Assembly (NCBI GenBank): GCA_963678705.1
Contig: OY783207.1
Coordinates: 23,596,001-23,660,000, forward strand
DNA length: 64,000 nt
DNA from: Panorpa germanica
Lineage: Eukaryota > Arthropoda > Insecta > Mecoptera > Panorpidae
Direction of reading: 5' to 3'
Made by a program: the position numbers and the translations under genes. Under the pieces are notes generated by a model. The model was not told the origin of the DNA. It did not search any database and saw nothing but the letters and a program-made list of their open reading frames with translations. This document shows positions 1 to 64,000 of the stretch, piece by piece; position 1 is the first letter of the stretch; each line of letters opens with the position of its first letter.

Positions 1-177
1 GACCAGACAAAATATCTTTTTTGCTACTGCTGGCTGTGTGATAGAAAAAACTGCGTCAAAACATTTAATAAGGCGATAACTGACCAGGCACTCCACAATA
101 CAGCAAATCAATTAGAGGTACTTAAAAATAGGCACGAGTTGAGAATGTTTAACAAATACAACGATGGGGAAAGTTAG
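1..177 (+). other. Open reading fragment at left edge, unrecognised
   Basis: Frame 1 is open from the first base to a TAG at 175-177, giving 58 codons. The peptide is rich in Cys, Lys and Asn and begins DQTKYLFCYCWLCDRKN. It has no start codon in the window, so it would be the 3' part of a longer exon or a decayed coding remnant such as a transposon protein. The close cysteines (CYCWLC) could be part of a zinc-binding element, but I do not recognise a family. No polyadenylation signal is obvious just downstream. Confidence 0.25.
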
Positions 178-1529
178 GAAAGGGGGGAGAGGGTGGAAGG
201 GGATGTAACCTTTCGTACAGAACATTCGCTAATCAATTGTTACTCCATGGAAAGATTGAGGACCGGATGATAACAATATCAGTAACATATTAAATAATGC
301 TTAGTTATGTTGAGGTTAGTTTTGGTGTGGTTTTTCAAAGATGTCCCCAAGACGTCACTTTTCTTACAATCATCTTGAAAATGTATTTGTTAATGTCTTT
401 ATACGTAGAAAAAGTTCTAATACTCCTTGCGGTACTTAATTTATAGATTTTGACGTTAAAATTTGCATTTTTAACTTACGAACCCTACACCGACCGAAGT
501 TGAATCTTCGACGGATGTTTCGTGACGTAACAATGGTAATTTTCTTACGATTCTTTTGAAAAACTGAGAATCATTCTTTGAGAATATGACAAATATTGTC
601 GTGTCAAGAAAATTACAGCAAGCGGTATTCCTTTCGTTAGAAAATATGTTGAAAGTGAGCAAACAGGACCAAAGAGAACACTGCGCATCAACTATTTTTG
701 TTATTGTACATATGTTATAAACGTATTAAGGATTTTTCTATAAATTAAGTACAACTGCTTCTTGGAAACGTCCTTAAGATAAGAAATTAAGACAACTTTC
801 TCAAAATAAACGATGCTGTGGCAGCCTTAGGGGGTGGCAAGCAGGGCAACCGTCCGGAGCCTCGCATTCTCGCGCAACAACCCAAGTATAAAAACTCATT
901 ACTATATATGTATCTGAATTTCGCGCCTCGCTCTTTAGAAATCCCACTAGAATCACTGCGTATATCTTTTAAAGCATTCATGTGCCTTAGTTTATCATCA
1001 TTAATATTTGTCGTCTTTGTGCTTGTTAACTTTTATAAAACTTCCAATATAAAATTGTATTTCTCGTCAATTATCATCAAAAATACTTACTTACAATTTA
1101 CATAAATTATACAAAGGACAAGTGCCTCGCAAAGTTCTACTGTTTGGAGCCTCGCAAAGATCTGCTGCCCGGGGTCTCGCCCTTCGATATTTTGTCTTAA
1201 TTTCATGTTTTCTGATAAAAGAAAGTACAACTCATCTTGATTTAACTCAAATTTAACCCGCGACTCTATTCTTAGATGCGTTACAAGTTATGCTACACAA
1301 TTTGGTATTCATTTTTGTCAGAGTAATACTTGGTATTTAAATTTAGAGGTCAAAAGTCAGTTGTAAATAGAATGGAACTACTACTGTGACGTCATCGGAG
1401 CTAATCTTAGAGCATATATATATGAAGTGTGAATAGCCTATGTTTCCTATAGTTTAAAAGTGTGTCCAAAATGTGTGCGAGAGAAAAAGTTATTTGTTCC
1501 TATTTGTTCTCTATTCGCATGCGTCGAAA
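178..1529. other. Intergenic, repeat-like, no gene seen
   Basis: No convincing coding exon is seen. A GC-richer patch around 818-870 and another at 1120-1190 share the word GCCTCGC, which recurs three times within 1123-1177 with AAAG or similar after it. This looks like decayed repeat sequence rather than a gene. The remainder is AT-rich. Confidence 0.4.
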
Positions 1530-1764
1530 GTGACAGTTGTTTAAACATTACCACAACAAATAACTGACGTTAAAATGCATTTCACGTCATACAAATATGG
1601 CCGTCCATCTCTAGCGCTAAAACTACAATTCAAATCTTTTATTGCTATATCTCCGTCAACATTTAGATATTTAATAAAATAGACACGCCAATACACATTT
1701 ATTAACATCAATTTCAATCAACAATTGAAAAGTCGACCACTAAAAAATGAGGACACAAGCCCAT
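1530..1764 (-). mobile_element. MITE, truncated copy (family 1)
   Basis: The reverse complement matches the first ~230 bp of the complete element at 28120-28756. It starts at 1764 with the terminal sequence ATGGGCTTGTGTCCTCATTT and continues through the shared stretches ATTGACGGAGATATAGCAAT and TTTAGCGCTAGA. Homology fades near 1530, where a short internal segment is missing. It is non-coding and non-autonomous; the transposase source is not in the window. Confidence 0.7.
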
Positions 1765-2682
1765 TCATCTGAATCAATTTTTCGTCACTATTGGCTTGAT
1801 ATTTGCGACCATGGTAGCAAAAAGCACAGTTTGGGTACCTTTAAACCTACCCTATCTTGTGTTTTTGGCCATCCCCCGCGCTTGGTGGGTTGCTTATGGA
1901 AGCATCCGCATTAATAATGCAAAGTTTAGCACCTTCACGCCGCACTTTGTGAAGATAGAGGATTTCACGGTAATGTATTCAATTTCACATGGAATATTAA
2001 AATACCGTGTAACAAATATTGCGTATGTCCATCCGTCCATCCGTCCATCGTCTACGCTTTGGTTTCAAGTGATGGGAATGGAAATTAGGAAATTCGATAC
2101 ACCAATTATTTAGCTTTTAGAATTTAAGAGAAACAGGTTACTAAAATCTCCAATATCTGATTTACTGAGATGTCAAATTATTGTATAAATATTTATTTCT
2201 TAAAAGTATTATGTTATGTTTTTTTTTAAATTTATAATTAAGTTATTAATTTCATTGAAATTTATCGCCACGGCGTAATTTATAGCGCCACCGTTTTGTG
2301 CCAATCATTTTGGCAATGGAATTTTCCATGAGCATTCACTCCTCCTATTTATTTGATTACTCAGCTCGTAATCTCACATTGTTCAATATATTTTTGTTAT
2401 TGATTGATTATTTATTTTGCAATGTGCTACTATTTTTATATGTTTATCATTTTATCTGTTATTTATATACACTTCTGTTTCACACTGTCAAACTTAACGC
2501 GGTGTTTTTTTTTCAAAATACACAGCACACACTCTTTCTTGTAAGACTAGTAGAATAATAAGTAATTAATTTTGTTTATCTTTGTTTACCAGCTTTATAA
2601 TATCTTATAGATAGCTGTAAGTACAATTTGACGTTTGAATATGTAAGACAATATCTCCAATTTTATTACGAATTGTAAATTT
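1765..2682. other. Intergenic, low-complexity and repeat remnants
   Basis: An open frame at 1796-2113 has no conserved domain and spans a microsatellite of CCATCCGT units at about 2027-2050, so I do not call it a gene. The rest is AT-rich with no supported feature. Confidence 0.4.
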
Positions 2683-3265
2683 TTAATCAAACTTATGTGT
2701 TGCTCTGCAAGAAAAAGTAATGAACGAGAAGAATATTGTGCAGTTATTAAAGGGAGAAAAAAAAGGTATATTATTAAAGAAAAGTAACGTCAGAGCAGAA
2801 GTAATTTTAATCTTAAGTGACAAAGAGACGAAGAGACAAAGAAGACAAGAGGTGAGGAAACGATGAGGATAAAGGAGGATTAGGGAAAATGAAGGCAGAA
2901 AAGTACTTTTGGAAATAGAAAGTGCCCTTGTTGAAACCAGCGCTAAGAAACTCTTTGAAGTGTCGTTAAGACTCGTAGGAATAGAACAGGATCTGTATCC
3001 GCTAAAGTCTAAAAAGTGAAAAGAAGATTGTGTGGAGATAGAGAGAAGGAAGGACAGAGTACAAACGGGAGTAGCAGGAAGCAAGAGATAAGCAGTAGGG
3101 GTTTCAATTTATCTGTTTTGTTTGTATATTTCTTTTTTCTTTTGGAAGAAATGAGAATGGATATATAGTATGTAAATAAGCACAATGATATGTAATTTAT
3201 TGATTTAAGGCGGAAGAATGTAGTGCCCAATGGCAAAAACATTACAATAAATAATAATAATAATA
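2683..3265 (+). mobile_element. Probable non-LTR retrotransposon 3' end, decayed
   Basis: A purine-rich, formerly coding-looking stretch on the + strand has many stops. It ends near 3240 in a run of AAT/TAA triplets (ATAAATAATAATAATAATAA). Ending in a simple tandem repeat is typical of the 3' tail of several insect LINE clades. The purine bias and Lys/Glu/Arg-rich partial frames fit a degraded reverse-transcriptase C-terminus, but no catalytic motif survives. Call is by architecture only. Confidence 0.35.
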
Positions 3266-5559
3266 AGTAAGTTGTATAACTTTGGAAGCATCTGCTCTAC
3301 TTTTTTCTTGTAGCAATTTAATTTCAATACCAGATTATATTTTCAACAGTGTACGCTAATTAAAGATTTTTTTCTTATCTAACAGCACTCGAAACGGCGC
3401 TATCTTTACTAAATTAGCCTCCACTTGTAATTACTGCGTCACGTGCTAAAATAAAACAAATTTCTCTTGTTGCAATAATATTGTAGTGAGGTAACAAACC
3501 ATCGTCGACTTGTGAGCCATCTCCTTTTTCGTTTTACGATACATTATGGGTCGTCCATACCAATGCGACTCCAACACGCGATATCCAACATTTGCTGGAA
3601 GTACCATAAAACCTAAGTATGGGATATAATAAAAATACTTTGATGTGTCGCAGTGTTTTGGTTTGTACTGTTAATTTAATAGACTCATGAAACGTCATTT
3701 TATGAATATAAATATATAAATATCGCATGTTGAAGTCGCACTGTTTGGACGGTGCATTACACTTATTTATACTTATAAAACAAACAACACAAAATATTAA
3801 CCAACATTCTTTAATCCTACTTTTACCATGGATTATACTTTTAAAACTTTTTAACTAATATTTATTTTTCTATTTGACAACTTTTTTATAGCTGAACTAC
3901 TGAATTAATTTGGCAAATTTTGTAACTTATTTGTTTGTTTGTTTGATATTTTAATTTCGGTCGTAGATAATCTAGTAGCTTCTTATCCGTACCAGGAGGC
4001 GATACAAACAGACAGGCGGCTTCTGTGATGACGGAGAAGGCAGTAACAGCTAATAGTGAAAGGTCTTCTTTACAAATTAATTGATTATATGAAAGAATTC
4101 TATATTAGATTAAGTAATAAAATTGTATTGTGTAACACAACTTTAAAAGTCCTAATTTTGGCTTCTTATTAGATGTGTACCTTAAATTTACTAAAAAGAC
4201 TCCCAGTACAATCCTGTTGCTACTCTGGCTTCACTCTTATCTTAACATAAATAACTCTCAAATGCGTATCGAGCTCTGTATTGAAGACCAAATGACGTAA
4301 TCTGAACCTTGGAAAGGGTGAAACCCTTTTGCGTGTGGTCCAAGGCACTACGAGATGATATTCCTAATATAACAATAGATTGAGTCAAATCTTGCTTTGT
4401 ATACAGTTCTTATATTTGTTAATAAATACTATTCTACCAATATTATGCTCGGCTGATGATTTATAATTAGTAAATCCTAATTATTACTGACAATATTTTT
4501 TATTATTCGTAAAAAACATTAGTTTTCTTAACTTAATCCTTGTCTAATTCAATTCATTATATTATTTAATTTCGTTGACACTGTATGACATAACTTAGTT
4601 TAAACTACTGGTATCTTAAGCGTTGTACACATACGTGCGCCTTAAACATACGACGTCAAACATTTGTTAGAGAAGTTGTACAACACGTCCACACTAGTGC
4701 GACTTGCAACTTAATAAGTCGGAAGCCTTGATATTTCGAACGAATTCTTTCAACCTGTTTCAGAAAAAATTATGTTTAGAAAAGAAATAGTAAAACCCAG
4801 TTCTTTAACAAACGTTAAAATATATAAATGTTGGATAAGTTGCACCAGTATGTACGACGGCGGATTTAGCACTTTTGAGGTCCTGTTTGAGGATTTTAGC
4901 AGATTTATTCTCATGTAATAATGGTACTAGATGTCTTGCAATGTTTAAATTATTAACAAAGTTAGACAAGAGATATAATAATTTAAAAGATCACTTTTAC
5001 TAATTCCAGCACGTTCTTTTAATAGATCCAGCAACGCTGCTCACAAAATTATGTCGAATAGTGCAACAATTTTAGATATCCATCTGCAGAGATTTCAAAT
5101 TTCTGACCATAATCAATGTTAATATTATTGTCCTTTATATATGTATAATACCCTAATGTATTACTTATAAAGGATAATGCTATCCTACTAGAATATGATA
5201 ATCCAATTATCGTACACGCCAGAACATATTTCAACCCGTTTAGACTACGACTAGACTAGACTCTCGACTGCACATGATGCTGTTGTTGTTATTCCGACAT
5301 CAAAACCAAAACTTATGAATTACAATTAACAGTAATTTCATTAATAACTTTATAATTACGTTTTAAAGTTGAAACATCACGGCCGTCGTCAGCCTGCACC
5401 GTCGCGACGGCTATACAGCCGCTACTGTTGATAATCTAATTCGGTGAATACTCGAAAAATATTATTATCATTTCGCTTTAGCTATTAACAACAAACCGAC
5501 GGAATTATTACGCTATGTAACATTCATTATTTAGTTATGGTATAATCCAGAGAAAAATA
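3266..5559. other. Intergenic, nothing supported
   Basis: AT-rich sequence without a supported exon, RNA gene or clear repeat. A small perfect stem AAAGGGT-GAA-ACCCTTT lies near 4314-4330, and a GC-rich patch occurs at about 5383-5425. Neither is enough for a functional call. Confidence 0.4.
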
Positions 5560-6181
5560 ATGGGCAATTGTTGATTGAAATTGATGTTATTAAATGTGTA
5601 TTGGCATGTCTATTTTATTAATATCTAAATATTGACGGAGATATAGCAATTAAAAATTTGAATTGTAGTTTTAGCGCTAGAAATGGTCGGCCATATTTGT
5701 ATGACGTGAAATGCATTTTAACGTAAGTTATTTGTTGAGTAGGTCAGTGCTGTGGTAATGTTTTGTAGCTGTTGGTAGTCGAAATAATCAAGTCAAGTCA
5801 AAGAATAATAAGTTTTTATTTTGTTTAACCTTTTTACGGCAGACATAATATTGAAATTTTATTATTCCTTGAAATAGCTGTAAATAATATTTGATATTTT
5901 GATATATAAATACATATAGCAGAGATTTTTGACCTGTAAACTTGTCAGAGTTCTGTCAAGAATATATCTCTTTTACGCTTTGTTGTATAAAAGAGACAGC
6001 AACTTGCGGTTGTGATGTCACATGCATTTGGAATGTGTACAACGTTGAATCCCTTTAATAATTAAAGAGACATATAAGGAGTTATTAAGAAATAATTGAA
6101 TATTTGAGGTTCTAGTAACCCACTTTATTAGTAGTATATAGTACACTTTTATAGAAATTAAGACATGGGACACAAGCCCAT
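5560..6181 (+). mobile_element. MITE, nearly full length (family 1)
   Basis: Matches the 28120-28756 element along most of its length. The left terminus keeps only ATGGGC before a ~30-bp deletion joins it to CAATTGTTGATTGAAATTGA. The right terminus ends in GGACACAAGCCCAT. Shared internal landmarks are ATTGACGGAGATATAGCAAT, TTTAGCGCTAGAAATGGTC and TGTACAACGTTGAATCCCTT. No open frame of note, so a non-autonomous element. Confidence 0.8.
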
Positions 6182-6810
6182 TACGTAATTCATATTAAAG
6201 TAAAGTAGAGTCATCAGGGTTAGGTTAGATTGTTTATTCACATTTCTTTTCGTAGTTTCTTGCTTGTACTTGCTTTTTGTTAAAGCTTTAATCGCTTTGA
6301 TAAATAAAAATCAACTAATTATTATTATTATTATTTACAACTATTATTTAAAATGTTATATACAATAATAGTTAAAACGCCTGCCGTAACACGTCGCCAC
6401 TGTAGCATAGTGTTTATTTTTACCGTATCGTGTTTGCGAATCACTGATAATTACCCAAGTTGTTTGTTGTTCATTTTTCACCTGTAAATATAAGACCTCT
6501 CTACATAATTAACACCCAATCAAGACTTGAGTGTTGCAATCCGTATTCTAAAAACAATCGAATCGGTACTCATTTAGTGATACTTAAATATCAAAACAAA
6601 AAATGCGTTGGAATGGAACAGTGAACTTTAAAACTATAGAAAGCAATGTAGATTATTTTTAATAGGTATAAGACATCTGAAATTACCAGCTACTCGTAAT
6701 TAAAGTAGTAGTTAATTAAAATAATGAAATTAACGTCAAAAGAATATGAGGTTTTGAGCAGTTGCAACTGGGGCATCTACGACATGGGGTAAAACAAAGA
6801 GGAGTCGTTA

Positions 6811-7010
6811 ATGGGCTTGTCAACTCATTTTTTAGAGGACGTTTTTTAATTGTTGATTGAAATAGATGTTAATAAATATATTATCTTCATTTTATTAAAT
6901 ATCTAAATATTGACGGAGATATAGCAATTAGAAATTTGAATTTTAGTTTTAGCGCTAGAGATGTCGGCGATATTTATGGCGTAATATGTCGTAAATTCAA
7001 TTAAAATGCA
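6811..7010 (+). mobile_element. MITE, 5' fragment (family 1)
   Basis: Begins with ATGGGCTTG and the CTCATTTTTTAGAGGACG stretch, followed by the family landmarks ATTGACGGAGATATAGCAAT and AGTTTTAGCGCTAGAGATG. Homology is lost near 7010 and no right terminus is found. It is more diverged than the 5560 copy. Confidence 0.65.
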
Positions 7011-7312
7011 TCTGAATTGTTCTAAAATGTATAAAGTTATTTTTACGATTGTAGCTTCACCTCTGGTACTGAAATAATCTTAACTTTGAGACATTAAAAG
7101 CAATAACCTTAAAAGAGATCCCGAAAGATTGATAATTGATAAGCACGTGATACGAAGCAGGTGTCGGCATTAAGTGCAATCGCAAATAGAAGCATTGATA
7201 ACAAGTCACTTGAACTGGGATAAAGTCAGATGCACAAATGGCTTTTCAAGAAATTATATACTAGTAAATACCATTACAATTTTAATTTTATTATATTATA
7301 TAATTTTTAATT

Positions 7313-7645
7313 TTTTGGGTATTTTGACTTTTAAGTGCTGTAAAAAATTGAAAAATCAATAAAAAAGGAAAAACTCAACAGCGTTACCTGCAGAAACTTA
7401 TCAACTAATGAAATCATTTATGTTTTTCGATTTCAGAAAATCCAGTGATGAGTTATGAGTGGCACCGCAATGTTACTTTATTTTTGTGACGTCTGCGGAG
7501 ATTTGCTGTCAATGCCTCATTTCTTGATATTTATTTATGTAAATCTCACAAAGTATTCTTAAAATGTCATTTTATCATGTAGTAATTATAGAAATAATTA
7601 TATATTAACTGTGTCGTCAAAGAACATTATCGAAATATGCTTTTT
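7313..7645 (+). repeat. Inverted repeat arm A
   Basis: About 330 bp that recurs as reverse complement at 9628-9965. It runs from ATTTTGACTTTTAAGTGCTG through CTCAACAGCGTTACCTGCAG and GAGTTATGAGTGGCACCGCA to GTCGTCAAAGAACATTATCG. Similarity is high by eye with scattered substitutions and small indels. The 2 kb between the arms includes the possible exon at 8307. Confidence 0.75.
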
Positions 7646-8306
7646 TTTATCGTTTTGACATTACCCCCTCTTAAGGACTGTAGAAGCTAAAGCAACGAGA
7701 AATAAAGTTAAAAAATATTACCCAGAAATTTCTAACAGTATTCTCCATGTAATAATCGAAGAATTTTTGTGTTTGTAAAATTCTTGTACACACAACGCAC
7801 GATTCCCATAGCGACTGAATTCCGATTTTTAGTCATAGAGGCATGACGGCATGTAATTTCAATTCTTTCTAGTAACCTTTGCTTCTTTTTGTTACAGGTA
7901 CTCTTTGTGCGATTGCAGTGCTTTGTTGATGCATGTAAGTGATTAAAACTTTATATTATGTAGTATGTAGTACAATTTAGTGGAAACCCAATTGCTAATT
8001 TTACCCCGGCCTTTACACTATCGTTCATCGCTATCAATTGAAATTCTATTACGTCACACACGTACCTCGAATACATCTATCTAATCAAAGAATCTCGCGT
8101 TTTAATTTTATATAACTAAATCTTGTTTCTTCCTTGCGATTTATCAGGTTCGATTGAATGTCGCTACCGACTAACTACTTAAAAATTTCAACAGAAGATA
8201 AAAATTTGCAATTAATCAAAATTTATCGCATGAGTTCTAATGACACATTCCTATAAAATTTTGCACATGAAATCTTACTACATAATAAATAAACACGGTG
8301 TTTTAA

Positions 8307-8494
8307 ATGAGGCGATACCTTTTTGTCAGTGCGGCATTTCTGTTGTATGCGAATTTGATCGCCCATCTTTGGCAGGTGTATAGATCAGATATTAATTATT
8401 CGTTTCTAGTCGGCCCACAACTCAGCGACGTATTTAAACTACAGAAAATATTTGCAAAGTCAGAAGTGAGACAATTCTCGAAAAATGTGTTATG
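8307..8494 (+). CDS. Possible first exon of a secreted or membrane protein
   Basis: ATG at 8307 opens a 63-codon frame. The start, MRRYLFVSAAFLLYANLIAH, has a basic n-region and a hydrophobic core, as in a signal peptide or signal anchor. The frame continues for about 40 polar residues. A strong 5' splice-site candidate, ATG|GTAAGA, lies at 8492-8498, just before the in-frame TAA, so this may be exon 1 of a spliced gene. I find no partner exon downstream before RAD51. Alternatives are a 63-residue secreted peptide or chance. Confidence 0.25.
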
Positions 8495-9627
8495 GTAAGA
8501 TATAGTCCAGTATCTCTTCTAACAGTTGTCATTTAAGTAAAGTAATAATGCACACTTAATGTTATAAATTGAGCTAACAAAATACTAAAAAATATTTTAT
8601 TTTACTCTTTTATTTAAAAAGATATTTTAGTTAAAAGTAGTATCGCCTCATTTGGAACATATATTTTTTTTAAATGTACATCAGCTTCAGGTTTTTTCGT
8701 ATATATGCGTGTGCTTTACATACCTATGTATTGTGGAATAGGCATACACATACAAAGATATGATTACAGCGTAATTGAACCGTTACAGTGGAATTTTCTC
8801 AGACCTTTAGGATGTTCTCGCACTGAGATAGACTGCGTATTCACAATATTGTTCATACGTACATAGATCAAAGTACCGCAACGGGTTCTACTCTCAGTCG
8901 CATATATCCGAACGATCATGGATGCATGCAACTTCGTACAGAACGATCGCGGTCTTCAGTATGTTTACGATTGTTGAGAGAAAGAAACGATATACGAGTA
9001 GATATATAATATGCACTTTTATCAGCGTCGTTGTAATGATGGATTGATAAACATTAAAGAAACATAAGGTCAAGTGTTGTTATCGATTTGATCACATTAG
9101 CTAGAAATTTATTATATTTTATATAATCCCACCCCTTCATCCGTTCATCCCTTGGCCACCTGAGCCGCACTATCATCAACTAATGCAGATTCGTTTCATT
9201 TCTAAACGCGCTGGAACAGATGCTGTTTTATGACCGCACTCTGACATTTATGGACTATTAATCAATTAGGCGACGCGGTAGAGATAAATATTTATTATTA
9301 GGTGTGCATTAGTTGTAAGGAAATAGCAGTGGTGGTTAATAATCGGTCCATATATTCTAAAAATGCATTCTGACAAATAGAGGCGTGATAAAGCACTATT
9401 GCTGGCATTGTTTACCGGTTTATCCAAGTGATAACGCGCACACCTGTTGCATCTGTCAAAGAAACAAGCCGCGTGCCGTCAGCTAACGATAAAACTGGTC
9501 CAGGTTATTAAAGCAAGAATGTAAACGTCTTAAGACAACCGAGTTATGTCACTTATTTTTCATAAATTATTTCAAAATTTAATTGCAACAACAAACAAAT
9601 GCAATCGCAGTGTTTCTACAACTGTAG

Positions 9628-9965
9628 AAAAAAAAAGTATATTTTCGATAATGTTTTTTGACGACACAGTTAATATATAATTATTTCTATAATTACTACA
9701 TGATAAAATGACATTTGAAGAATACTTTGTGAAATTTTCATGAATAAATATCAAGAAATGAGGCATTGACAGCGAATCTCCGGTGACGTCACAAAAAAGT
9801 AACATTGCGATGCCACTCATAACTCATCACTAAATTTTCTGAAATCGAAAATCCAAAATGATTTCATTACTTGATAAGTTTCTGCAGGTAACGCTGTTGA
9901 GTTTTTCTTTTTTTATTGATTGTGCAATTTTTTACAGCACTTAAAAGTCAAAATACCGATTTTTC
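9628..9965 (-). repeat. Inverted repeat arm B
   Basis: Reverse complement of arm A at 7313-7645. The outer ends of both arms carry the CAGCACTTAAAAGTCAAAAT word and the CAGCGTTACC motif. Together the arms could be the termini of one ~2.65-kb element or two independent insertions of the same repeat in opposite orientation. No transposase is seen between them. Confidence 0.75.
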
Positions 9966-10019
9966 ATGAAAAAATCAGAAACTTTGTTATTTTAAAATAC
10001 GTTAAAATTAATTTTTTTT

Positions 10020-10300
10020 AAAAAAAACTCGACAGCGTTACCTCGTTAACCTCGGCATTTATGTAAAGAAAGAGTGTGCAAAATTTCAAAAGAATCGGTG
10101 TAGTAGTTTTTGAGCTAGAGATGGCACCGACTCTGAAAAAGCTATGTGTGAGAAAACGCGTTTAAAAGTTTCAAAGTGGTGAAGACTTAAAACTCTATAT
10201 CTCCGACAGTTTTACTCCAATCGTCTTCAAATTTTCACACAATAAACTTAATATGTTGTACATTAATATAAATAAATAAAAAAAATGGAAAAAAAGTTAA
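10020..10300. repeat. Diverged repeat with third ACAGCGTTACCT motif
   Basis: The sequence AACTCGACAGCGTTACCTCG near 10027-10046 echoes the ends of the inverted repeat arms. It is followed by a non-coding stretch typical of interspersed repeats (GAGCTAGAGATGGCACCGAC). It may be an older copy of the same family. Confidence 0.35.
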
Positions 10301-11958
10301 AGCCTTAGATAGATAAGAAAAAAAATGATCTTGTCATAACTGATTCTAAATATAGTTTTTTGAACGCGTGGTTAACCTTCTTTCCCGATTCGCCTACGGA
10401 TATAATCCTGGATCCAACAAAATTTAATTTATTAGATTATCATTTATAATTTTTCGGAAACTGCAATAAAATTTGAAAACATGTACTAAACTAAATATAA
10501 ATAAATAAATTAAAATTATGTTCTACCTTTCAACGTCTCTCGCAAATTACTTGAAGAAAATAGTTTATTTTATTTTAATTTAAACACAAAACTAATAAAA
10601 AAATATTGTGTGAAATTTAAATTAAAATATTATTGTATAATTTAAATTCATCGATCAAAATATGCACATTTATTATTTGTTATAAAAAAAACAAGTTTTC
10701 TAAAATCATTTAACATAGTTTATTTTCAAAGTCACTTTAAATTTCTTGTATATATTTAATAATTCATTATAAATAATTTTTTGTATTTTTATAAATTAAT
10801 TAAAAGAGCACGTGCTCTTCTTTTAATGATGTCACTAATTATAAAGTTTATAAATAATTAAAACATATTTGATTGTTTTTGTTATCGGCCTAATACTATT
10901 TGTATTTCACGTTTACAACCGATTACAAGCGCTACACTACATAAATACTTTTTAACTGTTTATTATACAAAGGTTTAGAAACAACTATTAAGAATTCCGC
11001 ATAAATTTACCGAACAGCCTTAAGCGCCGGGTAGGAATGCAACTATTCTAACTTGAATGTTAACAGCATTCAAATAAAATATCTACTGAGTTGGTTAGGT
11101 TACATTCTGCTACAAAGCTGCTTACTCAGGGATAGGAAACCTAAAACCTTGTCAGTCAAAGAATTTTGTATGAATTACCACTGCATAAATTTAAATTTAT
11201 GATACAATAAATTGTCAGCGAACATAATTAATTTTGAGATGAAAAGGAAATAAAAGTATAAGCTACTAAAAAATTTTTTATTCAATTCAGATTGTCCATA
11301 GAAATTGTTCTACTTCAAATACATAAATAACGCAAGAGACGGCTGCTCTGAAAAATTATACTTATACAAAGTTTAAAAGAGAAAAGGTTTTCCACCTCTA
11401 TGTAAATAATTTGTAAACCAGTAGCAACATGTGCAGTACAGTTTGGTTTGAATCTAGGATGAGAATGTAGAATAAAGAATAGGAAATACAATTATTTATC
11501 AATGTTCTATACATTGTATACAGATCAAATATACATTGTATACAAACTAGACCATTACCAATAAATTCAATGTATACATAAAATAAAATCATTCGTTAAA
11601 CATTTAACTACACCACTGATCCAAACCCCTGATTTAAATGCAACAAGTGTTACATGTGTTTTAAATATACGAATAGTTCTAAATAGAGGTAAGTGTTTAA
11701 TAAATTTTTAAATAAAGATAATGATTAATTAAATAACATAAATAATATAGTTTAAACGTTTCTTTAATGTGTAATAATAATTATTTTTCATTAAGAGCAT
11801 GAACTGAACGCACTCAAAATTTTACTCCGCCATTCTACTGCGCTTGTCAAAACAAACCGAGGGATTTTTAACAAAGAAAACTGCTATTTAGAAAACTGTT
11901 TTTCAGTCACTCAAAATATTTTATTTTATTTGGTAATAATTCTTTAATTTATTGAATA
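10301..11958. other. Intergenic, very AT-rich, upstream of RAD51
   Basis: No exon recognised. Only AT-rich sequence with scattered short open frames. The proximal promoter of RAD51 should lie in the last few hundred bases, where a less AT-rich patch (about 11795-11865) stands out, but I cannot define a core element. Confidence 0.4.
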
Positions 11959-13204
<1,246 letters not shown>

Positions 13205-13420
13205 GTTCAAATAACCAATTGTATTACATGTAAAAAAAACAACAATTTATTTATGTTCTTTTAATTTTCCTTTTTATTAATAAAATACTTTTTTCAATAT
13301 TTCTTTTGTACATTGTGCTCAAGAATTAAATTGTAGCTACCTAATTTTAAAATGAATTACTGTGTCTATTAACTTAAAGTACTCTATATTTAAAACATTT
13401 ATTTAATTATTGATTAATTA

Positions 13421-14041
13421 TCAACAGTTATTTTTTGTCTTGTCAGAATTTTTAATTTTTGATTTAACATTACATTGCGCAGTATTGCTAGCAGTCGCTT
13501 TTATTTTCTTTGGTGTTTCCTTGTTATTATTTGGGGTAAAATCTAGAATTTCTAAAGTTGCTGCTTCCTGGTGGCACCACAACGTGCTTCCTTTTTTTAA
13601 AGGAAACCTTTTCACTGCTGTACATTTCAAACATGTAATAATCACGCACTTTAGCTTTTTTGATATTTTTGTTGTGCTAGTTTTATCTGGAATTAACAGA
13701 GTACGACAAGATTTACATAATGTCCTTTTTATCTCTGGAGCCCTGTAACAAAAAGAACAGAATATTTCAAATAACAGCAAAATATTTAACAATTAAGAAC
13801 AAAGTATACTTACACTCTTAACTGTGATTTTTTCCCTATACTTGTAAGTAAGTTATTATAATACGTGGATGCCCCAGGTGCTATATTAGACATTAGATGA
13901 CTAGCCTATCATAAAGAAAAATATTAATTTCAATTAATATAAGTTAATTTCGAAATTCATAAAAAACTTAACCTGATATAGAAAATTCATTCGTTGAAAA
14001 CACTCTTTGCCGGCTGATTTTGATTTAGATTTATATTTCAT
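13421..14041 (-). CDS. Rpp21: Ribonuclease P/MRP protein subunit p21
   Basis: RPP21 (Rpr2 family) is a zinc-binding protein subunit of nuclear RNase P, which removes tRNA 5' leaders, and is shared with RNase MRP. Minus-strand exons 14041-13973, 13905-13814 and 13742-13421 join in frame to 160 residues. The N-terminal helix RMNFLYQASHLM matches the family's RMNFLYQA start. Two zinc-ligand pairs are visible: RTLCKSCRTLLIP and VIITCLKCTAVKRFP. A basic, Lys/Asn-rich tail follows. A minus-strand AATAAA lies at 13403-13398. The gene is tail-to-tail with RAD51, with about 216 bp between stops. Confidence 0.88.
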
Positions 14042-15291
14042 TCTTATGTCTCAATCAGTTCTAATATTTATTAAACTTGAAATAGTAATTATGAATAATT
14101 ATTTAATGAATTAAACTTTATTGTTTACAAATGTGTAAAAAACTGTCAAAAAAATTAGTGCTGCCTTCGTTTAAAATTGCAATTTAAACGCTGGTAATAT
14201 TATGAATTAGCGCCAAATGGCGAAGATTTAAATAAAGTAATTAAGAAAAGAGCAATAACTAATTAAATTAGTTTGTAATTCAAATTAAGAAAAAAAAAGT
14301 ATATTTAGTAAACTCATGTATATTATCTATTAGAGTGAACTCAATTTGTACAAATATATTTTAACTGCTACTTCTATGTGTCATTAAACATTTGTTTTAA
14401 TGAGAGTAGAATTCATAGCTAAACTTGTAGAGCAATTAACGCAGATTCTAATTCTGCAGTCAAATTTGAATTAGAATGTTGACTTCCCTGAATATTCTTT
14501 ACTTGGCGTAGTGCCCACTGAGAAAGTTTGATGGTTTCCTTTGTCTTGTTAGCAAGCCAAGTGAACTTTTTTCCGTTTATTGCTATTTATAGAATTAATT
14601 GTTTATAGAAAACCGTATCTATAATAACAAATAGATATTTTAATGCGTTACCAACTGGTTTCTACGTAATTAATTATAAACCATTTTCAAGTGAATACGT
14701 AATATTAACGTACTGTTATTTACTTAAAAATGAATTAAGAAAGTTAAACAAACAAATTTAGATTGACAAAACTGTCAGAGGTGACAGATGATAGATTTTA
14801 CATGGCCATGTTCAGAATCATTAACTGTAACAATTTGTGTTTAATCAACTTAATGTTTCAATCACTTATAGCTTTCATTATAAAATATATTATTAAATGT
14901 CGAGATAGACTTTATTTAATTATCTTAAAGTTTATTTGAAATTAGTCATTTAAAATATCATTCATAGAAAACCGTTAATGAGATTCTGAACGCTGTCCTT
15001 CACTCTGTTAAAGGTCACCGACGTCACGTATTGTTCCAAAATAAATAATCGTGGGACTAACTCAGACTGACTTCTACAAGTTGATGGACAAAGCATGAAA
15101 CTATCATTATCATAACAAATATAAACATAAAACAGATAGTTAAATATTCATAAATATATTTACATAAATTGAGAAAGTGTACGTTATCTTTAAAAGTAAT
15201 ACTATTTCCACCTGTAAGCTGATATAAAGTGTTAAATTTACTTAATATTTGCTTTGTTGGCATAAATAATAATTTAAAAATATTAGCAATA
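14042..15291. other. Intergenic between RPP21 and IDI
   Basis: This is the divergent promoter region for RPP21 (-) and IDI (+). It is AT-rich with no coding exon or repeat I can define. A 5' exon or leader of either gene may lie here. Confidence 0.4.
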
Positions 15292-16340
<1,049 letters not shown>

Positions 16341-16786
16341 GCACTATACTATTATTTATTTCTTTTAAATGTTTATTTTTGTCAATGGTATTATAATCTC
16401 AAAGCATCGGGTCAGCGTGCTCATATTTTCATAAAAATTATATTCGAATATTTAAAACATAAAAGTATATATTTTGTGTAACTTTAATAAAAATGGGTTT
16501 TCCAATATCTGATACATTTTATTTCAACGTTAAAAACTAATTTTAAAAACGTCCAATTAGAAATTTAAAGGAGAAATTATTTACTCATTAATGGCTAGGA
16601 TCACCTTTACAGTAAAAACTATGAAATTTATTAAATTACAAAATTTATTAAGCTTCTTTTGGTCTACAACAAAATAATAAAAAAAAATGTGTATTCAGTA
16701 TAAATTAATTTTTACAAAAACATTCTCATAATTATGATTACAGATAATTGAAGAAATGCAAAATACGTTTTCAAGTATTCGTTAAA

Positions 16787-17875
16787 TTAAATATCCGTGC
16801 TCAGGAAGTGATCTGCATCTATGCTTGTATAAATGTGACCTTCGTTGCACATAAAATCAGTTATATTATCAAGTTCCTTTTCATGAATATTAGGAAATTT
16901 ATTCAGCAACACTTTCTTGGAAATCCCCTCTGGGAACTGATTCTGGTATTGTCTTATAGCATTGTAAATTGTTTGTTGTTGCTGATTCAAACCAGTGCTT
17001 GTAGACCCCATTGTTGTGTTTGTGAAATCAGTTGTTCTCTCAGAGGTGTCCATTGCAGAGAAGTTTCTGGAGCCCTCCTAAGAACAGTAAAGTGAGAATT
17101 AAAGAAAGAAACTTCTTTACTGTTTGTTATCAAGGATTGAAATAGATTAAATGTGTAGTAAGTTTCTTACATTCTGCCATTTTTCGGCTTGATATCTTGA
17201 AGTAAGCATCTCCAATAAATGAGTGGTTACATCGTTAAAAGACTTTATAGGTTCGATCTTAAAAACCATGACGATTTTGGAACCTCGCTGTTGCCTGGCA
17301 GATCCATATACCTACGAATAAGATCGTATAAATATAACATAATTTAAAAATAATATAGAACGATATATTAATTAATTTCAGGAACCTTGGCATAAGTATT
17401 CAACATAATTGATGGAATGTTGGAACTCTCGCCCTCTTCAAGCCATAAAAATGCATCTATAGAGCCAGTGTGATCTTCCAGGCTGTAAGTGATTTTTGTG
17501 GAGGAATTATCTATATTTCTTACAATGCCAATAATACAGACAATGTTTAAATCCATGCCCCAAAATTTAAGAGAATCATCTGGACCATTTTTTATTTGAC
17601 CAATAGTAAGGGGAACCACGGTTTGCTTATCTTCCTATAGTTATAAAAACCAGATAAATTGCTGTAATGTTTTTAGGATTTGTGAATAACCTGTAAAGTA
17701 ATGAACTTACATCTACAGGACCTTTTGCTTGCCCCTCTGCTCCAGTAGTATTTGCATTAAATTGGTCAAAACCGCCTCCACCAACTGCAATAATATACAA
17801 TATGAATTACAATTTATTTTTGCAATTAGATCTGAGTAAAAGTTATTGCAACTTACAATTCATAGAGTCATTCAT
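16787..17875 (-). CDS. RPA2: Replication protein A 32-kDa subunit
   Basis: RPA2 is the middle subunit of the heterotrimeric single-stranded-DNA-binding complex used in replication, repair and checkpoint signalling. Exons 17875-17857, 17784-17711, 17634-17386, 17311-17171 and 17077-16787 join in frame to 257 residues, close to the usual ~270. The N-terminus is short and glycine-rich (FGGGGFDQF) where vertebrate RPA2 carries its phosphorylated tail; here it holds few serines. The OB fold spans about residues 35-160 (VCIIGIVRNIDNSSTKITY, DHTGSIDAFLW). The C-terminal winged helix, which recruits repair proteins, is about 195-257 (PEGISKKVLLNKFPNIHEKE). Head-to-head with ACF1. Confidence 0.93.
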
Positions 17876-18402
17876 TTTGGTAATATTGTAATGAAATTAA
17901 TATAACAAATTTATTTAGGCAAAAAACTTCACCAGCTCTGTCAAATTATTTTTAACAAAGGTTAGATGATTTTGGCGGGCAGTATATTCTAGATACGCAT
18001 TTCATAGCAGAGATAATATTTCATATGCGGTATTGCCAGAGTTTCGAGCTCTTCCGAGCATATCCGAACAAAACGATTTAGAAAATAGTCGATAGATGGC
18101 TTCCCAAGCTTCCGTCACTTTTAGCATTTGATAGAGGTGTTCTGTTTGCTACGCTTTTTGTTTTAATCACTTTTAATACATAGCACCGTTGGGTTAATTA
18201 GATCCATAAATTGTTGTGTTCGTATAAAATCTTATAAAAGAATATTTATTTTGTAATTATGTTAATATAGAAGGTTATTTAAGTTATATTGTGCTACAGA
18301 GTATCAGTTAATACAAATGAGTTTGTTTTGATTGGTGGTATTGAATTAACAACCTGTGTTGAGTGATAATATTCCCTCCAAATTATATCAGGCAAAAGAA
18401 AC
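17876..18402. promoter_or_regulatory. Shared divergent promoter region, RPA2 and ACF1
   Basis: The 527 bp between the two start codons must hold both 5' leaders and promoters. A TAGATGGC word lies at 18093-18100 and recurs in other intergenic regions of this window. A less AT-rich patch at about 18030-18160 is the likely core. No TATA box is obvious, as is common for housekeeping genes. Confidence 0.5.
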
Positions 18403-21400
18403 ATGCCATTGTTAAGAAAAAAAACTCTTGAACGCTCCACTACTTTACCTGAATTTCTTCGAGATGACGAAGAAGTCTTTCATTGCGTTAAAACAAATGA
18501 AATATTTCGTAATTATGAGTGAGTATATTTACTATTTTTGATATCTTATAATAAATATAAATCCTTGATAATTATCTCCATATTTTAATTGTGCAGGGAA
18601 TATTGCGAACGTATTATTCTTGTTAACTCAATGGTGTGGTCTTGTGCTATGACTGGAAGACCTAATCTCACCTACGCTGAAGCTCTTCAATCTGAAGAGG
18701 AAGCTAGGGATTTATTAAAAGATTTCCCCGTAGACTTAAGGGTACCAATAATTTACCTAGCTTCCTTAACTAAACGTTCTTGGCTTGGTGAAATGCTTGA
18801 AGATGTACATACTTTTGCTCGTGATAGATATTTTGTTGGTGAAACGGTGGAGGCTTGTTTGAAGGAAGGAGAACCTTGGTGCGAATGCCTAGTTATTCAA
18901 GTCTTTGAACCTTCAAAGGAAGCTTTAGCAGCTTATAAATCTGAAAGCAGGTAATTTTAATAACTATATAACCTTAAAGAGAAACATTTCGTGGTTCATA
19001 TGAATCAATGAAAGATATTTTTCTTAGACATAATTCTAATATTTAACAATAATTCATAGCAATACATAACAATTTTAACACATATAAACAATTTTGTATA
19101 CTATTATAATGAATTTTCTTTTCGGCTGTCAAAACTCTGTAGTTCATTCACAATGTTCTTTTAGATAAAATCATCAACTTATTTATTTTCATACACAAAT
19201 TCCATTTTCATACATACCATTTTTTCTCGATCATATAAATTTCATTATTTAATTCACATTAACAATATTTATCACCTTTGATAATATATATTTGTTTTTC
19301 TAGAAAACAGAAAAAAAATGATACGACAAAGAAGTATGTATTTATTTGGAATTGTTTGTCCTGTTGACATAATTGAAAATTAATCTTTTTATTGACTTAT
19401 TTTTTACTGAATAGTCTGGAAGCAGCAGTACCGGGTCATCCTGCATCTCTATATTCCTACGAGGTGATGCCCCTCGAAGGTGAGGATCATGATGATGAAT
19501 CTGTAACCCTGAACGCATTAAACGTCCGCAGAAAAAAGAATTTATATACTCGCGCCAAGAACAAGCTATTTCTGAAGCAGTTTGTTGAACAAAGCAAAGG
19601 AATTTACCGTATAAAAGATTCAGTAATAAAAAAATATGGAATTCATAAGGTACAGTTCCGTAGAATATTTGTGGGTAATCCACCTGATTTTCAAGCTTCG
19701 AAGAAAAATCAAACTAAATCAACAACAGCAAATACTACAACTCCCAGTCCCCCTAAAAAAGTAAAACAAGAAACAATGGCAAAATACTTAACAAAAACTG
19801 AAAAGTTTCAAGGAACAAAGCAGTCTGATGCAATGGCAAAAAATAAAGAAAAAGATAAATTAAAAAAGCTAGAAAACAAATCTGTTAAAATAAAAAAAGA
19901 TAACCCGCAGAAAAATGACAAAAACTTAGCAGAAGAAATGAAAAGAGTAGCAGAGGACTTAAAACAAAAATCTTTACTAAAGAAAAAAGCAGTAGCAGAA
20001 GAAAAACTAAAGGAAAAGATGAAAAAGCGTGAAGAAGAATCAAAATTCGTGGATTACATGAGAGAATGGAAAAAAGTTAGAGAAGATCTGGAGTTAAATG
20101 ACCAGAAAATGCTGCCCGAAGGAACAACAGTTGATACTTTTATACCAAATAAGAACTTCGGAAAATTCATGGAAATATTAGAATTTTTGCATACATTTAG
20201 TGCGGAGCTCCGCGTTAAACATTTCTTTCCTTCTGGAGTCACTTGGGATATTGTAGAACGCGCTCTGACCCTACGCGAAGTTAACGGTCCACTTGCTGAT
20301 ATTTTACAAGTTTTATTAACTGCTATTTTTAATTATGTTGATGCAGAACTTATGGAAAAACATAAAAATAAATCCAAACTTAAATTAGCTGATGAACTAC
20401 CAACAGATCCTCGAAAGAGAGCTGTAGAATTTGCTACACGAGCAACCAAATTTGTGCTTTTACATTATGGCCAGGATTTGTCAAATACAAGATTAGATGC
20501 AGTCACACTTAGTGAGGTACTGCGATTACATTTATTGACTTCTGGAGCTAAGTGCTGCACCGAAGGTGGAGCTAGATGGAGATATCAGCAAAGAGGAGGG
20601 TATAGCAGCCAAGACGATCCCGGGTTGGAGCTACGGTTATCACATCCACACATATTAAGAGCGTTATCTAGGTTTCATGTATGTGAATTACCTTTAGATG
20701 ATATTTTAAAAATAATAGACTGCCTTATAAATCAACTTTTAACTTTCGTTAATATACGAGATATTACAGAAGATCGAATTGAAAAAGCTATAAAAGCACG
20801 TTTTGATTTAAGGAAGCTACAAATGGAGCATGCAAAACGCCAAAAAACATATCAAATGAAACGTTTAAAAATTACTACTATTGAAAATTCTGATAAACTG
20901 GAGGACGGTACTACTGTTGTAACTATCGTTGATAAAGCTGCACAAGAGAAATTATTGCTTGACTTAGAAACAGAATATAACAAATTCTTGAATGATTATA
21001 AAAAACAATATCAAGATTTGATGCAAGTGCAATTTGCGTACCAAATGTACTTAGGTTCCGACAGGGCGCACAGACGCTACTGGTTATTTGAATCAGTTCC
21101 AGGTTTATTTGTAGAGCACGATGAACAACAAGCTGGTTCTTGCTTATTTGATATTGTACCACAATATATGTCGCTTACAACTACTGACAACACAGAGTAT
21201 ACTAAGCAGGTTCGTTTGCTGTTTGATGAACAACAATTAGGTAGCGATAAAGAGAATAATGTTTCGTCGGTAAATGCCAAAAAAGTTGTAGAAAAATGCA
21301 TAAGTCTCCCAGCAGCAGAAAATTTCCAACGAAGTAAAGATTTGTTAATGTGTACCGCAAATAATGATTTATGTTTAGTGCATGGAAATAATGGACCAGT

Positions 21401-24243
21401 ATGGTCATTTTATCATGCTGTTGAAGATATTGATAAACTAATTTCTACTTTAAATGTTCGTGGAATTCGTGAAAGTAGTTTAAAATCAACGCTTGAACAG
21501 AATCGTGATCTGATTGTGTACCACATTGAAAATAAAGTACCTCTTGAAAGGCTAAATAAAAATATTAATGATATTCCAGAAATTAAGAAAAGAACTTTAA
21601 AAAAATATAATGAAAGCAATACAAATTTAAATTTCCCAGCTGGGACGGACCCCAACGTCATTCTGGATGCAACACTTCGAGAGTATATCTTAGATTTAGA
21701 ACAAAATATTTTCAAGGGTTGTCTAGGTTCATTGAAAGTTAAAGATAGGGACACTTGGCGTAAAGCTGTGGAAAAAAGTTCATACGATATGCAGTGTGAT
21801 GAAATATATTGGGGGCCCGAAAAAATATACAGCGAAAAAAAAGGTATCAAAAGTATTACGAATGGTTTTGTTAAAGTAAATGGTCACACAGAAGATATTT
21901 CAAAAGATAAAATCGGCGGTAGTGATAATGAATCTGTTGAAGATGATGACGACGACGAACCTGATAATGATAAATTTGAAGATCCAGTGGAACTTCTAGA
22001 AGATTATTCAGACTTCAAATGTAAAGACACCGATGAAAGTTGTAAAAATATGACAGAATCACCTGATATACAAAAGAAAATATATACCTTAGCTTGCGCA
22101 TTGCTGCAAGTTGAACAAGCAGTTGCTAACCGTTTTTTCAAAGCTCCGTTTGGTAAGATTTTATTTTCAATGGTATCAATATTGTCTCATATAATTAATT
22201 ATGTATACAATTATGGAATTTATATTGCAGGATATAAATCACAAAAATCATCATTAGAATCTACGATACGAAAGATGGAAAGAAAAGCTTTACGCCTATT
22301 GGGGCGATGGGAAGTCTCGCTAATGAACTCCAAAAGTTTTGCTCAGGTAAATTTATTTATGCAGATATTAACAAATGAATCAACAATTGCTTGCTAGCTA
22401 TAATTAATTACAATACTCATATTTCAGGTATTCCTACATTACAACTGTTTGGAAGACAGTATTATCTGGACACAATCCGCAGCTGGGGCTCGGTGTCGCA
22501 TTTGTCGACGAGGCGGAGACGCTGAGAACATGCTGCTTTGTGATAGTTGCAACAAAGGCCAACACTTGTATTGTCTCAGACCATCACTTGAAGTAAGTAT
22601 TATGATAATTTATTTAATATTTTATATTTATAGTTAATGTTATAATCAATATAATTTTTTAGAAAATACCAGAAGGTGATTGGTTCTGCCAATTTTGCAG
22701 ACCTGCTGAACCTACACCGCTTGAAACAAAAAGAAAACGTAGAAGGTAAATTCATTATATATGTTGAACTAAATATGAAACTGAATCTTAAATTTTAATT
22801 TTATTCAACTACTTTTAGAATATTTAATTACGACAATGAAGATGAAACAAAATCTGAATCTGCAGAAAGTGCAGAAGAGAGTGCCGATGAAGAAAATGAT
22901 GAACAAGATAGTGAAGAGGTAGAGCAAGTTTCAGATGTTGAATCAGACGAGGAAATCAAAAGTAAATCTAGTAAAAGGTTAGTTTAAGCGTAGTATTTAT
23001 TATATTCACATTCAACTTTACTAATCTTACAATGTAAGTAAATTTTATTTATGTTTATTTCAGTAGTTCGTCAGAAGTTGTTGATATATGTAAAGTCTGC
23101 TGTTCTGGTGGTGAATTGATAGGTTGTGATGTTTGTAATGTTACCTACCACTTCGAATGTGTGCAACCACCCTTAAAAAGAGCCCCACGAGGGAAATGGA
23201 AATGTCATGAATGTAATCCACGAAAAAAACGCGAACGAGAAGGTACATAAAGAATAAATATTTATTTCCTTAGTTATTTATGAAATAGTATCAGCTAAAT
23301 ATATTAAAAATGTAACATTATTTTGTGATATGCTGTTTCTGCAGCTACTCGGGAATATGTGAACCATCATGAACCCCGACGCTGTGCAACTCAGAGTCGT
23401 TGCAGGATACTGGAATTCACCAGATCCTTGAGACGAGGATCTGTGGATGATGGTGTGTGTTATTGGTGTTCACCAGCATTTGCTTTCCTTACTTATTGTC
23501 TGGTTTCACTTTCGCACCTCCACTATCCCCCCATTCCCTGTTTAGATACGCTTCTTTCTTTAACTTACTTTACAATAATCGTTGTACTGTGTTTAAATTT
23601 AAATGCACGATATCATTTACAAAATTAATTGCTATTATGTAATTGTGAGACAGTTTAGATTCTATATTTATTTAATGCGTTACTAAATATTTTTCAGAAA
23701 CCGATGCTTCAGAAGAAGCACCAACACGCAGAACCTTGGAGAACGGGCGTAGATCGCGTCGTAATATTGAAGATGATGGTGACCTTCCATTACACAATGT
23801 CGAACTGCATGAACTTTTAGGGGACATTACAAAACATAAAGATTCTTGGCCTTTTATGCGTCCCGTTACCAAACAGGATGTACCAGACTATTTTGATATT
23901 ATTAAAAATCCAATGGATTTTAGCAAAATTAAATCGAAACTTAATCTTGGGGAATATACCTCTGATAAAGAAATATTTAGCGACGTTAAACTAGTTTTTC
24001 AGAATTGTGATACATATAACAATAGCACCAGCTCCGTTTTTAAGTGTGTATATTTAATTATAAAATGTTATTTCTTATCTCAATTCCATTGCGAGTGGTT
24101 GATTCATTGTTTGGATATTTACATTTTTCAGAGCTGGAGTACGACTAGAGAAATTTGTTAATAAACGTTGTAAGGAACTTCATTTAAACATTCCCGATAA
24201 TACAAACGAACCAGACGCTAAGAAACAAAGAACGACGCTTTAA
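18403..24243 (+). CDS. Acf: ACF1/BAZ1A, chromatin remodelling subunit
   Basis: ACF1 partners the ISWI ATPase in the ACF and CHRAC nucleosome-spacing complexes. Twelve exons join in frame to 1501 residues (fly Acf about 1476): 18403-18518, 18597-18950, 19304-19333, 19415-22152, 22231-22346, 22428-22592, 22663-22745, 22819-22977, 23064-23242, 23345-23452, 23698-24043, 24132-24243. Domains in order are WAC (about residues 22-125, DNA binding), a Lys/Glu-rich coiled region, DDT (about 412-475, FMEILEFLHTF...WDIVERAL), and a WSD-like motif GSDRAHRRYWLFE (about 713). Two PHD fingers follow (about 1140-1190, CRICRRGGDAENMLLCDSC; about 1262-1310, CKVCCSGGELIGCDVC), then an acetyl-lysine-binding bromodomain (about 1378-1480, WPFMRPV, PDYFDIIKNPMDF). 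AATAAA is at 24396-24401. Confidence 0.95.
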
Positions 24244-25099
24244 TGGTAACACGAAAATTATAGTTTAGTATTTTTGCAATTAATTATTTATAAATATTTT
24301 CATCAATTTTTTTTTAGTATTATTTACATATAATATTCATAATGTCGTAAAAAACTGTATTTATAATATTGTAATATTTTTACCCTACTTACACAAATAA
24401 AAATAACTTTCATATAATTTGTTTTTCAAATGCACAACGCATAAAAATGCAGTGGTTTATTTAATGTTTAATCAGGACCGGGTTTGAGCTCCTGGATGCC
24501 TGCGGTGAACTCCTTTTTATGTTTTGGGAATATACTGGTGGCTAAATGTATCCAATGTACATTTTTGTTATCTAGAAGCGATATTGTATAACGAATTGAC
24601 AAAATCTTAGGTTCAACTCTATATTAAAGATATTACACATCTGTATTTAAAAATAAAGTGAACATCTTTAAATAATCAAATGCAAATTAAAACAAATTTA
24701 CTGTGGAATCCATGGAATGTTAAATGATTTTACAAAAATTACATTGGATATAAACAAAGTGAAATAGCAAATTGTTATTAGATAGCATTGAATTTTAGAA
24801 ATTTGCAGATGTGTACCTTCATGTGACCGTTTACATCAAAAGATAGTTGTGGTACCACTCCCATGGATTATTTAAATCACGCTTGGGCTTGTATATTATA
24901 AGATTATACTAAGAAGATAATTGATAAAACTAATAATGCATATGACAAGAAACAAAAGATATTACTTTACGTAAGCAACTTTATTGAAATTAATACATTG
25001 TCTTGAATATACAAATGAAGTTTTGATAACAATTGTTACTTGGTAGTTCTCATTTCTGTACTATGAATTTATGTATCTGATCTATAGTTTTAGATTTGT
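24244..25099. other. 3' UTR and intergenic
   Basis: The first ~170 bp are the ACF1 3' UTR. The remainder is AT-rich with no supported exon and contains the 3' UTR of the minus-strand gene at 25100. Confidence 0.45.
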
Positions 25100-25411
25100 T
25101 TAATGATGTTCAGCTTTTTCCTTCTTCCTGGATTCGTCCCATTTAGCAACATTGTCAGGAGTATTAGCTGGAAAAGAAAAGCAAATCGTAGGTTACATAA
25201 AGTAAAACATGTAATTAATTAAGTTATGTAAAGATTAAAATATTGTAAATAACTCACATAGAGAACTGATTTTGTAGAAAACTGGAGTAGAGATTGCTAA
25301 AGCAATAAAATAATATCTCCAGATCCATTGATTCTTTACGTAAAACTTCAAAGGAAATTGGGCAATTTTTGCCGAGAAAGTGTAAGGGAATTTCATTGGT
25401 CTTCCAGACAT
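25100..25411 (-). CDS. Small one-helix protein, probably mitochondrial
   Basis: Exons 25411-25258 and 25167-25100 join in frame to 73 residues. The start MSGRPMKFPYTFSAKIAQFP is followed by a single predicted membrane helix (WIWRYYFIALAISTPVFYKI) and a charged tail ending KKEKAEHH. This layout is that of a small inner-membrane respiratory-chain subunit. It resembles, from memory, the insect small protein CG7630 reported as the fly COX7B counterpart of cytochrome c oxidase, but I cannot confirm this without a search. A probable 5' UTR exon lies at about 25522-25580 on the same strand, with a donor GTAAAG. Confidence 0.7.
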
Positions 25412-25580
25412 GACTGTAAGTTTTCTGTAAAATATATTTATTTTATTACTTAAGTATTAATATATTAAAATAATAATCTATATTTTTAATTATGTATAAT
25501 GATTATATAAGTTCCTTTACCTAAAATGACCTCTCTAAAATTCAATATGCCAAAATGCGACGGACACTGCAGCCAACTAA

Positions 25581-26303
25581 AAAAATAAATGAACGTTTTT
25601 AAATCGTATCACTTTACGCCAACTGTGTTACTTGTAGATAAAATAGGAATCTGGAATCATTTAAAAATTTCAAATAAACGTAATTCAAAAAATTGAATTT
25701 ATTATTTATGTACACATAAATCTAAACACCAAAAAATATAATAATCTTTTACTATTTGCTTTAAATTGCAAGCAGAAAGAAACGAGAAACTGCTGAGGTG
25801 CATTCGAGTTGTTTCGCATTAATACAATTTTTTTAATCATGAGATGAAACTTCTACTTTTATGTTTACTAATTACTGCTAATTACATTCTTCTACGGTTC
25901 AGTGGTTTATTGATAAACATTAAAGTAGATTCTACCATACACTGTGCTAATGCAATTACGCCCTGTTGTTGCAAGGAGTCGGTTCCAATGCGAGAGATTT
26001 TAACGATTAGCTGTGGTATTTCTGAGTTTAAATCCAAGACTATTATGTAGTAGCGGGAAGAATTATAAATAATATACAAATACATTTGAGTGTAGATTTA
26101 TACGTTTATTTTGTAGCGTGTAATTCACAAAATATATGGCAAAACTAGGTCCAAGAACCTAAACCATATAAAACAATTTAAATCAATAAAGCAAAGCGTT
26201 TGGATAACTAGATGAAATATCATGTTTACTTAGATATCAAAACGCTTTACTTTATGTACGTTATATACATCTTCAAATTAAAATACTATATATAATTTAA
26301 ATC
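25581..26303. other. Intergenic, nothing supported
   Basis: Promoter side of the small mitochondrial protein gene and 3' side of RBM34. AT-rich, with overlapping short frames on both strands that show no domain or splice structure. Confidence 0.4.
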
Positions 26304-27881
26304 TTAAGGTTTTTTTGCAATCAGCTTTGGTCTTGGAGCAATACGCAGAATCATTTTCTTCTTCTTCAATTCTCCTTTATTCACTTTATTTTTAGTAGAC
26401 TGCAAAATAAATAAATTAATATAATACAATATATAATTTGTTTTATAACGCGAGTATAATAGAATTTCTAAATACCTTCTTCTTTTCTGCAATGGTTCCA
26501 ATAAAATCTGTTTTCCTAGGTTTTTGTGGAGTGCTGTCTACTTTTAATTTCTTTTCTGGAGATGCTTCACCTACTGAATCCTGATTGACTGATAAATTGG
26601 ATTGTGGAGTCTTTTGTGGTCGGTCTAAATTACGTTTACGTTTCTTAGATCCATCAGGATTACGTTTCTTTATATTTTTCTGAGCTTTATCTGTTGCAAT
26701 TTTATTTGTTTCTCCTTTGTTTGAATTTTGACATCTTGAAATTCTTAATTCCCGTTTCTAAAATAAAAATTTATTATAATAAATACATTAAAATTACGTG
26801 CAAAAGATAATCATATATATTTCTATTACCTCAATTTTAACGCCTTCAAGTTTCAATGCCAGTTCAACAGCATGAATAGTTTTAAAGTTTATGAAACCAA
26901 TTCCTTTACACATTCCTGTGTTCTTATCCCTTACTACACGCACTGAGTCTATCTCACCACATTCCGCAAACAATTTCCAAAGAGTCTCTTCTTCTGTAGC
27001 TGTTTGTTGAAAATTGATGTTTATTATAAAAGAAATATTACACTAAATTTTAGATTGTTTTACTCACAGAAAGGCATGTTTCCAACAAAAATACATAGCT
27101 TCTGATCTCTTGTTTGTTTTTCTGGTTCAGCTAAGTCCACTCGAATATGGTGCTCCCCGACAAGGCTTCCATTAGCAGCAACAGCAGCTTTTGCAGCGTC
27201 AATTGAACGAAAAACAACGTATGCATTGATACTTGTGCGATCTTTGTGAAACTTTCTTTTGATAACTGCTTCCTATAAATAAAACACATAAATAATTCAC
27301 GAAAATTTCTAATAACAATTTATATATGATAAAGGAAACAATGTTATTACCTTATTGGAAACGTTTGCATCGCTCCTTGCCGCAGAACGGAATCTCACAC
27401 TTTGAATGTCACCATACTTTCGGAATATTTCTTTTAGATTTTGACTTTTTAAATCATTGGATAAATTTCCTACAAAAATAGTTCTTTTATCCTTTTCAGG
27501 ATCTTGTATTTCCTCTTTAATGGTTTCACTTTTGTTATCAACTTGCTTTTCCACATCAGGAGCTGCTATTTCAGAGTCAGACTTTTGTTTTTTAGTAGAA
27601 AGTTCATTCTTCACTCCGGTCTTTAATAAGTTCTTCTTAATTAACTTTTGTGATTTTGCAATAGGTTTCTGTATCTTACCAGCTTTTACACTTTCTTCAG
27701 ACTTTATAAGACCTCCTTTTTTTGGAAGTGTTTTTTCTTTTAGAGACTTCACCACTTTTGCGTTTTTAGTTGTAACATTTTTTGTTGGTTTAGGAGCGGT
27801 AATTTTCTTTGTTATTTTTAATTTATTGGGCGTATTTGATCCTGATATAAGATCTGCTAAACTTCCTACCGTATAATCCAT
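26304..27881 (-). CDS. RBM34: RNA-binding protein 34 (Nop12-like)
   Basis: RBM34 is a nucleolar protein with two RRMs, related to yeast Nop12, which acts in large ribosomal subunit rRNA maturation. Minus-strand exons 27881-27351, 27272-27068, 26999-26830, 26757-26476 and 26399-26304 join in frame to 427 residues. A Lys-rich N-terminus (about 1-130) starts MDYTVGSLADLI. RRM1 (about 132-227) has RNP2 TIFVGNLS. RRM2 (about 236-312) has RNP2 LCIFVGNMPF and RNP1 KGIGFINF. The tail is strongly basic with clusters such as KKRKR, as expected for nucleolar targeting. The ATG at 27881 is chosen because no upstream in-frame ATG exists. Confidence 0.9.
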
Positions 27882-28119
27882 AATAAAAATATATAAGAAA
27901 TAAATCAATTAACCTCTAAAAACAGACAACAACTGCACGTGTCAAAAGTAACATTCACAAGAAGTAGTGGTTTGTGCAAGAAGTCTTCAATCACAAGCAC
28001 CGACCGGCACCGACAAGAACGCCAATAATCGCTACCAATCACTACCAATCGTTACTTAAAAAACGTAGTTTCATAATTTACCACAAAATTATCTCAAATA
28101 CCCAGAGTACCCAGAGATA

Positions 28120-28756
28120 ATGGGCTTGTGTCCTCATTTTTTAGTGGTCGATTTTTCAATTGTTGATTGAAATTGATGTTAATAAATGTGTATTGGCGTG
28201 TCTATTTTATTAAATATCTAAATATTGACGGAGATATAGCAATTAAAAATTTGAATTGTAGTTTTAGCGCTAGAAATGGTCACCCATATTTGTATGACAT
28301 GAAATGCATTTTAACTTCAGTTATTTGTTGAGTAGGTCAGTGTTGTGGTAATGTTTTGTAGCTGTTGGTATTCAAACAATCCAGTCAAGTCAATGAATAA
28401 TAAGTTTTTACTTTATTTAACCCTGTTAAGGCAGACATAATATTGAAATTTTATTGTTCCTTGAAATAACTGTAAATAATATTTGATATTTTGATATATA
28501 AATATATATAGCAGAGATTTATGATCTGTAAGGTTGGTAACCTTACACAAGGATTGTGATGTCACATGCATTTGGAGTTTGTACAACGTTGAATCCCTTT
28601 AATAATTAAAGAGACAAAATGACTTTTTTAATTGTTAATATCTCCTAACATATAAGGAGTTATTAACAAATAATTGAACATTTGAGGTTCTAGTAACCCA
28701 CTTTATCAATATATAGTACACTTTTATAGAAATTAAGACATAGGACACAAGCCCAT
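28120..28756 (+). mobile_element. MITE, complete copy (family 1)
   Basis: The reference copy in this window is 637 bp, with 15-bp perfect terminal inverted repeats ATGGGCTTGTGTCCT and AGGACACAAGCCCAT. The adjacent A/T pair may extend these to 16. I cannot define a convincing target-site duplication. The interior is AT-rich and non-coding, with a palindrome around CCTAACATATAAGGAG near 28643. Three further copies lie at 1530, 5560 and 6811. It sits between the divergent starts of RBM34 and the repeat-protein gene. Confidence 0.88.
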
Positions 28757-28954
28757 TTCAAAACTTAATTTACGAACCTAACCTAAAAAAAACCATGTTG
28801 ATTTTACAAGAGCAGTTTACAACAGTTAATGTGTAGTTAAAAAAGTTAGGTGCACGTGGCTTTGTTTAAATAGGAATATTTAATATCAGTGGTTCTGTTT
28901 GAAGGTTATCATTCAAATAAGTATTCTGAAGAAATTAGTAAAATAAAAGCAACT

Positions 28955-31004
28955 ATGACAGTAACACCTCGTAAAACGCCGAAAGGTAAAACTCCAAAAA
29001 AGCCACTAGGTCCTATTCGTTTTGTTAAAGCAACGGATCAAAATAGCGAAACGCCGAAACAAGAAGCTGTAAGTACTCCTAAGCTTACACCAAGAAAGAA
29101 ACTTGTAAAAACCCCAAAATCTTCAGAAAATGAAATTGCCGAAACGCTGAAACAAGAAACTGTAAGTACACCTAAAGAGAAACTTGTAAAAACTCCAAAA
29201 TCTTCAGAAAAGGAAATTGCCAAAACACCGAAACAAGAAGCTGTAAGTACTCCAAAGCTTACACCAAAAAAGAAACTTGTAAAAACTCCAAAATCTTCAG
29301 AAATGGAAATTGCCGAAACGCTGAAACAAGAAACTGTAAGTACCCCTAAACTTACACTAAAAAAGAAACTTGTAAAAACCCCAAAATCTTCAGAAAAGGA
29401 AATTGCCAAAACACCGAAACAAGAAGCTGTAAGTACTCCAAAGCTTACACCAAAAAAGAAACTTGTAAAAACTCCAAAATCTTCAGAAATGGAAATTGCC
29501 GAAACGCTGAAACAAGAAACTGTAAGTACCCCTAAACTTACACTAAAAAAGAAACTTGTAAAAACTCTTAAATCTTCAGAAAAGGAATTTGCTGAAACGT
29601 CGAAACAAGAAGCTGTAAGTACCCCTAAACTTACACCAAAAAATAAACTTGTAAAAACTCCTAAATCTTCAGAAAAGGAAATTGCCGAAACACTGAAACA
29701 AGAAACTGTAAGTACCCCTAAGCTTACACCAAAAAAGAAACTTGTAAAAACCCCAAAATCTTCAGAAAAGGAAATTGCTGAAACACCGAAACAAGAAGCT
29801 GTAAGTACCCCTAAGCTTACACCAAAAAAGAAACTTGTAAAAACCCCAAAATCTTCAGAAAAGGAAATTGCCGAAACACCGAAACAAGAAGCTGTAAGTA
29901 CCCCTAAGCTTACACCAAAAAAGAAACTTGTAAAAACCACAAAATCTTCAGAAAAGGTAATTGCAATAGAGGTAACCCCAAAAGGTAACCCCAAAACTGA
30001 GGAAATGTCCATCGATTCGGTTGATGAAGAAGTTAAAATAGAACAAGAAACAACAAAACCTATTCCTAAAAGTGCTAAGAAAAGAGCAATTAAATTGAAA
30101 GAAGAAAGGCCAGCGAAAAAATTAAAGATTGAAAATGGAAAGGCACAGTGTGTTGGAAATATTTCTGGAAACATAGGAAAGAAAACAAGTTTCACTGTCT
30201 CTATAAGATATTCTCCTTCTGGCGTGATTACTACTAATGATGTACTCGAATTATTAAATTCGTGTGGTTCAATAATTTCTGTTCGACCAATTAAAGACTT
30301 TGCTGTTGCTTTTATGAAAACACATAAAGCAGCTCAACTAGTTTTAACCCTTGATGGAAAGAGATTTGGTGTAAGTAAGATGCATATTAATGCATTATTT
30401 TAATTATTTAATGTTAACTTTCTTTACATATTTTAGAAGAAAGTTGTTAGAACAGCACTATTACCAAAATGGAATAATCCATCAGCTCTAGTGATAGTCC
30501 CCAAAGGTAAGTTTATTGAGTAATCAAAGTAAAACTAAAACAACGGGATAATATTAAAATGAATTATATTTTGTTATAGACCATAATGAAATGGATATCC
30601 GCGATCATTTTAAGAGGTGTGGCGACATAGCATCTATTGATATTCTGTCAAAGAAAATAAATAATTATTGTTACATACACTTCCAAAATTTTAATTCTCT
30701 TATGGTTGCATTAACACTGACTGGAACTTTAATTAAGGTAAATAATTTATATAAAATGTTCATTACAGACAAAAGGACTTCAAAAAATTGATAGAAAAAT
30801 CTAAAATTTAATGCAAAATAAGCAATGAGAATTTCTTTGCGTTTCTGGTATTTTATATTTAAAATTATTTTTATGTTTTAGGGATTTAAGATTAATGTGC
30901 TAGAGATGAATGATAAACGTAAATTAAAGTTTTTGAATAGCCTTAAAATGGAACGAATGAAAACAGTTTTAGAAAATATGGAAGTAGATGGTGAAGCTGA
31001 TTAA
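28955..31004 (+). CDS. TPK-repeat protein with two RRM-like segments
   Basis: Exons 28955-30370, 30437-30506, 30580-30737 and 30882-31004 join in frame to 588 residues. The ATG at 28955 begins MTVTPRKTPKGKTPKK. Residues about 30-330 are tandem ~31-residue units of the form TPKQEAVSTPKLTPKKKLVK. The units are rich in [S/T]PK sites, which suit CDK phosphorylation and resemble histone H1-like or chromosome-coating tails. After an acidic-then-basic linker with KKRAIKLK, two weak RRM-like folds follow: about 400-470 (FTVSIRYSP, VLELLNSCGSII) and about 496-560 (DIRDHFKRCGDIASIDIL). Aromatic RNP residues are poorly conserved. I do not recognise the orthologue; a nucleolar or chromatin RNA-binding role is inference. 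AATAAA is at 31225-31230. Confidence 0.8.
29038..29960 (+). repeat. Intragenic 93-bp tandem repeat
   Basis: About ten copies of a 93-bp (31-codon) unit lie inside the preceding gene. A higher-order 186-bp dimer alternates ETLKQETVSTPKLTLKKK and KTPKQEAVSTPKLTPKKK types; the dimers starting near 29215 and 29401 are almost identical. One early unit lacks a few residues (VSTPKEKLVK). This indicates recent expansion and homogenisation by unequal exchange. Confidence 0.9.
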
Positions 31005-31292
31005 AAAGAAAATGAAGCAGAGCATTCAGATCAGATAGCGACTAAACACAATTAAAGCAAATGTTACACGGAGATGGCTAGAATCAGTTTTTGATGTCTC
31101 TGTAATGTTGAATCAAACATTTTCTTGGAGTCTGTATTATATTTATATTTTTCTATTGACAATAGTAGCAAGTACATATTTATATATTTGAAAATAACCA
31201 TTTGTTTTATCGTTATGAATAATTAATAAATTAGATATATACAGATTCGAGACATTAATAAAAAAATTTATATTTATACGTACAAAATATAT

Positions 31293-31688
31293 TTAATTTA
31301 CCGTAGTTGATTGTACAAATGTTTTCTTAATTATAGATTGAATTTTATTTGGAAAAGATAATATATTTGTATAAGCACAGTTCTTGCAAAAAGTGTTTGC
31401 ATAAAAAAGGGAACAATTTGTATCTTTGCAAACTGGTTGGGTACATAAGCTACAATCTGCACCTAATATCAAAACTTGATTTTTCGAAGGATGAGTAAAG
31501 GGGTCACGCATTATATAGTTAGGTTCAGAAAACATAAGGTGTTTTGCAAAAGGTGGTCTGAAACCTTTATATATAAACTGTTCCTGCATTTTACACAAAT
31601 GACAATTAAAAAATTCAATTTTCTTCTCATCTACTGGAGTTCCTTTCGAAGAATCCATTAAGTCCTGCGCTTTTGTTTCATCCGCCAT
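31293..31688 (-). CDS. CDPF1: Cysteine-rich DPF motif protein CDPF1
   Basis: Single coding exon of 131 residues. Members of this family are small proteins of unknown function, defined by paired cysteines around a DPF motif. Here FFNCHLCKMQ, then MRDPFTHPSKNQVLILGADC, SLCTQPVCKDTNC and TFCKNCAYTN give four CxxC-like pairs likely to bind zinc. An acceptor-like TTACAG sits directly before the ATG at 31688, so a non-coding 5' exon is likely. It lies 119 bp downstream of IBA57 on the same strand and could share its transcription unit. Confidence 0.88.
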   Translation of the reverse strand: MADETKAQDLMDSSKGTPVDEKKIEFFNCHLCKMQEQFIYKGFRPPFAKHLMFSEPNYIMRDPFTHPSKNQVLILGADCSLCTQPVCKDTNCSLFYANTFCKNCAYTNILSFPNKIQSIIKKTFVQSTTVN

Positions 31689-31807
31689 CTGTAAGTTAAA
31701 ATGTTTTTTTTTCTATAAACAATATTACCTAAATAATTAAATGAAAAATGGAATTGAATTATCTATATCTTTATTATTCAAAATGACTATATATAGTACA
31801 ATGTTTT

Positions 31808-32884
31808 TCAGTCCGGTTTAGGCAAAGTAATCTTTTCTTTCGGTGCTTCAATGGGCCACCACCCAGGTTTTACAGTTTTTCCATCAATTCCTTCAATCTT
31901 TAAAGTATCTGCTTCTAGGGCTGGAGCAACTCTGAGTAATGCTAGACCAGTAGAGCCTTCTATGCCTCTTAGTTTTCCAACCGAATTCTTGGCATCCTGT
32001 GAGATTTTAATTGGAGTATTTACTGGAAAAGTGATATCAGGAGTACTGTTTAATATTAGTGGCATCAATCTCTTTCGAACAACTCCTGTGTGATGAACTC
32101 TAGCGGTCAATTCCTGGCCTATATAGCATCCTTTGTGAAAGCTAACTCCATGAAGGTAATCACAATTTGCTTCTAAAGGAAAGCATTCTCCTGGTGGTAA
32201 ATCTTGAACTCCCTCACCTATTCCTAATTTATATCTAAAAGATCTGTAATTATTCTTTCCAGTAGCAAGCATTCCAATGCTGCCTGTGTATTCTAATATT
32301 TCTTCAGCTTTTGTGTCTGGCTTGGCAATAAGTCTTATACCTAGAGCTGATAGCCTAGGATCTCGGAAAATTTGAAGCTCATTTGTTTCCTTAGAGTTAT
32401 CAGTTTCAAGATTAGCATCTTTCAAACTGCTAGCAGAATCATTTAGGTCCTTCAAGGGTTTCTTTAATGGGTTCTGCGCTTCAGTTGTATCTGGATTAAA
32501 TGCAACCCACACTTTAAATTCATTTTCTAAAGCTTCTACATTAATTCTTCTTCGAACACGATACATTTTTAAATGTTTTTGTAAAGGTAAAATGCTTTCC
32601 TTGTCACATTCTATTAAATAATTTTCAGCCTCTGTTTGTTTATATATTATAGTATCGTACAAAACTCGACCTTTTGTATTTAAAAACATTGTATACATAC
32701 TAGAGGCTCCTGCTAAGTGCTTTATATCGTTCGTCATTAATCCTTGCAAGAAAGATTCTACCTCTCGACCAGTAACTCGGATTATGCCTCTGTTTTGGAG
32801 ACATTCTACGATAATTTTTTTTGATGAAAAATGTAAAAAATGTGCAATTTGTGGAATATTCATTGTACGTACTTTGTTTATCAT
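31808..32884 (-). CDS. IBA57: IBA57, mitochondrial Fe-S cluster assembly factor
   Basis: IBA57 works with ISCA1/ISCA2 in the mitochondrial matrix to build [4Fe-4S] clusters for aconitase, lipoate synthase and others. It is a folate-binding GcvT/YgfZ-fold protein. One intronless frame gives 358 residues, the usual length. The family signature KGCYIGQELTARVHHTG is intact, including the conserved cysteine. Upstream, FLQGLMTNDI and FLNTKGRVLYDTIIY match the folate-binding half. Two close in-frame methionines (residues 1 and 8) precede a short, weakly basic leader acting as presequence. A ~40-residue polar insert (about 150-190) is variable in the family. Confidence 0.94.
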   Translation of the reverse strand: MINKVRTMNIPQIAHFLHFSSKKIIVECLQNRGIIRVTGREVESFLQGLMTNDIKHLAGASSMYTMFLNTKGRVLYDTIIYKQTEAENYLIECDKESILPLQKHLKMYRVRRRINVEALENEFKVWVAFNPDTTEAQNPLKKPLKDLNDSASSLKDANLETDNSKETNELQIFRDPRLSALGIRLIAKPDTKAEEILEYTGSIGMLATGKNNYRSFRYKLGIGEGVQDLPPGECFPLEANCDYLHGVSFHKGCYIGQELTARVHHTGVVRKRLMPLILNSTPDITFPVNTPIKISQDAKNSVGKLRGIEGSTGLALLRVAPALEADTLKIEGIDGKTVKPGWWPIEAPKEKITLPKPD

Positions 32885-33572
32885 TTGAATAAATCCTGTA
32901 TTGATAAGTCTACTTGCCTTATTTACAACCGTAACCTAATCTTCTGGTACAAAAATGTTTCATAACCTTAGTTATATAAATTACGTGAATCTTATATTGA
33001 TTTTAACTTACTTGATCAATGTTTTGTTTTATGTTGTTAAATTAGTTATATTATATAAATTATGCAGAGGCAAAAAATAAAATATTTGCCGTCAGTTGAG
33101 AATTTTTTTCTTAAAACTTATCTGAGGACTGAGGTATTTGGTTTGTGACTCTGCAATCGCTATCTACCATCTATTAACTTCTTTCGGTATTTATTGGTTA
33201 CTTGGTGGAGGTCTTCTTCATGGTTGTAATAAATGGTCAATTTACATCAGAAATGGTAGGTTAAGGAATATACATTTCTTTACGTAACTAATACGTAAGG
33301 CTAGCACATAGTTCACTTTCTTTTAAATGAATTTTTGAAACAATTCTTGAAGGTGGATATAGGTTGATGGAATACGGAATCAGATGAATCTTTGAAATCA
33401 GAAATAAACGAACAACTCAGGAACATTGAGAGATCGGTAAAAAAGAACGAACCGTTAGTAGCAAACGGCAAGGTGGTTTATGTAGTTCGAAATGAAGTTG
33501 GTTAATAAATTTTATATAGAAAACCCGTCCCTCCCATGATTTTTTCCAAAGAATTAAAATTTGTTAACAGAA
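32885..33572. promoter_or_regulatory. Divergent promoter region, IBA57 and WDR20
   Basis: 688 bp between opposite start codons. It contains both leaders. The acceptor-like TTGTTAACAG directly before the WDR20 ATG suggests an untranslated 5' exon inside this interval. No TATA box is obvious. Confidence 0.45.
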
Positions 33573-36500
33573 ATGGCTGTGCAACTTGATTCAAATGGAA
33601 AAGACGATTTAAAAACACAATTTGTTACTCGTGAAGGAACATACCGGTTAATGACGTTATCAGAATATTCAAGACCAAATCGTGTTGGATATACCAATAC
33701 TCAAGGATCAGCACAGGTCAGAGTTTCGTTGGTGTCTCTGCCCCCGGGGGCACCTGGTTCTGATGGTAGTGCAGGAGGTGATAGAATATGCTTTAATTTT
33801 GGAAAGGAACTTTATGTTTATGCATATAAGGGGGTAAAAAAGGTAAGAATCTAATTAACAACAAGTCTAACCTCATATGACAGTTCAGTTTTATTTACTT
33901 AATTTATCTCTAATTGGGTTATTACACAATAAATGATGTTCTTAATTACGTCACTTAATAAGTTATATGACAATCTTTTGTGATAATTAATACAGCATTA
34001 ATATTCTAATTTGTCTATATTAATTTAGGTTCTCAATTTGTCAATTATCAGTCAATAATGTGTTTGTTTAAAATTCAGTAGTTGCGCTTATATTCAAAGA
34101 CATTTCCAATGAACTAGTTCAAAAAGGTATTTAGTAAAAAATATGAACATCTTTGGTCTGTATTTTAATATTGAATAATACAGCAATTTGCTATATTTTG
34201 TATTTAGTCATAATATCCTTAATAGAAATTAATGTTATATTTATAATATTGACAGTTTGAGCAATTAGAGATTGAGGCTCTTATTATAATTAGAATAATA
34301 TAATTTTGGTATTGATGATTTGCATGTATTTGTATCGCTTAAATCTTTAATTTCTAGGCAGCTGATTTAAATAAACCAGTCGACAAGAAGCTCTACAAAG
34401 GTACAAGTCCTAGTTGTCATGATTTTAATTCAGCTGGTGCAGCACCGGAAGGCGCACCATTGTTAGTTGGATTTAGCACAGGTCAAATACAATTAGTACA
34501 ACCAGGAAGACGAGAACCAGGACGTCTTTACAATGAAGAGGTAAAATCATGCAAAATGTAAATTATTATGCAAAGTGAATTACTTGTAATAAGAGATTTT
34601 GTTTTCAGCGGCTTATTGATAAAACTCGTGTTACTTGTCTACGATGGGTTCCTGGTTCACCTAGCATGTTTCTGTCGGCCCATGCTTCCGGCCACCTTTA
34701 TTTATACAATGAGGAACTTCCCTGTACACCTTCTGCGCCCCATTATCAACCCTTTAAATCTGGAGATGGATTTTCAATTCAAACGTGCAAAACAAAATCA
34801 ACACGAAATCCTTTATATCGTTGGGCTATTGGTCCAGAAAATTGTTGTATCAATGAATTTTGTTTTTCCCCATGTGGTACGAACCTCGCTGTTGTATCTC
34901 AAGATGGTTTCCTCCGGGTCTTCCATTACGACACCATGGAGCTAATTGGCATTGCAAGGTCATATTTTGGTGGATTTTTATGTGTTTGTTGGTCTCCAGA
35001 TGGAAAGTATATAGTAGTAGGTGGTGAAGATGACTTAGTGACTGTTTGGTCTGTTCACGAACAGAGAGTCGTGGCACGAGGTCAAGGACATAGATCATGG
35101 GTTTCGGTGGTGGCGTTTGACCCATACACGACTTCATATTCCCATTGGGATGGACCAGACTTTTCGGATGATGAAACAGGAGCTAATGATATATATGGGA
35201 ACTCTTATCAGGACGCTAATAGTGATTGTGTAAATGTAGGTGATAGTAATATAGCAAATGAATCCAATCGTTTATCAGGACGCAGCAGTCGCGGATCGAA
35301 ACGTAATAGCACCAGCATCGAACCAAAGCAGGCGACGTGCTACAGACTGGGTTCTGTTAGCCAGGACACGCAGTTGTGTTTGTGGGACATCACAGAAGAT
35401 GTGCTAAGGCAACCAGTGGGTATTAGAAATCGACTTAGTTCGTACGATCCTGGGCCCACTGGAAATGGGGGCCTTAATTGTGATGCAGTGGGTGATTGTT
35501 TAGTGAATAATGAAACAAAACATTCGAACAGAGCGGTGCCGGGTTGCTCAAAAGACAGTCAAAGTTCACTAGGACGAAATTCTCATATTAAAAGTTCAAA
35601 TAAGAGTTCTAATTCTAAACAAGATACCACAGTCACAAGTACTGGAAAAATAAACTCATTAGACGTAACAAACGTAAATAAAACGAATAGCTTAAGTAAC
35701 AAGATTTCATCAAAATCTAATAGTAATGTGGTTAACAATGTGTTAAATATAACAGTTGCTAACTGTACGAATACGACGACAGTGCCGAACTCAAATACTA
35801 GTGGTGATTCAAATACAAATAAAACCTCACAAAAAAGTGAAAACAATATTTCAACAATGAATGCATTAACCCAACGGTTATCAAATTTTAGTTTTGGTGA
35901 TAGAAAATCAACAGAAAATTCACATAAAAGAAATTTTAGTTTAACTTCTAAATTAACGCAAAATTCAAACTCTACACCTGAATCTAAAACTCATAATAGC
36001 TTGAGTAATAGTTCAGGGTCAATTGTAGCTTCGCGTAATGGTAAAGGGGGCCCTGGTGACCCCATGCGATTGATCGGTACAGCTGCATGTCCTCGATTTG
36101 ATGAGTGTCCTGTTCTTGAACCATTGGTGTGTAAAAAGATCGCTCATGAAAGACTGACTGCTCTGATCTTCAGAGAGGATTGTTTCCTGACGGCATGCCA
36201 AGATGGATACGTGTACACGTGGGCCAGACCCGGCCACATGGTGAGTGCTATTCTACAAGTACAGCATTAACTGCAACCTGCAGTCTGTAAGCCATTTTCT
36301 TAAATTAAATATTTTAATGTCAATAGCAGGACATTAAAAGCTTTTCAAATTGTTCACTGTTTATTTCAATATTATTTATTTGTTAAATGTCCATTATGTA
36401 TCTGTCTTAATATATTTAATCTACTGTAATCTGCTAAAGCAATAAATATTCGATTTTTTTTATAGAGTATGTATCGAATTTTTGTTATATACTTTTTGAA

Positions 36501-37676
36501 TACCGTCACAAGTGTTGCGCAGTTGTTTGCTCTCTAAATTTTGCTTTCCGAAGTATAGTCACATAGTTTTATATTCACGAATTCATAAACTATTTTCAGT
36601 ATTACCACAAATTATTATTTTTACCCCTTATATATTAAATATTAGAAACTTAGATTCGAAAGGAAATAATTTTTCTAAATAAAAGAAATATTTACCTTTT
36701 TTTTAAGTACAATATATATCTTAGTATCATTTATTATGTCATAAATAATAATATTGTACGTTAAATTTAATAATTCTATTCAATAGTCGTTTTGTTATAA
36801 AATGATACACATGTTTAATTTAACTGCAGACTAAATGAGGAAGCGCATCCTTATTATTGTGCTGTGAATTATAGAATTTACCAATTTAATTGTACTCATT
36901 CATTGATAATTGGCAGATAAAAAAATATTGCTAACAAACACAGTGTGTGCAATATATAATTTGCCCACAACATTAAGTTATTCCGTTTAAATTAGATTTC
37001 ATTGCTGTAAAAATATGTTTTATTTAATTACGTATATATGAATCTATTAATCTTATCTTAATATTTTTGCTTGGCATGTGCACTCATTTTTTAGAGTCAG
37101 ATATTGTTTTTTTATGTTTTTAATTATCCAAAAGTTTTTATTAAAACTTTAATTATAGAACTATATTTTCACATCACGAGATTAGCGTCTATAGAATAAT
37201 AACAAATCGATTTTATTTAATCTTGTTCAACAATTTCATAATATTAAAATTTTATATGTAGCTCGAGACAGTTGTAAGTAGTATCTGACGTATATATGGT
37301 ATCTGTTTTACACTGTTTTATAAAAGAGATGTAGCGAAGAGTGTAGGAATAAGACATGGCATGAAAGAAATGAGGTTGTGGTTATCAACTTCATAAATTT
37401 ATACTCCCAGTCGTACTATTGCTATAAACATATTAATAAAAGTAGTGTTAGAAAAAGGAAAATACATGCTTAGAAAGAACTTGGTGCAGTTAATGTAAGT
37501 AACGCGAAAGAATTTATGATTTTGTACTGTAGTGTATATTTGAATAAATGAGGATTAAGGAACCAGTTACTACTTCCTGATTTACATTCCATTGATTAAT
37601 AACGTTTATGTTTCAGGGAATTTCGCCGCATATTCCGCCGAGCCCTACGAACACACAAGGAGGTACTGTTGTCTAG
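33573..37676 (+). CDS. WDR20: WD-repeat protein WDR20 (DMWD family)
   Basis: WDR20 binds and stimulates the USP12/USP46-WDR48 deubiquitinase complexes. Four exons join in frame: 33573-33842, 34358-34540, 34609-36240 and 37617-37676, giving 714 residues, longer than human WDR20 but in the range of insect members. The start MAVQLDSNGKDDLKTQFVTREG and the N-terminal block are typical. WD repeats include INEFCFSPCGTNLAVVSQDG, FLCVCWSPDGKYIVVGGEDD and VSQDTQLCLWD. A ~230-residue Ser/Asn-rich low-complexity insert (about 35430-36030) splits the propeller before the last blades. The last exon encodes GISPHIPPSPTNTQGGTVV then TAG. AATAAA is at 37738-37743. Confidence 0.94.
37491..37587 (+). repeat. 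97-bp dispersed repeat, copy in WDR20 intron 3
   Basis: Begins TAATGTAAGTAACGCGAAAG and ends with CTACTTCCTGATTTACAT. A second copy in the same orientation lies at 40948-41044, with a handful of substitutions and equal length. Confidence 0.75.
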
Positions 37677-37743
37677 TACGAGGACACCCTCATGGACTTA
37701 TATGGGGGTCCTTTATCCTGGAATTTGCTCGATTATAAATAAA

Positions 37744-40700
37744 CTATAGACTGTAATACAGAGAATCGCGTATTAAATGAAAACTAAAATGATCCTGTTA
37801 GATTTATAGTTTTGTAGATAGTGCAATTAATGAAAAAGAAATTAAATGTCAAAAAATCAACTACTAATAATTTAATCAACAATTGAAAATATTTCAAGAG
37901 TTTTTCTAACTATGATAAGTACTACTTCTAATTGTACTGTTTTGTCTTCATTTATTTTTTTTTCATAATAGTTTTGATTCGTTTAAGGATTATTACAAAA
38001 CGTTTCAATTGAAACAATATGAAAGTTGAGCTAGAACCGTCGTAGGCAGCCGGAGTCATGCATTACTAAAATATTTTAAATTCCCAGACAGCGTTTCATT
38101 CTAAAATATACTTTTGTACAGAGTATACGAGAGAAATATATTTTTTATAAAATTATAACATACTAAAATGATTTTCTTCGTTTTTACAATAAATCTGTTA
38201 TTATTTGAGATATGATAGATAAAACGTGTTTGTCAAATTTGATAAATTGTATAAAGATTTGTTGCCTCCTGATCCTGCAAGGATAACTATAATATTTGTA
38301 ATTGATTACACAGTTTATATGTCGAATAACTTTTTAGTTAATATATTTAATCTCGTTGTTATACCAGTGGCTTAGAACTAAATTGGCTAATGTCAAGTCT
38401 CATATAGAGACATATTATATAAATTAGAATAACGTTAATTTCTTAATAACTCTAATAATAAAAAAAGGAAATTTCCTTAAATTTTGTATAAATTATTATG
38501 TATATTGTAAATATTGTGAGTTGCTTTTGTTACGACTTCTTTGAAATACAGTATAATATAAGAACAATGATTAGATTTTCCATTTACGGAATAACAAAGG
38601 TATTCATCAACAAAACCATGAATACACTATACACTACGCATTTATAAACGCTAAAAATGATCCTGTTATTGAGTTAAAGTTAAAGTTTTTGAGCTAAATT
38701 GAAAGCTCAAATGATAGTTTCTTAAAGTGAATGTTGGCTATATTTGCATAAAAAGAAACATATCGGACTTAAACGGACTCTTTATGTTCTAAGCCACGAA
38801 AATATTAAGTTATTAATGAAAAAATGAAACACTTTTTAAGGCCTATTTAAAAGAAAGAATACTGGCTCTTGCAATCAGTATGCCATAAATATTATTTAGT
38901 TTAAACTAAATTGCCAAAGATAGTTTCAATGTTTAGTATTTATTTTGAGTGTTTGATTTTAGTTACGTATTTTTAGAATTGATGACTTGATTTGTAAAAC
39001 AAAGCTTCAAATTTGAGTGATTTATTTTGGATTATAGATTATAGACTTACTTAAAGTTTCTGATTAATATATACGAGGTCTAAAAGACTTCATCGAGGTC
39101 TTCTTCATACGTATGTATTCTTAAAGGTGTTATATTTATATATTATAAAAAAATATAGATCTATACAGTGTTAGACGAAAAGGAAATGGAAACAAGTAAA
39201 TCAATTAGTTTCGCGAATATCATGCAGTGTTCATAATGTTGCATATGTCCAAATTTGAAGGGGGAATTGGCATTGTTACAATATTTTTAACAATTGATTT
39301 AACATGCGTTGATTTTATGATAGACCTTGTATTGATAAATCATTTTGTAAATTCTTTTAAATTAGCCATGAAATTATCTGTTTTTCATTTAAAAAGTAGT
39401 TTTGAGTTAGTTCATTTTTTAATAAGAAATGATAAAATCAGTAACTGGAAAATTCTTCTAGATTCTGTACGCTTTTTTACGCTTATAATGCATATAGAGT
39501 AAATTTATTTCAAAATAATCCTGCCACTTTGAAATAATATAAGAATTTATTATTATTTTATTTATTGATTATAAAATAATTCTGCTTTCCACCATATTGC
39601 CACATTGCTTCATTTTTCATAGTTAAATTAATACCTGAGGTTGATGTTTCAGCGGTATTCATAAAACGAATGATTTAATACAGTAACAAACTAATCATTT
39701 TTCCAAATTTTTCTTATGTAGATTTTCTATTGCTTCCAATGTAAGAAATATATATTTTTTAAATGTAGTGTAAAAATAGATAAGGAATTACTAAACTAAA
39801 AGAAAGAGAAGTTGAACTAAATACATTGTTTGGTTTGTTGTATTTTGTGCACATTTTTACGTCTTGACAAATGTTGATGTTTTTGTTAATTTTGTTAACA
39901 TTGTCTGATAGAAAATGAAATTTAAATCAATTCTAAAATTTGCTGGTGTGTTAAAACTATAGTTTTAAATATTCTTCATTTTCCAAGTGACTACACATTT
40001 TTAGAAGAACATTCTTCGATTTTATAGGATTCGTTTTATGATATAATACGTAATATAATTAATTGTATATTATATTCAAATGAGAACACTCAAAAATATT
40101 TTAATTATTGTGTGATTTTTAAAAGTTTTAAGATATTTCTCAATAAAGTTAAACTTTTATACAAAAATATATATATACGAGTATATACCTACTACATAAA
40201 TACATATATTATTACAAAAAGTGAAGATTTATATTTAAATATATAATAAATAATTTAGAAAAGATGAAATTGAGTTTATAAAAAAAATGTAGGAAATTCA
40301 TTTATTTATATGTAATTATAGCAAATAGTATGAGGTTGAACATAATTCTGTATTATTAATGCGGAATAATTTAAAATAAAAAGAATTCTTTTGATTATAC
40401 AAAATAATGTAAAATTAAATGAAATAATGTTACTAGTTCAATATTTTAATAATTACTGTTTATGTTATATTTAATTATGTATTAAAGAAAAATGAATATG
40501 TATATATTAGTGCAATAGTAAAATAAAAATCAGGAAATGTAATATAGTTAAAGTGGTATATATATAAATAAATATATAATATTGAAGAAATAAATATTTA
40601 ATATTTGCAATTGGTGTTGCATATGTGGTACTTGAAGGGGCAAAGAAATAGCAATTGATCTGATGACAAATTGGGTGGTAGTTTTTCCAGTTTAGAGTGT

Positions 40701-41637
40701 GCTCCCTTTTCAGGTGTGTATATTTTGCAATGTGCTCGTAATAATATTTTAACAAAAGATTAAACAAAATATAATTTCTTTTCAGATGTGTACTTGAAAA
40801 TTTAATGAAAGCATAGTCTTGATAAGTTTATTATTTCATTAGTTATTTTTACATTAATCAGGCTTTCTAACTTCCTGTACAAAGCTCCACAATAAGAAGA
40901 GTATCCAAATCAATTCATTGGCTTTCTATTACAAATAAATACAAATTTAATGTAAGTAACGCGAAAGAATTTATTATTTTGTACTGTGGTTTATATTTGT
41001 ATGAATAATAATTAAACAACCAGCTACTACTTCCTGATTTACATCCAATATAAAAAAGTGTAGCATGCGAATCAATTCATTAATACGTTACAAAAAATTC
41101 ATTAAATATATAAATCGACGTATTATGTATATGTATTTTTTTTATTAATATTGAATTTTATTTAAAAAAATTATTTTAAATTTTCAGATTAAGGAAATAT
41201 TTGAATAATTATCGGTAGATGGCAGTATTAAATATCAATTGCGATTCATCCGGTTCATTTATAACAAAACCACTATTTATTTATATATACATCGAAGGTA
41301 TATATATATCCTATGACACCTGTGACGTATTACTTTGTAGTGATAGATTATAGTCAAAAATCATCTACAAAAAAGTGTGACAACAAATAAATTGTAGTTC
41401 GGCATACATTATAAAAAACGTACTGAAATTTAGTACCTAATTGTTTATATATTAAAGTGTCAAATTGCTGAAAAATACTTGATTTGTTAGAAGGGTGCAA
41501 TTTAGAAAAGTATGGCTGATATCTGTATACTTAGTTGAACAGCTGATCGGTTGCTATACTATTATCATTGTAAACGTCAAATAAAGGACATTTGTAAAAG
41601 CATTGACGTTTTTAATATATTTGTAATATTTAACAAT
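37744..41637. other. Long AT-rich intergenic region, WDR20 to DCAF5
   Basis: No supported exon. Open frames such as 39227-39502 are AT-driven and domainless. A 97-bp segment at 40948-41044 repeats part of WDR20 intron 3 (37491-37587). A TAGATGGC word at 41216-41223 lies upstream of DCAF5. Longer WDR20 3' UTR isoforms could extend into the left part. Confidence 0.45.
40948..41044 (+). repeat. 97-bp dispersed repeat, intergenic copy
   Basis: Direct-orientation counterpart of 37491-37587, about 3.4 kb apart. It shares TAATGTAAGTAACGCGAAAG at the start and CTACTTCCTGATTTACAT at the end. No terminal inverted repeat is seen, so it may be a short solo fragment of a larger element. Confidence 0.75.
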
Positions 41638-44600
41638 ATGTCTAAAGTATCATTAACAAATCCTTTGAATTACATAATTGATAGACAAATTAATTCTAAA
41701 TCTAATATAAGAGTGAAATTATTTGATAATAGATTAGAAGCAGCAAAAAATTTATATAAAAAGGATTTGATATCTCACTATGGATGTGTTAATGCTATTG
41801 AATTCTCAAATGATGGAGAACTACTGGTATCAGGTTTGTTTATTATTTATTAGTTTATTATCTTAATGATTGGGAGTCCAACTTTTTTAAATGATATAAA
41901 CTGTTAAGCTATCTATTTCATTATATTTATGTGAGTAATTGTTATGATTCCAACATTTTCATTAAATAATATTATAACTATTTTAAGCTAATTTAATGTA
42001 ATGCTTGCTTATCTTCATTTAATAACAATGAAAGAAAAATAAGTGTTACATGTCACGATTGTTCTGTTATAGTTTCTCTTAAATTTTATTTTAAAATCAA
42101 TTCTTTAAGTAGTCGCAATTGGATCTTTGAGTACTATTAAATCTTTTTCTTAACATGTCTTTTTGAATTTGTATTTGTTCATATTTTTTTTAGGCGGTGA
42201 TGACAGACGTGTATTACTTTGGAAAATTCGCAATGCTCTTCTTGGACCTCCAAACTATAAACCAGCTGTTATGAAAGAAACACATCATAGCAATATATTT
42301 TGCTTGAGTTTTGATAGCCGTAATTCTAAAATATATTCAGGGGGAAATGATGATCAAGTTATGATCCATGATATTGAAACGTAAGAATCATATATTATTT
42401 ATTTAATTAGTTACATAACTAGTTTATAAGAAAGTAATCTACCTACTTATATAAGAACCCCAGTTGAACATTTTTCATTCTATATTTCCCGATATATTTT
42501 GTTCATAGTTAGTTTGTTAATTTAACAAAATTTGCTTCTTAAAGGCGAGCTGTTCGTGATGTATTTGTCCAGGAACGTTCAATTTATGGATTATCTGTTG
42601 ATCCACAAAATGATTATGTGTTCTGCACTGCTGGAGATGATGGAAGAATATTACTCTACGATTCCAGATACATAGGTATTCATTTTAAATATACATACAA
42701 CTTATACTATTAATTATTTCAATAGATAGTGGTGTTCATAACAATTCTTTTTAGATAATGTGGTCGTCGCAAAATATCACTCTCAATTTCATTCTGTAAT
42801 GTTCCACCCAGTTGAAAATCATCTTATTGTCACAGCCAACGCGAAGGAAGGAACTGCAATGTGGGATTTGCGTCGGGTTCGACGGTATGTACATCTGTGA
42901 TCCATACAAATATAAATCAATCGTCACTATTTTTTTTCTAATATTATTTCCATCTTACAGGCCATTGCTACGTTATGGAGAAATTGCATCTCAGAGTTGT
43001 ATGAGTGCCCGTTTTAATGGACTAGGAACTCAAATATTAGTCTTGCGTCGACGTCTTCCTCCAGTTTTATATGGCACTAAAAATTCCAATAGTTTATGCC
43101 AGTTTTATCATACCGAATATTATAATTCATGTACTATGAAAAGTTGTAGCTTTGCTGGACAATATGATCAGTTCGTCATGTCAGGATCCGATGATTTTAA
43201 CTTATATGTGTGGCGATTACCTTCATCTGAAGAGCTCGGTAAATTTTTAAAATAGCTGTGAAATATCTCACTGTATTACTTTTATTAAAACTACTTTTGT
43301 ATGTTCCAGAATTGAAAGATCAAACTGTCTCCAAATCGCATATGATTCTATACGGACATAGATCCATTGTGAATCAAGTTAGATATAATAATAATAATTG
43401 CTTCATAGCTTCTTCTGGTGTTGAAAAAATGATAAAGGTAAACTACTAAAAAAATAATACTTTTAGGTAATTGCTATACGTTTTAAATGTAATTACAGCT
43501 TTGGAGTCCATTTAATCTACCGGACAGTTCTGGCAGCCTTCTAGAAGAAGCTGTTGGTAACGAGAATGCAAGAAATCCATATACAAATGATGACTACACA
43601 CAAATGATGCAAGTAGGTGGACAGGTTCGTTTGTTACATTGTATATTTCTGCAACTATTATAATAAAATTTAAAAGATATTAACGTATTAACTCGTTTTC
43701 CAGTTTAATCTCAATCACGACTATAGTAGTCAGAACACTATGGAAGATTCTGTTATGATGGCTTTCTTTGATACCTTAATTCAAGAAGACATCGCTATGT
43801 GGAGTGCTGACACTACATCGTGTACTTCATCTTCAAGTAATTCCGATAACTCGAGCAGTGTTCATGACTCAACAGATACAGAAGGAAGCGGTCGGGGTGA
43901 TGATCAGAGTAATTATTATTCTTGGTTATTAATAATCGATAATACATGGTTTAATTCAAATTACAAGAGTTCGGCGGCGACTCATACTTAAAACAAGTTG
44001 TGGGGTATAAACTGTCGATATAACTAAAAAGCACTGACTTCTTTTTCTATAATATGTATAGAAGCAAATAAGATAAAATTCATTATCGTATTATAGATTT
44101 ATCCGCCGTTATAACTTCTTTTAAGTATAAGTCGCCACCGAACCATCGTAATTTGAATTATATTTAATATTTGAATCAATATTTTCAGATTTTTCCATTA
44201 ATCGACGTTTAGCTATAGCATCTAATAATGTGAATCGACCACAAAGAGCTGGGTATCCTAATCGCATAGCTTATCTTTGGGCTATGAAGAGGTCTCAACT
44301 GATGAGACTGGCTCAAAAGAAGAGAGTAGCTCATAGGTAATGTTCCATTTCATTATTTATTAGGCTATACGTATTGTTTTATTTAATGTAAGATCTATTG
44401 ACCATGTACTTTGATTTATTTTCAGTGCTCGCCGACAGAGAAATCGTCCAGCTGCTGTGCAAGGTGTAAAGAGACGAATTAATCGCACGAGCCGCTCGTT
44501 AACCGGACGTCAAGCTGTCTGGGAACAAGTAAGTTGACACTGATAGAATATGCTACGGAAGTAATGAGTTACGACTATTAAATTCATTTCCGTATTAGGC

Positions 44601-45222
44601 TCGAAATTCCAACCGGCCACGGCGTGTCAGAGGGAGTTCATTTCGGCATCGATGCTTACAATCGCGTCATAAAATGTCGGCCGCTCAGCAATCTACTAGC
44701 TCTCCAGATTTAGACGTACCCAGCACGAGTACAGGTATTACGGAAACTGGACGTCAAATATTGTTCAGACTTTTGCAAGATCAGGATTCGGATGATGACC
44801 GTTCGAATAGTAGTCCATCAAAGTCACCCGCATCCCCCGTTCGATTTGTCAACATAATACCTACCCCTCTGAACGGTAGTAATGAACAGATGGATGTTAA
44901 AACTGAAATTGATAATCGTGCCGCCATTGAATCTAATCAACAAAATACCTCAAATAGTAACGCACATATATTAAGCGGTCCTAGTAATGGAGCTTTTACA
45001 AATTCTAATTCCCTTGCCGATAGTAATTTACCAGTAGATGATACCGTGCCCTCTACGTCAGTCAATAATAACTCAATATCAGGATACAAGCCAAGGCTAA
45101 AAAAACGCAATCCCAATGAGAAGAAAAGTGAAGGGGACAGTAATAGCAATTGGTTGAGTTATCAACATAAAATCAAAATGAGAAAGATATACCTAGAGAT
45201 GATCGATTCAGATTCTAATTAG
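41638..45222 (+). CDS. DCAF5: DDB1- and CUL4-associated factor 5
   Basis: DCAF5 (WDR22) is a WD40 substrate receptor for CUL4-DDB1 ubiquitin ligases. Eleven exons join in frame to 751 residues: 41638-41833, 42194-42380, 42545-42675, 42755-42884, 42961-43238, 43310-43437, 43499-43624, 43704-43908, 44189-44336, 44426-44528, 44599-45222. The N-terminal half is a WD propeller, with GGDDRRVLLWKIR, SGGNDDQVMIHDIE, AGDDGRILLYDSR and GTAMWDLRRVRR. The last carries the WDxR box used to dock on DDB1. GSDDFNLYVWRLP and IKLWSPFNLPD complete it. An acidic/Ser-rich stretch then a strongly Arg-rich segment (RRQRNRPAAVQGVKRRINR) lead to a disordered, Ser/Asn-rich tail. These match the long C-terminal region of DCAF5. 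Confidence 0.93.
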
Positions 45223-45740
45223 TTTTATATTTATTTTTAAAAAAGTTTCAATAATTATTTTTCGCTGAATATTTAAGTGACTGAACTCTTCATCATTTTT
45301 TTTTTGTAAATGTATATATATTTTGTGTTAAGTTATGTTTTAATTTTAGGTCTATTGAGTTTTAAAAAATTCTATAAAATATTTAAAGTTCATACTAAAG
45401 TCATGTTTACAATTAATATATAATTTTGTATGTAATCAAATAAGAATCTAAAAATGAAATATATATATGTAAAATATTTTGCGCTTTTGATTGGCGCTAC
45501 CACATTATAGTCAGTCAATTAAATTGTGGCTTGTAATAGTTTTTGGAGATCCTTACAGGGCTTATACTGTCTTATACCGAAGGACTAGAATGTCGAGAAT
45601 AGCTGACGTAGAAATTCATTGATGTAAGTTTCGCTTAAATTTAATTACGTAATACTGCAACGTTTCTGTTACCAAATATAACTAAAAGCTTAGCTTGCAA
45701 TTTTTGCAAACAATAATGAAATCATTTTATTTTATTTCAG

Positions 45741-45924
45741 GAAAGGTGGATTCCCAGTGATTTTGGAAAATACTACGGTCGTTCTGTGTTCGAAGGCTCC
45801 GTCTCGAAATGCACCTGGTTCCGAAACTTGGGCCCTGCAATGAGGTGAGCAATAAATAAAATATTATTTATAATATTCGTTACATTAAATCCTAATCTTC
45901 TGTATTAGGTTGTTTAAAGCCTAA
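45741..45924 (+). other. Orphan exon-like segment, unrecognised
   Basis: A 104-bp segment, 45741-45844, lies between a good acceptor (TTTATTTCAG) and a good donor (AG|GTGAGC). It is fully open in one frame and reads ERWIPSDFGKYYGRS... then CTWFRNLGPAM. Joined to an acceptor at 45908 it would end LFKA-stop at 45922-45924. An upstream non-coding-looking exon may span about 45556-45622 (acceptor CTTACAG, donor GTAAGT). I do not recognise the protein. It could be the tail of a longer gene, an alternative end for DCAF5 transcripts, or chance. Confidence 0.3.
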
Positions 45925-46253
45925 AATTGACGAAGGCATATTTTAAATCCCACTATTTTAGCTACGGACTTGATCCAACTAAATATAAATTATTAGAATA
46001 TCATTTATAGTTTGTGAGATACAAGCACAACAAATTTTGCCATTTATTTGGTCGGTAGAATTATCGTGGAACATTTCCTATTTAGAATTTTCGTATTTAA
46101 AGAAGTATTTAGATAAAATAATTTATTTTCTTTGTAAAATATCACTGGAGCTGTTGTTATTTATTCTAGTTAGCCTATTTTATTGTTTTGTTTTTATTAC
46201 TTTTTTGCTCAAAATTACCGCATAACGGTAAAGTCTAGTTGTACTTGAAGACA

Positions 46254-48222
46254 ATGTTAAGAAAACGAATAAAGAATGTCGAAGAGATACGAGAAAAAAA
46301 TGAAGAAATTGTAAGTTTTATGTAAAAGTCTTAATGATTAATCTTAATAATGAATAATCTTAAATGATTAATAAAAGGGAATCACTAATTTTTATTGTTC
46401 AGTAATACTTACAGACTATGCTTTTTTTGCATTAAACTATTAACAGAAATTGAAAAATCGTTGTGAGAATATTTGGGGAATCTCTTTTTAGTAGAAACTT
46501 GCGTAGTTATGAAACTTCTGTAAATTTAATATGGTTTTAATAAATTATATTAATGAACAAATTATTTTTTTCAGGTACAAGAAACGCGGAAGAGAAATAG
46601 TAAAAACAAGAACGAAAAAAATGGCAATAAAATAATGAATATTCTACACACATTTCTCGATCTGCGTCATCCAAATGGTTTCATATTATTTTCGACAATA
46701 GTTTTCACGTTGGGTTATATATTTTCTGATATAAACTGTAATAATAAACTAATAGAAAATATTTTCGAACAAAATGAAACATATATGGCAACAGAAGTAG
46801 AGGGAAAACCTACATATTGGTTTTACGTAAAAAATAATTTTACTGGACACTTGTCGCATGTCGAAACGGTTTTAGATCGAATAGGCTTCGTCCGGAAGAG
46901 TCATTTGATGAATGAGTCAAATTGGGATCTATTGTGGACCCATGATTACCCCTTCATTAAATTGTATCCATTGATAAACAATCTCCAGCCGCACCAAAAG
47001 GTGAACCACTTTCCCGGATCAGGATACATTACAAATAAGATCGATCTGTCCATCTCAGAACACCGCTACTTACCTCCATCCTTCCGAATTCCGGAAGATA
47101 TTGAGGAGTTTCAAGCGTACGCAAAAGAGAACCCGGATGCTGTATTTGTGCAGAAGCATAACCAACACAGAGGAGTTGAAGTTAGATATATTGATGAATT
47201 GGATCTAGAAAATAACGAAACTTTTATTCAAAAATATGTTGATAAACCATATTTGATAGACGGACATAAGTTCGTCATAGGAGTTTATGTGATAATAACA
47301 TCGGTTGATCCTTTAAGGGTTTACATATACAACGGTGATATTTTTTTTAGATTTTGTCTACTTAAATACCATCCATTTGACCCCGACATTCTTGAAAAAT
47401 ATGTTATAGCTAATGATTATCTGCCAACGTGGGAGGTCCCGTCCTTGTCGCAGTACTTCACTGCTTTAGGATATGGAATGAGGGATAGCTTTGACGTTTA
47501 TGTGGAAAATAAAGGGGGTGGTCCACGAAAAGTATGGGACCAAATAGAAGAATCCATTGCAGAAATAATATTAATGAAAGAGGAATTGATTGTTAATATA
47601 ACTCAGAGATTTAAATCGTCCCGAAATTTCTTTGAGCTGATGCGATTTGATTTTCTTTTAGATGAAGACTTGCGACCTTATTTAATGGAAGCTAATATGA
47701 GCCCGAGTTTGAGCTCGGCTCATTTTAAACCTAACAGCCTTTTATATGAGCAAGTTTTGTTTAACTTGCTGAGTTTGGTGGGAATCAGCAATCACGTAAG
47801 GAAGCCGTCTTTAGGGAAAAGGTAATTTCAATTGTCTGTAATGATTATTGTGTTTATTGTATGTGTATTATTATTATTTAACGATTTAAATTTATTACAG
47901 AACTCTAGGCGAGGAGTTAATGCTGTCATCAGAAAAGAATATAATGGTCAACGCAAACATTTGCGCAACCAATAATTGTTTATCCAGCTGTAGTGCTCCA
48001 GAATGCAGCCTCTGTAGACCATGCTTGGAGCCAGGCATGATAGAATCTTTTCATGAGGCATTTAGAGAGCATATAAATAGGCATCAATGCAAGAGGATAT
48101 TTCCACCACCGATGACCGAGGATGTGTTAACAGAAGAATACCTGGAACTGTTCACGCCAAGGAACCAAATAATGATGAAATGGTTCAACGCCAAGTGCAG
48201 AGAAGACTCCAGCTGGTGTTAG
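46254..48222 (+). CDS. TTLL15: TTLL15-like protein, array copy 1
   Basis: A tubulin-tyrosine-ligase-like ATP-grasp protein. Exons 46254-46310, 46575-47821 and 47901-48222 join in frame to 541 residues. A Lys/Arg-rich N-terminal tail (about 1-45) precedes one membrane helix (HPNGFILFSTIVFTLGYIF). The TTL domain follows: QKVNHFPGSGYITNK, ATP-loop lysine in VFVQKHNQHRGVE, FIQKYVDKPYLIDGHKF, then FDFLLDEDLRPYLMEANMSP with the metal-binding Asp, Glu and Asn. The last exon is Cys-rich (CSAPECSLCRPCLEP) and ends EDSSWC. Sequons NET, NFT and NES lie after the helix. Unlike copy 2 and the others, the conserved HKFDIGVY reads HKFVIGVY. The first exon sits close to a breakpoint where copy 2 has extra upstream DNA. 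Confidence 0.88.
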
Positions 48223-48937
48223 CGAATCATTACCACAGTCATCGTTAGCGAACATTTATTTTATGAGTATTTAAATAATACTATATTTTTAGTTATTGAT
48301 TTTGTTACAGAGATAAATTTATATATTCTTGTTTTTTTTTATTAATGATTAACATTTCTTATTTAGAATTTTCGTATTTAAACAAGTATTTAGATAAAAT
48401 AATTTATTTTCTTTGTAAAATATCACTGGAGCTGTTGTTATGTATTCTAGTTAGCCTATTTTTCAAATCACTTATTTAATAACATTTATTGTTTTGTTTT
48501 TATTACTTTGAAATTTTATTCAAAATTTTAATTTGACTTACCATAAAGTAAATTTCTTTTTCTTAAAATTATAGATATATATCTATAAAAATGTTTGCTA
48601 TATTTAATAATATATAATTTGCTAAATACTTCTAACTGTTAAAACTTGAGTTTTCTGATTGTGGATACTTTCGTAATATTGTGAACACACCTGTATATAT
48701 GTTTGACCTACAAATGGACTTGTATGTAGAAAACCATTCATCAGCATTATTTAAAGAATAATGCATAGGTGTAATTGTTGTAAAAAGACATTTTTACAAG
48801 CAGTAGTACTTACGACGGCATTGCGATATATATAGTTAAACGCGAGCTAAAACTTATTGTTCTCAACAGGTGAACGTGTCGGGAATTGTGAATCCAATTT
48901 ACCGCATAACGGTAAAGTCTGGTTGTACTTCAAGACA

Positions 48938-50944
48938 ATGTTAAGAAAAAGAACAAAGAATGTCGAAGAGATACGAGAAAAAAATGAGGAAATTGTAAGT
49001 TTTATGTAAAAGTCTTTATGTTAAATGATTAATAAAAGGGAATCACTGATTTTTATTGTTCAGTAATACTTCTTTGAAATAGTTCTTGCATTAACTATAT
49101 ATTTTGATTAGGGAGTGATATGTATCTGTGTCAGACTATGCTTTAGGCGTAATACTTTTGTTGCGTTAAACTATTAACAGAAATTGAAAAATCGTTGTGA
49201 GAATATTTGGGGAATCTCTTTTTAGTAGAAACTTGCGTAGTTATGAGACTATAATATGTTTTTAATAAATTATAATAATGAACAAATTATTTTTTTCAGG
49301 TACAAGAAACGCGGAAGAAAAATAGTAAAAATAAGAACGAAAAAAATGGCAATAACATAATGAATATTCTACACACATTTCTCGATCTGCGTCATCCAAA
49401 TGGTTTCATATTATTTTCGACAATAGTTTTCACGCTGGGTTATATATTTTCTGATATAAACTGTAATAATAAACTAATAGAAAATATTTTCGAACAAAAT
49501 GAAACATATATGGCAACAGAAGTAGAGGGAAAACCTACATATTGGTTTTACGTAAAAAATAATTTTACTGGACACTTGTCGCATGTCGAAACGGTTTTAG
49601 ATCGAATAGGCTTCGTCCGGAAGAGTCATTTGATGAATGAGTCAAATTGGGATCTATTGTGGGCCCATGATTACCCCTTCATTAAATTGTATCCATTGAT
49701 AAACAATCTCCAGCCGCACCAAAAGGTGAACCACTTTCCCGGATCAGGATTCATCACAAATAAGATCGATCTGTCCATCTCAGAACACCGCTACTTACCT
49801 CCATCCTTCCGAATTCCGGAAGATATTGAGGAGTTTCAAACGTACGCAAAAGAGAACCCGGATGCTGTATTTGTGCAGAAGCACAACCAACACAGAGGGG
49901 TTGAAGTTAGATATATTGATGAATTGGATCTAGAAAATAACGAAACTTTCATTCAAAAATATGTTGATAAACCATATTTGATAGATGGACATAAGTTCGA
50001 CATAGGAGTTTATGTGATAATAACATCGGTTGATCCTTTAAGGGTTTACATATACAATGGTGATATTTTGTTTAGATTTTGTCCAATTAAATACCATCCA
50101 TTTGACCCCGACATTCTTGATAAATACGTCATAGCTAATGACTATCTGCCAACGTGGGAGGTCCCGTCCCTCTCGCAGTACTTCACTGCTTTTGGATATG
50201 GAATGAGGGATAGCTTTAATGTTTATGTGGAAAATAAAGGGGGTGATCCACGAAAAGTTTGGGTCCAAATAGAAGAAGCCATTGCAGAAATAATATTAAT
50301 GAAAGAGGAATTGATTGTTAATGTAACCCAGAGATTTAAATCGTCCCGAAATTTCTTTGAGATGATGCGATTTGATTTTCTTTTAGATGAAGACTTGCGA
50401 CCTTATTTAATGGAAGCTAATATGAGCCCAAATTTGAGTTCGGCTCATTTTAAACCTAACAGCCTTTTATATGAGCAAGTTTTGTTTAACTTGCTGAGTT
50501 TGGTGGGAATCAGCAATCACGTAAGGAAGCCGTCTTTAGGAAAAAGGTAATTTCAATTGTCTGTAATGATTATTATGATTATTGTATGTGTATTATTATT
50601 ATTTAACAAGTTAAATTTATTACAGAACTCTAGGCGAGGAGTTAATGCTATCATCAGAGAAGAATATAATGGTCAACGCAAATATTTGCGCAACCAATAA
50701 TTGTTTATCCAGCTGTAGTGCTCCAGAATGCAGCCTCTGTAGACCATGCTTGGAGCCAGGCATGATAGAATCTTTTCATGAGGCATTTAGAGAGCATATG
50801 AATAGGCATCAATGCAAGAGGATATTTCCACCACCGATGACCGATGTGTTAACAGAAGAATATCTGGAACTGTTCACGCCAAGGAACCAAATAATGATGA
50901 AATGGTTCAACGCCAAGTGCAGAGAAGACTCCAGCTGGTGTTAG
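48938..50944 (+). CDS. TTLL15: TTLL15-like protein, array copy 2
   Basis: Exons 48938-48994, 49300-50546 and 50626-50944 give 540 residues with the same layout as copy 1 and near-identity in exons and introns. Here HKFDIGVYVIITS keeps the Asp that copy 1 has lost, and the metal site reads LMEANMSPNLSS. The ATP-loop lysine is in VFVQKHNQHRGVEV. A 3-bp deletion in the last exon changes TEDVLTEEY to TDVLTEEY. About 390 bp directly upstream (about 48520-48900), probably including the promoter, have no counterpart before copy 1. The genomic duplication unit therefore covers about 46071-48260 against 48351-50990. Confidence 0.88.
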
Positions 50945-51486
50945 CGAATGTTTATTTTATAAGTATTTAAATAATACTATATTTTTAGTTATTGATTTTG
51001 TTACAAAGATAAATTTATATATTCTTGTTCTTGTATTTGACCTTTTTTTTTATTAATGATATCCAACGAACAGAATTATGTAATAGTTTAAAAGTATCTA
51101 TTACTATATATTATGTGTTAATTTAATACATGTTATTTTTTAAATTATTTGAATTACAATTATTTGAAAATGCCGCATATATTAAATTAAAGATGGCGCA
51201 TTTTTAATACTTTTGGATTTGTAATACAGATGGCTCTAATAAGTGTGAAGTGGGCATTATTATCTGCGCCTGCGCTTAACATGTGAGATGGTAATGTCAA
51301 TTACTGTCAAAATTAAAATGGCGGATAGTAATTATATAGAAAGTAGAGCAATTAGATTAAAAATGTGCAAAATAAGATTAAAGATTAGATTTAATTAAAT
51401 TATGTTTAAAATATAGGTGTTGTGTTACTAAGCAAGTAACTGTACATTTATAAAACACATTTGTTTAACATTGTACTGTAATAAAC

Positions 51487-52790
51487 ATGAGTAACACATG
51501 TTATCTAGCGACAGGAGTTGGTCGAGGACTTCAACATGAAGAGACTTTTATTACCGATAACAAAGTGTACAAGGATGATATCTAATTACAACACGTCAAA
51601 ATCTTGTTATGGAATAGGTGAGTTAGCAAATATTCATAATTTGAGCATAAATATTCGATTAGAATTTCGCTTATAGTTTGTAAAGGAATGAGGTATTAGA
51701 TTACCAAAGTTTTATATGTTTTACCTCATAGTTATGTTTTTCCTGATCTTATACTTGCACTTGTGTTTACATAGATTTTTAATTTCAGATTTCTGAGCGG
51801 TTTTAGTTAATGTAATTGAGGCATCTCCTAATCACCTAATGTATTTGAGGCATCGTTTTGACTGGGGGAGAAACTCTAGAGAAAACTCAAGTAAGTTTTA
51901 TATGTTTTACCTCATAGTTATGTTTTTCCTGATCTTATACTTGCACTTGTGTTTACATAGATTTTTAATTTCAGATTTCTGAGCGGTTTTAGTTAATGTA
52001 ATTGAGGCATCTCCTAATCACCTAATGTATTTGAGGCATCGTTTTGACTGGGGGAGAAACTCTAGAGAAAACTCAAGTAAGTTCTATCGTGTATTTTAGG
52101 AAATATTTGAATTGGTTTTATTTTGAATTAATAAGCAGGACTGTTGTAATGGTACACTTGGTGTATATAGATAGGTTAGAATGACAATACTCACTGCAAT
52201 ATGGTGATATTATGTGTTTATTATAATAAAGCGTTTATTAAGTGGGTAACTCCTCTATTTGTTGTTTCAGATTATAAACATGGGGTCTCGCAAAAGTTTT
52301 TGTCAACTCGATTCAAGGTTGTCCTCGTGATTTAATCCAGACGTTAATGTAGATGCATATATATTAGGCGCAAGATTGTAGTTATGTCACCTGGAGATCT
52401 TCTGATGTAAGTTACATTTGTAGTAGCTATTTTTTCAAGATAAGAGGTCTAAATCATTAAAATTGATTAACGAAATGCTAAGAATCAGCTCATCTAAATA
52501 GTCAGAAAATATTATTTAACAGCTTTTGTTGCATGACGTGATTTAGACCCCTATTTTGAAACTGTTTATGCGTCCGTTAACTTGGGGCACCTTTTTAAAA
52601 GCCTAAACCTAAAGTGTATTCCATCTCCTAAATGTTTCTATTTGTTTCAGGATGCTCTTTCAAAATTTCTTTGGAGATACGTTTGGTGATGACAAGAGAG
52701 AAATTAGTAATGAACATAACTAATGTATATGTATGTAACTACTATATATAAAAATATTTAAATAAAAAATACAGTTTTTCAATATTTCAG
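51487..52790 (+). ncRNA. Candidate spliced non-coding transcript
   Basis: Five exon-like blocks have good splice sites but no shared long frame: one ending at 51617 (TAG|GTGAGT), then 51789-51890, 51975-52076, 52271-52406 and 52651 to a poly(A) signal AATAAA at 52761-52766. Each acceptor is a TTTCAG-type site, and the internal donors read GTAAGT. Only tiny frames exist: a 32-codon frame from ATG 51487 and a 31-codon frame crossing the 52406/52651 junction (MSPGDLLMMLFQNFFGDTFG...). It could be a long non-coding RNA, a smORF gene or a decayed gene. The exact 5' end is not known. Confidence 0.4.
51708..52079 (+). repeat. Perfect 186-bp tandem duplication including an exon
   Basis: Two adjacent copies, 51708-51893 and 51894-52079, show no difference on letter-by-letter reading. 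Each carries intron end, acceptor, the 102-bp exon and the donor CAAGTAAG. The identity implies a very recent event or an assembly artefact. Confidence 0.9.
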
Positions 52791-53161
52791 TAATTCAGTA
52801 ATTTTTTTTTTAATGAATAAATATTTTTTTGATTAATTTATTGATTAATTTTTTTTTAATTAATTAATTTAATTTAATTAATTTTTGATTAATTAATTAA
52901 ACGCTCATTTTAATCAATTGTACAGGAGTGAATGTAACTAAATGTAAAACGCAACATTTTACTTCTGCCACCGCAATATAGATGGCCTGTCGGCGTGATT
53001 ACTAGGATATACAATATAGATGGCACCAGTAGTATTTTTAAATCTATATATACTCATGCATTGTAAGAATCTCTTCAGTGTAGCTTTGGCTACTCGACTG
53101 AAAGGGAGGGTAGGCGTGCCGTTTTTTCTAAAATATATTTACGTATATATTAAGTATGTTG

Positions 53162-53380
53162 ATTAAAATTGTAAAGGCGACCTACGGTCGCCTTTACAAT
53201 TTTAATGAAGGGGCCTGTGGCCCCTTCATGCACTCGCGCAGCGAGTGCATAAACGTTTTTGGTGTACACGCGTAGCGTGTACACCATATAAAACCGAGGG
53301 CCGCGGCCCTCGGTTTTATATAAATATATAGTAAAGCAATAGGAGGACCTTCGGTCCTCCTATTGCTTTACTATATATTT
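53162..53380. repeat. Array of six perfect hairpins with 2-3 base loops
   Basis: Arms and loops are: 53162-53182/53186-53206 (21 bp, TAC); 53205-53215/53219-53229 (11 bp, TGT); 53228-53237/53241-53250 (10 bp, GCA); 53261-53271/53275-53285 (11 bp, GTA); 53286-53302/53305-53321 (17 bp, GC); 53322-53349/53353-53380 (28 bp, TTC). Hairpins abut or overlap by two bases, and the only gap is 10 bp holding AAACGTTT. Stem tips are GC-rich in an AT-rich setting, and arm sequences differ from one another. No frame or known element explains it. Confidence 0.92.
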
Positions 53381-53470
53381 ACCTCGTCTATCAATATTGA
53401 TACTATATATATGTATATATATAATATAAGCTAACTATATTCAAATCGACGTTTTAATCTTCCTATCGCA

Positions 53471-53690
53471 AGAGCTGCCGTGGCTCAAGCGGTAGCGTCA
53501 CCGCCCCACATTTCGTCGATCCGCGTTCGATCCCAGACCCCCGCCATGCTATAAAGAAAATCTCATATAACCCTGCGATCGCACTACAAGCCCCGCCCCC
53601 TCCCCCCCCGCTAGGAACGCTCCCTGAGTATGGCCGAGGCACAACCCCCCCACAACCCCATACAAAAATGCTGCGAAAAAAAAAATTATT
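53471..53690 (+). mobile_element. tRNA-derived SINE
   Basis: The head contains an RNA polymerase III A box (TGGCTCAAGCGG, 53481-53492) and B box (GTTCGATCC, 53525-53533) at tRNA-like spacing. It is followed by a C-rich unrelated body and an A-rich tail (GCTGCGAAAAAAAAAA then ATTATTAAAAA). The head cannot fold as a functional tRNA over its full length. A C-rich tract lies at about 53594-53612. It transposes with LINE machinery supplied in trans, and no second copy is seen in this window. Confidence 0.75.
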
Positions 53691-53789
53691 AAAAAACAGA
53701 AGCAAACTTTTGCCATTTTTTTTTTAAATTAAAAATATATTTTTTTTAAATTATTTTATTTCTATGTTACTTTACAATATTCGATACTA

Positions 53790-54431
53790 AATTTTATTAA
53801 TACTTATTATACTACTATTTTATGAATTTTAAATGTAGAGTCGTTCTAGCAGTCAGTATTGTCTACGGAGTCACCAGTTCAAGATCTGAAAAGAAAAATT
53901 AATATCTTCTAAATAAATATAATACAATGACTATAGTTGAACAGTCTTTTTTGAACATGAACATTGACTGTGTAACATTTAAATATTCTTTAATTTTTAA
54001 CATATTCATTAACAGTATATCTTAACTTTATATCTTACTTGAGTAGGCAGTACATTTATCATTTACACTTTTGTGATTATGTTATTATATATTTTACTTT
54101 AAAAATTTACTGAGCTCATAATTTTTAATTTTTCATTCTCTCACTAACAACACAGTTGCAATCACATTCGGTTCGGGTAGATTCGGGGCTAAGGTTTGTA
54201 ACCAGTGATATAGAGGAATAAGGAAGGAGTAAGGGAATAAGGAATTTTACAATTAAATAAAAATAATAAACTGCAACTCACTTGAGCGTAGTGATTGATG
54301 ACGGAACTGGACCAGGCCGCTTCCCCAGGACGTAAAACTCTCGGGGTTCAGGAACACAGTGGATCGTGAGTGACGTCATCGATGTGGAGGTTATGACAAA
54401 GGTATACACTTGATGCACTAAGCTGGAGGAC
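53790..54431 (-). CDS. 3' end of an unidentified minus-strand gene
   Basis: On the minus strand, 54431-54282 is an open, well-bounded exon (acceptor TTAATTTCAG, donor AA|GTGAGT). It joins in frame to a final exon at 53885, where the codons read Lys, Ser, stop (TGA 53881-53879). A minus-strand AATAAA lies at 53798-53793. The 150-bp exon encodes SSSLVHQVYTFVITSTSM, then HCVPEPREFYVLGKRPGP and SSITTLK. I do not recognise the protein. The exon starts in phase 2, so at least one exon must lie at higher coordinates; a weak candidate is at about 54565-54490. Its remaining exons may lie beyond part of the TTLL array. Confidence 0.45.
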
Positions 54432-54663
54432 CTGAAATTAATGAATAGACATTAATAATAAAACCGCAAACAAAGAAGATTCTCACAAGTGATGTAAGTG
54501 AATAAATCTCGTTGGTAACAAGTAAGAAATGTCATCAATTTTCTGTTTGCTGTATGAATTTCATATTTGCAAGAAACAAAACACAGTCAGTTTTTATATT
54601 TGACTTTTTGTTTAAAAGTCTAATTTTTTTATCGTTTATATATTAGAAAATATTTAGCAAAAT

Positions 54664-56789
54664 ATGTTAATTTGTGATTCGAATCAGATGCAGGAAGTAT
54701 GGCAAAAATGTGGCAAAGTAAATTATGACATATTAAAAAAAATAATTCGTATCGTTTACCACCCGGTTGGTTTTTTTCTGTTTACTTCATTCATATTTAT
54801 CCTTGGAGGTTTATGGCCGGAGTATGCAGTTAAGATAGAAATTAAGAAATTGATGAATACCAACGAGTCTGTTGTTTCTACGATTCCGACGTATTTGATG
54901 TACGTGCGGCCTGAATATCAGGAGCGGTTGGAGCACGTGCGGGGGGTTCTCGCTCATCTAGGATTCAAGGGGTCCACTTCCACAACGGAGTGGGACTTAT
55001 TCTGGAGTTTTACGTACCCGTTCCTCAAACTATTTAAGATATTAAGCATAGTGCAGCCGCACCAGAAGGTGAACCATATCCCGGGAGCTGTTTTAATTAC
55101 AAATAAAGAAGTTCTTTCAATGGAAGGGCACAGTTATCAACCTAAGGCATTTCTGATTCCAAAGGACAGAGAAAAGCTTCTGGAATATGCAAGGGCTAAC
55201 CAAAATGCCTTGTTTGTAGAGAAAGGGATCGCTCATAGGGGCGTGAAGATCACAAATATTTATAATGCTGAGTTATGGAAGAAACCGGACGTCTTCATCC
55301 AGGAATACATAGCCAACCCTCTGCTAGTAGATGGACATAAATTCGAAATGGGCGTCTACACCATCGTCACGTCGATAGATCCCTTACGGATCTACATCTA
55401 CAACGGAGACATCTTGTTTAGGTATTGCCCGATGAAGTACCACCCCTTCGACCATACAAAAACCGATAAATACGTAACCACCGAGTTCTACCTCCCCACG
55501 TGGGAGCTACCCTCCCTAACTCAACATTTCAGCGCCCTGGAGCACAGCATGCGGGATTGTTTTGTCAATTACTTCGACAGTAAGGGTGTCGACACTAAAG
55601 CCATGTTCCAGCAAGTGGAGGAAGCCATTACGGATGTTATGTTGCAGAAGGAAGACAAAATGAAGGAGTTCTACAAGGTGTTCCAGTCGAAGCAAAGCTT
55701 CTTCGAGTTGTTGCGGTTCGATTTCATTGTAGATGACAATCTCCGGGTTTATCTTCTCGAGGTGAACTTGAGCCCTAATTTAAGCTCCAAGAGAAGACCG
55801 CAAAGCGCCGTTCTGTATGAGCAACTCCTCTACAGTACGATGAGCCTAGTCGGGGTGGCACATTACGATAAGACAGAAAGGTAAGCCCTTAGTAAAAACC
55901 ATTCACTACAACACTATTGAACATTTCAACTATCCTATGTTTACGCGATTCGTATGGTGGCTCGAAAACGGCTTCGCGCATTTTCTTGAAAATTGCCTAT
56001 TTCGTAGAGAAAAAAATTCTAAGATTTTTGGCGTACTCGGATTTTCTCCTGAATTTCCTGGAAAGCCATAATTTTGGAAAAACTAAAAAAAAAATTTTAC
56101 TTTTTGCTCTATAACTTTTAATTCACAAAAGACAGAAAGTTGAAATTTTGCATGTGCTTTACGGTGTTCAATGCTAACATTTTTTGAAAATTAGAAATTT
56201 AAAAATTGGAAAAGGGGGCGCGGTAGAAAACTCAAATTTCGGATTACATAATAATGAAATGTTATTAAGAAAAAAAATTTCAAAATTCAAAAATTTTATT
56301 TAAGGGCACGGAGGCGGTTTTTGCCGAGGTTAAAAATGTGGCTAGAAAGTTGAAATTGTATATATGGGCTAACTTTGGTACCTAACTTACAAATCGAAAT
56401 TTAATTCACACATAAAAGACAGTCGTCGCTTGCGACGGGGGTTAACTCTAGTTTACAATATTTTCAGAACACAGAAGGAGCAAGTTGTTCTACATCCGAA
56501 GAGAAACATTTTGACGAATGAAAGTAATTGTTCCACTAGAAATTGTGCGCTAAGGTGCGGAGCCGCAGAATGCAGTTTGTGCTGGAAATGCTTGGATGAA
56601 GAAATGAAACAAAACTTAAATGAAGCTTACAGAGAACATCTCCATCGCGTTGAATGTAAGAGAATATTCCCGCCAACTATGACTGGTGAAGACCTTCCTC
56701 AGGAGCATCTCAATAAGTTTTCACCACGAAATCAAATCATGATGAAGTGGTTTAATGCCAAATGTAAGGAAGACCTCAGCTGGTGTTAA
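54664..56789 (+). CDS. TTLL15: TTLL15-like protein, array copy 3
   Basis: Exons 54664-55880 and 56468-56789 join to 512 residues. The N-terminal tail is short (about 35 residues, MLICDSNQMQEVWQKCGKV), followed by a membrane helix (FFLFTSFIFILGGLW). TTL motifs are intact: HQKVNHIPGAVLITNK, ATP-loop lysine in LFVEKGIAHRGVKI, DGHKFEMGVYTIVTS, and the metal site FDFIVDDNLRVYLLEVNLSP. The Asp of HKFD is Glu here. The Cys-rich last exon reads CGAAECSLCWKCLDEE and ends EDLSWC. Exon 2 is GC-richer than in the neighbouring copies. The intron is enlarged to 587 bp by an insertion, whereas other copies have about 53-85 bp at this site. Confidence 0.86.
55905..56445. repeat. Insertion in copy 3 intron
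   Basis: About 510 bp of extra sequence compared with the homologous introns of the other copies. It is rich in A/T runs and contains phrases such as AGTTGAAATTTTGCATGTGC, typical of diverged insect interspersed repeats, and CAGTCGTCGCTTGCGACGGG near its 3' side, a short GC-rich inverted repeat (GTCG-CTTG-CGAC). No frame is conserved. The precise borders are uncertain. Confidence 0.45.
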
Positions 56790-56970
56790 ATTATTTATAA
56801 ACATTTACAATTAAAAATAATATCGCGTCTTAATGTTGTAGACCGTATTTATTTTATAAGACACGAACTTTTGATATTTATTATTTAAAGAATAAACTAT
56901 TTTGTACAGCTATCTCTCTACTTAATAAAGTTAAAAAAAATACATGTGTACGTTAAAGATGTTGCAGCTA

Positions 56971-57080
56971 ATTTAGGGGCAAGGAAATTGATGTGCCATC
57001 TATGAACTGTAATATGAAACATAATAATGTGGTAACTTATTTAAACAATAGATGGCATATCAATTTCACTACACCTAAAG
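56971..57080. repeat. Small foldback element
   Basis: Two ~33-bp arms face each other across about 40 bp: ATTTAGGGGCAAGGAAATTG continuing ATGTGCCATCTATG, and its imperfect inverse AATAGATGGCATATCAATTT continuing CACTACACCTAAAG. A few mismatches interrupt the stem. It lies between copies 3 and 4, downstream of the copy 3 poly(A) region. It could be a tiny MITE or, less likely, a small-RNA precursor. Confidence 0.6.
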
Positions 57081-57542
57081 ATTATGCATCATAATATACA
57101 CAATCATTGTATTTCTTAAAAAAAAATCATAACTTAAAAAAATGAATAAGATAAAAAGTCAATTATATAAAAATTATAAAGTAATCCTTTTTGCATATTT
57201 ATAGTGATATTTTATCAAAATAAAAAGTTCTACGATTTTCTTAATTTCTTAAAAGGTAAAATTTATATGTTAAGTATAATAAAATATTTGCAAAGCTGTG
57301 ACGCAGTTCATATAAAATGTAACACGCAGGTAAAATGTTACTCGCCTGGTTATTAGGCTACTAGATAATAAACATATTAAAAATATTGTCAAACATTATT
57401 AATTATTGATACAGTCGCATCCTGGCAGGCTAGAAAAAAACAATGGACTGTTGAATTGTAGTGTGAACAATTTCATTATTTGTTTAAAAAGAAAATTCAC
57501 TGAAATATTCGGTTGGAAAATTAATCACCCCCTGAAATCACA

Positions 57543-59180
57543 ATGCAACCTCCTGATACAGATCAGATTAAGGAAGATGAGACAACTTCAAAGAAAATTG
57601 GAAAATTTCAAAGAGCAAAAGAAATGATTATGGCGCTGGACAAAGCCCTTAGCCTGAAGCACCCGCTGGGCTTCACTGTATTCACTTCCATAGTGTTCAT
57701 ACTAGGGTCCGTATGTTCGGAGCTGAAATACGGAGAATCCAGAAGAGAGGCCATGCACAACATCACTCACAAGCCGGAACCAAAGACGAAGCCGATTTAT
57801 TGGTTGTATCCAACAACGGAAGTTAGCGATGACTTCGAAAACCTACAGACAGTTCTACGGCGATTGGGATACAAGCAAGAGTTTAATTCCAGCAACTGGG
57901 ACGTTCTTTGGGCAACCAACTTTACCAACATAACCGAGGAGCTGACCAATTTAGAAAGCCATCAGAAAGTCAATCACATTCCAGGGTCGGGAAACATCAC
58001 AAACAAAATGTATTTATCAATGACGGAGAGCAAATTCATCCCCAAATCATTTCGCCTACCGGAGGAGCTAAAGGAGTTTCGGGAATATGTCCAAAGTGAC
58101 CACAATAAGTTGTTTGTTGAGAAGAGCAACAACCGCAGAGGAGTTCTGATTAAGAATCCAAACGAATTCGTTATAAACGATGAGGAAACTTTTGTTCAAG
58201 AATATGTAGGCAACCCACTGTTAGTGGATGGATATAAATTCGACGTTGGCGTCTACGCGATAATAACATCCATCAGTCCACTGAGGGTGTACATTTACAA
58301 CGGCGACTTCCTAATTACTAAGTGTACTACCAAATATTACCCTTTCGATGCACTGAAAACGGATAAATACGTAAAACCGAATGGATCGTTACCAGAAGAT
58401 AAACAATCGTCCATTGCGATGTACAACAAAGCGTTTGGCCAGGGAATGCGCGATAGTTTGAAGGCTTATTTCAGAAGAAAAGGACTCACTTTGAATAAAG
58501 TTTGGTTGCAGATGGAACAAGCGATTGCGGAAATATGTGAGAAGAATGAAGACTATTTGATAGAGGCTGTTGATGACTACCCGTGGACCCGCAACTTTTT
58601 TGAGATTATTCGATTTGATTTTATGGTTGACAATAAATTAAATGTGCATTTGCTGAAAGCTAAAGCTAATCCTGAAGGATTCTCTGAAGCGATCAGACAG
58701 GACCATGTTTTTTGTGACCAGCTTCTCTACAGTGCGTTGAATTTGCTTGGGATTGGCCATCTCATTATGAAACCATCCTTACGCATAAGGTATGTCACTA
58801 CAATCTGATCTTCGAATACTTTAAACGGAATTTATTTAAGTTTCTTTATTTTTTTCAGATCACCAACTGAAGAACTTATGCAATCTGCTGAACGGAATAT
58901 TATGGTCAACGGAAATATCTGCGTAAGGGACGAGTGCATCGCTAGCTGCAATTTGACTGAGTGCCTCCTTTGTCGCACTTGTCTGGAGCCGGAGATGATG
59001 AAGCAACTCCACGATGCGTACAGGGAGCATGTTAACCGTATTGAATGCAAAAGAGTATTTCCACCAACGATGACCGGAGAGGATTTGTCTGAAGATTACC
59101 TCAAAGAATATTCCCTGATGAACCAATTGATGATCAAGTGGTTCAATGCTAAATGCAAGAACAACAAAGCCTGGTGTTAA
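57543..59180 (+). CDS. TTLL15: TTLL15-like protein, array copy 4, probably inactive
   Basis: Exons 57543-58789 and 58859-59180 join to 522 residues. The tail MQPPDTDQIKEDETTSKKIG leads to a membrane helix (HPLGFTVFTSIVFILGSV). HQKVNHIPGSGNITNK and the ATP-loop lysine (LFVEKSNNRRGVLI) remain. The metal-binding segment reads FDFMVDNKLNVHLLKAKANP where sister copies have LLEVN.SPN, so the Glu and Asn are both replaced by Lys. The usual FRYC of NGDILFRYC is ITKC. The frame is open, splice sites are good and the Cys-rich exon ends NKAWC, so this is a conserved-looking pseudoenzyme rather than a broken gene. Confidence 0.86.
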
Positions 59181-59538
59181 AATACCAGAAACCTTGGAAG
59201 TCATTTTATTTGAAACTTTTATTTTGTAATTGAAATTTTGTAGTGAATTATTCATTTTAGGTTTTTCTTATCTAATAAATATATTTTAATGTAAAATAAT
59301 TTTAATTTAGAGGTACAATTTCTTGTAATTTTAAAATTCTTTTTAATATATTAAATAGCTACTTATTAAAATTAATTTCACGTAGTTAAAGATCTAGTGA
59401 GTAGTGAGTGAGGTAACTTTAGAACCAAAAGACGGTAATTGTAAGAAACAATTGAATAAAGAACATCGTATATTTTGTGGTTTTGCTTTTGAAAGGAATT
59501 AATAATTTCTTGTTTTTCGAATTATTTTTATTTTGAAT

Positions 59539-61173
59539 ATGTCAGTGATTAAAAACCTGGAAGAAGTAACACAATCCAAAAATGTAATAGTAATCTTCAT
59601 TAAGTTGTTACTTAATTACTTTATTAAGAAAACTTCGCAAATAAAGCATCCAGTAAGATTTCTGTTACTTGTCCTGATAATTTTTGGGTTAGGAGCCATA
59701 TATTCCGATTTGAAATTTAGAATCGAACTAAGAAGTTTAAGAAAAGTTTTGGTGCCACCATCCCGGTTGAGCTACGAGTTTGTAACACACGATGTCGAAC
59801 AACTTAACCATCTGGAGCTGGTACTGAAGCGACTGGGATACAAGTCCACATTGGATAAGGATGAGGTCGCCCATTTCCTCTGGATTGTCAATTTCTCACT
59901 GGAGCGATTTCATGAAATGTTAACAGACTTGAGCGCAGGACAGATCGTAAATCATTGGCCAAGTTTGGAAGTAATAACGAGTAAAGTAAATCTCTCCAAG
60001 ACAGATAGTTTATACATTCCGAAATCTTTTCGAATTCCGGAGGATTTGAACGAGCTGACTGAGTATGCAAAGAACGAGTCTGATTCTCAGTTCATGCAGA
60101 AACATGTCCTGCACAGATCCGTCTCAATGAAACCTTTCGATGAACTGGATTTGAACAATTCCCTTAGTTTCGTCCAGGAATTTATAGACAAACCATTTCT
60201 GATTGATGGCCACAAATTTGACATTGGTGTTTACACAATAGTGACATCATTAGATCCATTGAGGGTCTACATATATAACGGCGATATCCTCTTCCGATAT
60301 TGCCCCGAGAAGTACCATCCCTTCGACGAATACAATTTGAACAAATACGTGCTGGCCGGTAATTACATCCCCACGTGGGGCATGCCGTCCTTGACAGTTT
60401 ACTTTACCTCGTTCAAATATGGAATGAGAGACAGTTTCGACTACCGCATGAGAGCCATGGGAATTGATCCAGATAAGATATGGGAACAAATAGAAGAAGC
60501 GATATATGAAGTTATTTTCTTGAATGCTGAAAAGATGAAAAAACTTCGATCTTCGTACAATATGACGGGCAAAAACCATTTTGAAATGGTCCGCTATGAC
60601 TTTATCGTCGATGAAAACCTGGACGTTTACTTATTGGAAGTAAATTCGGGGCCCAATTTAAGTTCCAACATTTATGAGGACAACGCTGTTCTCTATGAAC
60701 AACTCATTTATAATATGCTGAGTTTAGTAGGAATTGCGCATAGGGTCAGTGCACCATATGTCAAGAATAAGTAAGTGACCTTCTACAGATGTACTTCATT
60801 TTGTTTATACGTAAATCCAATGTTAATAAACTTAAATTTCAGATCGTTTGCTACATCAGAATTAATGCAGTCAGCAGAGAGAAATGTTTTGACAAATGAA
60901 TTAGAATGTGAAGCCAACGATTGTAGCAGCAACAACTGCAACAACACCGCTTGCTGGCTATGCCGCGATTGTTTGGATTCGAAAATGATATCCCAGTTCC
61001 ATGCGGCCTATAGGGAGCATATTAACAAACTTGATTGCAAAAGAGTTTTCCCACCAGCACTACTGACTGGTGGAATTTTCGCAGATGAGTACTTGGAACA
61101 ATTCTCTACTAATGATAAACTAATGCTTCAATGGTTTAACGTCAAATGCAGGGAAGATGAATCGTGGTGTTAG
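59539..61173 (+). CDS. TTLL15: TTLL15-like protein, array copy 5
   Basis: Exons 59539-60770 and 60843-61173 join to 520 residues. ATG 59539 (MSVIKNLEEVTQSKN) is the first in-frame start. A basic stretch KKTSQIKHPVR precedes the helix FLLLVLIIFGLGAIYSDL. The TTL domain has AGQIVNHWPSLEVITSK, the ATP-loop lysine in FMQKHVLHRSVSM (Gly after HR replaced by Ser), DGHKFDIGVYTIVTSLDPL, and an intact metal site YDFIVDENLDVYLLEVNSGP. The last exon reads CSSNNCNNTACWLCRDCLD and ends EDESWC. It lies 359 bp downstream of copy 4. Confidence 0.87.
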
Positions 61174-61399
61174 ACTGTTATGTTATGATTTACGATTATC
61201 GAATGTAATAAAGACAAAGCATTGAAGAAATATTTCACTGGTTTTATTGCATTTCCACAATCAGGTAGTCAGAGCCTATTTCGTGAACCAAGTATTAAAC
61301 AAATGAAAGAACAGACTACTTTGATAACTATATTCTTAGTTTATTACATTTATTTTTTTATATATTTTTTTTTTAAAGACTTTTGCCTAATAATTTTGT

Positions 61400-63001
61400 A
61401 TGGCAATGTCACGGACTTATCAGCTTCAGCATCAGAAAATCGTGGAGAATGTAGATGATAATGATATCAAGACAATTCAACGCAAGTTGCAAATAGTTCG
61501 GTTGGCAGCGGTGGCTCTAATAGCTTTCGGCGTCGGGTTTCAATTCCCGGAATATGAATTCCAAAACAATATAAATCGTCGTCAACTGATGCTTAATGAA
61601 ACCGTCTTAGAAAATATGTACTATCGGGTATACAAAATGCAAGTACTCGAACGCTTTACTGTCGAACACATTGAGATGGTTCTTCACCGACTGGGATACG
61701 CTGAAGCGCTTTATAGAAGAACCTGGGATCTCTTTTGGGCAAAAGAATTCTCTCTTTCAAAACTTTATACAACATTAAGAAACATGGAACCGAGTCAAAA
61801 GTTTAATTACTTTATACCTTTGGCCCATATATCAAATAAATCATTTTTGTCAACGACGAATAACTACGTTCCAAAGTCATTTCGATTACCAGATGGCGCC
61901 AAAGAGCTCCAGGAATATTCCGCTAAAAATCCGCATTTACATTTCATGCAGAAAAACAATAACCACCGAGGAAATTCTATAAAACCAATTGATAAAATAG
62001 ATTTGAACAACAGCAAAATCTTCGTCCAGCAATATGTCGATAACCCACTGTTAATAGATGGCCATAAATTTGACATTGGCGTTTACACCATAGTAACGTC
62101 ATTAGATCCCTTGCGAGTGTACATATACAATGGTGATATTTTGTTCAGGTTTTGCTTAACAAAGTACCATCCATTTGACCCTTCAAATATTGATAAATAC
62201 GTAATGCAAGGAGTCTACAAACCGACATGGAAGATGCCATCGTTGTCCCGTTATTTCAATGCGGCTGGATTAGGAATGCGGGATAGTTTCGACGCTTACA
62301 TGAAGAGCAAAGGTTTAGACTACCGTAAAATATGGTCACAAATTGAACAAATAATTATTGAAATATTTATGACGGTGGGCACCCCCAACATTGGCATCGA
62401 GCCCAATCGGAATTTCTTTGAATTACTGCGAATAGATTTTCTCGTCGATAATAATTTGAAGGTTCATCTGTTGGAAGTTAATGCGGGCCCTAATTTATGC
62501 AGCAAGCATGTTAAAGAAAATGTTGTCCTTTATGAGCAACTGTTATACAGCGTCTTTAGCTTGGTGGGGGTGGCACAACGGACGAGATCTAACTCCTTAC
62601 GTAAGAGGTAACAGTTTACTAACCCTAATTTGATTTGATTATAGATTCTAATTAATAACTTTAACCATTATTTTAGTGATTTTGAGTCACAGATGATGTT
62701 GACGGCTGAGAGAAATATTATCATGACGACCGAGGAAGTTCATGGAGCTAATAATTGTACAGGAAGATGCAATGCGTCAGAGTGCATTTTACGCAGAGAA
62801 TGTTTAGATCTAAGTATGATAAAAACGCTGCATGAAGCGTTTAAGGAACATATCAACAGACTTGAATGCAAGAGAGTTTTTCCTCCTACTATGAACGGAG
62901 AAGATTTGTCGGAGGAATTTTTAGGAAATTTTTCACAACGAAATCAAATAATGATGAAATGGTTTAACGCTAAATGTAAAGAAGACGCGAGCTGGTGTTG
63001 A
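61400..63001 (+). CDS. TTLL15: TTLL15-like protein, array copy 6
   Basis: Exons 61400-62607 and 62677-63001 join to 510 residues. The start is MAMSRTYQLQHQKIVEN, with a second Met at residue 3. The membrane helix is LAAVALIAFGVGFQF. Motifs are SQKFNYFIPLAHISNKS in place of the usual VNHxPG, ATP-loop lysine in FMQKNNNHRGNSI, DGHKFDIGVYTIVTSLDPL, and metal site IDFLVDNNLKVHLLEVNAGP. The last exon reads CNASECILRRECLD, losing one conserved Cys to Arg, and ends EDASWC. The start of copy 7 follows 170 bp after the stop. Confidence 0.87.
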
Positions 63002-63170
63002 CCCGTCTAGACAAATGTAATTTATAATAAATTGAAACGTTAACATTATTTTGTAGTTATTATAACTTAGAATGCTCAGTTAAAAAATAAATGACAAATG
63101 ACGACTTTGATCAACTTTTTATATATGATTTTTAATTTAATGATTTTATCTTAAAATTGATCCTTAAAAG

Positions 63171-64000
63171 ATGAAGGCTATATATTTTCCACACACTCCA
63201 AATAAGTCTCAAAAATGTAATATAGTGAAGTTTGTGATATTTACTCTTGTATTTTTTGCAGCTGGGTTTATTGACCTAAATCAGGAGATGACAAATAAAT
63301 ATAACATAAAAGAAGCTCCTTCCAATGAACGGTTAGTTTTGGAACAGGCTTATAAAGACTGGGACCTTTTCTGGGCAACGGATTATTCAGTTATAAAATT
63401 CTATCTTTATCAGAATACGTTGGAATCTTACAAGAAATTCAACGATTTGCTATCATTGTCCATAAACAACTCAATGTATCCTTCGGCATCAAGTTTTATC
63501 AAAGATAACGTTAGCGAAAGTTCTCTAGAGAAGAAATTCGATTTACGCGATGGTCAAAAAAACCGCAGATTCAGAAAAAGTCGTATAAGATCTACTGGAA
63601 ACTTCGGCTTTAAATTTAGCGAAAGCTCTCAAAAACAATATGTAGAGAAACCGTTGTTAGTAGATGGGCATACATTTGACATTGGCGTTTATGCAATAGT
63701 AACGTCTTTAGATCCATTGCAAATTTACATATACAATGGTGACATGTTGTTCAGGTTTTGCTTAACAAAGTACCATCCGTTTGACCCTTCAAATATTGAT
63801 AAATACGTAATGCACGACTCCTACATACCAACATGGAAGATGCCATCGTTGTCCCGTTATTACAACGCTGCTGGACTAGGAATGCGGGACAGTTTTAACG
63901 CTCACATGAAGAGCAAAGGTGCAGATTATCATAAAATATGGTCACAAATTGAGGAAAAGATTGTTGAAATGTTCTTAGCGAACAAAGATATATTCGGCAT
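63171..64000 (+). CDS. TTLL15: TTLL15-like protein, array copy 7, cut by window end
   Basis: Open from ATG 63171 to the window edge (276 codons). Membrane helix IVKFVIFTLVFFAAGFIDL. DWDLFWATDYSVIKFYL matches the family, but the next ~75 residues are shortened and rewritten. The VNHxPG block and the ATP-loop lysine with HRG cannot be found; instead there is a basic stretch (KNRRFRKSRIRS). From QYVEKPLLVDGHTFDIGVYA onward the match to copy 6 is close again (FCLTKYHPFDPSNIDKYVM). The metal site and Cys-rich exon lie beyond the window. It may be a nucleotide-binding-deficient paralogue. Confidence 0.8.
   Translation, partial: MKAIYFPHTPNKSQKCNIVKFVIFTLVFFAAGFIDLNQEMTNKYNIKEAPSNERLVLEQAYKDWDLFWATDYSVIKFYLYQNTLESYKKFNDLLSLSINNSMYPSASSFIKDNVSESSLEKKFDLRDGQKNRRFRKSRIRSTGNFGFKFSESSQKQYVEKPLLVDGHTFDIGVYAIVTSLDPLQIYIYNGDMLFRFCLTKYHPFDPSNIDKYVMHDSYIPTWKMPSLSRYYNAAGLGMRDSFNAHMKSKGADYHKIWSQIEEKIVEMFLANKDIFG

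Follow-up and report, generated by a model that had tools for sequence, protein, structure and literature searches.

A string of six perfect hairpins in Panorpa germanica belongs to a dispersed, possibly gene-like family with signs of template switching

A block of six perfect inverted repeats lies end to end at positions 53162-53381 of a 64-kb stretch of the Panorpa germanica genome (C4:23596001-23660000), which was analysed as a whole and is called the window here. A search of the host genome for its stems, as proposed in the preliminary description of the block, identified a dispersed hairpin family to which the block belongs, and the suggestion of a one-off scar is therefore ruled out. The explanation that we tentatively favour, with confidence somewhat short of even, is that the block is a member of a noncoding, gene-like family in which template switching gives rise to the palindromes and selection preserves them. 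A fold-back origin of the palindromes is well supported, and the reading of the hairpin units as genes is plausible as judged from their sequence. The features of the unit in the window are as follows.

52974-52986 and 53012-53024, + strand: two copies of the upstream motif CAATATAGATGGC, which forms a ~63-bp tandem array in some other copies
53045-53052, + strand: TATA box (TATATATA), from the promoter alignment
53074-53079, + strand: TTCAGT, initiator-like, with a start predicted from sequence at A53077
53077-53127, + strand: conserved leader, with a stem at 53080-53084/53089-53093 and a T-run at 53122-53127
53162-53206, no strand assigned: hairpin 1, arm 21, loop TAC
53205-53229, no strand assigned: hairpin 2, arm 11, loop TGT
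53228-53250, no strand assigned: hairpin 3, arm 10, loop GCA
53251-53259, no strand assigned: unpaired linker around AAACGTTT, found in the same position in several further copies
53260-53286, no strand assigned: hairpin 4, arm 12, loop GTA
53286-53321, no strand assigned: hairpin 5, arm 17 around loop GC, or arm 18 without a loop
53321-53381, no strand assigned: terminal hairpin 6, arm 29, loop TTC
53382-53403, + strand: conserved 3' motif CCTCGTCTATCAATATTGATAC, also present without hairpins in L088-L093
53472-53540, + strand: tRNA-like segment, A-box-like at 53481-53492 and B-box-like at 53523-53533, with no ARAGORN call
53541-53725, + strand: A/C-rich stretch, followed by CTTTTGCC (53707-53714) and by a run of T
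53886-53920, + strand: approximate right end of homology, not sharply defined, with CTGAAAAG, an AATAAA-like sequence

The block had been described as six perfect hairpins with almost no unpaired base, and this was confirmed, the linker at 53251-53259 being its sole unpaired stretch. The arms are perfect as stated, but the lengths given for them (10-28 bp) did not hold; adjacent arms overlap by 1-2 bases, non-overlapping arms measure 9-29 bp, and the block extends to 53381. With hairpins defined by a loop of at most 6 bases and perfect arms of at least 9 bp that contain 4 or more G+C, no further hairpin of that grade was present in the 64 kb. Folding of positions 53140-53400 as DNA gave z = -19.4, with 0 of 200 shuffles as good, and RNA folding of positions 53077-53475 gave z = -17.3 and -17.4 on the two strands, with 0 of 100 shuffles as good in each case. 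That both strands fold equally well counts against the favoured explanation. An Rfam search of window positions 50000-56000 returned 12 weak matches, none of them at the gathering score. At 8 family loci the only Rfam match was a U2 snRNA (RF00004, 56.8 bits) at L025 2288-2361, close upstream of the family member there.

The genome searched comprised 464,208,970 bases. The block as query gave at least 20 matches, and among the matches listed seven, itself included, spanned almost the full block. Copies on C20 and C16 as queries gave at least 87 and at least 58 matches; these counts are lower bounds, with the best 40 of 74 and the best 40 of 63 candidates scored. The resulting set consists of 38 oriented copies, some of them partial, plus L051.

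A recurring order was observed in the units: upstream motif, TATA box, start-like motif, leader, hairpin string, and then one of two 3' parts. Units begin with at least one ATAGATGG motif, which in some copies forms the ~63-bp tandem array. The promoter alignment contained 23 distinct sequences from 34 of the 38 copies, the 4 copies lacking the anchor CAGTGTAG being left out; as this anchor was required, conservation of the start motif follows by construction, whereas the TATA distance does not. The distance from the start of TATATA to the C of CAGT is 31 bases in 21 of the 23 sequences and one base off this value in the other 2, which is the fixed core-promoter spacing looked for in an RNA gene. 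From -25 to -10, 13 of 16 positions are common to at most 12 of the 23 sequences. The leader contains a stem that reads GTAGC/GCTAC in the window and GTAGTG/CACTAC in L024 and is broken in L014, and both sides of this stem change together in L024, L032 and L033. The promoter and leader sequences argue that the hairpin unit is also a gene, and we infer from them that the units would be transcribed from the TATA promoter.

Two kinds of unit were distinguished. The first kind mostly has an AT-rich hairpin first, short ones next and a terminal hairpin last, with terminal arms of 27-29 bp in most copies that have one and 57 bp in L018; 3' of the terminal hairpin come CTCGTCT(A/G)ACAATATTGAT, the tRNA-like segment and the A/C-rich stretch. 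In the second kind (L039, L042, L044, L045, L047, L048 and L051) the array ends in another conserved sequence. Most non-terminal hairpins have arms of 8-12 bp and three-base loops. The number of hairpins detected per copy ranged from 2 (L017 and L019) to 25 (L044), in a count that allowed no zero-base loop and so missed hairpin 5 of the window. At the right ends of second-kind units L047, L048 and L051 an inverted motif like ATAGATGGC is accompanied by a TATA-like box, an arrangement resembling a second promoter directed towards the array.

Perfect reverse-complement arms, as template switching would produce, are the rule throughout the family. From one subfamily to another the stems vary in sequence, with the two arms altered in concert. 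Stems were perfect over 8 bp at 337 of 378 places, about 6 of the 41 imperfect ones appearing to be off register. A genome-wide search with TAGTCGCC-N3-GGCGACTA found 124 perfect occurrences and 11 more with one mismatch (124/135 perfect), and the backward-pattern control found 0. In an alignment of seven six-hairpin copies, pairing is present in 96.7% of 630 cells, and 20 of the 21 unpaired cells are at stem bases, the exception being in L014. Both sides have changed in 21 of 96 pairs in these seven copies, giving 40 double-change cells versus 2 one-sided (wobble) cells; 0 of 500 shuffles were as high for both counts, and slid controls gave 1-3 pairs. Such multi-base changes of both arms, without single-sided intermediates, are a further feature of template switching. 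Further pair types in the seven copies were not above the shuffles (24 versus 22.4; 145/500). In the last hairpin nine neighbouring pairs differ together between the window copy and L009 on the one hand and the other five copies on the other, as a single event would give.

Traces of fold-back copying were found in L018 and L019, the polarity of both events resting on three copies. To the left of one hairpin, L017 and L019 hold a stretch once, and L018 has its reverse complement after the hairpin, producing the 57-bp arm; L018 then has the hairpin a second time, its loop GAA having become the inverse, TTC. L019 contains an inverted copy of the right flank and terminal hairpin beside the forward flank. 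A loop inversion also separates the close copies L010 (TTC) and L011 (GAA), whose flanks are 21/347 apart, and an inverted loop occurred in 0 of 53 TAGTCGCC hairpins. Monttinen and Loytynoja (2022, PMC8794818) describe template-switched RNA hairpins with perfect stems, multi-base compensatory changes, loop inversions and stem-lengthening insertions. The Panorpa hairpins are alike in their perfect stems, multi-base compensatory changes and loop inversions and in stem lengthening from the other half, and what is seen in L018 and L019 bears the marks of template switching reported for RNA genes (PMC8794818). That description concerns rRNA and other RNA genes, whereas the Panorpa hairpins form a dispersed family with many tandem hairpins and GNA tips.

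The hairpin tips follow a common grammar, as had been noted for the window block. The loop has three bases in 330 of the 362 hairpins detected in 38 copies, and these loops are GNA in 202 cases, TNC in 81, ANA in 29, TNT in 11 and other in 7, so that GNA or its complement accounts for 283 of the 330, chance being 8/64. When the tips of the 337 perfect stem places were read purine first, the first base was G in 290 and A in 43, and the last base was A in 326, with a mixed middle base (A 183, T 59, G 56, C 39). For the TAGTCGCC stem, GNA is present on one strand in 92 of the 124 genome copies. The UNCG tetraloops that had been proposed are out of register: the tips in question are the three-base loops C-TTC-G and C-TAC-G, in which the G of TTCG is paired in the stem, and their other strand reads C-GAA-G and C-GTA-G. 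C-GNA-G is a very stable DNA mini-hairpin.

On the explanation that we favour, replication would stall at the hairpins, and the new strand would fold back and copy its own arm by template switching, such that a single fold-back event could make or mend a perfect stem. The C-GNA-G tip would seed the fold, with its unpaired middle base free to change, and selection would remove units with broken stems. The simplest ground for selection on the stems would be that the unit is transcribed from the TATA promoter and that the folded RNA matters.

Rates of change were compared over 41 pairs among 25 copies with cleaned labels, the pairs sharing history. Differences amounted to 737/10865 (6.8%) in flanks, 44/711 (6.2%) in linkers and 200/1051 (19.0%) in loops; of 4181 stem pairs 30 had changed on both sides, 24 of these involving the single copy L041, and 67 on one side. 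The order of difference in the 41 copy pairs was therefore loops, flanks, stems, although stem labels taken from near-perfect hairpins favour conserved stems and the true gap between stems and flanks may be smaller; at places labelled stem in the second copy only, 26 of 277 differ. Individual pairs depart from one another: L034 and L040 differ at 0/350 flank and 3/30 loop positions, and L013 and L014 at 0/18 loop and 31/234 flank positions. Mutual correction of the arms in the absence of selection would be expected to bring both-sided changes close to the rate seen in flanks. As they are ~9-fold rarer than that rate, we conclude that the stems are also selected or shielded. Whole-array gene conversion was rejected as the only cause of stem conservation, linkers varying about as much as flanks. 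The two explanations first offered for the perfect arms, fold-back copying or selection to keep pairing, are both supported by the L018 and L019 events, the changes on both arms and the greater conservation of stems than of flanks.

Whether the pairing is kept on the RNA or the DNA was addressed through the mismatches. Across 3024 stem pairs these were G-T in 8 cases, A-C in 19 and other in 31, several being shared by descent or off register, and no excess of sense-strand wobbles was present among them. Selection on the sense RNA is therefore not favoured, and as the sole keeper of pairing it was rejected; the upkeep of pairing seems to act on the DNA, although what is selected may be either the RNA or the DNA. 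Variable stem columns across subfamilies, chosen and classed by the analyst and counted as pair-type combinations rather than events, comprised 18 flips, 13 other transversions and 14 wobble-reachable combinations. The lack of a wobble excess would suit a DNA-level element, in which the hairpins act as cruciforms or single-strand folds in fork pausing, chromosome-end exchange or protein binding and the promoter-like sequence is incidental, as would tips that match C-GNA-G, the DNA mini-hairpin, on either of the strands. Such an element would not need the fixed TATA-to-start spacing and the conserved leader, however, and stable GNA triloops are formed by RNA too. We regard this as unlikely.

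Of the scored promoter matches, 10 of 40 lie within 0.1 Mb of a chromosome end versus 0.4 expected, and 19 of 40 within 0.5 Mb versus 1.9 expected, these matches not being independent, since 28 of them are 97-100% identical and copies have kilobases in common; exchange of whole end segments may be behind part of the enrichment. The units show a tendency to face the chromosome interior, as do 14 of the 19 within 0.5 Mb (p 0.06) and 12 of the 15 within 0.25 Mb (p 0.035 uncorrected). The assembly contains no run of six exact TTAGG units. This and the end enrichment would fit the DNA-level element; interior copies, namely the window copy, those on C16 and several on C20, do not, nor does the absence of hairpins from 12 of 12 chromosome-end stretches examined. 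The hairpin units are near, not at, the chromosome ends, and the possibility that the hairpins are the chromosome ends themselves was rejected on the basis of those 12 stretches. A related and quite doubtful proposal is that of a self-renewing array, in which the C-GNA-G mini-hairpin, as the moving part, would allow self-priming of a strand that has stalled or broken; the array would in this way mend, extend and spread its palindromes and could help to keep or exchange chromosome ends without telomerase.

Four of the 12 end stretches, in two pairs, share satellites, and the other 8 share nothing longer than 60 bp with another end. A 443-bp satellite at 99.8% is common to the assembled ends of C9 (left) and C7 (right), and repeats including a 372-bp unit are common to those of C1 and C17 (right) (both in the L078/L081, L079/L082 set). 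With TTAGG not found, these shared satellites are candidate chromosome-end repeats. Near one family member, L014 98-2133 holds an 87-bp satellite in a 435-bp higher-order unit of ~23 copies, and related sequence is present in L013 and L016.

The 3' part was also found apart from the hairpins. At least 27 matches to the 3' part of L036 were present in the genome, the window copy not among them. Six further places with the 3' motif and the tRNA-like part were examined, on C7 (twice), C243, C2, C5 and C1. The perfect hairpin string and CAGTGTAG were absent from all six, which indicates that the hairpin unit is composite; by eye, an imperfect AT-rich hairpin lies between two motif copies in these places. 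An eroded frame adjoins the 3' part on the opposite strand in the four places that were translated (longest 211 codons, in L094), and the same upstream sequence occurs in the other two. We take this frame to resemble EnSpm/CACTA-type transposases; it had no Pfam match up to E = 1. The repeat itself, L088-L094 (C7:6169300-6180750; C1, C2, C5, C243), carries the 3' motif, the tRNA-like part and the eroded frame, and in L094 it lies among ~1.18-kb tandem repeats.

As the 3' part adjoins a transposase-like frame, the reading of the units as a mobile element gains weight and the gene reading loses it. The units would then be a non-autonomous element or part of one, with hairpins that are recognised by the enzyme of another element or lie in its subterminal region. 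Consistent with this, 28 of 40 scored promoter matches are 97-100% identical on many chromosomes, no flank of the window copy recurs in the other copies compared, and a similar ~45-bp sequence is present on both sides of the L051 unit. Many copies have kilobases of flank in common, however, as in segmental duplication, the left ends differ among the three young copies L047, L048 and L051, and no frame longer than 142 codons, stop to stop, occurs in L014, L015, L017 or L019. We consider a mobile element possible and somewhat improbable. CACTA subterminal regions likewise have short direct and inverted repeats near the end, and the 3' part is shared with repeats that carry the transposase-like frame. 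Unlike CACTA elements, the Panorpa units have no match to a transposase family and have a TATA box and start-like promoter, and no terminal inverted repeat was identified in them. One kind of unit resembles tRNA-derived SINEs in that its 3' part contains a segment with A- and B-box-like sequences; unlike a SINE head, it is internal, 3' of the hairpins, and it is absent from the second unit kind. A tRNA gene reading of the segment was rejected, ARAGORN having found no tRNA in 13 family loci.

The terminal hairpin, with its perfect arms of 27-29 bp in most copies and 57 bp in L018, raises the question of a cluster of miRNA or hairpin-siRNA precursors. Arms of 8-12 bp with three-base loops, as in most other hairpins of the family, are short for usual Dicer or Drosha substrates, and no Rfam family reached the gathering score in the block; such precursors are very unlikely. 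Drosophila hpRNA and miRNA cluster loci are similar in being noncoding units with inverted repeats and fast-evolving stems, and differ in their longer arms and larger loops. An assembly or sequencing artefact is scarcely credible. Hairpins can cause sequencing errors, and L018 and L019 are single loci; against this, the same structures recur at dozens of loci with different flanks, and the assembly was built, according to its genome note, from 52-fold HiFi reads at QV 59.9 (PMC11464959).

Sources outside the insect were considered as well. The viral source that had been suggested has no support, exact matching of three family motifs having given 0 matches in IMG/VR. One 21-base palindrome occurs in 24 stretches of GTDB genomes, and a single Gemmatimonadetes bin (Centralia_MAG_343) accounts for 16 of these. 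Application of the hairpin finder to 15 of the 24 stretches showed that the palindrome of that bin is often among other GC-rich palindromes. blastn of five units versus the 24 bacterial loci yielded 67 rows of at most 29 bases, and the 29-base match is itself a palindrome. A bacterial origin was therefore rejected, and the likeness was read as a coincidence of tip grammar. The bin (L052, L054, L055, L057 and others) contains a bacterial palindrome family with the same GNA tip grammar and, like the Panorpa units, several palindromes close together. Palindromic repeats of algal organelles and REP-like repeats of bacteria are also dispersed perfect palindromes with minimal loops, whereas the Panorpa family belongs to a nuclear insect genome and has ordered strings behind promoter-like sequence.

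Template switching and structured noncoding genes are both known, and the Panorpa family itself could not be assigned to a described one, no such hairpin family appearing among the matches listed in the literature searched. Students of RNA and palindrome evolution have long asked how stems that single mutations break become perfect and remain so. Dozens of copies and hundreds of perfect hairpins in this one genome represent several stages, including matched changes, an inverted loop, lengthened arms and decayed tips, and would allow fold-back copying to be measured in both rate and direction. Should the units prove to be transcribed, a new class of structured RNA gene would be added; should they act as DNA, they might be relevant to chromosome-end upkeep in an insect without TTAGG in its assembly.

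The neighbourhood of the hairpin unit has features of its own. At window positions 46557-62611 the unit is surrounded by six open frames in tandem that carry a tubulin-tyrosine-ligase domain (PF03133), the unit lying between the second and third; the first two frames are near-identical and are therefore recent duplicates. A 186-bp tandem duplication with 99% identity is present at 51707-52087. Farther away, positions 28874-30403 hold a 509-codon open frame of short repeats rich in TPK and KTPKSSE, and its opposite strand holds a 431-codon open frame.
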